DNA of 64,000 nucleotides from Arcanobacterium phocae (GTDB lineage Bacteria; Actinomycetota; Actinomycetes; Actinomycetales; Actinomycetaceae). Positions within the stretch are counted from its first letter, which is position 1. Each line of letters opens with the position of its first letter. The stretch covers positions 496,001-560,000 of the forward strand of contig NZ_LT629804.1 of the NCBI RefSeq assembly GCF_900105865.1, read 5' to 3'. Of this stretch, positions 1 to 64,000 are shown in pieces. Both the position numbers and the translations under genes were made by a program. The notes under the pieces were generated by a model that was not told where the DNA came from, ran no database searches, and was given only the letters and a program-made list of their open reading frames with translations.

Positions 1-648
1 TGCGACTTCATACAACTCATCTAACTTGTGATCAACAAGCAATACGCCCACATTCTTGCGCTTCGCAATATCTTTGACGTAGTCAAGTAACCTACTGATC
101 TGCTCGCCTTCGAGGGAAGTCGTAGGTTCATCCAGTAACAGATACTTAGTGTTTTTGGTCGCCGCAATAGCTATTTCTAGCATTTGTCGCGCTGCAACCG
201 GATAAGAACCTAACGAACGATCAACATCCATTTCTAGGTGAAACTCATTCAACATTTGTTGGGCAAACTTGCGCATCTCTGCTTTCCGTAACCCTGCTAT
301 GCCAGATAGTTCCCTTCCAAGCCAAATATTCTCTTGAACCGTTAAATTAGGTATCAGCGAAAGTTCTTGATACACAGTACTTACACCGTGACTAATTGCT
401 TCCGCAGGACTACTAAAAACCACTGACTTTCCGTCAAGATAAAGCTCACCCCCGTCATGCTTATGAGCTCCTGCCAGAACTTTCAATAACGTAGACTTAC
501 CAGCGCCATTATGCCCAACCAAACCAACAATTTCACCAGGCTTTAGATCGAAGGAGATGCCCGCCAAGGCTGGCACGCCTGCGAAATGTTTTGTTAAATT
601 CACCGCCTGAAATCCAACTTTAGAAACGGGCATCTTCTTCTCACTCAT
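1..648 (-). CDS. Sugar ABC transporter ATP-binding protein, partial (3' end outside window)
   Basis: The reading frame opens at an ATG at 648 and runs uninterrupted to base 1, so only the first 216 codons are present. They cover one nucleotide-binding domain: a Walker A motif (GHNGAGKST, about residues 40-48), a Q-loop region (YQEL), the degenerate signature of pentose importers (SYPVAARQM in place of LSGGQ), Walker B (LLLDEPTTSLE) and the switch histidine (VDHKL). In RbsA/XylG-type proteins a second, degenerate ATPase domain follows and would lie outside the window. It probably powers import of a monosaccharide by the binding protein and permease encoded just upstream, with 5 bases separating it from the binding-protein stop codon. 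The substrate cannot be read from the sequence. Confidence 0.9.
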   Translation of the reverse strand, partial: MSEKKMPVSKVGFQAVNLTKHFAGVPALAGISFDLKPGEIVGLVGHNGAGKSTLLKVLAGAHKHDGGELYLDGKSVVFSSPAEAISHGVSTVYQELSLIPNLTVQENIWLGRELSGIAGLRKAEMRKFAQQMLNEFHLEMDVDRSLGSYPVAARQMLEIAIAATKNTKYLLLDEPTTSLEGEQISRLLDYVKDIAKRKNVGVLLVDHKLDELYEVA

Positions 649-653
649 ATTGA

Positions 654-1655
654 TCAGCCAACCTCACCTGGCGCAGGAGTTTGTCCGGTTACGAACAACT
701 TCAATGGACGTAAAATTTCAGCATCAACTTTTCCGTCACTAATAAACATCTTGATCTGATCAACAACACGTTTTCCGTAATCTTTTGGTTCTTGCGCAAC
801 ACAACCAGGGTATGTTTCTGTCAGTGGTAGTTCCGAAGCGCAGAAACCATAGACTTTAACATCTCGTCCGGAAGCTTTTACTGCTTCAAGTGCCCCCTGT
901 GCAGCAGGTCCCGTAGAAGCAAAAATTACGTTCATGTCAGGATTTCCTTGGAGCATAGATGATGTCACGTTGAGCGCTGTATCTAGCTGAACTTTTCCAT
1001 CAACAGTCGCATCAACTGTTGCATGGCTATTCTTTTCGAGTGCTTTCTTAAATGCATCATCTCTTTCGACGACAATAGTTTGATCTGGCGCAGTTACTAA
1101 GCCAACATGTAGCTCAGCATCATCCCCAAAGTCTTTGAGTACCTGTTCACCAATAACTGTTCCACCGCCTGCATTATCAGCACCAAGATATTGAACGATT
1201 GAAGCATCTTGATTACTCATAGCAGTTTCAGAAACACCAACATTCACATTAAACACAGGAACACCTGCGTCGTTAGCAAGTTTGACGATTGCCGCTGATG
1301 GATCTGAATTGACAGGATTTAATGCAATAGCACATGGCTTTTTCTGGAGTAAAGCCTGTGCTTGCGCTAACTGATTTGAATCATCGTCATTGGCGATAGA
1401 AACATCTACAGTAAATCCTTGTTCTTTACCCTGTTCTTCAAATCCTTCCTGCATAGCAACATAATATGGATTCGTTAGATTTGGCAGTAAGACTCCTAAA
1501 ATTGGCGAATCTGACTTACAGCCCTCTGGTAAGGAGGTAGCTTTTTCACCAGCTTTTGTGGGTTTTGCCTCTCCTGATCCTGTATCGATAGCTCCACAGG
1601 CGCTCATTGATAATGCTCCTGCAGCTACAATAGCGAGAATAACTATTCGCTTCAT
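654..1655 (-). CDS. Sugar ABC transporter substrate-binding lipoprotein
   Basis: A 333-residue extracytoplasmic sugar receptor of the periplasmic-binding-protein type 1 fold (RbsB-like, Peripla_BP_4). It starts with a lipoprotein signal peptide whose lipobox ends at a cysteine near residue 20 (LSMSAC), so the mature protein should be lipid-anchored on the outer face of the membrane. The family's characteristic segments are visible: an N-terminal ILGVLLPNLTNPYY strand-loop, an IALNPVNSD segment and the C-terminal VFASTGPAAQGALEA region. A strong AAGGAG site precedes the ATG with 7 bases of spacing. It lies in an operon with the permease and ATPase. The ligand is unknown; the nearby xylulokinase-like gene suggests a pentose or pentitol. 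Confidence 0.9.
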   Translation of the reverse strand: MKRIVILAIVAAGALSMSACGAIDTGSGEAKPTKAGEKATSLPEGCKSDSPILGVLLPNLTNPYYVAMQEGFEEQGKEQGFTVDVSIANDDDSNQLAQAQALLQKKPCAIALNPVNSDPSAAIVKLANDAGVPVFNVNVGVSETAMSNQDASIVQYLGADNAGGGTVIGEQVLKDFGDDAELHVGLVTAPDQTIVVERDDAFKKALEKNSHATVDATVDGKVQLDTALNVTSSMLQGNPDMNVIFASTGPAAQGALEAVKASGRDVKVYGFCASELPLTETYPGCVAQEPKDYGKRVVDQIKMFISDGKVDAEILRPLKLFVTGQTPAPGEVG

Positions 1656-1714
1656 TGGTTTCTCCTTAGTAAAAACAACGCTGTTTTGATTAGTTTGGCT
1701 GATTGACCTGAGTT

Positions 1715-2704
1715 CTAATGAGCAATGCCATCAGAAACAGTTTCTTTTCGTTTTTTGAAAAGTGAAAAAATTGAAATATTTCGTCGATTCGAATCTATAA
1801 GAACACCAAGGAGAATAATTACTCCAATGACAAGTGGTTGCCAGTATGCACTAACTCCAATAACATTCATGCCGTTGGAAACTTCCGCAATAAGAATTGC
1901 ACCAAAAACGGCACCTAAAATTGTTCCTACACCACCAAATAGGCTTACACCGCCAACGACGGCAGATGCAATCGAATAAAACTGTTCCGTACCTGCTCCA
2001 GCTGTTGGATAACCTACCATTAACCGTGATGCAGTTATAATTCCGCCGAAAGCTGAGCAAATTCCAGAAACCACATATACAAGTATCGTCGTTTTCCCAA
2101 CGTTTATGCCTGACAACCTCGCTGTTTCACGATTACCACCAACAGCATAAATATGCACACCTTGAGCGGTTTTCTTCAAATACAGCCCCAGCATGATTGC
2201 AGTAATTGCTACTAAAATTACCGGAACTGGAATTCCAAAGATTGACCCTCGACCGAAAAATGCAAACATTTTATCTGAGATCGGCACAGATGACCCATTG
2301 GTAAGAATTTTAGGTATTGATGCAGATATCCCAAATGTTGCAAAAGTTACGATGAATGGTGGCATGTTGCCCCAGTGGACTAAAACACCGTTAAAGAGAC
2401 CCACTCCTGCCCCCACTATAAGAGCAACAATCGCCGCACCCCACCACGGAACACCGGCTTGCATAGTCAATGCGGCGATAACTCCGGTTAGTGCAATATT
2501 AGAACCAACGGATAAGTCGATTCCTCCTGTTAAGAGAACGAAAGATTGTCCTAAAGCTAAGAATAAAACAACTGTTCCATTCAAAAGCAAGACCATCATA
2601 TTGTCGACCGTACAGAATGCAGATGCCGCGAATGACAGCACTACACCAACAATAATTACGACCGCAATAATGCCGACTTCTTGTGGAATTCTCTTATTTT
2701 TCAT
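1715..2704 (-). CDS. Sugar ABC transporter permease (RbsC/XylH family)
   Basis: A 329-residue, very hydrophobic protein with about eight to ten membrane segments, of the BPD_transp_2 permease family that works with RbsA-type ATPases. Typical family features are the early GGIDLSVGSNIAL motif (about residues 60-72) and the NRETARLSGINV cytoplasmic loop that contacts the ATPase. The start is supported by AAGGA six bases upstream. It follows the kinase gene by 9 bases and precedes the binding-protein gene by 59 bases, so kinase, permease, receptor and ATPase appear to be co-transcribed. It forms the membrane channel of the importer. Confidence 0.92.
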   Translation of the reverse strand: MKNKRIPQEVGIIAVVIIVGVVLSFAASAFCTVDNMMVLLLNGTVVLFLALGQSFVLLTGGIDLSVGSNIALTGVIAALTMQAGVPWWGAAIVALIVGAGVGLFNGVLVHWGNMPPFIVTFATFGISASIPKILTNGSSVPISDKMFAFFGRGSIFGIPVPVILVAITAIMLGLYLKKTAQGVHIYAVGGNRETARLSGINVGKTTILVYVVSGICSAFGGIITASRLMVGYPTAGAGTEQFYSIASAVVGGVSLFGGVGTILGAVFGAILIAEVSNGMNVIGVSAYWQPLVIGVIILLGVLIDSNRRNISIFSLFKKRKETVSDGIAH

Positions 2705-2713
2705 TTTGGTTCC

Positions 2714-4186
2714 TTAGCCATGAAAATATTTCAGCTTTCTTTCTTGTACCGACAGTGCAATATTGCGATAGCGTTCTAATATGAATGGATGGTATGTCCC
2801 GGAAAATTCCGAGGAAAGACGTGGCGTCCAAACTGGCGGATATTTCTGACCAAAATATGCCCATGCAGCCTGCAAAGCAGCTCCGTCTGCTACATATTCA
2901 CCGCGTTCAGGGACTTTTACTGGCATCCCGAGAACAATTGGTGCAATGCGACGTACCGCTTCCGACCTTGCCCCACCACCAATGAGAGTAACTTGGGAAA
3001 TATCCACACCTAAACTCCGCATTGCATGGATGCCTTCACTAACCCCGCAGAGCATTCCTTCAATAGCTGCGCGAGCAACATTTGATGGCGAAAAATTATT
3101 ATTCCTTATACCGTAAAGCTCACCACTCGCATGGGGTAAATTCGGTGTCCGCTCTCCTTCTAAATACGGTATACAAACCAATCCTTCTGCCCCTGGTGGA
3201 GCACTCAAAGCCAATCGATCAAACTCACGATGACTAACGCCTAATAAATTCGCATATGCATCTACAACTCGAGATGCGTTCAATGTAGCCACCAGTGGCA
3301 AATATCTGCCAGAAGCATCCGCAAATCCAGCAACCGCACCCGTAATATCTTTAACCGGTTTATCGCTCACTAAAGACACTACTCCCGATGTACCAATTGA
3401 AAGCACTACTTCTCCAGAGCCAGTCGAAAGCCCCAGTGCGGCTCCAGCATTGTCGCCACACCCAGCAGCCAAGCATATTTCCTTTTTACCATTCCTCATC
3501 GTTCCGATGATTTCATTGGGTTTTCCAATGTTTGGTAATATCAGATCGTTGGCACATTCTTGTGACTTCAAGGCTAAACCTAAGAGCTGGCGATCATAAT
3601 TTTCTGCCGAAGATGAAGCATAGCCAGTTCCTGAAACATCCGACCGATCAGTTGCTAACAAGTCTAGATCTGTCGTGTTCCGTAATTTCCAGGTAAGCCA
3701 ATCATGCGGTAAGCAGACAGCTCTTGTTCGGTCTAAAGATTGAGGTTCTTCTCTTGCCAACCAACGCAACTTGGTTATCGTAAAAGAAGCAACCGGCACT
3801 ACCCCCGTGCGCTCAACAAACCTGTTCTTTCCTACTGAATAGTCACCATCGCCTAATTCAGAAATAAGATCATCCGCATCTTGAGCCGAACGAGTATCGT
3901 TCCACAAGATCGCATTTCGCACCACTTCACCATGTTCATCAAGAGTGACCATTCCATGCTGTTGCCCCGCAACAGCAAGTGAATTGACGTCTTCTAATCC
4001 ACCTGCTTGATGAATCGCTTCATGTAAAGCTTTTTCCCAAACTTCGGGAGATACCTCTGTTCCCGTTTGATGATGTGCCACACCAGAGCGCACAAGTGCG
4101 CCAGTATGTGCATCTCTAATCATGACCTTACATGACTGGGTTGAGGAATCAACACCTGCAACTAGCTCACGCATAACAACCCCCAT
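2714..4186 (-). CDS. xylB: FGGY-family carbohydrate kinase, xylulokinase-like
   Basis: A 490-residue FGGY kinase, first gene of the sugar-uptake operon. The N-terminal phosphate loop reads AGVDSSTQSCK, the xylulokinase-like VAGQQHGMV segment follows near residue 85, and the catalytic aspartate lies in GCGDNAGAALG. A C-terminal adenosine-binding GGGARS motif is present. Family knowledge suggests ATP-dependent phosphorylation of D-xylulose or a related pentulose. I chose the ATG at 4186 over a longer upstream frame because AAGGAG lies six bases before it. No xylose isomerase is in the window; one could lie beyond position 1, or the sugar could be a pentitol. The gene is divergent from a ROK repressor, its likely regulator. 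Confidence 0.85.
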   Translation of the reverse strand: MGVVMRELVAGVDSSTQSCKVMIRDAHTGALVRSGVAHHQTGTEVSPEVWEKALHEAIHQAGGLEDVNSLAVAGQQHGMVTLDEHGEVVRNAILWNDTRSAQDADDLISELGDGDYSVGKNRFVERTGVVPVASFTITKLRWLAREEPQSLDRTRAVCLPHDWLTWKLRNTTDLDLLATDRSDVSGTGYASSSAENYDRQLLGLALKSQECANDLILPNIGKPNEIIGTMRNGKKEICLAAGCGDNAGAALGLSTGSGEVVLSIGTSGVVSLVSDKPVKDITGAVAGFADASGRYLPLVATLNASRVVDAYANLLGVSHREFDRLALSAPPGAEGLVCIPYLEGERTPNLPHASGELYGIRNNNFSPSNVARAAIEGMLCGVSEGIHAMRSLGVDISQVTLIGGGARSEAVRRIAPIVLGMPVKVPERGEYVADGAALQAAWAYFGQKYPPVWTPRLSSEFSGTYHPFILERYRNIALSVQERKLKYFHG

Positions 4187-4222
4187 TAGTTGCTCCTTGC
4201 AATAAATAGTATAGACGTGGGT

Positions 4223-4326
4223 CACATTAAATGCAACGATTTAACAAAACACACCATATTTCATCCATAGTTACGCTATTTTCGTCAGCTGAACACCCGT
4301 AATCACATTAAATAAAATCATGTAAC
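4223..4326. promoter_or_regulatory. Divergent promoter region with direct-repeat candidate operator
   Basis: Between the kinase and ROK genes two copies of a 23-base sequence occur in the same orientation, at 4223-4245 and 4304-4326. Both begin CACATTAAAT and end TAAC or AAC, with a divergent middle. The region is otherwise AT-rich. ROK repressors usually bind AT-rich repeats next to their own genes, so these are reasonable operator candidates, but no consensus proves it. Confidence 0.4.
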
Positions 4327-4374
4327 AATTAAATAGTGGTGGCATAATTAGATTGGAAAAGAGCTTAGAAAAAT

Positions 4375-5655
4375 ATGACAATAAACCACTTCACACACTC
4401 TATGCGTTCCCCTGTCGGTACTGGCATTGAAAAAGTTAGGAACTACAATCTATCGCTCCTAGCTCGAGCTGCTATTACATCAAATACTCCCTTATCTCGT
4501 GCCGATCTTGCCGCTAAAACAAGACTTAATAAGTCTACTGTCACACGTCTCGTCGACACATTGATTCACTATGGAATTCTTGTCGAACAACCAACAGAGC
4601 GTACAACTAGCGCAGGCCGTCCTTCTGTACCTCTAAGCGCAGCCGCACACACCCATGTCACAATAGGAGCCGAAATTTCAGACTCTTCCGTTCGAACGTG
4701 TATCGTCGATTTACGCGGAAAAATCTTATCGGAACATATTCACGAATTTATTGACCAGCCCTTACCTGAAAACGTTTTTCCACTCTTGGTCAACAGTCTA
4801 AAAAAGCATGAAAAACAAATCCGTTCGAGCCACATGAATCTTGTTGGCATAACTTGCGGATTTCCTGGCCTCGTCTCGGAAAACGACGGAGTACTATTTT
4901 CTGCTCCTTCAATGTCATGGAAAAACATTTCTCTTCCAGACATGCTTAATGAGTTCACCAGCTCAAACCCTTATAAAGTTCATTTCGAAAATTCTATAAA
5001 TCTCGAAGGATTTAATGAACTTATCCACTTGCGACGTCATAACGATTCAAAAAATAGCTTTCTATATATTTCCGGTTCCTCCGGTATCGGATCAGCAATA
5101 GTCCGTAACGGTGTTATCTATACTGGTGCTCGTGGATTTGCGGGAGAAATTGGACATATAGCTATCACTGAAAATGATGTTATTTGTTCTTGTGGCTCTA
5201 CGGGCTGTCTTGAAACCGTCGCTGGACGCCGCTACATCATGAGACAAGCTGGTTTTCCTAGTGATGCACCAATAGCCCACCTCTATGCCGCTTTACATAG
5301 AAATGATCCTCAAGCCTTAACAGCAATGAGTAACGTTGGAACAATTCTAGGAAAAGCGATTGCCGCAAGTCTAAATCTTTTTGACCTACCAGAAGTACGC
5401 CTTGGCGGAATATTTGCTGACTTATTCCCTCATATGAAAAAAGAACTACAAGCAGAAATTGATGAACGCGTACTAACAAGCACGCTTAAACAAATACAGG
5501 TTTCAAAATCTTTAGGCGATGAACGAGCGGCATCAGAGGGCGGAGCATGGCGAATGTTGCTTAATTTTATCGATTCTCCAGATACGTGGACCGTTCCAGA
5601 TTCTTACGCATTAACCTATTACGATGTAGACCAAACTCCTGAAGTAACAATTTAA
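4375..5655 (+). CDS. ROK family transcriptional regulator (XylR/NagC type)
   Basis: A 426-residue repressor with an N-terminal winged helix-turn-helix (about residues 25-80, with SRADLAAKTRLNKSTVTRLVD forming the recognition region) followed by a ROK sugar-kinase-like domain. The ROK signature is clear: GEIGHI, then CSCGSTGCLE, which supplies the histidine and three cysteines that bind structural zinc. Family members sense a sugar or sugar phosphate and leave DNA when bound. It is divergent from the pentose-type kinase and transporter operon, so it most likely represses that operon. The ribosome-binding site is weak (GGAAAAG). The gene ends just before a strong bidirectional terminator. Confidence 0.9.
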   Translation: MTINHFTHSMRSPVGTGIEKVRNYNLSLLARAAITSNTPLSRADLAAKTRLNKSTVTRLVDTLIHYGILVEQPTERTTSAGRPSVPLSAAAHTHVTIGAEISDSSVRTCIVDLRGKILSEHIHEFIDQPLPENVFPLLVNSLKKHEKQIRSSHMNLVGITCGFPGLVSENDGVLFSAPSMSWKNISLPDMLNEFTSSNPYKVHFENSINLEGFNELIHLRRHNDSKNSFLYISGSSGIGSAIVRNGVIYTGARGFAGEIGHIAITENDVICSCGSTGCLETVAGRRYIMRQAGFPSDAPIAHLYAALHRNDPQALTAMSNVGTILGKAIAASLNLFDLPEVRLGGIFADLFPHMKKELQAEIDERVLTSTLKQIQVSKSLGDERAASEGGAWRMLLNFIDSPDTWTVPDSYALTYYDVDQTPEVTI

Positions 5656-5657
5656 AG

Positions 5658-5695
5658 TCTATCGGGGTACGATGAATTCATCGTACCCCGATAGA
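5658..5695. terminator. Bidirectional terminator between ROK regulator and lutC
   Basis: A perfect 38-base palindrome (two 19-base arms meeting at GAATTC) lies between the convergent ROK gene and lutC. A short T-rich stretch follows on the plus strand. Confidence 0.8.
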
Positions 5696-5714
5696 GATTT
5701 TGGTGTAGCAAGAC

Positions 5715-6365
5715 TCAATCAGTCACGATAATAACTCGCAAGTTACGTGGTCCGTGAACGCCGTCGACTCGAACCAGTTCGATATCTGAGGTTGCCGAAG
5801 GTCCAGCAATCCACGTGATAGGCCGAGTCGGGTTCTCATTCAGAACTGACACCGCCTGCGGAACAGTCGGATAAATATCCTTCGCCCGCAAGACGATCAC
5901 GTGACTATCTGGCACCAACGTGATCGCACGACGTCCCTGGTCCGGCTCACCATCAAGGATAATCGTGCCAGACATGGAGATCGCTACCCGCGAAGCAGTC
6001 ACAACAGCATCGATCTTGTCCAGATCATAGTTACCTAACGGCTTCTCACGAGAGTCTTCCTGAACAGTACGGTTGTTACGGCCAGCCGCCTTCTTCCATT
6101 TTTCATCCAAACCATGTGGGACGACGACGGAAGACGCATCTTCCAGATACGCATCGATTGCATCTGGAATACCAGCCTCATCAGTGGTCACAACAACCGC
6201 AGTGTAATCAACGAGTTTCTCGATCAAGTCCTCGATTACTTCTGGGGCTCCTGGCGGGAATTCACCTTCCTGAATGTAGTTCCGTGGTGGCTCCGGCGCA
6301 GGTTCTCCTTGGGAGATAGCAAGCGCATCTTTGATACGTTGCAAAATCTCTTCACGTGCACTCAC
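5715..6365 (-). CDS. lutC: Lactate utilisation protein C (LUD domain)
   Basis: A 216-residue LUD-domain protein (YkgG/LutC family), third subunit of the LutABC complex that oxidises L-lactate to pyruvate. The reading frame could extend further upstream, but the GTG at 6365 is preferred: it overlaps the lutB stop by four bases (GTGA), has GAAGGAG seven bases upstream and gives the usual N-terminus (SAREEILQRI). The C-terminal half carries the family's GTIILDGEPDQGRRA and WIAGPSATSDIE segments. It is the last gene of lldP-lutA-lutB-lutC and is probably translated by coupling to lutB. Confidence 0.92.
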   Translation of the reverse strand: MSAREEILQRIKDALAISQGEPAPEPPRNYIQEGEFPPGAPEVIEDLIEKLVDYTAVVVTTDEAGIPDAIDAYLEDASSVVVPHGLDEKWKKAAGRNNRTVQEDSREKPLGNYDLDKIDAVVTASRVAISMSGTIILDGEPDQGRRAITLVPDSHVIVLRAKDIYPTVPQAVSVLNENPTRPITWIAGPSATSDIELVRVDGVHGPRNLRVIIVTD

Positions 6366-7888
6366 TTCTCGTTCTCCTTCTTTCCTTCTTCTTTGAGCCA
6401 TTCACGGAATGTCCGCGACGGTGGAGCTGGAACATCGCGAACCATTGTCCACCGGTTAGCTAATGGAATCGGCACATTATGAATCTTGCGATCCTTACCG
6501 GCAACAACACGTCCAGCCTTCATACCCTTAGTCGCAGCAGCCCAAACCTTACCATTGCCCATAACCTTCGAAGCTGCCTTCATAGACACGTCCCAAACAT
6601 CTGGAATACCTCCACGATTAGCTTCGGTAATCCGATGGCGCAGATCAACAAGGACTTCTGGAATATTAATTTTGACCGGACACACTTCATAGCAGGCACC
6701 ACACAGCGACGACGCATAAGGCAAGGACGACGCCGGATCATTATGATCCATCGCGCCAAGAAGTTGCGGAGTCAGAATTGCGCCGATCGGTCCCGGATAA
6801 ACCGAATTGTAGGCGTGTCCACCAACATGCTCGTAAACTGGGCAGGCGTTCATACACGCTGCACAGCGGATGCAATGCAATGCTTGGCGTCCAACTTCGT
6901 CAGCCAAGACCTTAGTACGGCCGTTGTCCAACAAAACGAGATGGAACTCTTGCGGTCCGTCACCTGGAGTAACACCCGTCCACATCGAGGTGTATGGGTT
7001 CATGCGCTCACCTGTTGATGAGCGTGGAAGAAGTTGAGCGAAGACTTCCGCATCCTTGAATGTTGGGACGAGCTTTTCAATGCCAACCAAAGAGATCAGT
7101 GTTTCTGGAAGGGTCAAACACATACGACCGTTACCTTCAGACTCAAACACCGAAAGCGTTCCAGTCTCAGCAACCATCATGTTAGAACCTGAGATAGCCA
7201 CCTTGGTCTTAAGGAACAACTCACGCAAGTGAGCACGTGCAGCCATCGCCAAAACACGCGGTTCCGTCGTCTCAATTGGTTCTTCCAAGTCAGTCATTTC
7301 CCGGTTGAAGATCTCACGAATCTCTGCACGGTTGCGGTGAATTGCTGGCACCACGATGTGTGACGGCATGTCTTTGCCGAGCTGAACAATCATTTCTGCC
7401 AAGTCGGTTTCGTGTGCAACGATTCCTTCTTTAGCAAGTTCTTCATTGAGGTTAATTTCCTGAGTTGCCATCGACTTTACTTTGACAACTTCTTTAGCGT
7501 TCTTTTCCCGAAGGATGCCAAGGATGATCTCATTAGCTTCCTTCTTATCCCGCGCCCAATGAACAATGCCACCTCGTTTAGTGACATTCTCTTCCAACTG
7601 AACAAGCAGCTCTGGAAGATTACTCATCGTTTTATGCTTGATTGCTGAACCGGCATCACGTAGAGCCTGCCAATCAGGCATTTCTTCTACTCGCTCAGCA
7701 CGTTTATTGCGAATAACAGTTGTTGCATGGCGCAGGTTCTTACGCAGTTGGTTATCGCGTAATGTAACAGCAGCTCCTTGTGGGAAACTTGTTCCCCACT
7801 CCAAAGTATGTTCAGGCAATGCATCACCTTGGACCCACTGCTCATGACCTTTGCCGAATATCTTTGGCAAACCTAAAAATGTAGCCAT
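6362..7888 (-). CDS. lutB: Lactate utilisation iron-sulfur protein B
   Basis: A 508-residue protein with an N-terminal LUD domain and two C-terminal [4Fe-4S] ferredoxin motifs: CIRCAACMNACP and CGACYEVCP. This is the LutB architecture, the electron-transfer subunit of the LutABC L-lactate oxidation complex. A longer frame exists, but the ATG at 7888 is chosen because it overlaps the lutA stop by one base (TAATG), the usual translational coupling. The C-terminus ends in a charged lysine/glutamate tail that contains the ribosome-binding site for lutC. Confidence 0.93.
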   Translation of the reverse strand: MATFLGLPKIFGKGHEQWVQGDALPEHTLEWGTSFPQGAAVTLRDNQLRKNLRHATTVIRNKRAERVEEMPDWQALRDAGSAIKHKTMSNLPELLVQLEENVTKRGGIVHWARDKKEANEIILGILREKNAKEVVKVKSMATQEINLNEELAKEGIVAHETDLAEMIVQLGKDMPSHIVVPAIHRNRAEIREIFNREMTDLEEPIETTEPRVLAMAARAHLRELFLKTKVAISGSNMMVAETGTLSVFESEGNGRMCLTLPETLISLVGIEKLVPTFKDAEVFAQLLPRSSTGERMNPYTSMWTGVTPGDGPQEFHLVLLDNGRTKVLADEVGRQALHCIRCAACMNACPVYEHVGGHAYNSVYPGPIGAILTPQLLGAMDHNDPASSLPYASSLCGACYEVCPVKINIPEVLVDLRHRITEANRGGIPDVWDVSMKAASKVMGNGKVWAAATKGMKAGRVVAGKDRKIHNVPIPLANRWTMVRDVPAPPSRTFREWLKEEGKKENEK

Positions 7889-8676
7889 TACACACCAGCT
7901 TTCGTGGTAGATTCTGGAGCCACCCATGGCTCATTCTGTGTACCAGCAAGGACTTCAGCAAGGTGCATAGCGCGCACACCAGCTCGATTCCGAGAGAGAC
8001 CACCAGCAATATTCATTAAACATGAATAGTCACCGGCAACGAGAACATCAGCCTTGGTGGCAATAATATTGTTCATTTTGTCAGTTAGCATCGACGCGGA
8101 TGTCTCATGGTTTTTCAGTGCGAATGTCCCACCGAACCCACAGCACGATTCTGCGCTTGGCAATTCGATGAGATCAATGCCGCCAACTTTGCGGAGTAAC
8201 TGCAAAGGTTTGTCACCAACTTTGGCAACACGTAAAGAATGGCATGTTGGATGATAGGTCACGCGGTGCGCAAAATATGCTCCAACATCATCGGTCCCCA
8301 TAACGTCAACAAGGAATTCAGAAAGTTCGTATGTCTTCTTCGCAATCGCCGCTGCTTTGGAAGCCAAAGCATGATCACCAAGCTTATCAGCAACCATTTC
8401 CTGCTGTTCGCGAATAGAACCGGTACATGAACCCGAGGGAACAACAATGGCATCCCATTCGCCGTCGAGCACAGGTTCAAAAGTTTTGACGTGATTCTTG
8501 ATCAAAGGCATTGATTCGGGATAGTAACCCGTGTTGATATGCATCTGCCCACAGCAAGCTTGGCTTTCTGGAAAATCGACCTCAACTCCAAGCCTCTTAA
8601 GAAGATGCATTGTTGCTTGCGGAGCCTGTGGAAACATGGCGTCCGCAATACATGTTGCAAATAGTGCTACTTTCAT
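7888..8676 (-). CDS. lutA: Lactate utilisation protein A (CCG-domain oxidoreductase subunit)
   Basis: A 262-residue member of the GlcF/LutA family with two cysteine-rich CCG motifs: ACCGQMHINTGY near residue 40 and SCCGFGGTFALKN near residue 175. These bind an iron-sulfur cluster in related proteins. The start ATG is preceded by an AG-rich weak Shine-Dalgarno. It follows the lactate permease gene by 44 bases and overlaps lutB by one base. No dedicated LutR or LldR regulator gene lies next to the operon. Confidence 0.93.
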   Translation of the reverse strand: MKVALFATCIADAMFPQAPQATMHLLKRLGVEVDFPESQACCGQMHINTGYYPESMPLIKNHVKTFEPVLDGEWDAIVVPSGSCTGSIREQQEMVADKLGDHALASKAAAIAKKTYELSEFLVDVMGTDDVGAYFAHRVTYHPTCHSLRVAKVGDKPLQLLRKVGGIDLIELPSAESCCGFGGTFALKNHETSASMLTDKMNNIIATKADVLVAGDYSCLMNIAGGLSRNRAGVRAMHLAEVLAGTQNEPWVAPESTTKAGV

Positions 8677-8720
8677 TTCTTAATCTTTCTTATCTATGCA
8701 TGTAGATACGTTGATAAAAC

Positions 8721-10388
8721 TTATTGAACGATTGGCAAAATGCCCTGTGTGCCTAAGAAAGTTAGTAAACAGAGAATCATAAGGAGACCGATTGAGAACG
8801 GAGCGGCCTTACGAAGAATCTCAGCTTCTGACCCAGGCTTGTTAATAGCAGTTGCTGCAATTGCTAGATTCTGTGGAGATACGATCTTCCCAAGGCCACC
8901 GCCGATGGAATTGGCGGAGAGGAGAACATGTGGATCAAGCTGCGCTCCTGTGGCTGCGGTTGATTGCAGCGAGGCGAAGAGTGCATTTGCCGAAGTCGCA
9001 GAACCTGTTACGGCAGTCCCAATCCAACCAAGAACTGGAGAAAGAAAAGCGAAAGCTGAACCCGTCGCCGCGAGAGCCGCTCCGATAGCAGCAGTTTGAC
9101 CGGAGAAATTCATAACATATGCAAGTGCCATAACAAGAGCGATTGTAAACAATGACCAACGCAACGAATGAATAGTATGCCCTAACACGTGAAGTCCACG
9201 GCTAAAGCTAAACGTAAACCGTGACGTGGAGTTCGCCCCATAAACAGCAGATACGATAAGTGCTGTAACAGCGAGCATAGTTCCAGGATTGGCTAGTGTT
9301 TGGATACTAAGAATAGCTCCAGATGAAGGTTCACCGGCATTGTTTAGTAAAGAGCCGTAGAGACCCGGCCACTGAATTTTTATCGTTGTTTGTGCAAATA
9401 ATTCCGGGATATTGATACCAAGAGTCCATAGTTTAGCAATAGAGAAAATTACCACAACAAGCCAGTATGGCATGAGCGCTAGAGTGATTCGGCTAGCACT
9501 TGGCCTGCCTTCAACGGAGACTTCAGAACGCCAATCATCCGGAGTAATTGGATTCAAATAGACCAGGGCTCCAGCAACAACACCAAATCCAAGGAGTGAA
9601 GCGAATACAGCTGTCAACTCATATGAAACATAGTGTGCTGCCACGAAATGTCCACATGCTGTTATGAATCCTTGGAGGAGGGCAATATGCCATAATTGCC
9701 GAATACCGCGCATACCATCAAGAATGAAGAGCAGTAAGAAAGGGATTATGATAATAATCCATGGAGTCATTGATGAGGCAGTATTCGCTACTTCAGTAGC
9801 GGCAACTCCACCAATTTTACCCGCTGTTGTAATCGGGATGGCCATTGCACCAAAACCAACATTGATAGCATTTCCAACCATAGTTACAAGTGCTGCCTTT
9901 ATCGGGTTAATTCGCAGCGACACTAGCATGGCGGCAACGATCGCTACCGGCGCCCCGAAACCTGCCAAGCCTTCCAGAAGTCCACAAAAAGAGAAACCTA
10001 AAAGAAGACCTTGAATGCGAATGTCACCTTTTCCAACCGCAGAGAATACTGCACGAACATCTTCATCCCTGCCTGAATCGACAGTAAGGTTATATAACCA
10101 CACCGCCGCGATAACAATGTAGAGAATGGGCATGATACCGAATGCCGCACCAAAGAGCGCTGAATTTACTGCCATGCTTGTTGGCATATGGAACCCGAAC
10201 ACTGCGATCAATAACGCAATGACCAAAGACCCAAGTGCACACCAATGTGTTTTAACTTTGAAAACCCCAAGCATGATAAAGAATGCAATCAGCGGCAAGA
10301 TACCTACTAATGCAGAAAGGACGTTTGAGCCACCGATAGACTCAGTAGACGGCACGAATGTTACCGCATGTATCGCCATTGAATACAA
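8721..10388 (-). CDS. lldP: L-lactate permease
   Basis: A large hydrophobic transporter (about 555 residues, roughly twelve membrane segments) of the LctP/LldP family, which imports lactate with protons. The conserved segments FCGLLEGLAGFGAPVAI and the C-terminal NSIGGGLGKIVSPQN are both present. The start is ambiguous. A TTG at 10388 has AGGAG five bases upstream, while an in-frame ATG at 10379 would have 14 bases of spacing. I report the TTG, and the difference is only three residues. It is the first gene of lldP-lutABC, so uptake and oxidation of lactate are co-transcribed. Confidence 0.88.
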   Translation of the reverse strand: MYSMAIHAVTFVPSTESIGGSNVLSALVGILPLIAFFIMLGVFKVKTHWCALGSLVIALLIAVFGFHMPTSMAVNSALFGAAFGIMPILYIVIAAVWLYNLTVDSGRDEDVRAVFSAVGKGDIRIQGLLLGFSFCGLLEGLAGFGAPVAIVAAMLVSLRINPIKAALVTMVGNAINVGFGAMAIPITTAGKIGGVAATEVANTASSMTPWIIIIIPFLLLFILDGMRGIRQLWHIALLQGFITACGHFVAAHYVSYELTAVFASLLGFGVVAGALVYLNPITPDDWRSEVSVEGRPSASRITLALMPYWLVVVIFSIAKLWTLGINIPELFAQTTIKIQWPGLYGSLLNNAGEPSSGAILSIQTLANPGTMLAVTALIVSAVYGANSTSRFTFSFSRGLHVLGHTIHSLRWSLFTIALVMALAYVMNFSGQTAAIGAALAATGSAFAFLSPVLGWIGTAVTGSATSANALFASLQSTAATGAQLDPHVLLSANSIGGGLGKIVSPQNLAIAATAINKPGSEAEILRKAAPFSIGLLMILCLLTFLGTQGILPIVQ

Positions 10389-10722
10389 GTAATCTCCTAG
10401 GACAAAAGTAACGTATACACATCCATTTTGTGACAGTGGGTAAATATATTCAAACCCACAAGCGCCCCGATTTACCTTTATCAGACAATTACAGTTTCTA
10501 GATATGGGAAAACCGCGAATTTCCGCCATTTTTTTAACGTGAGACTTTCCTTAGCTAATTGCTAGATAAACAGTAAACCCCAATGCCACCAGTTTCATAA
10601 AACTGTTCAAGATGTGACATAGGTCTATACGGATCGCGGTTTTTCTTATACAATTTTAATTACTGCGAAATATTCACATTTCGCAGTTATGTCAATTTTC
10701 ATTTTTAGTTTTTGGAGTGCCA
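10389..10722. promoter_or_regulatory. Divergent lldP / CAMP-factor intergenic region with leader hairpin
   Basis: This 334-base region between two divergent genes holds no gene. A perfect inverted repeat, ACTGCGAAAT / ATTTCGCAGT (10662-10671 and 10678-10687, 6-base loop), sits 35 bases before the CAMP-factor start. A TATACAAT-like -10 candidate lies a little upstream of it. A shorter repeat, GTGGGT / ACCCAC (10436-10459), lies near the lldP start. Either could be an operator; neither matches a consensus that I recognise. Confidence 0.45.
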
Positions 10723-11541
10723 ATGAAGAAATCGCTTATCGCCGTAGCACTTTCAGCATCTCTTTTGATTCCTCATCTTGCTGCTCCGGTAGCACATGCA
10801 ACAACAGTCTCTTATCCTGCTGTTAGCTTAGTTTCTCTCACTGCAAACACAGGGGAAAATCAAGAAAAGCAAATTCAGGCAGAGGCTAAAGAAAAAGCTG
10901 AAGCCGTAGAAGAAACAATGAAGCATGTCACTGAAATCGCTGATGCCGCCAAAGTTGCGCGTCCAGACATCAAGTGGAGCAAGGAGTTCAACGAACTTTT
11001 TAAGACTCTCAGTGAATTGCAAGGAGAAATCCTTGCCCTCGCTTCCGGAAATATTCCAGCTTTTGATGCTAAGACCATCCTGGCTCGTGCCGAGCTTGCA
11101 ACCAATATTGGCCTGACAATCGATACTGCGGCAACGAAGCTGAAAGACAAAGTTCAAGCTGCTCACGTTGAGATCGGTTTCGCCGTCACCCGCGCAGTTA
11201 TTCGTTTGACGAACCTTACCTCAACTGAGGCACAGCTCAAAGAGTCCATCAAAGACCTTCAAGATGTTCTGGCACGTGTTTCTGAATACCCAGAAATCGC
11301 TCCAACAGACACTGCAACCGTCTACGTGAAAAACGAGCTGACGAAGAAAATCTGGAAGACTCGTTGGGATCGTGACACAAACATTCTCGGAAAGAAAGCT
11401 TTTGTCACCTACCACGGTTTGAACAAACACATCACTAAAGCAGTTGGAGTAGAGCTCAACCCTCACTCAACAGTGCAACAAGTGCGTGACGCTGTCACCG
11501 ATCTCGATACCGCATACAAAACTGCACTTGCCGGTAAGTAG
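10723..11541 (+). CDS. CAMP factor family pore-forming toxin
   Basis: A 272-residue secreted protein with a signal peptide probably cleaved after residue 26 (PVAHA). The mature part is helical and matches the CAMP factor family, known from Streptococcus agalactiae Cfb and Cutibacterium CAMP factors. Diagnostic segments are GFAVTRAVIRL, YPEIAPTDTATVYVKNEL, IWKTRWDRD, a VLGKKAF-like NILGKKAF and LNKHITKAVGVELNP. Family members bind host membranes, often through GPI anchors, and enhance sphingomyelinase- or phospholipase-driven haemolysis. The ATG at 10723 is chosen because GGAG lies five bases upstream; a GTG two codons earlier overlaps that site. It stands alone between divergent lldP and a double terminator. 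The family call is from remembered sequence motifs. Confidence 0.88.
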   Translation: MKKSLIAVALSASLLIPHLAAPVAHATTVSYPAVSLVSLTANTGENQEKQIQAEAKEKAEAVEETMKHVTEIADAAKVARPDIKWSKEFNELFKTLSELQGEILALASGNIPAFDAKTILARAELATNIGLTIDTAATKLKDKVQAAHVEIGFAVTRAVIRLTNLTSTEAQLKESIKDLQDVLARVSEYPEIAPTDTATVYVKNELTKKIWKTRWDRDTNILGKKAFVTYHGLNKHITKAVGVELNPHSTVQQVRDAVTDLDTAYKTALAGK

Positions 11542-11548
11542 CCACCAC

Positions 11549-11611
11549 AGGATCTATCCCAATAGATCCTTATAGCTCAGTAGGCTCCCTAGCAAAAACT
11601 AGGGAGCCTAC
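11549..11611. terminator. Tandem terminator hairpins after CAMP-factor gene
   Basis: Two perfect hairpins follow the stop codon: AGGATCTAT / ATAGATCCT (11549-11570, loop CCCA) and a 13-base-pair stem at 11580-11592 and 11599-11611 with loop CAAAAA. They lie between convergent genes and could terminate both. Confidence 0.75.
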
Positions 11612-11627
11612 GTCACATCAGTAGAAG

Positions 11628-14552
11628 TTATCCAGCAGTTGGAGCTAAGGCTTCATCATGAGCCATCGCTACATTCTTCTTCGTCCGAACCTTCGAAGCG
11701 AAGAAGCTAATCGCTACCGCAACCACCGTCCACAGCAAGAGAACTAGAACCGTCTTGCCAACAATTCCATCCACGCCACCACCAGCAATCAGCGACCGGA
11801 AGGCAAGCTGAGTATCACTCATCGGCAAGAGCCAGTGGATCCACTGGAAGAACTTCGGCGCAGTTTCGATTGGGAACGTTGCTCCCATCGAGGTGATCTG
11901 CAAGCTCAGCAAAACGATAGACAAGAACCGACCGCGGAACGCGAAGGCCGCAACACACGCCTGGTTGACTGCCATGAAACAGATACTGGCGAGAACCGCC
12001 AACGCACTCAACCCAGCCAAGTTCGCAACATGCAATTCGCCCATCGCATTGACTACAACCATCATCACAACAGCCTGAACCACAGCCAACATGGTTGCTG
12101 TTACTGCCGGCTTCGTCACTGCTTGGACCCATCGACCGCGAGCGCGTTCATCATGATCGAGAGCTGGCAAGACCAAGAACAGTGCGATTGTGCCAATCCA
12201 CAATGCGAGCGACATAAACATCGGAGTAAATCCAGCGCCGTTATTTGCAACTGCGTGTAGCCGTTCTGTCTTAACTTCAGCAACCTTTCCAGCCGTTGCC
12301 GAAACATTCTGCTGATCAGCATTCGATAGTTGTGGGATCTTTCCAGAACCTTCAGTTAAGCCGTTGCGAAGTTTTGTTGCGCCGTCGTTCAACTTGGTTG
12401 CCCCATCAGCAAGTTCGCCGACCTTTTCTTGAGCAGTCTGCGCGCCGTCGTTCAGCTTGCGAGCTCCGGAGTCTAGCGCACCCGCACCTTGCTGAGCAGT
12501 TTGCGCACCGTCAGCAAGTTTCTGTGAACCAGAACGTGCCGATTGAGTACCGTTCTTCAGCTTACCAATTCCGGAGGCTAATTCTTGTGCCGAGCTGGCA
12601 GCCTTCTGCGAGCCCTCGGATAGTTTGGTCATGCCAGTAACAAGCCCCGTGGAACCGTCAGCAAGTTTTTGCGCACCGGCATCGAGCTTGTTCACACCAT
12701 CAGTTAGCTCTGGCAACTTCCCCGTCAGCTTGCCGATTCCGCCAGCGAGCGCCTGTGCTCCATCACGCAGTTGAGCGGACTGGGTTCCGTTTACTCCGCT
12801 GATTTTTGCTAATCCTGTACTCAGATCGTTAATACCACCAAGGAGAGTACCATCATTTGACGACGACGCCGTTCCAAGCTTCGTCTTGAGCTGTCCTACC
12901 CCAGCACTAGCCTTAGCCATGTTTTGGGTCAGCTGATCACTTCCCTGCGCAAGCTTCTCCGAACCTGCCGCAACCTGGTTGACACCGTCCTTGACAGCCT
13001 GTGCGCCTTGCGCGATCGTGTTGATGACCTCAGTGAACGGTGCAAAACCCTTAAGCTTCCCGGTGATCGAATCAGCGCCCTTGACCAGGGCCCAGCTACT
13101 TTCGCGGAGTTTTTGCGACGATGAAGACAATGCCTTTATTTTCTGGCACATCTCCGAATCTTGCGGTTTACACTGCTCCGCAAGCTCGTCAATGCCAGTG
13201 GTGTAATCATGCAAAGACTTATCGAACGATCTAGTACCAGCTGCGAGCTTAGTAGCGTCGCTCGTATCAACATACTTCAGCGATTCGGCAACAATATCAG
13301 TCACTCCAGCTAGCTGAGTAGCACCATCTTGGAGAGATGGCTTGCCATCTTTTCCTACAGTGACGCCATCGTGTAATTTTTTAAGACCAGCATTGAGAGC
13401 TTCTGTTCCAGCCATCAGACTCTTTTTAGCGGTCTCCGGCTTAGTCGGATCAAAATCTCCAGCCTGACCTAAGCCTGCACTCATTTTCTCGATAGCGCCA
13501 GGTAGTGCTTGAGCAGCCTGTTGTAACTTGGCGCTTCCAGCTTGCGCCTGATCGACGCCGTTAGTGTACGCCGCGATTCCAGGAGCTAATTTGCCAGATC
13601 CATCCGCCAACTGCTTCACACCAGCACCAAGTTTGCCGGTGTTGGCATTCAACTTATGGACACCCTGGGCAAGTTGTTCCGCACCATTGTGTAGTTCGCT
13701 CGAACCCGATGCTACTTTATTAACACCCGAGTTGAGTTCGGTTAAGCCCAGCGATAGTTTTTGCGAACCATCAGCCGCGCGCCCAGTTCCGTCGTCGAGC
13801 GTAGCCAATCCATTACGCAACGTTACTGTTCCGTTCGCAAGGTCATTCATACCGACGACGAGGCGTCCAGTTCCCTGCGAAAGGTCACGTGTTCCTTGGG
13901 AGAGTTTTCCGATGCCATCATCGAATTTCCTGACGCCATCGTTAAGTTTGACAGTGCCATCAGCTAACTTCGTTGAACCATCGGCAGCGTCATGCAGACC
14001 GCCACGGATCTTCTCAATCGAAACGAGAAGCCGTTCGGTGATTCGAGTCGCACCGCGTTCATTAATCCGGTTCGTCATCGCCTCAGACACGGTTTTAGCC
14101 ATGGTTCCAGCCAGATAGTTCACGCCGTCGTCGGTAACTAAACGCAACTCTTGGGTTGCGGAAGATCCAATATCAGTACCGATCTTCGCTACGTTCTTCG
14201 AAAAATCGTGCGGAATATACAAAATGGCACGCACTCGTTCGTCATTCATCTGAGCTAACGCGTCTGATTCAGACATTTCTTTCCATGAGAAGCCGACGTC
14301 TTCACCGTCTTTCGGATGTACCAGTGCATCGGTCAATTCATGTCCCAGTGAGAAAGTTTCCTGCTTGCCGGTCACCAATGTTCCGGTATATGCCTGGTCT
14401 TCATTAACAATCGCGGCAGTCATGTCGTCAAGACGATTTGTTGGATTTTGATAAGTCATAGTCAACAAGCCCGCATATAGCAGCGGAATTAGCGCAACTG
14501 CAAATATGACAATTGCAGTTCCCAACCGTGGGCCTTTCAACCGTGTCATCAT
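11628..14552 (-). CDS. YhgE/Pip-type membrane protein (ABC-2-like, phage-infection-protein family)
   Basis: A 974-residue protein with one N-terminal membrane helix, a very long extracellular region and about five C-terminal membrane helices (ABC-2/Pip fold). The middle (about residues 190-760) is built of many degenerate repeats of the form L-x-D/E-G-x-x-K-L, typical of YhgE/Pip proteins and likely helical. Related proteins are implicated in lipid or toxin export and phage receptors, but the molecular job is unsettled. The start at 14552 has GAAGGAG eight bases upstream; a longer frame without this signal was rejected. It is divergent from a TetR gene, with two operator-like palindromes between them, so it is probably repressed by that regulator. 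Confidence 0.85.
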   Translation of the reverse strand: MMTRLKGPRLGTAIVIFAVALIPLLYAGLLTMTYQNPTNRLDDMTAAIVNEDQAYTGTLVTGKQETFSLGHELTDALVHPKDGEDVGFSWKEMSESDALAQMNDERVRAILYIPHDFSKNVAKIGTDIGSSATQELRLVTDDGVNYLAGTMAKTVSEAMTNRINERGATRITERLLVSIEKIRGGLHDAADGSTKLADGTVKLNDGVRKFDDGIGKLSQGTRDLSQGTGRLVVGMNDLANGTVTLRNGLATLDDGTGRAADGSQKLSLGLTELNSGVNKVASGSSELHNGAEQLAQGVHKLNANTGKLGAGVKQLADGSGKLAPGIAAYTNGVDQAQAGSAKLQQAAQALPGAIEKMSAGLGQAGDFDPTKPETAKKSLMAGTEALNAGLKKLHDGVTVGKDGKPSLQDGATQLAGVTDIVAESLKYVDTSDATKLAAGTRSFDKSLHDYTTGIDELAEQCKPQDSEMCQKIKALSSSSQKLRESSWALVKGADSITGKLKGFAPFTEVINTIAQGAQAVKDGVNQVAAGSEKLAQGSDQLTQNMAKASAGVGQLKTKLGTASSSNDGTLLGGINDLSTGLAKISGVNGTQSAQLRDGAQALAGGIGKLTGKLPELTDGVNKLDAGAQKLADGSTGLVTGMTKLSEGSQKAASSAQELASGIGKLKNGTQSARSGSQKLADGAQTAQQGAGALDSGARKLNDGAQTAQEKVGELADGATKLNDGATKLRNGLTEGSGKIPQLSNADQQNVSATAGKVAEVKTERLHAVANNGAGFTPMFMSLALWIGTIALFLVLPALDHDERARGRWVQAVTKPAVTATMLAVVQAVVMMVVVNAMGELHVANLAGLSALAVLASICFMAVNQACVAAFAFRGRFLSIVLLSLQITSMGATFPIETAPKFFQWIHWLLPMSDTQLAFRSLIAGGGVDGIVGKTVLVLLLWTVVAVAISFFASKVRTKKNVAMAHDEALAPTAG

Positions 14553-14587
14553 GTCGGATTCTCCTTCTAGCTGTACCAGATATTCAC

Positions 14588-14603
14588 GATACACGTCTGT
14601 ATC
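14588..14603. promoter_or_regulatory. Candidate TetR operator 1
   Basis: The inverted repeat GATACA-CGTC-TGTATC lies between the divergent YhgE-like and TetR genes. Its six-base arms match those of the second site 26 bases away. TetR dimers commonly bind such short palindromes in the promoter they control. Confidence 0.65.
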
Positions 14604-14613
14604 TTGCAGTTTC

Positions 14614-14629
14614 AATACACATGTGTATC
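14614..14629. promoter_or_regulatory. Candidate TetR operator 2
   Basis: AATACA-CATG-TGTATC, containing a perfect 14-base palindrome (ATACACATGTGTAT). It has the same architecture as operator 1, with the centres 26 bases apart, so both would face nearly the same side of the helix over about two and a half turns. Confidence 0.65.
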
Positions 14630-14672
14630 GAGTGATGGGGTAGACTAAAACGGAAGATAAAGGAGTATGTCT

Positions 14673-15362
14673 ATGGCAATTCATGTCCGCTCGATTAGGC
14701 GAGAGGCCATCGAAAAACTAACAGCGACACCGCTGTCAACGCGCCGGCAACGTACCCGTGCAAAACTTCTCGAAGCCGGTTCGATACTGTTCGTTCAAAA
14801 CGGCATCCTCGGAACCTCGGTAGGAGATATTTGCGAAGTAGCCGGATTTTCCCGAGGCGCTTTCTATTCGAATTTTGCTGACATGGATCACTTCATTCAA
14901 ATACTAGCCGAGGACCAGTGGGGTCGAATTCTCACCACCACAATGGATGCGTTCGCTTCAAAAGACATCCCTATTATTCACGGCTCATCCGATGATGAGA
15001 CCCTCACCAGCACCAAACTACTAGCCTCGAGAATTCTCGCCGCACTCCCAATTTCTCGGGATTTCTACCTTCTTCTCACTGAGTTTTCAACATATCTGGC
15101 CCGTGCTCACAACAAAGAAAACCCACTATATGAAGGTGCTGAAGCCTTCAAGAAGCAGCTTTCTGCAGTCATTGAATCAAAACTTTCCGACATCGGCAGA
15201 CGCAGTATTCTCTCTGCCCCGGACTTAGTCAACATGATCCTCGCACTCGCTGAACGATCCATGATCCTTGCGCTGACCCACCACGATGAGGACCTAACTG
15301 CCTACTTGGTGCGTACCCTGCCCAGTGTGCTCGTCAAACTCACTGTTCCCGTAAATAACTAG
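14673..15362 (+). CDS. TetR family transcriptional regulator
   Basis: A 229-residue protein with an N-terminal TetR_N helix-turn-helix: RTRAKLLEAGSILFVQNG, then TSVGDICEVAGFSRGAFYSNF (about residues 25-70). The ligand-binding C-terminal domain is unlike anything I recognise. I prefer the ATG at 14673, which has AAGGAG seven bases upstream; an ATG two codons earlier would abut the site. The two palindromes upstream make it a likely autorepressor and repressor of the divergent YhgE-like gene. The GNAT gene converges on it with a 3-base gap. Confidence 0.9.
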   Translation: MAIHVRSIRREAIEKLTATPLSTRRQRTRAKLLEAGSILFVQNGILGTSVGDICEVAGFSRGAFYSNFADMDHFIQILAEDQWGRILTTTMDAFASKDIPIIHGSSDDETLTSTKLLASRILAALPISRDFYLLLTEFSTYLARAHNKENPLYEGAEAFKKQLSAVIESKLSDIGRRSILSAPDLVNMILALAERSMILALTHHDEDLTAYLVRTLPSVLVKLTVPVNN

Positions 15363-15365
15363 CAC

Positions 15366-15968
15366 TCACCAGCGGGGTTCCGGCATCGGCTTGCCGTCGC
15401 GGCGACGAATCATTTCCATCCAGCCTTCATAGGATCCGTCGTCGTTCCGCCGAATCACATCCCACCGAACGTTCAATTCATACCCGTACCGAGCATAGAG
15501 CTTCCCGAGACCCAGCCCAGCCCGGAACTGCAAATGTAAAAATTCAATGTCCGCACCCAACGAGGCAAGTACCTCCGGAGAATGCAGGTGCTCCATCAAC
15601 ATGCGCCCTAGACCGCGCCCGTGGAAATCGGGGCTGACCTGCAACCGCTTAATCGTCGCAATATGTTGAGGCTGGCCCTCCGGGATGCCAACAATCCACC
15701 ACGCAAAACCTAAAAGCTGCTGCGTGCTCGAGTCACGCATAACATACAGCCAACCACGACCATCAGCCATATCCTGTTCGTGCCCAGCAAGAAGCTCCCC
15801 ATATCGACTAATCGGATCACCTGGGCGAACACCAATCGCCGCCCCAAGCTCGGTATTGCGCTGCCACATCTCAAGCATATCGGCACGCAACTGCGGCGAA
15901 GTTATCGAAGTAAGGGTTTCAAAATACACGTCAGACACGAGCATTATTTTAGCGGAATAACCCGCCAT
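15366..15968 (-). CDS. GNAT family N-acetyltransferase
   Basis: A 200-residue GCN5-related acetyltransferase. The acetyl-CoA-binding motif A is clear: IKRLQVSPDFHGRGLGRML (Q/RxxGxG/A), followed by the typical YARYGYE motif B. The substrate cannot be inferred. The start is uncertain because no good Shine-Dalgarno precedes either the ATG at 15968 or the internal ATG at 15944. It is divergent from gltS. Confidence 0.85.
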   Translation of the reverse strand: MAGYSAKIMLVSDVYFETLTSITSPQLRADMLEMWQRNTELGAAIGVRPGDPISRYGELLAGHEQDMADGRGWLYVMRDSSTQQLLGFAWWIVGIPEGQPQHIATIKRLQVSPDFHGRGLGRMLMEHLHSPEVLASLGADIEFLHLQFRAGLGLGKLYARYGYELNVRWDVIRRNDDGSYEGWMEMIRRRDGKPMPEPRW

Positions 15969-16148
15969 ATTAGTGGCTCAAATAGCCTACTAACACGGGT
16001 TTAATTTTTGTTGAATATGACACCTCATCGCATAGGCCCTCAATATTATGGTACTTTTCAACAGTTGTTGATTTTTATAGCATAATGACATTTTTCTGGG
16101 CCGAATGCCGGCTTACTGATAATATCCCCTACCGTTTACGAGGTATAT

Positions 16149-17384
16149 ATGACGATTGAATTTTCGATGGTTCAAACAATTGGATTCGCTGTACTGTTAT
16201 TGTTCTTTGGTCGGTTTATGCGGCGGCGCGTTCCGCTATTCGAGCGTTTTGCTATCCCGTCCCCGGTCATTGGCGGGTTCACATTTGCCATCGTCAATCT
16301 CATCCTCCACCTCACACATACGGTGAATTTTCACTTTGACTCCACACTCCAAAGTTTCTTTATGGTTTTGTTCTTTACCTCTATCGGCTTTGGCGCAAGC
16401 CCCATGATTTTACGCAAAGCCGGACCTAAGGTTGCGCTTTTTCTACTGGTAACCGTGGGCTTGCTCGTGGCACAGAACCTCGTAGTTATTGGACTGGCGC
16501 CATTGTTAGATCTGCCAGCACCGTTGGCGCTGATGGTTGGTTCGACGTCAATGATCGGCGGGCACGGAACCTCCGCCGGTATCGCTCCGCTCATCGAAGA
16601 CGCTGGATTTTTGGGGGCAGAATCGATTGCCTATACGGCCGCAACCTTTGGCCTGGTGGCTGGTTCTCTTATTGGCGGACCGGTCGCGTTACGGCTGATT
16701 CGCCGTCATGACCTCGTCAAACTCCATGACACCTCCACGTTTGACGATTCTTTCCTTCACGAAAAAATCCATCCGCTTAACGCAGACCGGGTGCTAGCTG
16801 GATTCATGGCGCTACTCGTAGCCATGTTTATCGGCAGCTACATCACTGATGGGCTCAATATACTTGTGAGCGGCTGGACGTCTATGGCTCAATTTCCTGC
16901 CTATTTAGGACCGATGATCTGCGGTATTTTAGCACGCTGGTTTTCCGACTATCGGTTCACCCGTGCCGGCGGTGAAGACAATGGAGCCAAGGAACTAGTT
17001 CCACATCAAGAAATCGAGATGCTAGGAACAGTGACCCTGAGTGTTTTCTTAGCGATGGCCCTCATGTCAGTCCGGCTGTGGGAGCTCGGTTCGCTGGCGT
17101 TCGCTCTCGTGGTTTTGTTGACTGCCCAGGTTGCTCTAACCGTGTTATACACCCGCTTCATTACGTTCAAAGCAATGGGCTCAACATACGACGCTGCCGT
17201 GCTCGTAGCTGGCAATGTTGGTTTTGCAATGGGAGCAACCCCAAACGGGATGGCAAACATGGAATCAGTGACGGCCAAATTCGGACCATCTCCCACGGCC
17301 TTCTTCGTTTTGCCAGTAGTTGGCGGAATGTTCATCGATTTCTTCAATATTATGTCGATTATTGGGTTCTTGACGGTCGCATAA
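16149..17384 (+). CDS. gltS: Sodium/glutamate symporter
   Basis: A 411-residue protein with about ten to twelve membrane segments of the GltS (ESS) family, which imports glutamate with sodium. The two inverted-topology halves carry the family's glycine-rich re-entrant motifs: STSMIGGHGTSAGIAPLI in the first and AGNVGFAMGATPNGMANM in the second. The start has GAGG five bases upstream. It is probably monocistronic, with its own upstream AT-rich promoter and a strong downstream hairpin that coincides with a dispersed repeat. Confidence 0.92.
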   Translation: MTIEFSMVQTIGFAVLLLFFGRFMRRRVPLFERFAIPSPVIGGFTFAIVNLILHLTHTVNFHFDSTLQSFFMVLFFTSIGFGASPMILRKAGPKVALFLLVTVGLLVAQNLVVIGLAPLLDLPAPLALMVGSTSMIGGHGTSAGIAPLIEDAGFLGAESIAYTAATFGLVAGSLIGGPVALRLIRRHDLVKLHDTSTFDDSFLHEKIHPLNADRVLAGFMALLVAMFIGSYITDGLNILVSGWTSMAQFPAYLGPMICGILARWFSDYRFTRAGGEDNGAKELVPHQEIEMLGTVTLSVFLAMALMSVRLWELGSLAFALVVLLTAQVALTVLYTRFITFKAMGSTYDAAVLVAGNVGFAMGATPNGMANMESVTAKFGPSPTAFFVLPVVGGMFIDFFNIMSIIGFLTVA

Positions 17385-17406
17385 ATCAGATTCGCCGTCT
17401 AGGCCT

Positions 17407-17474
17407 GCACAAAATCTCGACATACGGCACGGTAGCATGCTATATGCAACTACCGTGCCGTATACCGTGATTTT
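17407..17474. repeat. 68-bp dispersed repeat, copy A (also acts as a terminator hairpin)
   Basis: This 68-base segment aligns without gaps to 25553-25620. The ends (GCACAAAATCTCG and GATTTT) and the core (CGGTAGCA...TATAT...ACTACC..TGC) are conserved. It contains a perfect 14-base-pair stem (17422-17435 with 17450-17463) between convergent gltS and the GH2 gene, so it probably also terminates transcription. Confidence 0.75.
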
Positions 17475-17487
17475 AACCGGAAGAATG

Positions 17488-20400
17488 CTAGATTCGGCGG
17501 CGCTTACCTACGTAAGTCGCTATCAAACCTGCTAATAGGATTACTAGAAGTCCAGTAACACCCACATCCACTCCAGTCTTTGCCAAACGGCTAGACGATT
17601 GGGCACTAACTGTTCCTCCGTTAGTGCCGTTTTTCTTTAGCACAGTTATTTTCACAACCGACGACGGCTGCTCACCGGCGATATTAGATGTTGCTACAGC
17701 ATAATGCTCACCTGGAGAAACGGTCTCGGGTATATGAACGGTATAGGACTTAATCATTCCTTGGGAATCAGAAACCTCAGTGCCAAGTAATGTTGGTTCA
17801 GAGTAGAAGAAGATGCGCGCTGGCATTTCGCTCTTCAATCCACTGAAATCAACATCTACTGACTTACCTTGTTCAACTGTGTACTGACCATCAAGCTTTA
17901 CCTTTCCATTGGCTATATCAGCCGCGATTACTGATGAATCAGCATACGTTGGCCCAGTTAATACTGCATCTAGAATTTTGATCCATGGGATGGACATTCC
18001 ATCTGGTTTCGATGGACCTGGCTCAGGTTGTGGATCCGGTTGTGGATCCGGTTGTGGATCCGGCTCAGGTGCCGGCTGCGGATCCGGCTGCGGATCTGGT
18101 TCTAGGTTCCCGGTATATTTGATTTCAAACATCTTAGTTGTTCGATGATCTTCTGACTCAACAATTATCCTCGATACTCGCTCAAATTCAGGAACAATTG
18201 TCACCGCCGCATTATCCTCGGAATAGGCTTCCAACATCTGGGGTTTAGCAGCAGGAGATGTGTAAGACCAGGAATCAAGCGCCTCTTTGGACAATTCTTC
18301 ATCGTTAAGCACAACCTTGGTTAACAAGGCCGTTGAATGAACGTCATAAGACTGTTTCACACCTTTGAGGAATATCTCCGATATACCAGTTACCGGTTTG
18401 ATATTCGGCCTAGCAGTCTTACCGTTGACATTATTGTGTACCTCAACCTTCAGATACGTCGTCGTCACTGGATCTAGCTCATATTTGTAAGGCTGAACGT
18501 TTCCTTGTTCATCGCCGATTGTTTCTCTTGATTCTACAAGCTTCCACTCTTCATTAACCGTGTCTCGTACAAAGAACCTCGTCGAATGAGGCTCCGGGTA
18601 GTTGGCCGACCAACCATCTCGATAGAACCACACCTCAAATTGGCTAAACTGCTGCGGAGTATCGTAGGCAAACACAAGGTCCGCAAATTTTTCGTCAGTC
18701 TTTTGCGTATTTTCATAATTCGTCCAAACGTTTTTGTTCGGACCGTTACCATCATGGCTCGGAACTGCGGTTTTACTATCACGAATCGCTTCAAGCGTGT
18801 CAGATTGCAAAGCCGGATCAATCGATTGAGTCAACGACTTCGCTGCCCCGGCTAAATTATCACCAACTGCAACCGTCGGTTCTTGCACACGAATAGTCGC
18901 AGTAACCTCATATTTCTGGTCAAAAATGGTTGTGGCACCGTGAACTGTCACAGTTCCAGGTTTATCCCAAACACTAGCCTCAGGGTCCTGCCATGTAACT
19001 GGGAACGACGTCGATAAAATTGCTCCATCCGGCATTACTACAGGGCGCGTAGAAGGAAGTTGGGCAACTGTTCCTACTGGTGACGTTGCTGAATAATTCA
19101 GAACTGCGCCAACCCCATCAATCATAATGATGTCAATATCAACCTTATCTCCGACGCCCGTTTTTCCAGAAACAACAAAATGACCAGCTTTGCCGTATTG
19201 CTTTGCAGTGATGTCGTCCCATGTCACCTTAGTAGTTGAGGAACGATTATCAGCATCGTAACTTTCAATAACCTCAGGAAGAATCGGCTTATGACCTGTC
19301 TTGACATAAATATTACGTGGATAGCGATAGTGATCCGCACCAGATTCACTCGATGGATCCGTATTGTCATTCGTCGTAATTACAGTTACTGACTGTGGAG
19401 TCATTCCTTCAGCACTTGCAGTCACAGTAAACGATCCTGCTTTCTTAGTGGATTTCGCAATTGCTAATGCTTTACCCGAGAAAGCTCGACGCTCAAGTGA
19501 CTGATAGGACGTATGGTCTGCTTGCTCTCCATTATCAGTACCTACTATTTCGCCGTTTCCCTCAATAGAGAAGGTTATAGGCGTGTTTGCGTCAGGCACA
19601 GGTTCGCCTTTGGCATCCGTTACGGTGACGTCAACATAAGCGAGATCGCTACCATCAGCAGCAATCGAATTACGGTTAACGTTTACCTTTAGTGATTGCG
19701 CTGGTCCCGCCGTCGTCACTTTATTGCGCCCATGCGTATCGGAAATTATCTGACCGTCTTTGTCTTTCGCTACTGCTTCTAAAGTTCCGTCAGCATAAGG
19801 AACCTCCCACGTGAAATATAGATTTTCGTGGTCTACCCTCTTTTTATCTGTTCCTTCGTAGAGTTGATACCGGTATCCAGCCTCTGTTTTCTTTACAGTA
19901 AATTTCTTTTCGCCGAGTGATTTTTTCTGCCCATGCGTATCAATAAAGAACAATTCAACACGCGGCGCATCTGAATAAACATCTACCTTCACTTTTCCTT
20001 GTGAATTGGCGACGACGTTGCGGTTCCATGCTGGCAAAATATGAAGGGTATGGAGATTATCATTCCATTGGCTTTGATACAAATAATAGGAATCTTTCGG
20101 GAAACCAGCAGTATCAATAATGCCAAAATAGGAATTCTTTGGTGATGGCCATGAGCCTACAGCACCTGGTGAATCACCAAACCAGAATGTTGGTTCACCG
20201 ATGTAATCGAAACCAGTCCATACAAATTCTCCAGCAACATAATCGCGGGTGATGATATCGTACCAAGCCTCAGATGCGTATGCTCCCCATCCAACTTTAG
20301 AACCGTCATATGAGGTCAGTTGTTTGTCCGCAGTACGCCCGCTATCGTGCGTACGATTATATATTCCACGACTATTTACTGATGACGCAGTTTCGGAGCC

Positions 20401-22089
20401 ATATAGTTTCCAGTCAGGATGCTGGGAATGAATACTGTTGTATTTATTTCCCGCAACATAATTCAAACCAACTGTTCCATCAGCCTTAGCTAAGGATTCC
20501 ATGAGCGTCGCAGCACCTGGAGCACCGTCTTTGAGCTGATTGTCCCCGCGGGTAACTGGCCGGGTTTTGTCAATCTGCTGTGTCCACTTAATGAGGTCGG
20601 CTTGCTGACTGGTATAATTCGCCATGAGGGTGTACAAGCCTGTTCCCTCACCAATTTCATTTCCTAAAGACCACATGATCACGGATGGAGCATTTATATC
20701 CCGCCGTATTGTTGCTTCAAGGTCGAATTGTGCCCATGTACTTTCGGGTGCCACATTTTCTAAAGCAGTGTTCAGTGGCACTGGCTTCTCAAAGAAACGG
20801 GCATAGTCATTGTAATTTCTGTTCTTTGGATGATGAAACCCGTCAAAAAGTTCTTCGACGATAAGCATCCCTTTTTCATCTGCAAGATCGATCAAATCGC
20901 GCGATGCTGGATTATGGGTGACACGAATGGCATTGGCGCCCATCTCTTTCAAGATATCGATTTGTCGCTCTATGGCAGCACGATATGCTCGAGCACCTAA
21001 CGCTCCTTGATCGTGATGCATGGATACGCCCTTGAGCTTCATTCGCTGACCGTTGAGCGTGAACCCGTTGTCAGCATCGAACTGCGCATTCCGGAATCCA
21101 GTTTTAACTGTGACTTCATCAAGTGGAGTATTATCCACATCAGAAATTTTGGTTACCACCTGGTAACGTTGCGGATTATCCACGCTCCACATCTTGATGT
21201 TATGTGCTGTAATTGCTGCCGTTTCATCAGCCTCAGATCCAGGAGCGATCATGAGTTTCTGTGCACTACTTTCACCTAATGTTTGCTTACCATCAAGTGA
21301 TGTCAACACGTGCGTAACCATAACTTCAGCAGGTTCCGCTGATTCATTTACTACTCGTGCAGTGGCATTAATGTCGAGATCGCCTTCAGTGGCTGTTGCA
21401 ATATTGGGGGCGACAACAGTTACCCCATCGTGAGCGATATGGACAGGGTTAGTAACCACGAGGTCAACATTGCGATAAATTCCTGAACCAGAATACCAGC
21501 GACTTGAGGGAAGCTCATGGTTGACTTTAACAGCTACGACGTTGTTCGCCCCGATTTTCACATAATCAGTGATATCTACCGAAAATGGGGTGTATCCATA
21601 TGGATGGTTTGCTACTTCAGTGCCGTTGACATATATGGTGGCATCCATATAGACGCCATCAAAATTCAAGTTAATTCGCTTGCCAACGAATTTCTGATCC
21701 AGAGGTAGGTTTTTCCGATACCAACCAATGCCCCCTAAAAGATATCCACTTTCTGCCTCACCTTGCTGGGTAAATTCCTGTTCGATGGAATAATCATGTG
21801 GAAGATCTAGGATCCGCCATTGAGCATCGGAATATTCCGGCGACTCAGCACCTTTTTCCTCTCCTAGTTTAAATTTCCAACCAGTATTGAATTGTTGGAT
21901 ACGCACACTTGCATCTAGTGGAGTGGTGTAGACATCTTCTGCATCAGATGCCATTTGTGTGCTTGTTGAAAGTCGAGAATAATCTTGTGATGCGGATGCT
22001 ATCGGAAGCGATCCAAAAGTTGATAGCGCTAGCACAAGTGTGCTTGCTATCGCACTTTTGCGCCAGTTGTTGGCTTGCTTGGTACGCAT
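17488..22089 (-). CDS. Cell-wall-anchored GH2 beta-galactosidase (BgaA-like)
   Basis: A 1533-residue surface enzyme. A signal peptide (cleavage near residue 34) is followed by the GH2 jelly-roll, Ig-like and TIM-barrel domains (about 60-660). Predicted acid/base is Glu478 in WSLGNEIG and nucleophile Glu566 in GSETASS. Next come DUF4982 and Ig-like domains, two Big_4-like repeats (TVTWDD / PVTWQD), a discoidin-like domain, an Asp/Pro repeat spacer, an Ig-like domain shared with the GH20 protein, and the sorting signal LAKTG (1502-1506), a hydrophobic stretch and RRR. By analogy with pneumococcal BgaA it would remove terminal galactose from host glycans. It follows the GH20 gene by 89 bases. 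GAGG precedes the ATG. Confidence 0.92.
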   Translation of the reverse strand: MRTKQANNWRKSAIASTLVLALSTFGSLPIASASQDYSRLSTSTQMASDAEDVYTTPLDASVRIQQFNTGWKFKLGEEKGAESPEYSDAQWRILDLPHDYSIEQEFTQQGEAESGYLLGGIGWYRKNLPLDQKFVGKRINLNFDGVYMDATIYVNGTEVANHPYGYTPFSVDITDYVKIGANNVVAVKVNHELPSSRWYSGSGIYRNVDLVVTNPVHIAHDGVTVVAPNIATATEGDLDINATARVVNESAEPAEVMVTHVLTSLDGKQTLGESSAQKLMIAPGSEADETAAITAHNIKMWSVDNPQRYQVVTKISDVDNTPLDEVTVKTGFRNAQFDADNGFTLNGQRMKLKGVSMHHDQGALGARAYRAAIERQIDILKEMGANAIRVTHNPASRDLIDLADEKGMLIVEELFDGFHHPKNRNYNDYARFFEKPVPLNTALENVAPESTWAQFDLEATIRRDINAPSVIMWSLGNEIGEGTGLYTLMANYTSQQADLIKWTQQIDKTRPVTRGDNQLKDGAPGAATLMESLAKADGTVGLNYVAGNKYNSIHSQHPDWKLYGSETASSVNSRGIYNRTHDSGRTADKQLTSYDGSKVGWGAYASEAWYDIITRDYVAGEFVWTGFDYIGEPTFWFGDSPGAVGSWPSPKNSYFGIIDTAGFPKDSYYLYQSQWNDNLHTLHILPAWNRNVVANSQGKVKVDVYSDAPRVELFFIDTHGQKKSLGEKKFTVKKTEAGYRYQLYEGTDKKRVDHENLYFTWEVPYADGTLEAVAKDKDGQIISDTHGRNKVTTAGPAQSLKVNVNRNSIAADGSDLAYVDVTVTDAKGEPVPDANTPITFSIEGNGEIVGTDNGEQADHTSYQSLERRAFSGKALAIAKSTKKAGSFTVTASAEGMTPQSVTVITTNDNTDPSSESGADHYRYPRNIYVKTGHKPILPEVIESYDADNRSSTTKVTWDDITAKQYGKAGHFVVSGKTGVGDKVDIDIIMIDGVGAVLNYSATSPVGTVAQLPSTRPVVMPDGAILSTSFPVTWQDPEASVWDKPGTVTVHGATTIFDQKYEVTATIRVQEPTVAVGDNLAGAAKSLTQSIDPALQSDTLEAIRDSKTAVPSHDGNGPNKNVWTNYENTQKTDEKFADLVFAYDTPQQFSQFEVWFYRDGWSANYPEPHSTRFFVRDTVNEEWKLVESRETIGDEQGNVQPYKYELDPVTTTYLKVEVHNNVNGKTARPNIKPVTGISEIFLKGVKQSYDVHSTALLTKVVLNDEELSKEALDSWSYTSPAAKPQMLEAYSEDNAAVTIVPEFERVSRIIVESEDHRTTKMFEIKYTGNLEPDPQPDPQPAPEPDPQPDPQPDPQPEPGPSKPDGMSIPWIKILDAVLTGPTYADSSVIAADIANGKVKLDGQYTVEQGKSVDVDFSGLKSEMPARIFFYSEPTLLGTEVSDSQGMIKSYTVHIPETVSPGEHYAVATSNIAGEQPSSVVKITVLKKNGTNGGTVSAQSSSRLAKTGVDVGVTGLLVILLAGLIATYVGKRRRI
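18021..18101. repeat. Tandem 12-base repeats encoding the DPQP spacer
   Basis: Repeats of GGTTGTGGATCC and close variants inside the GH2 gene encode a run of DPQP/EPDP units. This is a proline-rich wall-spanning spacer before the anchor-proximal domain. Copy number is likely to vary between strains. Confidence 0.8.
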
Positions 22090-22123
22090 ATGTTCCTCAT
22101 TTCGTCATTGAAATATGAGATAT

Positions 22124-22156
22124 GCTGAGGGAAATAGTATTTCAATTCCCCTCAGC
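22124..22156. terminator. Hairpin between GH20 and GH2 genes
   Basis: Inverted repeat GCTGAGGG / CCCTCAGC with a 17-base loop in the 89-base gap. No T-tract follows on the minus strand, so it may be an attenuator or mRNA-stability hairpin rather than a full terminator. Confidence 0.45.
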
Positions 22157-22178
22157 GTATGTTTTTATAATTGCATCA

Positions 22179-25100
22179 TCACGATTCGTAACGACGACGA
22201 AGCAGGATCATCGCCATTCCGAAACCTAGCAAGGTAACCGAGATAACTCCAACAAAAGTAAGCGAGCTACCAGTTTTTGCAAGAACTTGCGTGTGTTGCG
22301 ATGTAACTTGATTCTGGTTTGGGAGCTGTCCATGTCCGTCTGTACGTGACTCAACTACGGTAATTCGCACAATAGATGATGGCTGATGCATGCCAGCAAC
22401 ATTTGATGTTGCAACCACATAGTGCGTTCCCAGCGGAGCATCAGTTGTCTTTACATCAAATTCAGCGCTACCACTATCTGAGGCAGTCACATCACCAATC
22501 TTTGTTGGTTCAGAATACAAGTACACACGTGCTTGCGCATTCTTTTCCAATCCAGCGAAAGTGACTTTAACGTTTTCGCCTCGTTCCACTGTGTATTGAC
22601 CGTCAAGCTTAACGCTCTCATCAGCCAACGCTTTCTCAATCATCCCCGAATCAGAATAAACTGGATCAAGATTTATCCCAGGAACAAGCGGTAGCCAATC
22701 GACATGTGGACGGGCAGGCGGCTCAGGCTGCGGTGCCGGCTCAGGCTGCGGTGCCGGCTCAGGCTGCGGTGCCGGCTCAGGCTGCGGATCAACTGGCGGA
22801 ACTGGTTTTTCATCGTGAGTATCTGGTACCTGCGGTTTGCGATCAACTATGAAATCAAGAGTTGCTACGCTTGGTTGAGCAGGCTTCAGTACATATTCAG
22901 CTGTGCTCGTTAGTTCTACGGAGGCCTTCTTGTCAGCATCTTTGGCTATTGTGGCATCCCAGGCGAAAGATATGGATTGACTTGGTTCAAGGCTACCATT
23001 CCAAGTAAGTTTTCCAGTATTGTTAAGCTTTGCTGGAGCAACCTTCAGCGGACCGCCTGCACTGTAAGCTTCAATCTCGAATAGTGAAATTCCGTAATCG
23101 GGAAGGGAACGTTCGTTTCCTGTTATCGTGATTGCCGTTACGCGTTTCTGGTCAATACTATGCTCTGCCCATACCGCATTTTTATTACTCTCGCGAGTAA
23201 ACGCGAACTTATCTACTGTGGTGGAACCATCTGGATGAGCATAGGAAACCGTGTACTTTGTTGCATAGGCCCCTTCCCAGGCTAACCGAAGTTTGACAAG
23301 ATCTGTTGCTTCTTTAAATGTGACAGTGATGGATTCGCCGTCTTTCTTGCCGACTGATGACCATCTCGAGTCAGCGTTCGAGGCATCTCCATCAATAGCT
23401 TTGCTGGCATCAAACTTCGCAACTTCTACAGAACTTGCCTCAGCTGTAGCGCCTTCTGATGCAAGAGCAACGTTTTTCCCTTCTGACATAACAGGTTTAC
23501 CGTCATTATCAAGAACTTTAACTGGTACGTCACCAGCTGCTGTTTCAAGGAACGTAGACGTTACTTTCGCATCAATAGGGAATGTTTGGTTGGATGTATT
23601 TTTTATTTGTCCGGTCACAGTGACTGCCATCCCAGGTTTCACTGCTGTTCCAGATTGTGGAGAGACTAGGTCTGATTGGGTTCCGACGACGATCTGGTCA
23701 ATGTTTGCCGGTATTTCTGGAGCATCTCCAACTGCAGCCATTGCATTCGTGAATTCTTTGATTGTGCGCTTATCGCCGGAATACCAAACGCGGTCTGCAA
23801 ACGCAGTGTATGGACCTTTTGATTTATCAGCAACTTGTTCTTCAGTCAATGCACGAGCTATGTCGGACCAAATAGCAAAAGATGCACCACGTAGCCAGGT
23901 TGGATATGTTGTATCTTTACCTAGCACTGGTTTTTCTTGTGGAAATGCCTGTGGTCCACGACCTTGAGCTAAGCCTGGGAATCGGCCCGCATGGAAACCG
24001 CCATCAACAGAATCATTGCGCTGTCCTAGATAGACACGCTCAACCGTTGGATACTTATAGCCGGCTGCTTCACCAAGTACGAAGTACATGTAGGCATCAT
24101 TAAAGTTGACTAGCTTAAATCCTCGATCAACAAAATCCTGGACTGACGTCATCGGCCTATCCCAATTCGTCCAGTAGTCAATAGTGAGATCTTTGTTCAG
24201 TTCAACCTTTTGAGCTACATCCGAACGATAAAAAGCATCATTCCACACTCGGACATCAGTCTTGTGATACTTGTCTTTCACATAGGTAGCCATGTCGTTA
24301 ATGAATGACACAAAACCGTCAACAAATTCTTTGTCTTGACCAAGCTTAGCTTTAATACGCTCGACCGCTGCTGGATATTTCTGTCCTGCCTGAGTGAAGT
24401 TTACGTATTCATCTGCTCCTAGATGCCATTTATTTGTATCAGGGAAAAGGGGAGCAAACTCATCAATAAGTTCTTTGACAAATTTTTCTGCTTCAGGTTT
24501 CGAAAAATCAAGGCCGCGAAGATGCTCTTCATTATTAGAGCCAATGTATCTCGGCTCTAAGCGAAGATCCGCATGCTGAGATAACACTTGCTTCATATGT
24601 CCTGGCATATCGAGTGCAGGTATTACCTCAATATGATATTTCTTTGCTTCGGCTAGTATCTCAGCCAGCTCGCTTTGAGAAATATATCCGTCCGACGACA
24701 TGATTTCTGGATGTTTCTTCGATTCCAGTCGGAAACCTTCATTTTCTGAAAAGTGGAGTTGCAACGTATTAATCTTGCGGTAGCTCAATTGATGAATCAG
24801 ATTCAGAAGATAATTTTTAGAATAGAATTTCCGGGCCATATCTTGATGGAACGATCGTTCGCTAACATCGGCCCAATCGCGTACCGTTCCTGCTTGCACA
24901 CCACCTGAGCTGGCAACCGACTGAACAACAGTCTGTTCACCCCAGAAGGCCCCATCCGCGGATTTTCCGGTTACTGTAAGCCGGTCTTTAGTCGAAACTA
25001 TTTGGTACCCATCATCACGCGGAACATCTTTTAGTTCCGGATCGACGCGGAGCACAATATCGTCAGCGTCAGCTTCACCATCGATTTCTACTGTTGGCTT

Positions 25101-25358
25101 TATTTTGCCCTTGATAGCCAGATCCAGAGCAAGTTTATTCGCATCATCTTTAAGGTCAGAAGGAGCTACAATTTTCGTTTCCTTCGACAGTTTCCATGGT
25201 TGTCCGTCGTCGGCACTAAAATGACGCACAGCAGGAATAACGGCTTTAATTCCTGCTTCTTCTAATGGTGTTGCAAGCGCACTCGAAACACAACTTAACG
25301 AAGAGAACGCAAGAACTGTTGCTATTGCGCCTCCAATTAGTTTTTTATGGGTAGACAT
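22179..25358 (-). CDS. Cell-wall-anchored GH20 beta-N-acetylhexosaminidase (StrH-like)
   Basis: A 1059-residue surface enzyme. After a signal peptide (cleavage near 30) come a GH20b N-terminal domain (35-160) and a GH20 TIM barrel (165-500) with the catalytic Asp316-Glu317 pair in HLGADEY. Then follow an NEW3-like linker, an F5/8 (discoidin) domain (about 630-765), an Ig-like domain, an EPAPQP repeat spacer, the anchor-proximal domain shared with the GH2 protein, and LAKTG (1026-1030) with hydrophobic tail and RRR. It would remove terminal GlcNAc or GalNAc from glycans. Pneumococcal StrH has two GH20 modules; this has one. Two adjacent ATGs exist (25361, 25358); the second is better spaced from GAAGGG. 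First gene of a two-gene operon. Confidence 0.92.
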   Translation of the reverse strand: MSTHKKLIGGAIATVLAFSSLSCVSSALATPLEEAGIKAVIPAVRHFSADDGQPWKLSKETKIVAPSDLKDDANKLALDLAIKGKIKPTVEIDGEADADDIVLRVDPELKDVPRDDGYQIVSTKDRLTVTGKSADGAFWGEQTVVQSVASSGGVQAGTVRDWADVSERSFHQDMARKFYSKNYLLNLIHQLSYRKINTLQLHFSENEGFRLESKKHPEIMSSDGYISQSELAEILAEAKKYHIEVIPALDMPGHMKQVLSQHADLRLEPRYIGSNNEEHLRGLDFSKPEAEKFVKELIDEFAPLFPDTNKWHLGADEYVNFTQAGQKYPAAVERIKAKLGQDKEFVDGFVSFINDMATYVKDKYHKTDVRVWNDAFYRSDVAQKVELNKDLTIDYWTNWDRPMTSVQDFVDRGFKLVNFNDAYMYFVLGEAAGYKYPTVERVYLGQRNDSVDGGFHAGRFPGLAQGRGPQAFPQEKPVLGKDTTYPTWLRGASFAIWSDIARALTEEQVADKSKGPYTAFADRVWYSGDKRTIKEFTNAMAAVGDAPEIPANIDQIVVGTQSDLVSPQSGTAVKPGMAVTVTGQIKNTSNQTFPIDAKVTSTFLETAAGDVPVKVLDNDGKPVMSEGKNVALASEGATAEASSVEVAKFDASKAIDGDASNADSRWSSVGKKDGESITVTFKEATDLVKLRLAWEGAYATKYTVSYAHPDGSTTVDKFAFTRESNKNAVWAEHSIDQKRVTAITITGNERSLPDYGISLFEIEAYSAGGPLKVAPAKLNNTGKLTWNGSLEPSQSISFAWDATIAKDADKKASVELTSTAEYVLKPAQPSVATLDFIVDRKPQVPDTHDEKPVPPVDPQPEPAPQPEPAPQPEPAPQPEPPARPHVDWLPLVPGINLDPVYSDSGMIEKALADESVKLDGQYTVERGENVKVTFAGLEKNAQARVYLYSEPTKIGDVTASDSGSAEFDVKTTDAPLGTHYVVATSNVAGMHQPSSIVRITVVESRTDGHGQLPNQNQVTSQHTQVLAKTGSSLTFVGVISVTLLGFGMAMILLRRRYES
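22720..22787. repeat. Tandem 18-base repeats encoding EPAPQP
   Basis: Three exact copies and one partial copy of GGCTCAGGCTGCGGTGCC encode the proline-rich spacer of the GH20 protein. Exact copies suggest recent expansion and possible length variation. Confidence 0.85.
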
Positions 25359-25490
25359 CATTGTCCCTTCCAAGCGAAATACATCTAAGGACGATATATA
25401 GCTCATTGATTCTAAGGCTGTGTCGAATCTTCATACGGGCAATCATCATTGATTTTACGTATCTTCATTCTTCACGTTTTCAGTCTAGTT

Positions 25491-25506
25491 GCTAAAACGT
25501 TTTAGT
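25491..25506 (-). promoter_or_regulatory. LacI-type operator upstream of GH20-GH2 operon
   Basis: GCTAAAACGTTTTAGT contains the perfect palindrome CTAAAACGTTTTAG with the central CG typical of LacI-family sites. On the minus strand a TTTACT hexamer overlaps it, and TAGACT lies 16 bases further on, giving a plausible -35/-10 pair. The GH85 gene has a near-identical site at 61104-61119 in the same register to TTGACT. Confidence 0.65.
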
Positions 25507-25552
25507 AAAACCATTTTTACAAACAAATATAGAAATTTTTGCTATCCACGCC

Positions 25553-25620
25553 GCACAAAATCTCGCCCAGCGCAACGGTAGCAGCCTATATCGCACTACC
25601 ATGCTGAATCTCGAGATTTT
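25553..25620. repeat. 68-bp dispersed repeat, copy B
   Basis: Gapless alignment partner of 17407-17474. This copy has a longer outer stem, GCCGCACAAAATCTCG / CGAGATTTTGTGCGGC (25550-25565 with 25612-25627), and an inner GGTAG / CTACC stem. It resembles a REP or miniature inverted-repeat element. It sits in the gene-free stretch 25359-25635, which otherwise holds only the GH20 promoter and operator. Confidence 0.75.
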
Positions 25621-25635
25621 GTGCGGCACAGAGCA

Positions 25636-25674
25636 AACAAAAAAATCCCGGTAGGCTATTTCCTACCGGGATTT
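25636..25674 (-). terminator. Intrinsic terminator after tRNA-Ala
   Basis: A 13-base-pair stem (AAATCCCGGTAGG / CCTACCGGGATTT) is followed on the minus strand by a run of seven Ts, directly after tRNA-Ala. Confidence 0.9.
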
Positions 25675-25675
25675 G

Positions 25676-25748
25676 TGGAGCTAAGGGGACTCGAACCCCT
25701 GACCCTCTGCTTGCAAAGCAGATGCGCTACCAGCTGCGCCATAGCCCC
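25676..25748 (-). tRNA. tRNA-Ala (TGC anticodon)
   Basis: A 73-base cloverleaf on the minus strand: acceptor GGGGCTA / TAGCTCC, D-arm GCGCAGCTGGTAGCGC, anticodon loop TTTGCAA (TGC) and T-loop GGTTCGAACC. CCA is not encoded. It is in the usual actinobacterial position downstream of gyrA. Confidence 0.97.
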
Positions 25749-25770
25749 ATTTCGAACTGTTCGTTCGAAG

Positions 25771-25890
25771 CTATTCTACAGGATCTGTGACCGATTGCCA
25801 CATCGCCTGCGTTTGCATCGTTTCCGATGCTTTGAGGAACAATGCATATCCCCCAACTACTGCGAGAGTGACGAGAACGAATTTCTTCAT
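25771..25890 (-). CDS. DLW-39 family small protein
   Basis: A 39-residue protein, too short for routine ORF calls: MKKFVLVTLAVVGG, a short hydrophobic N-terminus, then a polar tail ending in MWQSVTDPVE. Length, position between tRNA-Ile and tRNA-Ala downstream of gyrA, and the tail fit the actinobacterial DLW-39 family, although the D-L-W triplet itself reads A-M-W here. A strong GGAGGAG site precedes the ATG. Function is unknown; it is probably a small membrane-associated protein. Confidence 0.85.
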   Translation of the reverse strand: MKKFVLVTLAVVGGYALFLKASETMQTQAMWQSVTDPVE

Positions 25891-25913
25891 CGCTCCTCCT
25901 TCTCACGTTAGCG

Positions 25914-25987
25914 TGGGCCTAGATGGACTCGAACCATCGACCTCTACATTATCAGTGTAGCGCTCTAACCGACTGAGCTATAGGCCC
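25914..25987 (-). tRNA. tRNA-Ile (GAT anticodon)
   Basis: A 74-base cloverleaf on the minus strand: acceptor GGGCCTA / TAGGCCC, anticodon stem CTACA / TGTAG around loop CTGATAA (GAT), T-loop GGTTCGAGTCC. Discriminator A follows; CCA is not encoded. Upstream gyrA-side neighbours match the common actinobacterial order. Confidence 0.97.
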
Positions 25988-26093
25988 TTGTGCATTTCTT
26001 CGTGCCGAATTAGATTAACTCAATTTCGAGTTCAGAATCAAACCACAACAGCTCCAAGCAATGCACGTCACATTTTCATGTAACTATTTCAGA

Positions 26094-26531
26094 CTATTCA
26101 TCGGTAACGGTCACATGTAAGCCGCCTACCAGCATGGCAACGACGTTGTACACAAGTGCCATGAGCGCCCCGAAAGCGGTCATCAACACAATCTCAATCA
26201 CTCCTACCACAACGGAGAATGACATGACACGCCCAAACTCCATGAACTGCCCCAATTGCAACAACGCTTCGGAGTTGAGCGTCTTGAGCAGCCCATCGAT
26301 TTGCGACCAAACATGCATCGAATCGAGCACAAACCACAAAACGGCGGTAGCAATTACTAGCATGATGCCGATTGCAACTGAAACCAAGAATGACAGTTTC
26401 AGAGCCGACCATGGGTCAACCCGGGAAATCGTCATCTTGACTCGCCGAATGCCAACTTCTTGCTTTTCATGTGGCACGACTTCTTGCACCATGGTTGGCT
26501 GCGGCGTCGTTTCGTCCGGTGTGGTTGTCAT
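26094..26531 (-). CDS. DUF3566 domain-containing membrane protein
   Basis: A 145-residue protein with a polar N-terminal tail and two hydrophobic segments (about 50-75 and 105-140), flanking an amphipathic region. The family signature VKMTISRVDPWSALKLSFL precedes the first helix. DUF3566 proteins are typically encoded just downstream of gyrA in actinobacteria, as here; function is unknown. The ATG at 26531 is chosen because GGAG lies six bases upstream; an ATG four codons earlier has no site. Confidence 0.9.
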   Translation of the reverse strand: MTTTPDETTPQPTMVQEVVPHEKQEVGIRRVKMTISRVDPWSALKLSFLVSVAIGIMLVIATAVLWFVLDSMHVWSQIDGLLKTLNSEALLQLGQFMEFGRVMSFSVVVGVIEIVLMTAFGALMALVYNVVAMLVGGLHVTVTDE

Positions 26532-26573
26532 CTTCTTCTCCATTGACCAGGTGTGAGTGATTTACACGTAGGG

Positions 26574-29144
26574 TTATTCTACTTCGGTAGCGGTTTGTGC
26601 GTCATCTTTCGCGTCAGATTCCGGTTCGACGGCGGCGGTACCGTCTGCTTCCGTATCTTCGTCCTCTTCAGCTTCTTTTTCCATATTGAGCGCGATGGAA
26701 ATGATCTTGTCACCCTTGTCCGGGGTAGCAAACTTGACACCTTGAGTATTACGGCCAGTCAGTGACACTTCGTCTACTGCTGAACGCACAACCTTGCCCG
26801 ATTCCATAATGACCATAACTTCGTCACCTGGATGAGTGATGAGTGCGCCCACCAGATCGCCACGGGACTCAACCACGTTAGCAACCTTGATACCCAGGCC
26901 AGCACGGCCCTGGACTCGGTACTGCTCGATATCAGTGCGCTTAGCAAAGCCACCTTCAGTTACAACAAAGACTTCCGCACCTTCGTCAACAATATCCATT
27001 GCAAGCAACCGATCATCACCACGGAACTTCATACCAGTCACACCAGAGGTTGCTCGACCCATTGGACGCAAGGTTTCGTCGTCGGCCGTGAAACGCAAGG
27101 ACTGCCCACCGCGCGAGACGAGGATGACGTCGTCGCCCTCATTCAGCAAACGGGCAGCCACGAGACGGTCAGTTGTGCCATCTTCACGTTCGCGCAGCTT
27201 GACGGCGATCAAACCGCCGGTACGGGCGGAATCGTAGTCACTCAAGCGGGTCTTCTTCACCAGGCCGTCTTCGGTGGCAAGCACAAGATAGTCGGCTTGA
27301 TCGTAGCTACGGATCGAGACCATCGAGGCAATTGATTCACCTGGCTGGAATGCCAACATGTTGGCAATATGCTGACCCTTAGCGTCACGTGCGCCTTCTG
27401 GTAGCTCATAGCCCTTGATTCGGTAAACCCGGCCCTGGTTGGTAAAGAATAGCTGCCAATCGTGAGTGGAGGTAATACCGAAATGCTCGACGATATCGTC
27501 GTCACGCAACGAGGTTCCCTTGATTCCCTTACCGCCGCGATGCTGGGCGCGGTATTCGCTCACCTTGGTACGCTTAACGAATCCAGAGCGGGTAATGGTG
27601 ATAACGACGTCGTCCTCCGGAATCAAATCTTCATCGGACATTTCACCGTCAAATGGGAGGATCTTGGTACGGCGTTCGTCGCCGAACTTGGCAACAATCT
27701 CGCCGAGTTCGTCCGCCACGATGGTTCGCTGACGGCCTGGCGAAGCTAAAATGTCCCGGTAATCGTCACGCAATGCCATCTTTTCGTCACGCTCGTCCAG
27801 GATCTTTTGCCGTTCGAGAGCAGCTAGACGGCGGAGCTGCATAGCTAAGATATGGTCGGCTTGAATTTCGTTGATGTCCAGCAACTTCATGAGGCCTTCG
27901 CGAGCTTCATCCACGGTTGGCGAGCGCCGAATCAAGGCGATTACTTCGTCGAGCGCATCGAGGGCTTTAACGAGTCCCTCTAGAATCATCAAACGCTCAA
28001 GGACCTTACGGAGCCGGAATTCGGTACGACGGCGAATCACTTCGATCTGGTGGTCAACCCAGTGGCGGACAAAACCATCGAGTGAAAGCGTGCGTGGCAC
28101 GCCGTCAACCAGCGCCAGCATATTGGCTGGGAAGTTGTTTTGCATCTGGGTATGCTTGTAGAGGTTGTTGAGCACAACCTTGGCAACCGCGTCCTTCTTG
28201 AGGACGACGACGATGCGCTGGCCGGCGCGCCCAGAGGTTTCGTCGCGAATATCTGCGATACCCGGCAGACGGCCGTCTTTAATGCCTTCCACCATCTTGT
28301 CCAGCAAGCGATCAGGATTGACTTGGTATGGCAGATCGGTGATAACGAGGCATTGACGCCCATTGATTTCATCAACTTCAACAACTGCGCGCTGCGTGAT
28401 CGAACCATTTCCGGTCCGATACATCGACTCGATGCCTTTGGTTCCGAGAATTGTTGCCCCAGTTGGGAAATCTGGTCCTTTGACGCGGGCAATCAGTGCT
28501 TCGAGGAGCTCTTCACGGGTAGCTTCTGGATGCTCGAGGAACCACTGGACACCTTCAGCAACTTCACGCAGGTTATGCGGTGGAATACGAGTAGCCATAC
28601 CAACCGCGATACCTTCCGAACCGTTAACCAGCAGGTTCGGGAAACGAGAGGTGAGCACAGTTGGCTCTTGTACCGAGCCGTCAAAGTTTGGTGTGAAATC
28701 AACTGTGTCTTCGTTAATGTCACGAACCATTTCGACGGCGAGCTGGGCCATACGAGCCTCAGTGTAACGCGGTGCAGCTGCGCCTAGATCACCAGCAGTA
28801 CCGAAGTTTCCTTGGCCGGCAACGAGTGGATAGCGCAGGTTCCATGGCTGGACCATGCGCACCATTGTGTCGTAGATTGCGGCGTCACCGTGCGGGTGGA
28901 AGTTACCCATCACGTCACCAACAATTTTCACCGACTTAGAGAAAGAGGAATCTGGCCGGTAGCCACCGTCCCACATCGCGTAAATAACGCGACGGTGGAC
29001 AGGTTTCATGCCGTCGCGAACGTCTGGAAGTGCGCGGCCGATAATAACGGACATCGCATAGTCCAAATAGGACGTTTCCATTTCGCGCTGGAGATCGACG
29101 TCCTTGATGAGGCCGTGGTTGTATTCTGCTATTTCTTCAGTCAT
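26574..29144 (-). CDS. gyrA: DNA gyrase subunit A
   Basis: An 856-residue type II topoisomerase breakage-reunion subunit. It has the winged-helix/tower region with catalytic Tyr127 in APRYTE, then the C-terminal beta-pinwheel with a GyrA-box-like sequence ([10 protein letters not shown]). It ends in an acidic tail. In the quinolone-resistance region the motif reads [10 protein letters not shown], with Ala88 where Escherichia coli has Ser83; the acidic Asp92 is retained. The gene lies 23 bases downstream of gyrB and is probably co-transcribed. Confidence 0.98.
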
Positions 29145-29167
29145 GAGTTGTTCTTAACCAGCCATTC

Positions 29168-31216
29168 TTAAATGTCGAGGAAGCGGACGTCGTGGGCATT
29201 GCGCTGGATGAAGGAACGACGTGATGCGACGTCTTCACCCATCAAGATCGAGAAGGATTCATCCGTTGCAGCCGCTTCGCCGATGCTGACACGCTTCAAG
29301 GTACGGGTTTCTGGATTCATGGTGGTGTCCCACAATTCTGAATCGTTCATTTCACCAAGACCCTTGTATCGCTGGATTCCTTGGCCTTCGGCTTTCGGTA
29401 GGCGCTTTCCAGCTGCGAGTCCTTCTTCGAGTTTGATGTCTCGTTCTTTATCAGAGAAGACATACTCGTGGTCTGCATTCGTCCACTTGATGCGGTAGAG
29501 CGGCGGCATCGCCAAGAAGATATAACCGTGTTCGATCAGTGGGCGCATGTAGCGGTAGACCAGGGTCAACAGCAAGGTTGCAATGTGCTGGCCGTCCACA
29601 TCAGCATCCGCCATGAATACGATCTTGTGGTAACGCAACTTGTTGATGTCGAATTCTTCGCCAACACCAGTTCCGAACGCGGTGATCAGGCTCTGGATGG
29701 ATTCGGATGATAGTGCACGATCGAGCCGTGCTTTTTCTACGTTCAAAATCTTTCCGCGAATCGGCATGATCGCCTGATGGTTCGGGTCACGGCCGTTAAC
29801 AGCGGAACCGCCTGCCGAATCACCCTCGACGATGAAGATTTCACATTCGGCTGGATTATTCGAGGTGCAATCCTTGAGCTTTCCAGGCATTGCGGCCGAT
29901 TCTAGAACGGACTTACGCCGGGTTGCTTCGCGGGCTTTACGTGCTGCTAACCGAGCAGTTTGCGCTTGGGTTGCCTTGCGAATAATTTCTTTGCCTTCAC
30001 TCGGATGCATATCGAGCCAGTCCGTGAGCTGGGCGTACGTGGTTTGCTGAACAAAGGTTCGTGCTTCCGTGTTGCCAAGCTTAGTCTTGGTCTGGCCTTC
30101 GAATTGTGGTTCGCCGAGTTTAATCGAGATGACGGCTGTTAGGCCTTCACGAATATCATCACCGGTCAGGTTGGCGTCCTTTTCTTTCAGGAGGCCCTTG
30201 TCTCGTGCGTACTTATTGATAATCGAGGTCAGCACGGTACGGAAACCTTCTTCGTGGGTTCCACCTTCAGTTGTATTAATCGTGTTTGCGAATGTGTGCA
30301 AAGATTCGGAGTAACCGTTGGTCCACTGCATTGCGACTTCAACCGAGATGACTCGTTCTTTGTCTTCAGCTTCAAAGTAGATTGGTTCTGCATGAACTGG
30401 TTCTGCCTTCTTGGTTTTGATCAGGTAGGTGACGTAGTCATGCAGTCCGTTGTCATATTGGTAGGTGACTGAGGTGTGCTTCTTTTCGACGTCGTTCTCT
30501 TCGCCAGTGACTTCATCGCCGTCGGCAACCGCTGATTCACGTTCGTCAATTAGCGTGATCTTGAGGCTCTTGTTCAAGAATGCCATCTGGTGGAAGCGTT
30601 GACGAAGGGTGTCAAAATCAAAATCGACGGTTTCAAAAATGTCGGCGTTTGGCCAGAACGTTTGGGTTGTTCCGGTGCGATCTGTTGGTTCGCCTTGTTC
30701 TAGTGGCGCAACTGGGACACCGTTTTCGTAGGAAATCCGCCAAACATAGCCGTCTCGGCGAACTTCGGTATCCATGCGGGTGGATAGTGCGTTGACAACC
30801 GAGATGCCGACGCCGTGCAGACCGCCGGAAACAGCATAGGAGCCGTTGCCAAATTTTCCGCCGGCGTGCAGAACGGTCATAACTACCTGAACTGCTGCAA
30901 CGCCTTCCGTTGGATGGATATCGACTGGGATTCCACGACCGTCGTCTTCAACTTTCACGCCACCGTTATCAAGCAAGGTGACAGTAATTTCCGAAGCGTA
31001 TCCGGCGAGCGCTTCGTCGACTGAGTTATCGACGACCTCATAAACAAGGTGATGCAATCCGCGTTCACCAGTTGAACCGATGTACATGCCCGGACGCTTC
31101 CGAACAGCTTCAAGACCTTCAAGGACTGTAATGTCAGCTGCGTTGTATTCAGTACCTTGCGCTACTGTACCCGCATGTTGTGTAGTCTCATTTGTGGCCT
31201 TATTTTCATCTGACAC
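29168..31216 (-). CDS. gyrB: DNA gyrase subunit B
   Basis: The ATPase subunit of gyrase, about 682 residues. It has the GHKL ATP site ([31 protein letters not shown]), a transducer domain and a TOPRIM domain ([18 protein letters not shown]). It ends in the conserved HDVRFLDI tail. The start is uncertain. I prefer the GTG at 31216, which has GAGGGG about ten bases upstream; an ATG at 31234 would add six residues. Its own TATAAT promoter and a leader hairpin lie upstream. Confidence 0.95.
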
Positions 31217-31325
31217 GCGTAGACTTCCCCTCATTCTTCGTGGTGGCACATCTATGGCGAACACATATGTGTTCTACCTCATATAACGTGCGTAAAACCG
31301 GCTCTGCTTGATTTCGCCCCTAAAA

Positions 31326-31363
31326 AGGTAGGGACCTACCTCAAGGCATCCTTAGTTATTATA
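31326..31363 (-). promoter_or_regulatory. gyrB promoter -10 and leader palindrome
   Basis: A perfect TATAAT lies at 31358-31363 on the minus strand. The inverted repeat AGGTAGG-GA-CCTACCT (31326-31341) falls just inside the predicted transcript, about 110 bases before the gyrB start. It could be an operator or a leader hairpin. No clear -35 is visible. Confidence 0.45.
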
Positions 31364-31421
31364 GCGCGTTTTTACTGCCAGAACATAGGGTTCGAACTAA
31401 AATCCCGAAATATTGAAAAGA

Positions 31422-32021
31422 TTATCCGTAGGTATCGCGCGGACCACGTCCAGGAACTGACAACCGCCCATGCTTCCAGGACGGCACATACGGCCCATTG
31501 ACCACGATTTCTTTCACTACACCTTCACCGAGCTCTTGCGCGAGTCGGGCATCGAGGTGGTGCAATAGCGAACGAATCTGTTTCTCCCACGCCACCGTTT
31601 TTGCCTGCAATGTCAAGGTTCCATCCGGCGTAAAATCAACAACCTCGCAGTGCGCCGCAAACGCTTCGCCAACGATCTCCGGCCAACGAGTCACCACAGA
31701 TGCCACTTCAACCTGCGAGTTCCACCCGCGTTCCTCAATCGCTTTTTTCATCAGTGTGAACACCGGTTGCGGGTCACGATAGGACGGGCGCGCCCCCGAC
31801 CCAACTTCTTGTCCAGGGCTCGGAACGAGCGGTGCATCCCCGATCGGTTTCGGCTGCGTTGCAGCTAGCGTTGCTCGGGACGTGTTTCGACGACGAACAA
31901 ATCCCTGGTCTGCTGCCATGCGACGAACCCGATGCAGAATCTGTAGCGGCAAAATATCACCATGTTTGCGAGCAGCTGCCAGCCGTGCCTGCTCAATTTT
32001 GTTGTGTGTTGATGTGGCCAC
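31422..32021 (-). CDS. DciA-type helicase-loading protein (DUF721)
   Basis: A 199-residue protein with a basic N-terminal region and a C-terminal DUF721/DciA domain (about 80-180: WPEIVGEAFAAHCEVVDF, LTLQAKTVAWEKQIR). DciA proteins help load the replicative helicase in bacteria lacking DnaC or DnaI, and in actinobacteria they are encoded between recF and gyrB, as here. The GTG start overlaps the recF stop by one base (TAGTG). Confidence 0.9.
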   Translation of the reverse strand: MATSTHNKIEQARLAAARKHGDILPLQILHRVRRMAADQGFVRRRNTSRATLAATQPKPIGDAPLVPSPGQEVGSGARPSYRDPQPVFTLMKKAIEERGWNSQVEVASVVTRWPEIVGEAFAAHCEVVDFTPDGTLTLQAKTVAWEKQIRSLLHHLDARLAQELGEGVVKEIVVNGPYVPSWKHGRLSVPGRGPRDTYG

Positions 32022-33250
32022 TATTCATCACCCGCATCGCGGGTAACGGTGCCATCGTGTACCAAAAACTTTTCACCAGATAGCTCGTCTGGCAAGTCAT
32101 CTCCCACTGCGGCAGTCACGAATACTTGTTCTCCTTGGCTAACAATGTCAGCTAAGCGTTGCCGACGCCGGGCATCGAGTTCGGCAAAAACATCGTCGAG
32201 AATGAGGATGGGTTCGCCGTCGTCGGCCCAATTTCCCGAAACGTCATCACGTAAAACGCGCCACGACGCTAACCGCAACGCGAGCGCATACGACCATGAC
32301 TCGCCGTGGGAGGCAAACCCTTTCGCTGGCAACGTTCCCAAGGAAATCGCTAGATCGTCGCGATGTGGACCAACTAGGTTGACACCGCGTTCTATTTCTT
32401 GAGAACGCCACTGTTTCATTGCGTCAAGAAGCTGCTCTATCGTAGCTTTTTCTTCTTGCAGATCTGCTTCATGGGTTGCGATAACTTCACTTAAGGAGTC
32501 ATCGGCGTGCAGTTGTTGTGCAGTAGGTAAATCCCAGCCACTGCGATGATCGATGTTGGCTGCATAGTCGATACGGGCAACGCCTTTTCCGCCGGAAAGC
32601 TGGTGATAGTACTGGGTGACGTAGGGGCGCAGGGCACTGATAATGCGGACGCGTTCAGCAATAATTCGCGCACCGAGTTGAGCGAGCTGCTGATCGTAAA
32701 TGTCGAGCATAGTTTCATCAGCAACAACGTCACGACGCCGATTTTTCCACAAGGTTTTCAGCAACGCCGCGCGCTGTTTGGCAACTTTGCCGTAGTCCGC
32801 TTTGATTTGCGCCATCCGAGGACGTAACTGAATCATGACGTCGTCGAGAAAACGACGCCGTATTCCAGGATCACCTTTAATAAGCTCAAGATCTTCCGGC
32901 GCGAACATAACGGTTCGAACAATTCCGAGGACGTCAGCAGGTTTGGCATTACCACGGTTGATTCGTGCTCGGTTCGCGCGCCCAGCCAAAATTTCGATTT
33001 CGACCGTTGTTGGCGAATCGCCATGCATGACTTTGGCACGCACTACGCCAGCATTAGCTCCTTGCCGAACCAGACTGATATCTGCATTCACTCGATGTGA
33101 AGAAAACGTTGCAAGATAGCCGATTGCTTCAACTAGATTGGTTTTCCCTTGCCCGTTTTCTCCAACGAATGTTGTCACTCCTGAACGGAAGGACACAACA
33201 ACGTCGCGATATGAACGAAAATCGTTCAACGCGAGGTCGGTGATATACAC
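32021..33250 (-). CDS. recF: DNA replication and repair protein RecF
   Basis: A 409-residue SMC-like ATPase that promotes RecA loading at gapped DNA. Walker A is GENGQGKTN near residue 31, a signature-like motif lies in the middle, and Walker B is LILDDVFAELDARRR near residue 345. The GTG start lies four bases after the dnaN stop, so translation is probably coupled. Confidence 0.96.
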   Translation of the reverse strand: MYITDLALNDFRSYRDVVVSFRSGVTTFVGENGQGKTNLVEAIGYLATFSSHRVNADISLVRQGANAGVVRAKVMHGDSPTTVEIEILAGRANRARINRGNAKPADVLGIVRTVMFAPEDLELIKGDPGIRRRFLDDVMIQLRPRMAQIKADYGKVAKQRAALLKTLWKNRRRDVVADETMLDIYDQQLAQLGARIIAERVRIISALRPYVTQYYHQLSGGKGVARIDYAANIDHRSGWDLPTAQQLHADDSLSEVIATHEADLQEEKATIEQLLDAMKQWRSQEIERGVNLVGPHRDDLAISLGTLPAKGFASHGESWSYALALRLASWRVLRDDVSGNWADDGEPILILDDVFAELDARRRQRLADIVSQGEQVFVTAAVGDDLPDELSGEKFLVHDGTVTRDAGDE

Positions 33251-33254
33251 GGTG

Positions 33255-34373
33255 TCAGTTGTTACCGAACGTACGAACAGGCATGAGCAAGAGACGGAAA
33301 TCGTTCACCGATTCGCCGTCTTTTTCTGCTGTCATAACTGCTGGCTTAGTTGGGTGAGTAACGGCTAGGCGAACCTTTTCACCACTCATAACCGCAAAAC
33401 CTTCTTGAAGGAAGATGGGATTGAACGCCATCTTCAGATCTTCGCCAACGACCTCAGCGGCGAGCGCTTCAGATGCTTGTGCTTGATCGCCTTGTCCAGC
33501 TTCGATTGTAACTTCGCCTTCGGTAAAGGAAAGCCGAACTGCAGCATTCTTTTCCACAACTAGGCGCGAACGCTTAATTGCATCAAGCATTTCCATCCGA
33601 TCCATCACCATGTATCCAGCACTTTCAGCTGGGAACAGTGAGAGGACTTGCGGATATTCGCCATCGATAAGCTGAACTGTGTTTTGCTTACCGCCGGCTG
33701 CAAAGCCGATTAAGGAATCTGATAGTGAGATTTCGATTGGCCCGGCCGACCCAAGTGCTTTGGCAATGTCAAGAAGACGCGAGGCACGAACTAGGATGCG
33801 CTGAGAAATCGTGGTATCAGCTGGATTCCACTTAAGTTCCCGAACAGCAAGACGATAACGGTCTGTTGCCATGAGAGCAATGGAATCACCGTTAATTTCA
33901 ATGCATACCGAAACTAAAAGTGGCAAGGTGTCATCATTTGAGGCTGCGATCGATACCTGGCTAATTGCTTCGAGCCACTGCGTTCCGTCTACAGTTCCAA
34001 CAACTGGTGGCATCTCGGATCCCTCAGTATAGTCTTCACTTGCCATCGTCTTCATCGAGAAGTGCGAAGCTCCGCATTCGATATCGAGCTTGGTTCCATC
34101 GAGAGTCAGTTCAATTGGCTTACGTGGAAGTGCCCGGCAAATATCTGCGAGTAGACGTCCATTGATAAGAACATCGCCAGCGGTGAGAACATCTGCTTCG
34201 ATATCAACGTGAGACGAGATATCTGAATCGCGTGAACCAAGAGAAACAATACCGTTTTGAGATGCCTGAATTTTCAAACCGGCCAGAACTGGTATCGCTG
34301 GACGATTTGGAATGGTTCGTGCAACCCATGTAACGGCTTCTGTGAAGACGTCATGTTCAACGATAATTTTCAC
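33255..34373 (-). CDS. dnaN: DNA polymerase III sliding clamp (beta subunit)
   Basis: A 372-residue protein made of three clamp domains, starting MKIIVEHDVFTEAV and ending with the conserved LLMPVR near the C-terminus. The clamp tethers polymerase III to DNA. It begins with GTG, with AGG seven bases upstream, and is part of dnaN-recF-dciA-gyrB-gyrA on the minus strand. Confidence 0.97.
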   Translation of the reverse strand: MKIIVEHDVFTEAVTWVARTIPNRPAIPVLAGLKIQASQNGIVSLGSRDSDISSHVDIEADVLTAGDVLINGRLLADICRALPRKPIELTLDGTKLDIECGASHFSMKTMASEDYTEGSEMPPVVGTVDGTQWLEAISQVSIAASNDDTLPLLVSVCIEINGDSIALMATDRYRLAVRELKWNPADTTISQRILVRASRLLDIAKALGSAGPIEISLSDSLIGFAAGGKQNTVQLIDGEYPQVLSLFPAESAGYMVMDRMEMLDAIKRSRLVVEKNAAVRLSFTEGEVTIEAGQGDQAQASEALAAEVVGEDLKMAFNPIFLQEGFAVMSGEKVRLAVTHPTKPAVMTAEKDGESVNDFRLLLMPVRTFGNN

Positions 34374-34718
34374 CGCAACCTACTTTCCTCAAAATTACTA
34401 CTTAATACTGTACGCGAAATACCCCACGCGTCGGAATCGAAACGACATTTTGTGGATTGTTGAGATTTACTCGCAGTCGGTGGCGACCAGATCTTCCCTA
34501 TAACTATTTAGGTAGTAGTAGTAATAGGGTCTGTGGAAACTGTGGAAAACCCATTCTTCCGTTGTAAAATCAACATTTTCTACAGTGGATTATTTGTGGT
34601 TTATCAGTGAATAACATATGTCATTTTGTGGATGAGACAAAACGAAGTAGTTTTTATCCACAGATTCACAGGTTTTATCCACAGTTATCCACAAAATAAA
34701 TCACATATTGTGTGTTAT
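34374..34718. other. Candidate replication origin (oriC): dnaA-dnaN intergenic DnaA boxes
   Basis: This 345-base gap contains three perfect TTATCCACA DnaA boxes at 34654-34662, 34675-34683 and 34685-34693. Near-matches on the opposite strand include TGTGGATGA (34627) and TGTGGATTG (34451). AT-rich stretches between them could serve as the unwinding element. This is the commonest oriC position in actinobacteria. Confidence 0.75.
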
Positions 34719-36275
34719 TTACTCTTGAGCGAGCTGAGCGTGGTCTTTTGCCGCGTTTTTAATGATCGTGGTTAGTTCAGACACTTGCGTGAAAATAGTT
34801 TGTTTCTCTGCCATCAGGGCTTCGACCTTGCGCACCGCATTCATTACTGTGGTGTGGTCCCGTCGATTAAATTCCTCGGCGATCTTCGGAAGTGACAGAT
34901 CAGTTAATTCCCGGCATAGGTACATTGCCACGTGGCGTGGCTGGGTTAGCGTTCGGGTACGCGTTGGGGACTTCAAATCCGCTAGCGGAACGTTGAAATA
35001 GTTTGACACTTGCGCCACGATCATTCCGGCTGTGACCTGAATAGAGTTGGGATCAGAAATCATGTCCTTGAGCTGAGATTCAGCTAAATCAAGGGAAATC
35101 TGCTGTTTGGTTAAGTCAGCGAAGGCCCGGATACGGCGGAGCGCACCTTCCATTTCACGTACGTTACTGGTGATACGAGTAGCAATAAACTCAATGACAT
35201 CGCGTGGCACTTCAAGACCTTCTGCCGTCGCTTTGCGATTGAGGATGGCGATACGTGTTTCAAGGTTCGGTAGATCGATTGCTGCGGTAATTCCGGACTT
35301 GAATCGTGAAATCATCCGGTCTTCGAAATCGACGAGAAGATTTGGTGCCACATCGGATGTGATAACGATCTGTTTATTGGCGTTAATAAGTGCGTTGAAG
35401 GTGTGGAAGAATTCTTCGAGCGTACGCGAGCGGTCACGCCCGGAAAGGAATTGAATATCGTCGATCAACAGAACATCGACGGTACGGAATTGGTCTTTGA
35501 AGTTATGCATTTGCCCGTTTGCCAAGGCGTTAATAAATGCGTTGGTGAACTCTTCGGCAGATACGTAAAGCACCTTTTTGCTAGGAAACATCTCCTGCAC
35601 TGAGTTGCCGATGGCGTGCAGAAGGTGGGTTTTACCCATTCCGGAGTCTGAGTACAAGAACAGTGGGTTGTAGGTAGAACCAGGAAGCTCTGATACTGCC
35701 AATGCAGTTGCATGCGCGAAACGGTTAGATTCACCGGTGACGAATGTTTCGAAAGTGTAATGCTGGTTTAGGCGTGCTAAATCGCGGACTTCTTGTTGTC
35801 TATCTAGATGACGTGGCGGAGCAGGTGGCGCTGTAACGGGTTTTTCGTACTGTGGGGTAGGGAAAAGCTGTGTAGGTTCGGGGGACGACGACGGAGTTTC
35901 GTTGTAGGCCGGTTTGGCAAATTCTTGCACTGGCGTTGAAGAAACAGAATGCAGAGTCGGTTCTGGCACAGACATTGGTGATGCAGATGAAGCCGATACA
36001 GATGATTCCGAAAGAGCTGGATCAACGGAAATTTCTAGTGTCAGTTCGCGTCCGACGATAGCTGATAGTTGCTCAGTTAATACCTGTGCAACGTTGGTAT
36101 TAATGAGGTTTCGAGTGAAATCAGTAGCTACGCCGATAAGGAATTTTTCGTCGATCAGCGCAAGAGGAGTTGCTAGCCGAACAAACGCTGTTTGTGATTC
36201 AGACAAGCGACCTTCAGCTCGTGAGAGCTCGATTGCTGCTGTCCAAGCATCGTTCACAAATGATCCATCAGACAT
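34719..36275 (-). CDS. dnaA: Chromosomal replication initiator DnaA
   Basis: A 518-residue initiator. An N-terminal domain I is followed by a long proline/serine-rich linker (about 85-165). The AAA+ domain has Walker A SDSGMGKTH and Walker B LLIDDIQF, and domain IV has the DnaA box-binding signature (RRDHTTVMNAVRK). It binds DnaA boxes and melts oriC. The ATG at 36275 is chosen over an upstream ATG because AAGGGG lies just before it. The gene is divergent from rpmH, and DnaA boxes lie on both sides, which suggests autoregulation. Confidence 0.97.
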   Translation of the reverse strand: MSDGSFVNDAWTAAIELSRAEGRLSESQTAFVRLATPLALIDEKFLIGVATDFTRNLINTNVAQVLTEQLSAIVGRELTLEISVDPALSESSVSASSASPMSVPEPTLHSVSSTPVQEFAKPAYNETPSSSPEPTQLFPTPQYEKPVTAPPAPPRHLDRQQEVRDLARLNQHYTFETFVTGESNRFAHATALAVSELPGSTYNPLFLYSDSGMGKTHLLHAIGNSVQEMFPSKKVLYVSAEEFTNAFINALANGQMHNFKDQFRTVDVLLIDDIQFLSGRDRSRTLEEFFHTFNALINANKQIVITSDVAPNLLVDFEDRMISRFKSGITAAIDLPNLETRIAILNRKATAEGLEVPRDVIEFIATRITSNVREMEGALRRIRAFADLTKQQISLDLAESQLKDMISDPNSIQVTAGMIVAQVSNYFNVPLADLKSPTRTRTLTQPRHVAMYLCRELTDLSLPKIAEEFNRRDHTTVMNAVRKVEALMAEKQTIFTQVSELTTIIKNAAKDHAQLAQE

Positions 36276-36351
36276 GTTTTCCCCTTGTTGTGCACGCCAG
36301 CCTTTTCTGGCCTGTGACAATCATAGGAGAACCTGCGACTAAAATCTAAAG

Positions 36352-36488
36352 TTATCCACAGGTTTATTCACAACTGTGGATATTACATGCGTGTAATTAC
36401 ATGAATTGAACCGCGGAGTTGCAATGCAAAAATGTATCCACTGAAATATCCACAGCTGTGGAAAGTAATATGGAAAGAGTTATCACAC
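36352..36488. other. DnaA-box cluster upstream of dnaA
   Basis: A perfect TTATCCACA lies at 36352-36360. Near-matches are TTATTCACA (36364-36372), TGTGGATAT (36375-36383), ATATCCACA (36446-36454) and TTATCACAC (36480-36488). The cluster could be part of a split origin or an autoregulatory site in the dnaA promoter. Confidence 0.65.
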
Positions 36489-36531
36489 GTAATTCATCAT
36501 GTGACAATAGTTACGGCACCCGTGTCTTTTA

Positions 36532-36561
36532 TTGACTATGAGCCGAAAACTCGCGTAAAGT
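36532..36561 (+). promoter_or_regulatory. rpmH promoter
   Basis: TTGACT (36532-36537) and TAAAGT (36556-36561) are separated by 18 bases, about 85 bases before the rpmH start. This is the divergent, strong-looking promoter expected for the L34 gene. Confidence 0.6.
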
Positions 36562-36645
36562 CATCAAGTCATGTGTGTGCAGGACACACACACGAATCCG
36601 AAACCATCGGGTTCGTTTCAAGTATCGATAAGTGGGAGATCACCC

Positions 36646-36786
36646 ATGTCTACCAAGCGTACGTTCCAGCCGAATAACCGCCGTCGTGCGAAGGTCCACG
36701 GCTTCCGTAAGCGTATGGCCACCCGTGCGGGTCGTGCAGTTCTTGCCTCCCGCCGTCGTAAGGGCCGCGCGCGCCTCTCTGCGTAA
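36646..36786 (+). CDS. rpmH: 50S ribosomal protein L34
   Basis: A 46-residue, highly basic protein, [20 protein letters not shown] at the N-terminus and a lysine/arginine-rich end. Length and sequence match bL34. GGGAG lies eight bases before the ATG. The rnpA ATG follows the stop codon directly, so the two are co-translated. Confidence 0.97.
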
Positions 36787-37152
36787 ATGCTGCCAACCGT
36801 CAACCGATTACGAACATCGGGCGATTTTGCTCGAACAGTTCGTCATGGGAGGCGGAGCGGAAACAGCCTTGTAGTTGTCTACTTTTTAGCAGACAACTCC
36901 ATAAATGAAGCCGACCTTTGCACAAAGGTCGGCTTCGTCGTGGGCAAAAAAGTTGGCAATTCGGTTGTCCGGCATACAGTTGCTCGCAAACTCCGCCACG
37001 TCGTCAGGAACTTTCTTCCCGAACTAGAGCCGGGAACCATCGTCGTACGCGCAAACCCCGCGGCGGCAACGGCGTCGTCGCAAGATTTCACCCGAGCACT
37101 CGACAGTGCGCTCACCAGAGCACAGGCTCGGAAGGCGCACACTCATGATTAA
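36787..37152 (+). CDS. rnpA: Ribonuclease P protein component
   Basis: A 121-residue basic protein that supports the RNase P ribozyme in 5' maturation of tRNAs. The conserved RNR-type motif is visible as GKKVGNSVVRHTVARKLRH near residues 55-73. The ATG immediately follows the rpmH stop, and the end overlaps yidD by eight bases, indicating a compact operon. Confidence 0.95.
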   Translation: MLPTVNRLRTSGDFARTVRHGRRSGNSLVVVYFLADNSINEADLCTKVGFVVGKKVGNSVVRHTVARKLRHVVRNFLPELEPGTIVVRANPAAATASSQDFTRALDSALTRAQARKAHTHD

Positions 37153-37477
37153 ACGTCTGTTCATGTGGATGATTCGCTGGTACCAACGCACAATTTCAGC
37201 CGGATTACCGCGGCGGTGCAAATATCAGCCCACCTGCTCACAATATGCACTTGATTCCATTGAGGTTCACGGCGTAATTAAAGGTACACTTTTATCAGTG
37301 TGGCGATTGTTACGCTGCAACCCGTGGAGTAAAGGTGGCGTGGACTGGGTTCCTGAACCTGGTGCCTGGCCAACCAAACCCCTCGGATACACCGAACTCT
37401 TGGCGTACCGCGCCCAGCAAGAATCATCAGGCCACTACGGCCATGGCGATGATACACATCGTGGCAACTGCCCCTAA
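37145..37477 (+). CDS. yidD: Membrane protein insertion efficiency factor YidD
   Basis: A 110-residue protein with an N-terminal amphipathic/hydrophobic helix and the family core RWYQRTISAG, CKYQPTCSQYALDSIE and RLLRCNPWSKGGVD. YidD assists YidC-dependent membrane insertion. The ATG at 37145 gives the expected length; a longer frame lies inside rnpA. GGAAGG upstream may serve as the ribosome-binding site. Confidence 0.94.
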   Translation: MIKRLFMWMIRWYQRTISAGLPRRCKYQPTCSQYALDSIEVHGVIKGTLLSVWRLLRCNPWSKGGVDWVPEPGAWPTKPLGYTELLAYRAQQESSGHYGHGDDTHRGNCP

Positions 37478-37491
37478 GCGAAAGAAGAACT

Positions 37492-38631
37492 GTGGATATT
37501 ATCCTCTTCCCTATTAAATGGGTCATCTCGTGGATCATGTATGGCATCCACACGGTATTAACTACCGTCGGCATGAATAGCGGATCCGGCGCTGCTTGGG
37601 TCATGTCTATCGTTGGCCTGACCATCGTCATCCGTATCCTCATTATTCCGCTGTTCAACAAGCAGATTCGCGCAATGCGTATGGGACAAGAAATTCAGCC
37701 GGAAGTCCAAAAGCTCCAGAAGAAGTACAAAGGACGTACCGACGCTGTATCTAAGCAACGTCAGCAAGAAGAGCTTATGGCACTCTACCGTGAACGCGGC
37801 ACATCGCCATTCGCATCCTGTTTGCCGCTTCTTATTCAGATGCCAATCTTCTTCGCGCTATTCCGGTTGCTCCATGCTGTGCGGCCTATTTCAACTGGCG
37901 AAATGGCATCAATTGGTGCTGTTAATAAGACGGTTGCGGAAGAAATTGCTAACTCTACTCTGTTCGGTGCACCGCTATCATCGTCGCTAGGTACTGCTGC
38001 CCAGTATGATCTGCCGACTAATGTTCGTATCGTCGCTATTATTTTGATCGTTCTGATGATGGCAACTCTGTTCTTCTCACAGAAGATGATCATGACGAAG
38101 AACCTGCCAGAATCGGCTCAGGATCCAAACAATCCAGCTTATAAGATGCAGAAGATGATGCTTTACGGTATGCCGTTGATCTACGTCTTCAGTGGTTTCG
38201 CTTTCCAGGTTGGTGTGCTTATTTACTGGTTGACTTCTAACCTGTGGAACATTGGTCAGCAGTACTGGCTCATCACCTATAACCCAACACCAGGGTCACC
38301 AGCCTACAAGAAGCGTCAGGAAAAGCTTCGTGCGAAGCGTATTGCGGCCGGCCTGCCACCTGAAGAAGAACCAGAAGAGCCTATTCAGCCACGAGTACAA
38401 CCATTGGGCAAGGAACGGTCGAAGAAGGCTGCTAAGAAGAAGCACGTTGAGTCAACGACGTCGGCACCGGAAAGCGATTCCAAAGAGGTGCGCGGCCTTG
38501 ACGGCTTGACTGATGCGGAACGTGCTCAAAAGCGCTATGAACGGCGTATGGCCCAGCGCCAGCGAGCTAATGAAAAGAAGCAGGCTCGCCAAAAGAAGGC
38601 AAACCGCAACAAGAAGAATCGTAATTTTTAA
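37492..38631 (+). CDS. yidC: Membrane protein insertase YidC
   Basis: A 379-residue Oxa1/YidC insertase, Gram-positive type without the large periplasmic domain. About five membrane segments carry the hydrophilic-groove arginine (VIRILIIPLF) and the LPLLIQMPIFFALF region. A long basic C-terminal tail (about 275-379, lysine/arginine-rich) probably contacts ribosomes. It starts at GTG 14 bases after yidD. Confidence 0.95.
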   Translation: MDIILFPIKWVISWIMYGIHTVLTTVGMNSGSGAAWVMSIVGLTIVIRILIIPLFNKQIRAMRMGQEIQPEVQKLQKKYKGRTDAVSKQRQQEELMALYRERGTSPFASCLPLLIQMPIFFALFRLLHAVRPISTGEMASIGAVNKTVAEEIANSTLFGAPLSSSLGTAAQYDLPTNVRIVAIILIVLMMATLFFSQKMIMTKNLPESAQDPNNPAYKMQKMMLYGMPLIYVFSGFAFQVGVLIYWLTSNLWNIGQQYWLITYNPTPGSPAYKKRQEKLRAKRIAAGLPPEEEPEEPIQPRVQPLGKERSKKAAKKKHVESTTSAPESDSKEVRGLDGLTDAERAQKRYERRMAQRQRANEKKQARQKKANRNKKNRNF

Positions 38632-38669
38632 AGCCCGTACTACGGGAACCTGAGAACAAAGGGAACCAC

Positions 38670-39194
38670 ATGACTGAAGAAATCACTGATTTGCGCGCAG
38701 CCTTAGATGAAGAAGGCGATATCGCTGCTGATTATCTCGAAGAGCTCCTCGATATTGCAGATGTTGACGGAGACATTGAAATTGCGATCGAGGCGGATCG
38801 CGCTGCTGTCGGTATTGTTTCCGACGACGGTGGTGATCGTCGTCTGAAGCGACTGATTGGTAAGCATGGAGATACTCTCGATGCCATTCAAGAGTTAACC
38901 CGGCTCGCGGTCCAACAACAGACTGGTGAGCGGTCGCGATTGATGCTCGATATTCTGGGCTACCGCGATCGGCATCGCAAGGAAATTGCTGCTATTGCTC
39001 GGGATGCTATTGAGCGTGTCGAGGAAAGTGGCGAAGCTGTCGCGTTGAAGCCGATGAATCCGTTTGAACGCAAGGTTGTTCATGACGTCGTAGCCGACGC
39101 CGGTTTACTCTCGGATTCATCTGGTATTGGCTCCGCTCGGCACGTAGTTATCTCGTTGCCAGACGACGATGAGGAAATCGAAGACGACGAATAA
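38670..39194 (+). CDS. jag: Jag / KhpB-like KH and R3H RNA-binding protein
   Basis: A 174-residue acidic protein with a KH domain (about 45-100: GDRRLKRLIGKHGDTLDAIQELTRLAV) and an R3H domain (about 105-165, with NPFERKVVHDVVAD). Members are encoded next to yidC and bind RNA in cell-wall and division control. It lacks the N-terminal Jag-N domain found in firmicute proteins. AAAGGGA precedes the ATG. Confidence 0.93.
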   Translation: MTEEITDLRAALDEEGDIAADYLEELLDIADVDGDIEIAIEADRAAVGIVSDDGGDRRLKRLIGKHGDTLDAIQELTRLAVQQQTGERSRLMLDILGYRDRHRKEIAAIARDAIERVEESGEAVALKPMNPFERKVVHDVVADAGLLSDSSGIGSARHVVISLPDDDEEIEDDE

Positions 39195-39213
39195 TTCTCA
39201 TTCTTTTTGTGCC

Positions 39214-39245
39214 GTGTGTCCTGTACTTTACTGTGCAGGACACAC
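39214..39245. terminator. Hairpin downstream of jag
   Basis: GTGTGTCCTGTAC / GTGCAGGACACAC (39214-39226 and 39233-39245) form a 13-position stem with one G-U pair. No T-tract follows; it probably slows or ends transcription from the rpmH operon. The rest of 39195-39369 shows nothing else that I can name. Confidence 0.5.
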
Positions 39246-39369
39246 GTCTATGTCGGGAAGGGTGAAGATCGTTAGACTGTAATGGCTGGTGGTCAGGTAG
39301 ACTGTTAGAGATGTATCGTGATTTTACATATTACTTTTCGATAGATATGTAGCTTATATATAGGTTTGG

Positions 39370-40020
39370 GTGATTATTGTGGATTTTAAACAGCAGACTG
39401 AACTCCCACCTATTGAAGGTGATAAGCATTTTGGTGTTGAAATATGGGAAAAGCTTCTCGCTTTTTCACGTCTTATTGAGGCTGAAGGTGAACTCCGTGG
39501 GCTAGTCGGACCACGTGAAATGTCAAAGCTATGGTCGCGGCATATTCTTAACTCAACAGCAATTACTGATTTCATTCCAAAGAATGCAGAATTAGTTGAT
39601 GTTGGTTCTGGTGCAGGATTTCCAGGTTTGATAACCGCTATTGTTCGGCCAGACCTTCGTGTGAATCTTGTAGATTCTTTAGGACGACGTACCGATTGGC
39701 TTTCTCTCGTTGTTTCAGAACTTGGGCTATCTAATGTGTCGGTATTTAATCAACGCTCTGAAGATCTGTTCGGTACTATCACAGCCGATGTTGTAACTGC
39801 TCGCGCGGTTGCTGCTCTTAAAAAATTGATTCCTTGGACAATGCCGTTGCTACGAAGTGGTGGTCAGCTTGTTGCTTTAAAAGGTGGCAGAGCAGAGCAA
39901 GAGATTGAGGACGCAGACAAGATTCTCCGCAAGTATGATGCACAGTGGGTTGATGTGCATGATATTGATGTTTGGGGTTCAGACGAAGGCACTCGGGTTC
40001 TTGTTGTTCAGAAAAAATAG
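39370..40020 (+). CDS. rsmG: 16S rRNA (guanine-527-N7)-methyltransferase RsmG
   Basis: A 216-residue GidB/RsmG methyltransferase with SAM-binding motif I LVDVGSGAGFPGL (about 75-87), SLGRRTDWL and a conserved KGGRAEQEI segment. It methylates G527 of 16S rRNA. It starts at GTG; 39370 (with AGG five bases upstream) and 39379 are both possible. It sits in its usual place upstream of parA, with two parS sites in between. Confidence 0.95.
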   Translation: MIIVDFKQQTELPPIEGDKHFGVEIWEKLLAFSRLIEAEGELRGLVGPREMSKLWSRHILNSTAITDFIPKNAELVDVGSGAGFPGLITAIVRPDLRVNLVDSLGRRTDWLSLVVSELGLSNVSVFNQRSEDLFGTITADVVTARAVAALKKLIPWTMPLLRSGGQLVALKGGRAEQEIEDADKILRKYDAQWVDVHDIDVWGSDEGTRVLVVQKK

Positions 40021-40031
40021 TTAGCCTGCAA

Positions 40032-40047
40032 TGTTTCACGTGAAACA
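40032..40047. other. parS site 1
   Basis: Perfect TGTTTCACGTGAAACA, the ParB centromere-like consensus, in the rsmG-parA gap. Confidence 0.95.
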
Positions 40048-40064
40048 TGAACCCACCTAAAGTA

Positions 40065-40080
40065 TGTTTCACGTGAAACA
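40065..40080. other. parS site 2
   Basis: Second perfect TGTTTCACGTGAAACA, starting 33 bases after site 1. The remaining 40081-40247 upstream of parA holds its promoter region and no gene. Confidence 0.95.
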
Positions 40081-40247
40081 TAGAGTTCTTCGTAAGAAGA
40101 ATTTCTGTTCTGGTTCTTATGCGGCGGATCTGTATTTGTCACTTTGACAGTGATTGGTGTGGATAACTACTAACTTGTGGATCCTATACCTATAGAAGTT
40201 GTATTACCGAGTAGAATTAAACGAGTTGATCGATAGGAGCTGTTAGC

Positions 40248-41195
40248 ATGGTGGATCCCCGAAAAAAAGCTGTTGGATATTCTGATTCTGACCATAACCA
40301 AGCTTCCCGTGCTTCATTATTTAATGATATGGACTCTCCAGTGGGTGCTGACCTGTTGCGTGATAAAGAATTGATGAAGAAGCTGGAAAAGGTTGAGTTT
40401 AAGCATCCGGAGCATACCCGCATTATTACGGTTGCAAATCAAAAAGGTGGGGTTGGGAAAACTACTTCTGCAGTTAATATTGCTGCAGCGCTTGCGCAAG
40501 GTGGTTTGAAAGTTGTCGTTATTGACGCTGATCCACAAGGAAATGCCACTACTGCTCTTGGTGTTGAACATACCGCAGGAACCCCTTCTTTGTACCATGT
40601 TCTCGAGGGTGAATTAGACTTAGGTCAAATATTGCAGCCATGCCCAGATATTCCGTTACTCTCCGTTGCGCCATCAACTATTGATCTCTCTAGTGTTGAA
40701 ATTTCCCTGGTCCTTCAAGAAAATCGCGAATATAGATTACGTCAAGCAATCCATTCTTACTTAGAAGCACATGGAGAAGGGGATAAGGTTGATTACGTTA
40801 TTATTGACTGTCCACCTAGCTTAGGGATTTTGACACTTAATGCTCTAGTTGGTGCGGATGAAGTGATGATTCCGATTCAAACTGAATATTATGCGCTAGA
40901 AGGTCTTACACAGTTAATGAAGACGATTGAAATGGTTAGGTCATCTCTTAATCCGCAGTTGAAACTGTCTTCTATTTTATTAACGATGTTTGATCGGCGG
41001 ACAAACCTAGCACAAGATGTTGCACATGAAGTGCGTCAGTACTTCCCGAAGGAAACTCTCTCCATTGAAGTCCCACGCAATATTCGTATTTCGGAGGCAC
41101 CAAGTTTCCAGCAGACCGTTGTTACATATGATCCAAAGTCGTCTGGTGCGCTAGCTTACCGTGCGGCTGCATTCGAACTGTCGGAACAACTTTAA
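40248..41195 (+). CDS. parA: Chromosome-partitioning ATPase ParA
   Basis: A 315-residue ParA/Soj protein. After a 60-residue variable N-terminus come the deviant Walker A NQKGGVGKTTSAVN, the IDADPQGNATTALG motif and the DCPPSLG Walker B region. It binds DNA non-specifically and moves ParB-parS complexes during segregation. GGAG lies nine bases before the ATG. It is followed by parB after 13 bases. Confidence 0.97.
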   Translation: MVDPRKKAVGYSDSDHNQASRASLFNDMDSPVGADLLRDKELMKKLEKVEFKHPEHTRIITVANQKGGVGKTTSAVNIAAALAQGGLKVVVIDADPQGNATTALGVEHTAGTPSLYHVLEGELDLGQILQPCPDIPLLSVAPSTIDLSSVEISLVLQENREYRLRQAIHSYLEAHGEGDKVDYVIIDCPPSLGILTLNALVGADEVMIPIQTEYYALEGLTQLMKTIEMVRSSLNPQLKLSSILLTMFDRRTNLAQDVAHEVRQYFPKETLSIEVPRNIRISEAPSFQQTVVTYDPKSSGALAYRAAAFELSEQL

Positions 41196-41208
41196 GGGTG
41201 AATTGATA

Positions 41209-42459
41209 ATGGCAGAAAAACGTCGTGGTTTAGGTAGAGGTATTGGAGCCCTTTTCCCTACTGATCAAGAGGAAACAAAGAAGCGACCAATTGATATCTT
41301 CTTTAGTAACCCTCAAAACAGTGTCGAAAAAGTTGACGATCACTCTGGCACAGGAGAGATAGTAGATGAAAAAATCTCTCGTTCACATCAGGAAAATCAA
41401 ACAAGAAAACAAGTGGATGTTTCACGTGAAACATCTATAACAGTTCAACATAATTCTGATAGTCAGGCAGCTAATGTTGTTAAAGTTGCTGGCGTTAAAG
41501 AATCAGCAAAACACCAACGCGAAAACACACCGAGTAAAGTAGAAAAACACACAGTTAGCGCTGATATTAGCGCAGAGAACGACGCTGTGGAACAGTTACA
41601 AGCTATTCCAGGAGCAACTTTTGGTGAGTTGGATCTTGATGAAATCGTTCCAAATACGCAACAGCCTCGCCAGATTTTCGATGAAGAAGAATTAGCTGAG
41701 CTCGCTGATTCGATTAGAGAAGTCGGGGTGTTACAACCTATCGTTGTGCGTCCGCTGGTGCAACCGATTTCAGATAATCCTATAGCTCGGTATGAGCTTA
41801 TTATGGGTGAACGTCGTTGGCGCGCTTCACGCTTGGCTGGGAATTCAACTGTTCCAGCAATTGTGCGCCGGACTGACACGGACGATATGCTACGCGATGC
41901 ACTACTTGAAAACCTCCATCGTGTGCAGTTAAATGCTTTAGAAGAAGCAGCTGCTTATCAACAGCTGATGGAGGACTTCCACTATACTCAGGAAGAACTA
42001 TCACGTAAGATTGCGCGTTCGCGCCCGCAGATATCTAATACCCTTCGCCTTCTTAAACTACCACCCTTAGTGCAACGTAGAGTAGCTGCGGGTGTAATTT
42101 CAGCAGGACATGCTCGAGCTTTGTTAGGGCTGTCAGATCCAGCGGCAATGGAACGTTTAGCTCAGCGGATTGTTGCAGAAAATTTGTCGGTGCGTGCAGT
42201 TGAAGAACTAGTCTCAATGGGTGAAGACGGGGTTCCAGAAAAACAACCACGAGCGCACCATACTAAGCGATATCAATCAGAGCTGAATAGTTTAGCTGTG
42301 CGACTCATGGATCGGTTTGACACAAAAGTTAAGGTGGTAATGGGCCAGAAAAAAGGTCGTATTTCCATTGACTTTGGATCTATCGAAGACCTGAATCGTA
42401 TTCTTGGTATGTTGAATGAAGAAAACGTCGATGTTTCACGTGAAACATCTGCTGAGTAA
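41209..42459 (+). CDS. parB: Chromosome-partitioning protein ParB
   Basis: A 416-residue CTP-dependent DNA clamp. An unusually long variable N-terminal linker (about 1-135) leads to the ParB/Srx domain with the GERRWRASRLAG box (about 200-212), the helix-turn-helix (YTQEELSRKIARSRPQISNT) and a C-terminal dimer domain. The ATG at 41209 has AAGGGTGA eight bases upstream; a longer frame starting inside parA was rejected. Two parS sites lie within the coding sequence and encode DVSRETS near residue 70 and again at the C-terminus. Confidence 0.96.
   Translation: MAEKRRGLGRGIGALFPTDQEETKKRPIDIFFSNPQNSVEKVDDHSGTGEIVDEKISRSHQENQTRKQVDVSRETSITVQHNSDSQAANVVKVAGVKESAKHQRENTPSKVEKHTVSADISAENDAVEQLQAIPGATFGELDLDEIVPNTQQPRQIFDEEELAELADSIREVGVLQPIVVRPLVQPISDNPIARYELIMGERRWRASRLAGNSTVPAIVRRTDTDDMLRDALLENLHRVQLNALEEAAAYQQLMEDFHYTQEELSRKIARSRPQISNTLRLLKLPPLVQRRVAAGVISAGHARALLGLSDPAAMERLAQRIVAENLSVRAVEELVSMGEDGVPEKQPRAHHTKRYQSELNSLAVRLMDRFDTKVKVVMGQKKGRISIDFGSIEDLNRILGMLNEENVDVSRETSAE
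41418..41433. other. parS site 3 (inside parB)
   Basis: Perfect TGTTTCACGTGAAACA within parB, read as VSRET. Confidence 0.95.
42432..42447. other. parS site 4 (3' end of parB)
   Basis: Perfect TGTTTCACGTGAAACA in the last codons of parB, again read as VSRET. Confidence 0.95.
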
Positions 42460-42565
42460 CTCTACAAAATAAATCTGCAGATTACTGTAGGAGAGTGCAA
42501 CTGTTGTATGGCCTGTAGTTACGGAGTGATTAGCATAAGTAGAAAATAAGAAGCTTGCTAAGTGA

Positions 42566-43752
42566 TGAACTGCTCCCTGAAAGTTGGACTGATTAATACG
42601 GTTCCTTCTTTCAGGGAGTGTTTCTATGTTGGTCTCGAGTAAAGCAACTACGGCTCAGCGTAAAGCGTTGGTCGAGCATTTTGAACAGGATTGGGGTTTA
42701 CCGATCTACAGCGATGCGGGTTGGTTTTGGACTTAAAACCTCGCAACACTTGTGGGATCGGTGGCGGATTCATGGCAGGCTAGTCCTTATGCATAAACCT
42801 GTCAAAGCAACGTATTCCTTCGAGTTCAAGCTCCAGGCAGTCCAACGCGTCCTCAGCGGCGAGACTAGGCCTGCTATCGCCAAGGATCTTGGCCTATCAT
42901 CACCAAAGATTTTAGATAAGTGGCTGAGTACCTATCGCTCTCGGGCGAAGATCAAACCTAAGGAACGCCCGAAAAAAGGACCCTTCCGGAACTGGCTACG
43001 CCGGTCAGTGAAGTCGTTCAACTCAAGCGTCGCTTGGAGTATTTAGAGGCGGAAAACGATTACCTAAAGCGTTAAGGGACTCACTAGCCCATGCTCGGGC
43101 TATTACTGGTCTTAAGTCCCACTATCGTCTTGATGATTTGCTGACAATTTCTGTCCTCGCGCGTTATCACCATGCCCGCCTATCTCAGCCCGATAAACAT
43201 GCCAAGCTAGCGCGTGCTATCAGCGCGGTTTTCGATAATTCAAAGGAATGTTATGGTCACAGGAGCACCCGTTTAGCGTTGATGAAGAGAGATGGCGAAT
43301 ATCAAAAAAGCTGGTCGCTAAAACCATGGCCCGCGATAAACTCGTGTGTATCACCCAGACAAAGAGGCCCTATAACTCCTACCGAGACACGAGCAGTCTG
43401 CCCCTGGCTTAATCGTCCATACCGATCACGGAATCTACTACCAACATATTTCATGGTCTAGCCAACTTGCAGACATTGACGCTATCTTGTCCATGTCTCG
43501 TAAGGGAAACTCCTATGACAACTCGCTAGCAGAAAACTTCTTTGGTCGCCTCAAAGCCGAGTTCTACCACCCGGACATCTTCACCACCGTCGAGAAATTT
43601 ATTGCCGGACTTGACGAGTACATCGCCTGAAATAACAACGAACCGTCCAAGAACGACTCAAGGGCCTGACCCCGGAACAATACCGGAATCAGGCCCTCGC
43701 AGCTAACAGACCGGATATGATTTAACCTGTCCAACACTTGAGGAGCAGTTCA
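42566..43752 (+). mobile_element. Degenerate IS3-family insertion sequence
   Basis: A 1187-base element bounded by imperfect 24-base inverted repeats: TGAACTGCTCC...GTTGGAC at 42566-42589 and its complement at 43729-43752, with TG/CA ends as in IS3 elements. It contains frameshifted orfA and orfB remnants. It inserted between convergent parB and the aminotransferase gene. No clear target duplication is visible. Confidence 0.85.
42626..43630 (+). pseudogene. IS3-family transposase (orfA and orfB) remnant
   Basis: OrfA begins at 42626 (MLVSSKATTAQRK) but meets a stop at 42734. Its helix-turn-helix part continues in another frame (TYSFEFKLQAVQRVLSGE, KDLGLSSPKILDKWLS), and the leucine-rich end (QLKRRLEYLEAENDYLK) lies in a third. 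OrfB keeps the YGHRSTRLAL region, then jumps to the last part of the DDE core (HTDHGIYYQH, GNSYDNSLAENFFGRLKAEF). The part with the first catalytic aspartate appears deleted. Multiple frameshifts make it non-functional. Confidence 0.88.
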
Positions 43753-43781
43753 ATACGGCTGGCCTCTTATTGCGCAGCTAG

Positions 43782-45104
43782 TTACAGTTGACCAAATTCT
43801 TCGTCAATAGTTTTGGCAAGACGCTTAACTCCTTCTCGAATTTGTTCTGGAGTTGGATAGCAGAAAGATAGACGAACATGATCAGAACCTTGACCGTCAG
43901 CATAGAAAGCAGTTCCAGAAACGTACGCTACTCCGTTATCAACAGCTCGAGGAAGCATATGGCGAGCATTAATTCCTTCAGGAAGCTTAACCCACATATA
44001 GAATCCACCACCGGGAACAGTCCAGTCACAGTGGGGTAAATATTCCTTAAGAGCAGCATTCATTGCATTTCGGCGTTCGCAGTACATTGCTCGATAGTCT
44101 TTGATCTGGCCCAACCAGTCATATGTGCGTAAATACTCGGCGATGGAAAGCTGACCTACGCGAGTTGGGGATAACACGGCATTTTCATTAGCAAGCACAA
44201 GGCGTGCTGTTAATTCTTTGCTAGCAAGAGCCCATCCAACGCGGTACCCAGGAGCAAATATCTTAGAGAATGAACCCAAGTAAATAACACCATCGGGGTT
44301 CCAATTGTAGAGTGCACGATTGGTTTGATCGTCGAACCCAAGCATGCCATATGGATTATCTTCAAGGATGATGACCTTATGTTGCCGAGCAATTTCAACA
44401 ATTCGTGGACGACGCTCAATAGCAAGGCACACGCCGCCGGGGTTGTGGAAGTTGGGGACTGTATAAATGAACTTTACCGGGCGTCCTTCATTTTCGAGGC
44501 GAGTAAGCGTGTTCTCTAATTCTTCTGGAATGAGACCGTTTTCATCCATTGCAACGTGGACAACGTTTGCTTCGTGGGCGGCGAAAACACCGAGAGCACC
44601 TACGTACGAAGGAGCCTCAGCAACAATTGTATCGCCTGGATTTACGAGTACCTGTGTCACGATATCGAGTGCTGCTTGGGAGCCGGTGGTAACAGTAATT
44701 TGATCAGGCGTTGCTTGTACACCCTCCTGCTCTAACAAGTGAACTATTTGTTCACGGAGTTCGAGCTCGCCTTGACCGCCACCATATTGGAGAAGTTCTG
44801 TGCCACGTTCCCGAACAAGACGTGCAGTCATGTCTGCAAGAAAATCCAACGGCAATCCCGCGATATTAGGCATTCCGCCTGCAAGCGACACTACTTCTGG
44901 TCGATTCGCTACTGCAAAAAGAGAGCGAGTCTCGGACTGCTTTGTATTAAGTGCACGGTTTGAATAAATATGTGCCCACATTTCCTCGCCAAGATGAGGA
45001 TCATGTTTGTTAACTTGATTTGTAGAATGTTCGCTTTCACCGCTGGCAGCGGCGGCAGCGGCGGTCGTCTGGAATGTAGTGCTGCCATCCATATCAACTG
45101 CCAT
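43782..45104 (-). CDS. PLP-dependent class I/II aminotransferase
   Basis: A 440-residue fold-type I aminotransferase, close to the 2-aminoadipate/LysN-like or MocR-catalytic group. The PLP lysine lies in LGSFSKIFAPGYRVGW, and substrate-binding parts NFHNPGG and EDNPYGML are visible. The N-terminus has an alanine-rich polar extension of about 40 residues. The ATG at 45104 is chosen because AAAGGAG lies five bases upstream. It overlaps the thioredoxin-like gene by 11 bases, so the two are coupled. The amino acid substrate is unknown. Confidence 0.88.
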   Translation of the reverse strand: MAVDMDGSTTFQTTAAAAAASGESEHSTNQVNKHDPHLGEEMWAHIYSNRALNTKQSETRSLFAVANRPEVVSLAGGMPNIAGLPLDFLADMTARLVRERGTELLQYGGGQGELELREQIVHLLEQEGVQATPDQITVTTGSQAALDIVTQVLVNPGDTIVAEAPSYVGALGVFAAHEANVVHVAMDENGLIPEELENTLTRLENEGRPVKFIYTVPNFHNPGGVCLAIERRPRIVEIARQHKVIILEDNPYGMLGFDDQTNRALYNWNPDGVIYLGSFSKIFAPGYRVGWALASKELTARLVLANENAVLSPTRVGQLSIAEYLRTYDWLGQIKDYRAMYCERRNAMNAALKEYLPHCDWTVPGGGFYMWVKLPEGINARHMLPRAVDNGVAYVSGTAFYADGQGSDHVRLSFCYPTPEQIREGVKRLAKTIDEEFGQL

Positions 45105-45459
45105 GGTTACTCCTTTGTGCACGAGAAGATAAGTCGTGCGTGTTAAGCGCAGAAAAAATTTCACTGCGCAAGGCCAGTTTTGGTCTTGCTCCGGTAAGAG
45201 TAAGAACATCGTAGCCTTGTATTGATAATTGAATTGTAGGAACATGATCAATGCCGTGAGTCGCCATCAGATCAGGATCGTCGTCGATATTGACGATATC
45301 TTTCTCGAAGGATGTTCCTAGTGACTCAGGCAAGTTTTTCTGAATGTATCGAGCACAATCGACGGCGACTTCGCTAAAAATTCGATTCATTTGCACGCAA
45401 GGTAAAGACCAAGGTGCATGAAAGTAGCGCAAGACAACCGTCGATTGATACTCGTCCAT
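45094..45459 (-). CDS. trxA: Thioredoxin-like protein with degenerate active site
   Basis: A 121-residue thioredoxin-fold protein directly downstream of trxB, where actinobacteria normally encode TrxA. The cis-proline loop (HVPTIQL) is present. The active site reads W17-S18-L19-P20-C21 instead of WCGPC, so the nucleophilic first cysteine is replaced by serine and the glycine by leucine. It cannot act as a normal dithiol oxidoreductase; it may be a monothiol binder or a decaying gene. No good ribosome-binding site precedes the ATG, five bases after the trxB stop. Confidence 0.75.
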   Translation of the reverse strand: MDEYQSTVVLRYFHAPWSLPCVQMNRIFSEVAVDCARYIQKNLPESLGTSFEKDIVNIDDDPDLMATHGIDHVPTIQLSIQGYDVLTLTGARPKLALRSEIFSALNTHDLSSRAQRSNHGS

Positions 45460-45464
45460 AGTAT

Positions 45465-46406
45465 TTATGCGTTATTAGCCTCCAGCTGGATGAGATAAGC
45501 TTCAGCATCAAGTGCAGCTACACAGCCAGTACCAGCGGCAGTAACGGCCTGCTGGTAGGTGGCGTCAACAACATCACCACAAGCAAAAACTCCGGGAATA
45601 GATGTCTTAGCGGATGGCGAATCAACAATAATATATCCGTGTTCATCAAGCTTGACCTGTTGTTCGAGCACGGCAGTACGTGGCTTGTGTCCAATTGCTA
45701 CAAACAGACCAGATACAGGCAACTCTGAGGTATCGCCAGTGACGGTATCTTCCAACGTGAGGGACTCCAAACCAGCTGATCCATTAATCTCGGAAACTTT
45801 TGAGTTCCAGTGGACTGTAATGTTTGGAATATCTGCGACTCGCTGTGCCATAACTTTCGAGGCGCGGAGTTCATCACGACGATGAATGAGATGTACAGTT
45901 GATCCAAAGCGTGACAAGAAGATAGCCTCAGTTACTGCCGAGTCTCCACCACCAACTACTGCGATTTCTTTCCCTTTAAAGAAGAAACCGTCACAGGTTG
46001 CACAATAGGAAACACCTTTACCGGCGTAAGTAGATTCGCCCTCAAGACCGAGCTTACGATATTCCGAACCAAGAGCAAGTATGACAGTTTTTGCTTGGTA
46101 AACAGCGCTATCTGTGGTTACCGTTTTAATGTCGGAAGAGAAGTCAAATGAGATTGCGTCTTCATAGCGAACCTCGGCTCCGAACTTCTCCGCTTGCTCC
46201 TGCATACGCATCATGAGTTCAGGACCCAGAATAGGCTCTGGCCAGCCAGGGAAGTTTTCGACCTCAGTGGTGGTCATCAGGGCGCCACCAGCTTCAAGTG
46301 TGCCAGCAAGCACAATTGGCGATAATCCAGCGCGGCCGGTATACGTGGCAGCTGTCCAGCCTGCCGGTCCCGAACCGACAACAATAACGTCATGAATAGT
46401 GCTCAT
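45465..46406 (-). CDS. trxB: Thioredoxin reductase
   Basis: A 313-residue flavoprotein that reduces thioredoxin with NADPH. It has an FAD-binding GSGPAGWTAA near the N-terminus, the redox-active CATCDGFF, an NADPH-binding GGGDSAVTEA and the C-terminal GVFACGDVVD. The ATG at 46406 with AGAGG upstream is preferred over a longer frame. Both active-site cysteines are intact, in contrast to its thioredoxin-like neighbour. Confidence 0.96.
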   Translation of the reverse strand: MSTIHDVIVVGSGPAGWTAATYTGRAGLSPIVLAGTLEAGGALMTTTEVENFPGWPEPILGPELMMRMQEQAEKFGAEVRYEDAISFDFSSDIKTVTTDSAVYQAKTVILALGSEYRKLGLEGESTYAGKGVSYCATCDGFFFKGKEIAVVGGGDSAVTEAIFLSRFGSTVHLIHRRDELRASKVMAQRVADIPNITVHWNSKVSEINGSAGLESLTLEDTVTGDTSELPVSGLFVAIGHKPRTAVLEQQVKLDEHGYIIVDSPSAKTSIPGVFACGDVVDATYQQAVTAAGTGCVAALDAEAYLIQLEANNA

Positions 46407-46450
46407 AAAAACCTCTTTACTCGACACAAAAGTCGTACTCTTCATTCGTA

Positions 46451-48553
46451 TTATCCCACTGAAATCTCAGCGAGGGAAATACGGTTGGTGTTCTTGTGAT
46501 CAACCGGCAATTCTGTAAACCAAATGAGCAAATCTTTGGTTATAGGTTGTTGCTCGAAGTTGATGGTTGTTGATTCATCAACAGCTCCTTCATAAAGAAG
46601 CTCTCCTCCGGCAGGATTATTCCCGGTTTTTATCTGTACGTTTCCACCAGTGCCCGCAATCGCAAGAGTCAGTTGGGACACGCGTGTTTCTTGCTTTAAT
46701 GAAACATGAATACCTATGCCTGAAATATTACCCATTTTTGGGTCATTAAAATACCAAGATTCCCACGAGGTAGCTGGGTTAGAATCGATGGCTTGTGAGA
46801 CGCGATCAGGAAAGTTAGGTGTTTCTTCTTGTGAAAAGTATTTAGAAGAATCAGGATCAACCAACTCGGCAGAATCAATTTCCGGTTTCGGTTGTACTTT
46901 CTGTGTAGCATCTGATTTCTGATCTTCAGCGTTCTCAGAATCTGTTTGAAGTGCCTTGCTTTGTGGGTCCTGTAGATTAATGTCATGCAATGGTCGGAAT
47001 AATCCAGCGAAACCAAAGATAGCAGCAATAGCAACGATTACGATAAGGAATACAATAACGAAATGAGATGAATTGAGGGAGTTGCTTCTATCTGGTGATT
47101 CCTTCTTCGTTGTCTGCCTCTCAGCTACTTTACTAGCAGATTCACGGATCTGAGCCGCTGTGTTACGAAGAGAACTGGACAGTGCCGAAATCTTCTCGGT
47201 AACAACACTTGTTTTCGATGTGGCGTGCGAGTCTGATGCTGAGTCAACACCAGTAGTAACTCCATCCTTATCGTTTTCTATAGTTACTACTGGGATTAGT
47301 TCTCTATCTGGCGTAGCTTCATCTATTGATTCCAGCTCATTTCCTAGGAACGTATTGTTTTCCGATTCTGGTTCGTCTTGCGCCTCGGAATCGGCAACGG
47401 CTTCCAACTGGCCGATTGTTGGCCATTCTTCGATGACTGGGACATCAGTCGATTCATCAACTCCGAGTAGTTCATCGACTTTCTGTATAGCTTCTTCTGG
47501 GGTTTGTGCCGGTTCGTTGCCGATGATAGTCAACTCACCTGCTACCGGTTCATCTACTACTGGTTCATTCGCCTCAGCTTCAGTATTCATGTCCGTGTTA
47601 GGTGTATCACCATCAGCAGCGTCGGCGTCGTCAGGTACATCGACGGCAACAGATGCGCCGTCGTTAAAAACCTTAGGGAAGGAGACGTCGGAAAAAGCAC
47701 CTTGAGATTCGGGCGTGCCTAGATCAGAGAAGTCGGTGGAAGTAGGGTCGGGAAGTGAAGGGGCATAACTTGAGAGAAGCTGTACATCGATGTCTGTCCA
47801 CGGAACAAGCTGGAGCAAGAGCCCGCTTGGCGAATTTGGAGATTTGCCGTCAGTAACTCCATTAAGGAAGGTTTCAATCTCTGCTGGAAGGTTAGGTAGG
47901 GTAGCAGCTTCGCGCACAAGATCTTGGTCAATCTCACCTGTTGTTTCACGTGAAACATTTTTGCCAGTGAGCGTTCCAGCCAGCAAGTTGATTATGGAGT
48001 TGGAATCGCGGCGATCTAGCTCGGCAGTATCCAAATCTATCGGAACACCATGCAACGCCGCTTTAATTCCATAGCCATCAATAACAATGTTTCCAGCGTC
48101 GGTAATGAAAACGTCATCAGCGGTGAGCGCAAGGTGTCGAATGCCTTGATGGCGGGCAGAATTGACTGCGGAGGATACTTCGCCAATCACTGACCGAACA
48201 AGGTTTGGATCGATGCTGTTTCCAGCTAAGAAAGAAGAGAGATTTCGCCCCGGTGGAATCTCGGTGAAAATAGCGTAATCACCGCCGCGGCCCACAACAG
48301 CGATAGTGGATACCATTGTGGCAGAAGCGTCGTCTGTTGTATGAAGCACTGAGGTTCGGCGCGCTGCGTCTAAAACCGCCTCAGCCCCATCAAACTGTGG
48401 ATCAATTATGATGGCGCGGAGTTGGACTGAGCGTGCCGTATCTCGAGCAATCCATACCGAGGCATTCGGTGTATCAGAGTGCGCTGAGGCCGGATACATC
48501 AATTCGAAACGATCTGCAATGCGCTGACCGGCGAAGGCGTAGGATGTACTCAC
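46451..48553 (-). CDS. MviN-associated pseudokinase-like membrane protein
   Basis: A 700-residue protein. The N-terminal 260 residues resemble a protein-kinase fold without catalytic residues (RHLALTADDVFI in the HRD region and DGYG in place of DFG, with no glycine loop). Then follow an acidic disordered segment (about 280-500), one membrane helix (about 520-545) and an extracellular discoidin-like domain (about 570-700). This matches the C-terminal half of mycobacterial MviN/Rv3910, which is normally fused to or encoded next to the lipid II flippase MurJ. The MurJ part is absent. It starts at GTG with GAGGAG upstream. A parS site lies inside it. Confidence 0.78.
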   Translation of the reverse strand: MSTSYAFAGQRIADRFELMYPASAHSDTPNASVWIARDTARSVQLRAIIIDPQFDGAEAVLDAARRTSVLHTTDDASATMVSTIAVVGRGGDYAIFTEIPPGRNLSSFLAGNSIDPNLVRSVIGEVSSAVNSARHQGIRHLALTADDVFITDAGNIVIDGYGIKAALHGVPIDLDTAELDRRDSNSIINLLAGTLTGKNVSRETTGEIDQDLVREAATLPNLPAEIETFLNGVTDGKSPNSPSGLLLQLVPWTDIDVQLLSSYAPSLPDPTSTDFSDLGTPESQGAFSDVSFPKVFNDGASVAVDVPDDADAADGDTPNTDMNTEAEANEPVVDEPVAGELTIIGNEPAQTPEEAIQKVDELLGVDESTDVPVIEEWPTIGQLEAVADSEAQDEPESENNTFLGNELESIDEATPDRELIPVVTIENDKDGVTTGVDSASDSHATSKTSVVTEKISALSSSLRNTAAQIRESASKVAERQTTKKESPDRSNSLNSSHFVIVFLIVIVAIAAIFGFAGLFRPLHDINLQDPQSKALQTDSENAEDQKSDATQKVQPKPEIDSAELVDPDSSKYFSQEETPNFPDRVSQAIDSNPATSWESWYFNDPKMGNISGIGIHVSLKQETRVSQLTLAIAGTGGNVQIKTGNNPAGGELLYEGAVDESTTINFEQQPITKDLLIWFTELPVDHKNTNRISLAEISVG
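47942..47957. other. parS site 5 (inside pseudokinase gene)
   Basis: Perfect TGTTTCACGTGAAACA within the coding sequence, read as VSRET on the minus strand and 5.5 kb from parB. Confidence 0.92.
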
Positions 48554-48605
48554 GAACTTCTCCTCAATCTAGGTATCCATGAAATGGGTATACTACTTCG
48601 ACAGT

Positions 48606-50621
48606 TTACTCTGAGTCTTCCGAAAGTTTCTGGTCAGAATCCGGCGATGACGTAGCTGTACGTGCTCGTTGGTGCAATGCCCGGATAGCAACCTGAGCGT
48701 CCACAGGTTTTGACCGCCGGCCATTACGAATCGATTTGAAAACGCCGATGAGGAATAAAACGCCAATCGATCCAGCAATGACGATTGTTCCCATGTTTTC
48801 CCAATTGGCTCGCACCCGCACTGGCACTGTTGCCGGATTGCCCACAGGAGTCCCGTCATCGCTGGTTAAAAGAACCTTCACGTCAAGATCACCGGACCCC
48901 CATGCTTCTACCGGGAGTAGCACAGATTCAGTACCTTTAGCTGGAATGGTGGTGGTAGTTGGATTGAGTGCATGAAGACGAGTATCTGGAACATCCAGTT
49001 TTACAGTAATCGTTACCGGGTAATCGTAGGCATTGCTGACGTGGATCGGTAGCGCCGAGCTTTCCGAAATGAGATTAATAGTTGAGGATGTTTCAACCTT
49101 CAGCGCAGCCTTGTCGATGTTTCCAAGTCGTGCGACAAAAGAATCCCGCTGATCTGGATGGGTCCGCCAGTGTGTGCTAAAAAACGCATCTGAGTGCGCC
49201 TTGAATAATTGATCGACCGCAGAAGACTCTTCAAACAAGCTCTTTACTTGACGCGCATGTGCCGTTGCCTTATCAAAAACAGCGAGTTGCTGTGCACCAA
49301 ATTCACCTGGGTTAGTTACCGTCTCAGGTAATGCCTCGGCTTCGTAGTGTTCTTCGGGCGTTCGTAAAATCTGATTGATGGAACTGGCGTGGTTCCATGG
49401 CGCCTGCGCAAGCGACGTGAGAGTTTCCCGAATTGCTTCCGTGTCTGTTTGAGCTGCGGTAGCACGATCGGCAACGACGACGACGTCGCGCTGATTACTT
49501 GGTTGTTGGCGATATAAAACTGCAGACATTGCTAAAGAAACTTGGCGGCGGTCTAGCTGGTCAAGTGCAAGGTTGGTATCGCCGTCGGCCAAGGTTCCAG
49601 TAACAGCATGCGACAATGCACTATTTGCGGTTAAGACTGTCATGGGCGTGCCGTCGATATCGATCGTGGTGTGTGCGTGTTCGGTATATGTTACCGGCCC
49701 AGTTTGTGGGATCTGTGAATCTGAAATGATTGCTGATGTCATCCCGGCTGCCCGAACCGCCCGCAGAGTTGCCATGTCGGTGTTGCCTGCTGGAACGTAG
49801 ACGTCATTATCGCTCGTGATGAACTGGTGTAACCGGTCCGTAGCATTTGCGTGAACGAGGGCGGCGAGGTCGGCGTCGTTGGCTGGAAGCGCATGATACT
49901 CGACGTTTTTCAACGTAGCAGGGCGGGTGAGGGCTGGGTCAGCTAGTAACGTGACACCCGGGATATCCCATCCTGAAAGTTTGTCAGCATCGGCCGGTTT
50001 GTTCGTAGTCTCCGGTGGATTCAACGCTGCTTGAACGAGCTCGTACGGGGTTTGCGGGGTGACGAGAGCGTCATCAACAACCGGGACAACGGTAGTGATA
50101 TTGCTTTGTGGAATTTCACTATCCGGGGTAACGACGAGATAAGAATAGTCTGTGAGCACCAGATCTTGACTGACTACTGCATCGACGGCGATACCTCGCG
50201 GTCCCCAAAACTGTGCGGTGTTCTTCCAGTTGATGTCTTTTCGAGGGACAGTAATTTTTTGGACCGTACTTTGTCCTGCCGAAATATCTAAATCGGCTTT
50301 GACTCGCCGTAACTGGTACCCGAATAGATCGCCGTTCATCCACGCAGTTATCTGTGACATATTGGATGCTGGCCACACTTGGGCGCGAAGGTTGAGTGCG
50401 GAGATAGACAACGGTCGCGATGTGGGGTTAGTAATGGTCACCTCTAACGTCAGGTCTTTTTCGGGAGCCAAGGTAGCTTCACCTACGGACGTGATCGCAA
50501 TGCTCGGGGCGGCATCCGCGGTGACGGTTAGTGGAGCATGTGGGGTGCTGGCCCAGCTTGCTACTGGAGTGGTCGCTAATGACAGAGCTGCCAGAACGGC
50601 GGTGAGTATTCCCTTTTTCAT
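48606..50621 (-). CDS. DUF6049 family secreted/membrane protein
   Basis: A 671-residue protein with a signal peptide (cleavage near residue 25), a large extracytoplasmic region starting with an Ig-like domain (IAITSVGEATLAPEKDLTLEV), and one C-terminal membrane helix (about 620-640) with a basic cytoplasmic tail. It corresponds to Rv3909-type proteins encoded between the NUDIX gene and mviN in actinobacteria. Function is unknown; the neighbourhood points to cell-envelope assembly. Its ATG directly follows the NUDIX stop codon. Confidence 0.85.
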   Translation of the reverse strand: MKKGILTAVLAALSLATTPVASWASTPHAPLTVTADAAPSIAITSVGEATLAPEKDLTLEVTITNPTSRPLSISALNLRAQVWPASNMSQITAWMNGDLFGYQLRRVKADLDISAGQSTVQKITVPRKDINWKNTAQFWGPRGIAVDAVVSQDLVLTDYSYLVVTPDSEIPQSNITTVVPVVDDALVTPQTPYELVQAALNPPETTNKPADADKLSGWDIPGVTLLADPALTRPATLKNVEYHALPANDADLAALVHANATDRLHQFITSDNDVYVPAGNTDMATLRAVRAAGMTSAIISDSQIPQTGPVTYTEHAHTTIDIDGTPMTVLTANSALSHAVTGTLADGDTNLALDQLDRRQVSLAMSAVLYRQQPSNQRDVVVVADRATAAQTDTEAIRETLTSLAQAPWNHASSINQILRTPEEHYEAEALPETVTNPGEFGAQQLAVFDKATAHARQVKSLFEESSAVDQLFKAHSDAFFSTHWRTHPDQRDSFVARLGNIDKAALKVETSSTINLISESSALPIHVSNAYDYPVTITVKLDVPDTRLHALNPTTTTIPAKGTESVLLPVEAWGSGDLDVKVLLTSDDGTPVGNPATVPVRVRANWENMGTIVIAGSIGVLFLIGVFKSIRNGRRSKPVDAQVAIRALHQRARTATSSPDSDQKLSEDSE

Positions 50622-51128
50622 TTAATTCTCCAGGAGTTCGCGGGCTACCCCAACGATTCGGCGTTCGTTGGGGTAGGCCAGGCGGCTGGTGACGCGGTCG
50701 ATTCGGACCCATTCGACGAGTTCTGCTTCGTGGTCTGGATCGTTTTCTACAGTGAGAGTGCCGTGGAGTGCTTCAAGTAGGAAGTGGTGGACAACTTTAT
50801 GCACTCGCCGGTCATGGCCGGAGAACCAGTAGTCGATTGAAGCGAGGTGGCGTAGTACTCGCCCGGTGATTCCGGTCTCTTCGCTAATTTCGCGTACGGC
50901 TGCTTGTTCAGCGGTTTCGATACCTTCGAGGTGTCCTTTTGGTAGACACCATTCGAGACGGCCCGCGCGGTTGCGTCGAGCGATGACAGCAACGTACGCG
51001 CGCCCTTCTTGGACTGAGATAATGACTCCGCCAGCGGATGTTTCGTTCACTATAGGCAGGGGTGAACGCCGCGCTGAATAGCTTCGGCGCGGTCCGTTTG
51101 GTGGCGGAGCCGGATATTTTCGCGACAT
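50622..51128 (-). CDS. NUDIX hydrolase
   Basis: A 168-residue protein with a complete Nudix box: GHLEGIETAEQAAV followed by REISEETGI. Such enzymes cleave nucleoside diphosphates linked to another moiety. It is the MutT4-like gene of the conserved pcnA-NUDIX-DUF6049-murJ neighbourhood. The substrate is not predictable. It is divergent from pcnA. Confidence 0.93.
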   Translation of the reverse strand: MSRKYPAPPPNGPRRSYSARRSPLPIVNETSAGGVIISVQEGRAYVAVIARRNRAGRLEWCLPKGHLEGIETAEQAAVREISEETGITGRVLRHLASIDYWFSGHDRRVHKVVHHFLLEALHGTLTVENDPDHEAELVEWVRIDRVTSRLAYPNERRIVGVARELLEN

Positions 51129-51190
51129 AACTTCTACTTCACAGTCGCTGAGAATATGCTTGAGAGCGCCTTTTATGACACCCTAAGAGG

Positions 51191-52672
51191 GTGACTTTAA
51201 GCGATTCTGTATTCAATTCTCATACGACGACGACGGACACTGACGTTAATCAGCGTGCCCGGCTACTTACTCAGGCCCATAAGAGGCTGAGTGAGTTGCC
51301 TGCGGCAATTCTTGAACTAGGTTCTATTTTCGCACGTAATGGCTATGAATTGGCAATGGTAGGCGGCCCTGTTCGCGATGCGCTTCTCGGTATGCCGATT
51401 CATGATTATGATTTCACGACGTCGGCACGTCCTGATGAGACAGAGCGTTTGCTAGCTTCGTGGGGTGGGGCGCATTGGGATATTGGTCGGGAATTTGGCA
51501 CGATCGGTGCTTCTCGTGACGGTATTGTGGTAGAAGTCACAACTTATCGTACGGAAGAATATGATGCAGATTCTCGCAAGCCGGGGGTGTGTTACGGCGA
51601 TTCGCTCGAAGGAGATGTGACCCGTCGTGATTTCACAGTCAATGCGATGGCGGTGCGATTACCATCCATGGAGCTGGCAGACACAACCGGCGGTTTAGAT
51701 GACATGGTTGCCGGCATATTGCGCACACCAGTAACAGCTCGGCAGAGTTTCGACGACGATCCATTGCGCATCATGCGAGCCGCGCGATTCGTGGCCCAGC
51801 TCGGTTTTGACGTTGCTGATGACGTGCGAGCCGCAATGACGGACATGGCATCCCGCCTCGAAATAGTTTCGGTCGAGCGAATCCAGGCAGAACTCCACCG
51901 GCTCGTCATTTCCCCATTTCCGCGTAAAGGTTTAGAGCTACTAGTCGAAACCGGTGTAGCTGACATTGTGTTGCCAGAGTTAGCGAATTTGCGGGACACA
52001 GTTGATGAACATGGCCGTCACAAGGATGTCTATACACATACGCTCACGGTTTTAGATCAGGCGATGGCACTAGAAACTGATGCCGAGGGTCCAGTTCCAG
52101 CACCGGATTTTATTTTGCGTTTCGCTGCGTTAATGCACGATATCGGCAAGCCGGTTACGCGGCGTTATGAAGAAGATGGAACGGTCACGTTCCATGCCCA
52201 CGATATTGTGGGGGCGCGAATGACGACTAAACGTATGAAAGCACTGCGGTTCGATAAGGCAACGACGAAGGCGGTCTCGCGTCTCGTTGAGCTTCATTTA
52301 CGTTTCCATGGCTATGGTGAACAGCGCTGGTCTGATTCTGCCGTGCGTCGGTATGTCACCGATGCTGGAGACCAGCTTGAGCGCCTGAATCGGTTGACCC
52401 GGGCAGACGTGACAACCGGAAATAAGCGCAAGGCACGATGGCTCGCAGCTGGTATGGACGATTTAGAAGAGCGCATTGAGCTTCTCAAAGAACGCGAAGA
52501 AGTCGATGCGATCCGACCAGACCTCAATGGCCAGCAGATTATGGAACTTCTTGGTCTGCAACCTGGTCCAGAGGTTGGGCAGGCATACAAGTTCTTGCTA
52601 GAACTGCGTATGGAAGAAGGTCCGTTAGGCGAAGAGGAAGCTACCAAGCGGCTGCTTGCCTGGTGGAGCTAA
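51191..52672 (+). CDS. pcnA: CCA tRNA nucleotidyltransferase / poly(A) polymerase family
   Basis: A 493-residue class II nucleotidyltransferase: GGPVRDALLGMPIHDYDF holds the catalytic aspartates, RRDFTVNAMA follows, and a C-terminal HD domain contains LMHDIGKPVT. It is annotated as the CCA-adding enzyme in actinobacteria, consistent with tRNA genes here lacking encoded CCA. The GTG at 51191 directly follows AAGAGG, a spacing that is too tight, so the true start may be slightly different. It overlaps the MFS gene by one base. Confidence 0.93.
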   Translation: MTLSDSVFNSHTTTTDTDVNQRARLLTQAHKRLSELPAAILELGSIFARNGYELAMVGGPVRDALLGMPIHDYDFTTSARPDETERLLASWGGAHWDIGREFGTIGASRDGIVVEVTTYRTEEYDADSRKPGVCYGDSLEGDVTRRDFTVNAMAVRLPSMELADTTGGLDDMVAGILRTPVTARQSFDDDPLRIMRAARFVAQLGFDVADDVRAAMTDMASRLEIVSVERIQAELHRLVISPFPRKGLELLVETGVADIVLPELANLRDTVDEHGRHKDVYTHTLTVLDQAMALETDAEGPVPAPDFILRFAALMHDIGKPVTRRYEEDGTVTFHAHDIVGARMTTKRMKALRFDKATTKAVSRLVELHLRFHGYGEQRWSDSAVRRYVTDAGDQLERLNRLTRADVTTGNKRKARWLAAGMDDLEERIELLKEREEVDAIRPDLNGQQIMELLGLQPGPEVGQAYKFLLELRMEEGPLGEEEATKRLLAWWS

Positions 52673-53895
52673 TGTATCCGGTTTTCCGCCGGTTACTGAC
52701 CGTTCGGTTAATCTCTCAAACAGCAGACGGCCTGTTTCAGGCAGGGTTAGCAACCCTTGTCTTATTTAATCCGTACTATGCGGCAACCCCAGCTGAAGTC
52801 GCGCTGGGGTTTGCCGTCATACTCCTTCCGTTTACTTTTGTGGTTCCGTTTGTTGGGCCGCTGCTGGATCGCTGGAATCGACGTCGAGTTCTTGTCATTG
52901 GGAATTTGGTGCGGGCTGGAATCATCTTGCTTCTGGCCGGAATAGTTGCGAGTTTTCCGCAGACTCGACTAGTTTTCCTTGGTGCTCTTATTGTGCTGGG
53001 CATTAATAGGTTTATTTTGGCTGCGCTATCTGCTGGGTTACCGCATACGTTGCCACAACGACTCCTTGTTATCGCAAACTCGATTGTCCCAACCGTCGGA
53101 TCGATAGCTGCTGGACTGGGTGCACTCGCGGTTTTTGTTGTGTCAGTGGTGATTGGCCCGTGGCAACATGTGACGTCTTTAATATTGGCAGCCTTATGTT
53201 GTGTGGGTGCCGGTTTCACTGCGATGACGATGTCACCTAACTCGCTAGGGCCAACATATGTTCGAACCTGGTCGATCCAAAACATCGTAGTTCAGCTATC
53301 CGATGGTATTAGGTATTTGATGAGGCAACGGACACCGGCACTCGCCTTAAGCGCAATGGCCGTACACCGATTGCTTTACGGTATATCAATGATGATGGTG
53401 CTTTTTGCAAGCCGTGAAATTGGCGGCATGGCCCTCTTTGGCACGTTGTTGGCTGTGTCCTTTGCCGGAAATGCGCTCGCGATTGTGGTTACTCCGTTAG
53501 CTCACCGATTCATGACCTCATTGGTCTGGATCGTTGTGTGTTCAGGCCTTGGTGCTGTGGCGCATGTGATATGGTGGGGCAGTTTTTCCGTCATATCTGC
53601 GGGTATTGGATGTGTTTTATTGGGATTGAGCGTGCAGGGCATCAAGATTGCCGTTGATACAATTGTGCAACGTGATACTGCCGATGCGTATCGCGGACGA
53701 GCCTTCTCTATATATGACATGTTGTTCAATATGGCCTTCGTGGCCGCCGGCATAATCGCAGCTTTTATTCTTCCAGATATGGGCTGGTCTGCTGCGGTTT
53801 GTGTGGGTTGTGCGCTAACTTACGGTGTTTTTGGATTCATTTACGCTAGTGTGGTGCTGTGCTCATCGCGTCTCCACGGTGATTTGGCACAATAA
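52672..53895 (+). CDS. MFS transporter
   Basis: A 407-residue protein with about twelve membrane segments. The motif A-like loop between helices 2 and 3 reads GPLLDRWNRRRV. The substrate is unknown; it could be a drug or metabolite exporter. The ATG overlaps the pcnA stop (TAATG), and GGTGGAG lies just upstream, so translation is coupled to pcnA. Confidence 0.87.
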   Translation: MYPVFRRLLTVRLISQTADGLFQAGLATLVLFNPYYAATPAEVALGFAVILLPFTFVVPFVGPLLDRWNRRRVLVIGNLVRAGIILLLAGIVASFPQTRLVFLGALIVLGINRFILAALSAGLPHTLPQRLLVIANSIVPTVGSIAAGLGALAVFVVSVVIGPWQHVTSLILAALCCVGAGFTAMTMSPNSLGPTYVRTWSIQNIVVQLSDGIRYLMRQRTPALALSAMAVHRLLYGISMMMVLFASREIGGMALFGTLLAVSFAGNALAIVVTPLAHRFMTSLVWIVVCSGLGAVAHVIWWGSFSVISAGIGCVLLGLSVQGIKIAVDTIVQRDTADAYRGRAFSIYDMLFNMAFVAAGIIAAFILPDMGWSAAVCVGCALTYGVFGFIYASVVLCSSRLHGDLAQ

Positions 53896-53941
53896 GGTAC
53901 ATATACAGTTCATATGTTCACCGTTTCTCAAGGAGGTCAGT

Positions 53942-55216
53942 GTGAGCCAACAGAATGACGACGACGTCGTGAACGTCAATTCTGCGCACGAGCAGGAAAA
54001 AGTCAGTGAACCTGCGGTTGATATCAACACCAGCGGTTTCATGATTCTTGCTGTCTTAGCACTGACAACTGTGGTTGGTATCGGGGTTCATTCGGTTGCC
54101 GATGTTTTCACTCCGTTGTTCCTAGCTTTCACGTTGGTGCTGGCAGTGCGTCCGTTTGGCCAGTTCCTTATGCGGCATCATCTGCCGTCTTGGTTGGCAT
54201 CGCTGACAACTTTGATTTTGACTCTAGCGATTATCGCTGGTTTGCTTGGAATGACCGTGTGGTCATTGACGCCGGTTCCAGATTTAGTGCTCGAATATTC
54301 AGGCAAGATGGAATCGACAATGTATGGTGCGTTGCAATGGTTGCAAAATCAGGGAGTAAACACACGCGACTTGTCTTACTATGCCGGTCAAGTAAATGTT
54401 AATTCGATCGTGTCATGGACATGGAGTCTAGTAGGTGGGCTTTTCTCCTTTGGTGGATTATTATCAATCGTGGCGATTGCAGCCTTTTTCCTCACACTCG
54501 ATACAACGGTGACGCGATCCCGTGGCCAGATCGTCAATCAGGGCCACTGGAACATGGGAGAAGCCTTACGCGGGTTTGAACGCCGGGTGCGTCACTACTG
54601 GATTGTGACGACCGTCTTTGGTTTGGTTGTCGCATTTGTTGACGGTTTAGTTTTGGAAACAATGAGTATTCCGTTAGCGTGGACATGGGCATACTGGGCG
54701 TTCATTACAAACTATGTTCCGAATATTGGCTTCGTCATTGGTGTTATTCCGCCAATGATCATTGGGCTCCTCGATTCTGGTTGGCAAACCATGTTGTGGG
54801 TTTTCGTTGCCTACACGGTGATCAACGTTGTTATTCAAACCTTGATCCAGCCGAAGATGACTGGTGATATCGTTGGCTTATCACCATCGGTTACGTTCTT
54901 TTCCTTGGTGGTGTGGACGTCGATCGTTGGTATGCTCGGCTCAATCTTGGCGGTACCACTCACCTTATTCTTTAAAGCGCTCCTTGTTGATTCAGATCCT
55001 CGAACCAGATGGCTCGATGTGTATTTGATTTCGGAGAATGAAGCGGCTCGTCGTCGTAAAGATGGCTACTACGATAACCCAGAGACGTTCGACGATACTC
55101 TCCCAGAACTTCTTCATCCGTTAACTGAATTTGAACGCAAAGCACGGCTGCGTTACCGTCCTAAACTGCAGGCGCTGTCTCGGCAGCTGAAGCGGTCTCC
55201 TAAGAAAGAAGGCTAA
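53942..55216 (+). CDS. AI-2E family transporter (PerM/YdiK-like)
   Basis: A 424-residue protein with about eight membrane segments and the family's conserved C-terminal block (NYVPNIGFVIGVIPPM, QPKMTGDIVGLSP). The family name is historical; members transport varied substrates, including autoinducer-2 and ions. The GTG at 53942 is chosen because AGGAGG lies five bases upstream; a longer frame would start inside the MFS gene. A cytoplasmic basic tail of about 70 residues ends it. Confidence 0.88.
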   Translation: MSQQNDDDVVNVNSAHEQEKVSEPAVDINTSGFMILAVLALTTVVGIGVHSVADVFTPLFLAFTLVLAVRPFGQFLMRHHLPSWLASLTTLILTLAIIAGLLGMTVWSLTPVPDLVLEYSGKMESTMYGALQWLQNQGVNTRDLSYYAGQVNVNSIVSWTWSLVGGLFSFGGLLSIVAIAAFFLTLDTTVTRSRGQIVNQGHWNMGEALRGFERRVRHYWIVTTVFGLVVAFVDGLVLETMSIPLAWTWAYWAFITNYVPNIGFVIGVIPPMIIGLLDSGWQTMLWVFVAYTVINVVIQTLIQPKMTGDIVGLSPSVTFFSLVVWTSIVGMLGSILAVPLTLFFKALLVDSDPRTRWLDVYLISENEAARRRKDGYYDNPETFDDTLPELLHPLTEFERKARLRYRPKLQALSRQLKRSPKKEG

Positions 55217-55221
55217 GCACA

Positions 55222-57396
55222 GTGACTTCTAAAACGTCATCGAAGAAAAAGTCAAAGCCACCACGCAAGCGTGGCTGGAATTATCCGCGTGCCGGGTTGG
55301 GACCAATCCGGCGATGGTTGCCGTCGTGGCGTTTCTTGTTCGGTAGCATCTTCACTTTGATTGCATTGGGGCTAGGTGCTTTTGCCGGGCTCTATATTGC
55401 GATTGACGTGCCTGAACCAGATGATTTCGCGCTCGCCCAAGCCACGAATGTGTACTACGGCGACGCCGAACAAAAGCTGGGTACGTTTGCTGAAGCAGAC
55501 CGGAAATCGGTAGAGCTAGAAGAAATTTCTGCAGATGTGCAACATGCAGTGATCGCCTCGGAAGATCGGCGTTTTTACGAAAACAGCGGTATCGATCCTA
55601 AGGGTATTTTGCGTGCTCTGTGGAACAACATTCAAGGGCGACCAACTCAGGGCGGTTCTACACTTACCCAGCAGTATGCAGAGCGATACTATACTGGCCA
55701 AAATTCGTCACTAACTGGGAAAGTTCGCGAAGCTATTTTGGCGATTAAAATTGATCGTAAACAGTCCAAAGATCAAATTTTGAACAACTATCTGAACACG
55801 ATTTATTTTGGACGTGGCGCATACGGTATCGAGTCGGCAGCTCAAAAGTATTTCGGAGTTGCTGCGAAAGATCTCACCCTGGGACAGTCTGCCTTGTTAG
55901 CTGCGGTTATCCCAGCACCATCTGCTTGGGATCCGGCTGTTGATCCGGAGACGTCGAAGCTCAAATTTGATCGCGTTTTACGACGCATGGTAGAAGATCA
56001 ATGGATCTCTCAAGAGCAGGCTAGCACTACTGAGTTTCCAGAAACGTTAGATCCAGCAACGGTGCAGTCAGATTTGAGTGGAACCAACGGTTATTTACTA
56101 CAAGAGGTTCGAAACGAATTAGTTGACGACGCCGGTTTTACAGAGGAACAAATTGATCGTGGCGGATATACGATTGTGACAACAATCGATCAAAATAAGC
56201 AGCAGGCCGCAGTTGATGCTGTCAATGCACTGCCACAGGACCGGCCGGATAATAACCACATTGGGTTAATGTCAGTAGATCCAGTAACTGGTGAAACTCT
56301 TGCGATGTATGGTGGCCGTGACTTTTCGGTACGTCAGCAAAACAGTGCTACACAAGATCGAGCACAAGCCGGATCTGTTTTTAAGATTTTTGGTGTGACT
56401 GCTGCGCTAAAGTCTGGGATGTCTCCGAACCAGACTTTCGCTTCACCGGCGTCCTACACAGTTCCCGGTACGGACTCTAAGTTCAGTAATTTCGGTAACG
56501 CTAGCTATGGGCCACTCAATCTGCGTGACATGGCTGCGTATTCGGTGAATACTGGGTTCATTCAACTGAACGAAAAAATCGGCCCGGCAGCTACTGCAAA
56601 AATGGCGGTCAACCTCGGTTTGCCAGAGAAACTTGTTGGGCTAGATAACAATGTAGGAAATATTCTAGGATCGGCTGCGCCAACGGCTAAAGAAATGTCG
56701 CGGGCATTATCTACGCTTGCTAACGGTGGAAAACGACTCAATGCAGTGCATATTGTGCGTGAGGTGAAAGACCCTGACGGCAACGTTATCTACCGAGGCG
56801 ATACGGCGTCGAAACAAGTCATATCTGCAGAAACTGCAACGTTGGCAGCGCACGTCCTCCAAGGTGGGATTGCTCCATATGGAACAGCTGCAAAACTCGC
56901 AGGACTGCAGCGGGAGATTGCTGCTAAGACTGGTACCTCAACTGGTCCTCGTTCCGCATGGGTCGCCACTTTCACACCTAATTTGGTGACGGTTGTGGAC
57001 ATGTATCAGGTTGGTGAAAATGGGAGTGAAGAAGATCTTGCTCCGTTCGGTGGAATCCGGCTTATTACCGGGTCTAGCTGGCCAACTGAGGTGGCATACA
57101 ACTATCTGAAAGTTGCATTCGAAGGAATGGAGAAAGTGAAATTCCCGAACGCACAGAAGATTATCGATACCAAGTTCCCTCGCCCGGTACCTCCAAAGGA
57201 AGAAAAAGAAGAAGAACCTAAACCTGAAAAACCCGCCGAAGAAGAGCAACCGGCTCCTGAAATAGTTCCGTCTCAGCCAGAAAATTCAGAAGGCGGTTCC
57301 GGAAATGGACCGTCGGATAACCCGTCACTTCCTGATGTACCTGGTGATGATTCTGGAATTCCGGTCCCAGAACCCCCGGGACAAGAAGAGCGGTAG
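55222..57396 (+). CDS. Class A penicillin-binding protein (glycosyltransferase/transpeptidase)
   Basis: A 724-residue bifunctional peptidoglycan synthase. A basic N-terminus and one membrane helix (about 38-62) lead to the GT51 domain with catalytic Glu114 in EDRRFYE and the GGSTLTQQ motif (144-151). The transpeptidase domain has Ser385-Lys388 (SVFK), SVN (441-443) and KTGTS (569-573). A proline/glutamate-rich tail without PASTA domains follows. It polymerises glycan strands and cross-links them outside the membrane. It starts at GTG, five bases after the AI-2E gene, and precedes the rpsF operon, as ponA does in other actinobacteria. Confidence 0.95.
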   Translation: MTSKTSSKKKSKPPRKRGWNYPRAGLGPIRRWLPSWRFLFGSIFTLIALGLGAFAGLYIAIDVPEPDDFALAQATNVYYGDAEQKLGTFAEADRKSVELEEISADVQHAVIASEDRRFYENSGIDPKGILRALWNNIQGRPTQGGSTLTQQYAERYYTGQNSSLTGKVREAILAIKIDRKQSKDQILNNYLNTIYFGRGAYGIESAAQKYFGVAAKDLTLGQSALLAAVIPAPSAWDPAVDPETSKLKFDRVLRRMVEDQWISQEQASTTEFPETLDPATVQSDLSGTNGYLLQEVRNELVDDAGFTEEQIDRGGYTIVTTIDQNKQQAAVDAVNALPQDRPDNNHIGLMSVDPVTGETLAMYGGRDFSVRQQNSATQDRAQAGSVFKIFGVTAALKSGMSPNQTFASPASYTVPGTDSKFSNFGNASYGPLNLRDMAAYSVNTGFIQLNEKIGPAATAKMAVNLGLPEKLVGLDNNVGNILGSAAPTAKEMSRALSTLANGGKRLNAVHIVREVKDPDGNVIYRGDTASKQVISAETATLAAHVLQGGIAPYGTAAKLAGLQREIAAKTGTSTGPRSAWVATFTPNLVTVVDMYQVGENGSEEDLAPFGGIRLITGSSWPTEVAYNYLKVAFEGMEKVKFPNAQKIIDTKFPRPVPPKEEKEEEPKPEKPAEEEQPAPEIVPSQPENSEGGSGNGPSDNPSLPDVPGDDSGIPVPEPPGQEER

Positions 57397-57410
57397 GACG
57401 TGACGAGAAT

Positions 57411-57446
57411 GATAGCGCTGTGTGGGGAAAACCGCACGGCGCTATC
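57411..57446 (+). terminator. Terminator after penicillin-binding protein gene
   Basis: GATAGCGC / GCGCTATC arms extend through TGTGTGG / CCGCACG with G-U pairs into a stem of about 15 base pairs around GGAAAA. A short T-rich stretch follows. Confidence 0.75.
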
Positions 57447-57473
57447 GTCATTATTCAGGTAGTCTTATATGTA

Positions 57474-57525
57474 GTGCGTCCAATGCGCACAGCATGACCC
57501 TCCTGTCATGGAAAGACCATGACCG
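57474..57525 (+). promoter_or_regulatory. rpsF leader with mutually exclusive hairpins
   Basis: GTCATG (57505-57510) can pair with CATGAC on either side, at 57493-57498 or at 57518-57523. The second pairing extends to a seven-base stem (GTCATGG / CCATGAC, loop AAAGA) followed by CCG, 28 bases before the rpsF start. A third stem, GTGCG / CGCAC, lies at 57474-57490. S6-S18 complexes autoregulate rpsF mRNA in several bacteria through leader structures with a CCG element. Confidence 0.45.
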
Positions 57526-57553
57526 TATATAGTCCAGAGGAGGTGGGTACAAC

Positions 57554-57859
57554 ATGCGTCAGTATGAGATGATGATCATTCTCGATCCTGAAAACGATGA
57601 GCGTACTCTCCAGGGAACCCTAGAGAAGTTGCTCGCCGTCGTCCCAGCAGAGGGCGGAATTCTCGATAAAGTAGACATCCTCGGTAAGCGCCGTCTTGCT
57701 TACTCGATTAACAAGAAGTCCGAAGGTATCTACGTAGTTGTCTACATGACGGCTACCTCGGCTACCGCTCAGGAACTTGACCGCCAGCTCGGCCTTAATG
57801 AGTCGATCATGCGCACCAAGCTTCTGCGCTACGAGCCAGCTACTGTTACCGAAGCCTGA
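57554..57859 (+). CDS. rpsF: 30S ribosomal protein S6
   Basis: A 101-residue bS6 protein starting [18 protein letters not shown]. The strong GGAGGTGG site upstream supports the start. It is the first gene of rpsF-ssb-rpsR-rplI. Confidence 0.98.
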
Positions 57860-57877
57860 AAGAAACTGGAGTAAACC

Positions 57878-58408
57878 ATGGCTGGCGAACCGATTATCAC
57901 CGTCGTCGGAAATCTCACCGCAGATCCGGAACTCAAGTACGTTGGCTCGGGGACGCCGGTTGCCTCGTTTACCGTGGCATCTACTCCGCGTAACCTGAAC
58001 CGTCAAACTAACGAATGGGAAGATGGCGAAGCCATGTTCATTCGTTGCTCAGTGTGGCGTGAATATGCTGAGAACGTGACTGAATCGCTGTCTAAGGGCA
58101 TGCGTGTTGTGGTCACCGGAAAGCTTCAGGTGCGCAACTATCAGCGTCAAGATGGATCGCAAGGTACATCGATTGAGATGCAGGTAGATGAAGTAGGGCC
58201 ATCACTACGTTACGCTACTGCTCAAGTGACTCGTTCACAGGGTGGCGGTAACCGTGGTGGGTTTAATAACCAAGGTGGGTATAGCCAGGGAGGTGGCCAG
58301 CAACAAGGTCGCGCTTCCTACGATGCTCCGGCTGGCGGATCCGCTTATGATCCGTGGGGCCAAGCACCAGCTGGTGGTTCGTCGTTTGACGACGCGCCAC
58401 CGTTCTAA
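57878..58408 (+). CDS. ssb: Single-stranded DNA-binding protein
   Basis: A 176-residue SSB. An OB-fold domain (1-110: ITVVGNLTADPELKYV, FIRCSVWREYAENV) is followed by a glycine/glutamine-rich linker and the acidic interaction tip DDAPPF. It coats single-stranded DNA and recruits repair proteins. It is in the standard position between rpsF and rpsR. Confidence 0.98.
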   Translation: MAGEPIITVVGNLTADPELKYVGSGTPVASFTVASTPRNLNRQTNEWEDGEAMFIRCSVWREYAENVTESLSKGMRVVVTGKLQVRNYQRQDGSQGTSIEMQVDEVGPSLRYATAQVTRSQGGGNRGGFNNQGGYSQGGGQQQGRASYDAPAGGSAYDPWGQAPAGGSSFDDAPPF

Positions 58409-58468
58409 GACTTTTTGGAATAGCTCAACCCAACGGTGGGTTATTCAATCATCGAAAGAGGAATCACA

Positions 58469-58705
58469 ATGGCAAAGCCTGTATTGCGCAAGCCAAAGAA
58501 GAAGTCCAATCCGTTGAAGGCAGCCAAGGTTGCCAACATCGACTACAAGGACACCGCAACCCTACGCAAGTTCATCTCGGACCGCGGTAAGATCCGCTCC
58601 CGCCGAGTAACTGGTGTATCCGTTCAGGAGCAGCGTCAGATCGCCCGTGCAGTGAAGAACGCACGCGAAATGGCTCTTCTTCCTTACACGAGCTCCGCTC
58701 GCTGA
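58469..58705 (+). CDS. rpsR: 30S ribosomal protein S18 (cysteine-free form)
   Basis: A 78-residue bS18 ending in [14 protein letters not shown], with the [19 protein letters not shown] core. The zinc-binding cysteines found in C+ paralogues (a CxxC before IDYKD and a cysteine after RRVTG) are absent, so this is the zinc-independent form. The ATG at 58469 has AGAGG upstream; a longer frame was rejected. Confidence 0.96.
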
Positions 58706-58726
58706 TCGAGAGAGGGAAGATAAAAT

Positions 58727-59173
58727 ATGAAGATTATCCTCACTCACGAAGTTGAGAAACTAGGCGAAGCCGGCGAAGTCGTTACCGTTAAGGACGGCTA
58801 CGCACGTAACTTCCTTCTCCCACGTGGCTACGCCACCGTGTGGACTAAGGGCGCTCAGCGTCAGATCGATCAGATCGCCGCATCACGCCGTAAGCGTGCA
58901 ACTGAGGACATCGAGCAGGCTCGTGAGATTCGCGAAGCTCTCGAAGCTAACGTTCTCACCATCACCAAGACCGCCGGTGCAAACGGTCGCTTATTCGGCG
59001 CTGTTTCCACTGCAGATGTTGCTGTAGTAGCATCCGAAGTTGCTGGTAAGCCAGTTGACCGTCGCTCGGTCAACCTGCACACCAACATCAAGTCTGTTGG
59101 TGAATACACCGGCCAGGTCAAGCTTCACGCAGACGTGGTTGCAAACATTAAGGTCAGCGTTATCGCTGAGTGA
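58727..59173 (+). CDS. rplI: 50S ribosomal protein L9
   Basis: A 148-residue bL9: N-terminal MKIILTHEVEKLGEAGEVV, the conserved DGYARNFLLPRGYA, a long connecting helix and a C-terminal domain. Last gene of the rpsF operon, followed by a strong terminator. Confidence 0.98.
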   Translation: MKIILTHEVEKLGEAGEVVTVKDGYARNFLLPRGYATVWTKGAQRQIDQIAASRRKRATEDIEQAREIREALEANVLTITKTAGANGRLFGAVSTADVAVVASEVAGKPVDRRSVNLHTNIKSVGEYTGQVKLHADVVANIKVSVIAE

Positions 59174-59195
59174 TGTCTTAAATACGACAACAAGA

Positions 59196-59225
59196 GTGCA
59201 GACCCTAGTTTTCTAGGGTCTGCAC
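59196..59225 (+). terminator. Terminator of the rpsF operon
   Basis: A perfect 13-base-pair stem (GTGCAGACCCTAG / CTAGGGTCTGCAC) with a TTTT loop is followed by CCTTATTT. Confidence 0.88.
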
Positions 59226-59324
59226 CCTTATTTCCGTGAATAAATTGCTTTGTTATGTTAATCATTACTTACAGAGTTTCTATTTTTGTCAACGTGTATG
59301 AAAATTAATGAGAATAAAACAATG

Positions 59325-59355
59325 GAAATAATTCTGTATTGATGAGAATTATTTC
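59325..59355. promoter_or_regulatory. Inverted repeat upstream of surface-protein gene
   Basis: An 11-base perfect inverted repeat, GAAATAATTCT / AGAATTATTTC (59325-59335 and 59345-59355, 9-base spacer), lies 33 bases before the surface-protein start. It is an operator or leader hairpin; AT-rich repeats like this can bind metal-responsive regulators, but no consensus fits. Confidence 0.45.
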
Positions 59356-59388
59356 TTTTGCACGTAACAAATGAAATTACGGAGAAAA

Positions 59389-60969
59389 ATGTCTAACCTT
59401 AAAATTAAATTTCAGTCGGCAGGGCGTGGTAGAAAAACAGCTGTCACTATTGCTGCTCTTTCTGTTCTAACAACAGGACTTGTTGTGAATAACCATGCTG
59501 TCACAGTAGCTAGTGCAGCCGATGCTAATCAAAGCGGTGCGGTAGCCGAAGTTAGCCGGCCGATGTGGGATGCCGTCGGATATGTCTTTCCGGGAGAGGC
59601 AGTCATATTTCCTAACCGTGGCGGAGTTGTTCCTGGTGACGTAGCGCCTGGCGCGGTGGCTTCGCCGTTCGGAGCTTCCATTAGTCGCGATGGAACAATA
59701 ATTGTCAGTGCCGATAATAACGCGCAACCTGGCAATAAGATCTCGATAGACATTCGTACAGGTAACGGTCTAGGGGACGTTGTTGGGAAAATCCAGGTAA
59801 TTGTCGCTAATGACAGTGATAAGGATGGTTATCGAGATCCAGAGGATCCAAAACAGCCCAAGGAAAACGAAGATAAATGCGAAAATACTCCTCATGACGC
59901 TGCGATTGATAAAAATGGTTGTACAGTAGCTCCACAGTTTGCTGAGAGTCAGTTTCCTGAGATCACCGGTACCAAGGGTACAGCTATTGATCCAGTACTA
60001 ATCTTCGTTGGCAATAGTGGAAAAGCAACTGATCTTGTTTGCGCAGGAGAAGGACTAGCTGGCCTTGAGATTGCATATGACAATGAATCGCATTGTCGTA
60101 TTTCTGGAACGCCGACCGAAGCACTCGATGGTATGTATAAGGTAACTGTTACCTCCAACCGAGTAGACGGCGATAAATCTGCCCACACGCCAGTGAGCAA
60201 GAGTGGCGGAAAAATTAAAATTACTTCGGAAAATGTAAATAAGCCGGCCCCGGCCCCAGCTCCAAAGCCTGCTCCTGAAGAGCCAAAGCCTGCTCCGGCT
60301 CCAAAGCCTCAGCCGCAGCCTCAGCCGGAACCTGCTCCGGAAAAGCCGCAACCTCAGCCAGAGAAGCCGGCTCCAGCCCCAGCTCCACAGCCTGCTCCTG
60401 AACAGCCTAAGCCGGAGAAGCCGGCTCCAGCCCCAGCTCCACAGCCAGAAGTTGCACCAGTTTCTCCTAAGTTCGTTGATCCACATGCAGACGATCCAGC
60501 CACCTGCAAAATCAAGCCATTTGCTACCGTGAAAGAACAAGCTGGCGTCATCTACACAGTCACTGTTAATGGTAAGGAAATCAAAGCAAATAACGAAGGT
60601 AAGTTCGTATACGGCTATGGTGAAACAATCGTCGTCAAGGCAGTCCCGGCAAAGGGAACTCAGTTTGCTAAGAACGCAAAAACTGAATGGACTTGGACAG
60701 CTCCTACACGTGAAGCACTTAAATGCTCCGTTCCATGGACAAAGCTAAATCCGGCAACTCCAATCAAACCGCAGCATGAGATGAACCAAAAAGAGGAGAA
60801 GTCTCAAAAAGCATCGAACTCGGATCGATCAATGGCTACCAAGACTCAAGCAACTAGTGAAAAGCCACAACTAGCAAAGACCGGTCTTGGAATGAGTGCT
60901 TTGATGTTGATTGGTCTTGGATCTGTCATTGTTGGTGCAGTGATGGTCCGACGTCGTCCACAAAACTGA
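59389..60969 (+). CDS. LAKTG-anchored proline-rich surface protein
   Basis: A 526-residue secreted protein of unknown function. After a signal peptide (cleavage near residue 45) come a beta-rich domain (about 50-145), a short calcium-binding-like TSP3 segment (DSDKDGYRDPEDP with paired cysteines), a putative Ig domain of the He_PIG type (ISGTPTEALDGMYKVTV), and a long proline/alanine/lysine/glutamate spacer (about 285-360). A cysteine-paired domain (365-455) and a LAKTG sorting signal with hydrophobic tail and RRR follow. It is probably covalently attached to the wall by a sortase. The ATG at 59389 follows GGAGAAAA; a slightly longer frame was rejected. It could be an adhesin. Confidence 0.85.
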   Translation: MSNLKIKFQSAGRGRKTAVTIAALSVLTTGLVVNNHAVTVASAADANQSGAVAEVSRPMWDAVGYVFPGEAVIFPNRGGVVPGDVAPGAVASPFGASISRDGTIIVSADNNAQPGNKISIDIRTGNGLGDVVGKIQVIVANDSDKDGYRDPEDPKQPKENEDKCENTPHDAAIDKNGCTVAPQFAESQFPEITGTKGTAIDPVLIFVGNSGKATDLVCAGEGLAGLEIAYDNESHCRISGTPTEALDGMYKVTVTSNRVDGDKSAHTPVSKSGGKIKITSENVNKPAPAPAPKPAPEEPKPAPAPKPQPQPQPEPAPEKPQPQPEKPAPAPAPQPAPEQPKPEKPAPAPAPQPEVAPVSPKFVDPHADDPATCKIKPFATVKEQAGVIYTVTVNGKEIKANNEGKFVYGYGETIVVKAVPAKGTQFAKNAKTEWTWTAPTREALKCSVPWTKLNPATPIKPQHEMNQKEEKSQKASNSDRSMATKTQATSEKPQLAKTGLGMSALMLIGLGSVIVGAVMVRRRPQN

Positions 60970-61003
60970 AACCCTAGTGATGTAAACTGAAAACATACGA
61001 AGC

Positions 61004-61043
61004 AAGAAGAGGGGCGATTGCGTGAAGCAGTCCCCCTCTTCTT
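61004..61043 (+). terminator. Terminator after surface-protein gene
   Basis: AAGAAGAGGGG / CCCCTCTTCTT (61004-61014 and 61033-61043), with further inner pairing (GATTGC / GCAGTC), forms a long stem. Confidence 0.8.
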
Positions 61044-61103
61044 CTACGTATAATGAAAAAATTTCATAGATTTTCGTACAAGAAAGAGCTATATTTTCCT
61101 TGA

Positions 61104-61119
61104 CTAAATCGTTTTAGTG
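61104..61119 (+). promoter_or_regulatory. LacI-type operator upstream of GH85 gene
   Basis: ACTAAATCGTTTTAGT, directly overlapping a TTGACT hexamer (61101-61106), lies 48 bases before the GH85 start. It matches the GH20-GH2 site at 25491-25506 in 13 of the 14 core bases and in the same orientation to the -35-like hexamer. Confidence 0.65.
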
Positions 61120-61166
61120 TGGTGTGCTTAACGTGAGCTTGATATTCAATGACGAAAGGATCAAGT

Positions 61167-64000
61167 ATGCACAAGAAAGAAAGCCAGCGACGTTCCACTA
61201 AAATAACCGCACGTGTTATCGCGTCTTCACTTGCGGCCACACTAAGTTTTAGCGTAATAGCAACGTCAGCACAAGCTGCAGATACTGTATATAACAAAGA
61301 TGAAAAGTCCCTTGGGAGCGCACAACCGAAGAATATGGGGCATCGACTACAAGATGTTCGTGATTGGAGCCCGCAAACTGATCCATTTGCAGCATTTATG
61401 CGTTCAGATATTCCACTCCAACAACGCACTCAACATGACCCATCCACGCAAGCCCATCAGAGTCTGGATGGGAAAGCAGAAATTATGTTAATGCAAGGAG
61501 ACTACGGAAACTCCTTTTTTGATAATTTCCGCGCAAACAATGACGCTAACCAGCACACTCTGCAATTCTGGCAGTATGCTGATTATTGGAGCCCGTGGCA
61601 TGGTAGTGCATCGATAGGTACCCCACGAGCACTCTATGATCCAAAGACTAGCGCATGGCAGCGGCGTGGATTTGAATTCGGAATCGTTGATATCCCAAAT
61701 CCTGCTTGGACTAATGCGGCACATCGTAATGGCGTCAAGTCCATTGCTACTATTTACTTTGATCCTGCATTTCGGCCAGCTCTTACTCTTCATGAGGCAT
61801 TTGAAAAAGATGAGAATGGCGAGTATAAGACTGCAAAGAAGCTCGTTGAGATAGCGAAATATTATGGCTATGACGGCTATTTCTTAAATGATGAAGAGAC
61901 TAATCTTTCTGAAGATGAACTTCGCCCATTCATGAAATACTTGACCGATCATGGGTTATATACGCAGTGGTACACCAACAGTTCATCCTACTGGGATCAA
62001 ACAAAATCATCATGGCTGGGTACCGGGAAAAACGAGATCATGAATTCCGTATTCCTGAATTATCGATGGGCTGGAAGCGCAAATAACACAATTGCTGGAG
62101 CTGCGGCGGGCGGATACGATCCACACCACGATTTGTTCTTCGGCGTCGAAGCGAATCAGGGAAGGCTTGATAATCGTCATAACACAGCCTCCAGCGTCCC
62201 GGAGCTGTACGTCAGTGATGAAAACCATTCTCCAAAAGCATCGATAGCGCTGTTTACTCCGTCGGATTATTATCATCGGGGGCTCGACGACGATTTCCGC
62301 GATTTGAGCAAAGCTGATGATCCAGTGCATCAGCGTGATGGTTTCCAATGGATGGTAGACGCACGCCAGCGCCTCTATTTCTCTGGTGGTTCGAACAATC
62401 CACTAAAGAGTGGATTTAATAAGAATGAAGATATTTCTGATGTAACTAATACTCAGACAATGAAGTGGGGTGGAGTAGCTGATTTCACTCCGGCTCGTTC
62501 AGTTATTAAAGGGGATTCCTTTGCCAGTAGTTTCAATATTGGCCGTGGTCTAAGCTGGTGGACTGATGGAGTTAAAACCGGTAATGAGCAATGGGCGAAT
62601 ATGGATTCCCAAGACATCCTTCCGTCATGGCAGTGGCTAGTAAAAACCGAGGACAGTAACGCTACGCTAACTGCAGACTGGGATATGGGAAACCAAGAAA
62701 CCCGAGTGCAAAAAGACGGATCTAGTGCAGCTCAAATTCCATTCACTCCAATTGGAGCATATAACGGGGGAAACTCGTTAGCAATCCATGGGTCGAGTAA
62801 TAAAGAAGCGACTTTCGGTCTGTACAAGACACAACTTGAAATAAACACAAAATCAAAGCTCAATCTTGTTACTCGTCAAGTTTCTGGAGATGCTGGCAAA
62901 GTATATGTTGAGCTAACATTCAAGGACGAACAAAACCCAGTTGATGTTGAACTTACCGATATTAATAAGGAAACTTGGTCCGTTCAGAACATAGATCTTG
63001 CCAGCTATGCTGGCAAAACGTTAACCTCGATCAATCTAAAGTTCGAAAAAGCTCAAAACTATCAACTCAATCTCGGAGCCCTATCAGTGAATGCGGGTGA
63101 TCCGGCGCCGAAGGCCCCTAAAAATATTCATATCGACCATGTCTATGAGGATGGTCAGCTTGTACTGGGTTGGGACGAAGCTGAATACGGTGATGTTGTC
63201 AACTATCGAGTAAGTGCTCTCGAAAACGGTGTTGAAAGCCATTTATATAAGGGATTTACAAACCTTGCCTACATCAAGAATGCACCACATAACGACGTCG
63301 TCTACCGGGTACAAGCAATCGGTAAAGATGGACAGCTATCAGCACCAGCAGAAGTGAAGTTTACGATGGCTGGTTTGCCGAGTGATGTAAAAATTGCGAG
63401 CAAGGCTGTCACCGAAGTTCATGTCGGAGATAATGTTATTTCTGGACATGAACCGCTTCGAGTTTTTGCTGATGGGGACAAGAACCTGACTGTGACGTGG
63501 AAAAATACTGCAGTTACTGCCGAACGGTGTGTCATTTTTGCTCAACTTGCTGATCGTGCACAAGGGATGTTGACAGATTTCCATAAGATCGTTTCGTGCG
63601 CTGATCAGCATGCAACGATTGATATTCCGGTTTCTGAGGGTTATCCAGTAGACGTGACACTAACGCCGGTTGGAAGTCCACTGGGATTAACCGTTCACGG
63701 CGAAACGGCTGATACTTTAGCTCGTCCGATGCCGATCAGTGACCTAAAGATTCAGGAGGAACAAGGAAAGAAAGTCTATCGGTTCTTTAATCCTTCAACG
63801 CCAGACTGGGCAGGACTTGAAGTTAGCTGGAAAGATGGTTCAGGCAAGCTAACAAAGATTTCCACTCATGTTCGTGGAGACACTACCCAAGCAAAATTCG
63901 GGTATGCGCCAAAGACAGACTCGATTGTGAAATGGCGTGATCTGCCAGCTGACAACGGAACAATTGTCGCTCGTTTGACCGATACCGCAGGCAATGTGAC
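61167..64000 (+). CDS. GH85 endo-beta-N-acetylglucosaminidase (EndoD-like), partial (3' end outside window)
   Basis: The first 944 codons of a secreted enzyme; the frame is open to the window end. A signal peptide is cleaved near residue 37 (TSAQA). The GH85 barrel (about 90-560) contains QFWQYADYWSPWHG, IATIYFDPAF and the catalytic YDGYFLNDEET, with predicted Asn241 and Glu243. Carbohydrate-binding-like (about 520-650) and fibronectin/Ig-like domains (about 650-944) follow. Family members cut the chitobiose core of N-glycans, releasing the glycan from the protein. AAAGGA precedes the ATG. A C-terminal sorting signal is likely but lies outside the window. Its promoter shares an operator with GH20-GH2. 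Confidence 0.9.
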   Translation, partial: MHKKESQRRSTKITARVIASSLAATLSFSVIATSAQAADTVYNKDEKSLGSAQPKNMGHRLQDVRDWSPQTDPFAAFMRSDIPLQQRTQHDPSTQAHQSLDGKAEIMLMQGDYGNSFFDNFRANNDANQHTLQFWQYADYWSPWHGSASIGTPRALYDPKTSAWQRRGFEFGIVDIPNPAWTNAAHRNGVKSIATIYFDPAFRPALTLHEAFEKDENGEYKTAKKLVEIAKYYGYDGYFLNDEETNLSEDELRPFMKYLTDHGLYTQWYTNSSSYWDQTKSSWLGTGKNEIMNSVFLNYRWAGSANNTIAGAAAGGYDPHHDLFFGVEANQGRLDNRHNTASSVPELYVSDENHSPKASIALFTPSDYYHRGLDDDFRDLSKADDPVHQRDGFQWMVDARQRLYFSGGSNNPLKSGFNKNEDISDVTNTQTMKWGGVADFTPARSVIKGDSFASSFNIGRGLSWWTDGVKTGNEQWANMDSQDILPSWQWLVKTEDSNATLTADWDMGNQETRVQKDGSSAAQIPFTPIGAYNGGNSLAIHGSSNKEATFGLYKTQLEINTKSKLNLVTRQVSGDAGKVYVELTFKDEQNPVDVELTDINKETWSVQNIDLASYAGKTLTSINLKFEKAQNYQLNLGALSVNAGDPAPKAPKNIHIDHVYEDGQLVLGWDEAEYGDVVNYRVSALENGVESHLYKGFTNLAYIKNAPHNDVVYRVQAIGKDGQLSAPAEVKFTMAGLPSDVKIASKAVTEVHVGDNVISGHEPLRVFADGDKNLTVTWKNTAVTAERCVIFAQLADRAQGMLTDFHKIVSCADQHATIDIPVSEGYPVDVTLTPVGSPLGLTVHGETADTLARPMPISDLKIQEEQGKKVYRFFNPSTPDWAGLEVSWKDGSGKLTKISTHVRGDTTQAKFGYAPKTDSIVKWRDLPADNGTIVARLTDTAGNV

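Follow-up and report, generated by a model that had tools for sequence, protein, structure and literature searches.

One putative LacI-family operator connects scattered genes for host N-glycan use in Arcanobacterium phocae

Two palindromes in front of glycosidase genes of A. phocae are very probably operators of a single LacI-family regulator, encoded by a lacI gene at genome positions 481545-482573, which is predicted from sequence to control a pathway for host N-glycans. Both palindromes lie in the window, the 64,000-nucleotide stretch of DNA that was analysed here. The sequences establish that the sites exist, that they are rare in the genome, which genes they adjoin and that they are conserved beside this lacI gene. 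Five operators together plausibly span the complete N-glycan pathway. The glycan-responsive regulon predicted by an earlier sequence-only reading of the window gains support from these five putative operators before pathway genes.

Both 16-base palindromes, GCTAAAACGTTTTAGT in front of the GH20-GH2 operon and ACTAAATCGTTTTAGT in front of the GH85 gene, were verified in the window (Table 1). The first was found exactly where the sequence-only reading had placed it and the second, assigned to 61104-61119, is present one base further to the left; the core CTAAAWCGWTTTAG that the two were said to have in common occurs at both sites. The pattern ACTAAANCGNTTTAGT is an even palindrome of approximately 16 bases with a central CG, as is found in LacI-family operators. 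In the genome of 1,998,242 bases, CTAAAWCGWTTTAG is restricted to the two window sites. Simulated 2 Mb genomes, generated from an order-2 chain that had been fitted to 120 kb of the A. phocae genome, contained no match in nine of ten cases and two matches in the remaining one. A search of the window only, allowing up to two mismatches, returned five matches, a number equalled in 1 of 100 shuffles and thus weaker evidence than the genome-wide counts. This shuffle and the simulated genome with two strict matches are what could be expected if the palindromes were functionless products of chance, but the four near-exact places in the genome all fall on one pathway, and the sites are conserved against diverged flanks and recur in matching contexts in other genomes. 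The counts over the whole genome, together with simulation and conservation, rule out a chance palindrome for practical purposes, and we give this explanation next to no weight. As a separate observation, an inverted repeat with two perfectly matching 16-base arms (GCCGCACAAAATCTCG and its complement, window 25550-25565 and 25612-25627) is located between the GH20 operator and a terminator-like hairpin (25643-25674), beside tRNA-Ala and tRNA-Ile.

Scanning of the 2.0 Mb genome for ACTAAANCGNTTTAGT with at most one mismatch revealed exactly four places, and three further places carried exactly two mismatches (Table 1). The sequence-only reading had expected such a scan to hit glycosidases, sugar transporters and one lacI-type gene, which was borne out by all four places of the first group and by one of the three in the second. 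The site between lacI and the GH38 gene lies 13.3 kb to the left of the window. Places with three mismatches (48 of 55 in total) correspond to background level, because a control with the pattern read backwards gave 123 matches. Two genes, one sialidase-like (694252) and one for a fucosidase (437491), were considered as targets and rejected, the best score within 400 bases before open frames being 9/14.

Table 1. Positions of the putative operators, promoter elements and associated genes. Coordinates refer to the window unless marked as genome positions.
Feature	Position	Strand	Remarks
Operator ACTAAATCGTTTTAGT	61103..61118	+	before GH85; 64 bases from first operator base to start codon
Operator ACTAAAACGTTTTAGC (on - strand)	25491..25506	-	before GH20-GH2; same sequence in G004
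-35-like TTGACT	61100..61105	+	overlaps GH85 operator; invariant in 5/5 aligned GH85 promoters
Possible weak -10, TGTGCT	61123..61128	+	candidate, 17 bases after -35; preceded by TGG
-35-like TTTACT	25504..25509 (reads 25509-25504)	-	overlaps GH20-GH2 operator
Possible -10, TAGACT	25482..25487	-	candidate by eye, 16 bases after TTTACT
GH85 endo-beta-N-acetylglucosaminidase	61167..64000, past window to genome 560898	+	1243 aa; LAKTG sorting signal at C-terminus
Surface GH20 beta-N-acetylhexosaminidase	22179..25406	-	PF00728, E 4.3e-40; LAKTG sorting signal
Surface GH2, beta-galactosidase-like	17488..22089	-	operon gene 2; LAKTG sorting signal; PF02837/PF02836/PF18565
Operator	genome 557103		the window site before GH85; 0 or 1 mismatch
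Operator	genome 521491		the window site before GH20-GH2 operon; 0 or 1 mismatch
Operator	genome 482676		between lacI (481545-482573) and divergent GH38 (482745-485774); 0 or 1 mismatch
Operator	genome 464118		98 bases from AGE-family gene (464216-465478); 0 or 1 mismatch
Operator	genome 328306		2 mismatches; 122 bases before SBP gene; two permeases and GH20 downstream
Place with 2 mismatches	genome 33084		inside FemAB-like frame (name by eye), unrelated gene
Place with 2 mismatches	genome 400825		inside PBP-like frame (name by eye), unrelated gene

The assignment of the window genes to GH85, GH20 and GH2 in the sequence-only reading is backed by Pfam. The GH85 gene, read on into the next contiguous stretch, matches PF03644 (E 1.9e-47), and its best PDB relatives are GH85 structures. 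By eye, Met15 or Met16 in the listed frame is the probable start codon of the surface GH20 gene. Compared with NCBIfam, the GH2 protein reaches 628 bits for GalB, which is under the cut-off of 900. A 532-aa gene (window 59371-60969) immediately before the GH85 operator has a weak He_PIG match and, by eye, a LAKTG-like C-terminus; the genome operator scan showed no site before it.

At the operator loci, LacI, PfkB, GH38, AGE epimerase, SBP, permeases and GH20 were confirmed by Pfam. The GH20 protein of the importer operon has no signal peptide by eye. The protein encoded after GH38 gave no Pfam match at E ≤1e-3 (0.001); since the exo-beta-1,4-mannosidase 6gvb heads its PDB relatives (E 1.4e-117), with GH5_18 structures next, it was taken as GH5_18. 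D-mannose isomerase is the best NCBIfam match of the AGE protein (396.6 bits, under the cut-off of 600), and its PDB relatives are YihS-type and sulfoquinovose isomerases, so that its substrate is not fixed by the name mannose-isomerase-like. For the PfkB protein, the best NCBIfam match is fructokinase (158.1 bits, under the cut-off of 450). Close to the lacI locus, five large frames follow one another on one strand (L024 9990-19982, genome 469990-479982); four of the five have near-identical lipoprotein-like N-terminal stretches, giving the appearance of a tandem paralog array.

Six LacI genes of the genome score over the Pfam cut-off and none of them lies in the window, in line with the sequence-only reading, which had placed the regulator elsewhere; the predicted candidate is found just outside, approximately 13.4 kb to the left of the window start. 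A match in L009 (21.8 bits) was under the cut-off and was excluded from this count. The candidate combines a LacI helix-turn-helix domain (PF00356, 53.7 bits) with a periplasmic-binding-protein-like effector domain (PF13377, 101.9 bits), both over cut-off. Its residue L56, invariant in 12 aligned relatives, may be the counterpart of PurR Leu54, a conserved leucine of the hinge that inserts into the CG step at the operator centre. The existence of six LacI genes would allow the operator to be bound by a different LacI protein, or by several. Yet the recognition helix AVSFALN is confined to the candidate, and the site upstream of its own gene scores 13/14, as opposed to 8-9/14 at the five others, which differ in their recognition helices and have no upstream site. 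Moreover, the lacI adjoining the site is its conserved partner in relatives. The other five were rejected as regulator on the basis of helices and upstream scores, and binding by any of them is highly improbable.

Promoter anatomy points to the mode of control. The -35-like hexamers noted in the sequence-only reading are both present, in identical register to the palindrome. Alignment of five GH85 promoters showed that TTGACT, a distance of 17 bases and TGnnnT are all invariant, as is TGnTGnnnT around the possible -10 element; the operator core is also invariant, and the flanks have diverged. Similarly, eight aligned GH38 promoters have invariant TTGCnC and TAnnnT separated by 17 bases, with the operator occupying the spacer. 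Throughout the promoters compared, the sites are kept while the flanks diverge. An operator over the -35 region and spacer is in a position typical of repression, which suggests that transcription would be repressed through blocking of polymerase. A strict sigma-70 consensus scan called no promoter at either window operator site, and the -10 elements of the window promoters are poor by consensus. The latter would suit a regulator that acts as an activator, or in a dual manner, instead of as a simple repressor. Against such an activity stand the location of the operators over -35 and spacer and the invariant elements that surround the operator in the GH38 promoters, and we consider it unlikely. 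Despite the empty sigma-70 scan, the arrangement of the promoters suggests repression by blocking of RNA polymerase.

Comparison with other genomes revealed that the operator accompanies the same genes in relatives. Exact copies of CTAAANCGNTTTAG occur at 24 places in 13 of 99 genomes (A. phocae included), and 22 of the 24 precede this lacI/GH38, GH85, GH20, an EndoS-type GH18, an SBP gene or GH125. Ten places lie between this lacI and a divergent GH38-type gene (in some cases identified through sequence similarity alone), five before GH85, two before GH20 and one, in G033, before the EndoS-type GH18 gene. Four places in G078 belong to GH38 (one), SBP (two) and GH125 (one). The remaining two are situated before another LacI-like gene (G083) and at a place without clear context (G059). 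LacI relatives at E ≤1e-30 were detected in 41 of the 99 genomes. A site scoring 12/14 or better is present upstream of lacI in 12 of the 13 close relatives (identity 44% or higher) and in half, 15 of 30, of the LacI relatives examined as loci. All ten genomes that have GH85 (10/99) also have a LacI relative (p 7e-5, uncorrected for kinship). Seven of the ten GH85 genes are preceded by the operator; a search over 450 bases gave no good site for those of G050, G009 and G021. In G015, a single site between lacI and GH85 is common to both genes.

Site scores of surface GH20 relatives (at least 50% identity, 44 genomes) were 13 of 14 in G000 and G004, 11 in G001 and 9 in G007, a genome of the same genus in which the 450 bases searched at the surface GH20 gene contain no good site. 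Both G004 and G007 retain the importer site. G001 carries the importer and a GH20 gene directly after GH38-GH5_18, with a site of 12 before lacI and one of 11 before the AGE gene. In G033, the protein behind the same operator is of EndoS type (L054 5001-7803; PF23916, E 5.5e-77), and the search of the 99 genomes gave no GH85 match there. It seems that the endoglycosidase of G033 was exchanged while the operator was kept.

A wider profile scan of named genomes, with patterns that included the recognition helix, covered the best 80 of 554 relatives. Among these best 80, 77 have a site of at least 11/14 upstream of lacI; Streptomyces accounts for 63 of the 80, which are therefore not independent. 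Such a score is reached by 0.25% of Markov sequences, and controls taken from inside genes had a maximum of 10/14. The exceptions were L124, L126 and L130. No site upstream of lacI was found in Bowdeniella nasicola (G040/L124) and in the MAG L130, and in Cutibacterium namnetense (L126) the operator is located before the importer SBP gene. Tessaracoccus massiliensis (L135) has the operator before GH85. When perfect palindromes were counted without a given consensus, the CTAAA half-site was the commonest, occurring in 11 of the 35 regions upstream of lacI, against 2 at most in shuffles. A second palindrome, TTCCA(N4)TGGAA, was present in 8 of the 35 regions, for example in Streptomyces.

A central CG and a palindromic form are common to the operators of many LacI-type proteins, including global ones. 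The sites might accordingly serve a global catabolite regulator of the CcpA/cre kind, their co-occurrence reflecting general sugar repression and no N-glycan regulon. Only seven places with up to two mismatches exist in 2.0 Mb, however, and five of these are on one pathway, so that the operator set does not consist of many sites before diverse sugar operons. Furthermore, the site tracks a single lacI gene across genomes, and the NCBIfam CcpA match is weak (89.8 bits, cut-off 442). We therefore judge a global regulator to be very unlikely.

For the local LacI regulon, we infer that the protein binds DNA and represses instead of activating, and likewise infer its inducer and the precise substrates of the enzymes. 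When substrate is missing, a regulator dimer would sit on ACTAAANCGNTTTAGT, over the -35 region and the -35/-10 spacer, and exclude RNA polymerase. Once N-glycan fragments are in the cell, a mannose-containing breakdown product may release the regulator. Release would lead to joint production of the surface enzymes GH85, GH20 and GH2, the ABC importer with cytosolic GH20, the cytosolic mannosidases GH38 and GH5_18, the mannose-isomerase-like and fructokinase-like enzymes, and the regulator itself. Judging from the enzyme families, GH85 would remove N-glycans from glycoproteins, and surface GH2 and GH20 would trim galactose and GlcNAc. The importer would bring fragments in for degradation by cytosolic GH20, GH38 and GH5_18, and the mannose obtained would be converted to fructose and phosphorylated.

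Parts of this arrangement have counterparts in other bacteria. Cutibacterium acnes possesses a GH38/GH5_18/GH20 locus for the N-glycan core that also includes an ABC transporter and a regulator gene, and the GH38/GH5_18 pair has been named in Arcanobacterium haemolyticum (PMC6160142). According to the available text of that paper, the C. acnes locus resembles that of A. phocae in its cytosolic enzymes, importer and regulator gene; the regulator is neither named nor studied there and no operator is given. The secreted enzymes of C. acnes are described as dispersed (PMC6160142), whereas in A. phocae surface and cytosolic parts would be under one operator. Ravcheev et al. (PMC4052901), surveying LacI regulons, list ManR groups for mannose and mannosides. 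These are LacI-family local regulators of mannoside use, as proposed for the A. phocae regulator; the terms 'glycoprotein' and 'N-glycan' are absent from the main text of the survey. NglR, a NagR paralog of Bifidobacterium longum subsp. infantis, is predicted to control a gene cluster for complex N-glycans (PMC9599254) and so offers a further case of N-glycan gene control in an actinobacterium. NagR belongs to the ROK family (PMC4746261, in whose available text mannos-, N-glycan and GH38 do not occur), and NglR/NagR thus differ from the A. phocae regulator, which is LacI and not ROK by Pfam. TCS07 of Streptococcus pneumoniae places host-glycan enzymes, transporters and intracellular catabolism under one regulator (PMC7075642). 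It is similar to the A. phocae regulon in that a single regulator coordinates host-glycan use, but, as described in the accessible part of that article, it is a two-component system of a firmicute whose regulator family is unrelated to LacI. Other LacI regulators of bifidobacteria are named in the accessible part of PMC4908950, and that of PMC10154615 mentions neither LacI nor a repressor. No description of a LacI regulator of N-glycan genes was found in the titles and abstract openings of the literature searched.

The system is a local LacI sugar regulon, a kind already known, and not a new kind of system. Its surface and cytosolic enzyme genes are scattered over the chromosome and linked by one putative operator. 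We consider it likely that a LacI protein with the AVSFALN helix and the operator ACTAAWNCGNTTTAGT form a switch of glycan use that is old among actinobacteria and in Actinomycetaceae became an N-glycan regulator tying a surface endoglycosidase to uptake and cytosolic breakdown. In this family the endoglycosidase would be exchangeable (GH85 in most, EndoS-type GH18 in G033) with the operator retained, and the operator can for this reason point to unknown N-glycan enzymes. For Arcanobacterium and its relatives, the work names a candidate regulator, operator and set of genes by which host N-glycans would be used, and the operator may help to predict more enzymes and transporters for N-glycans elsewhere in the Actinomycetota.
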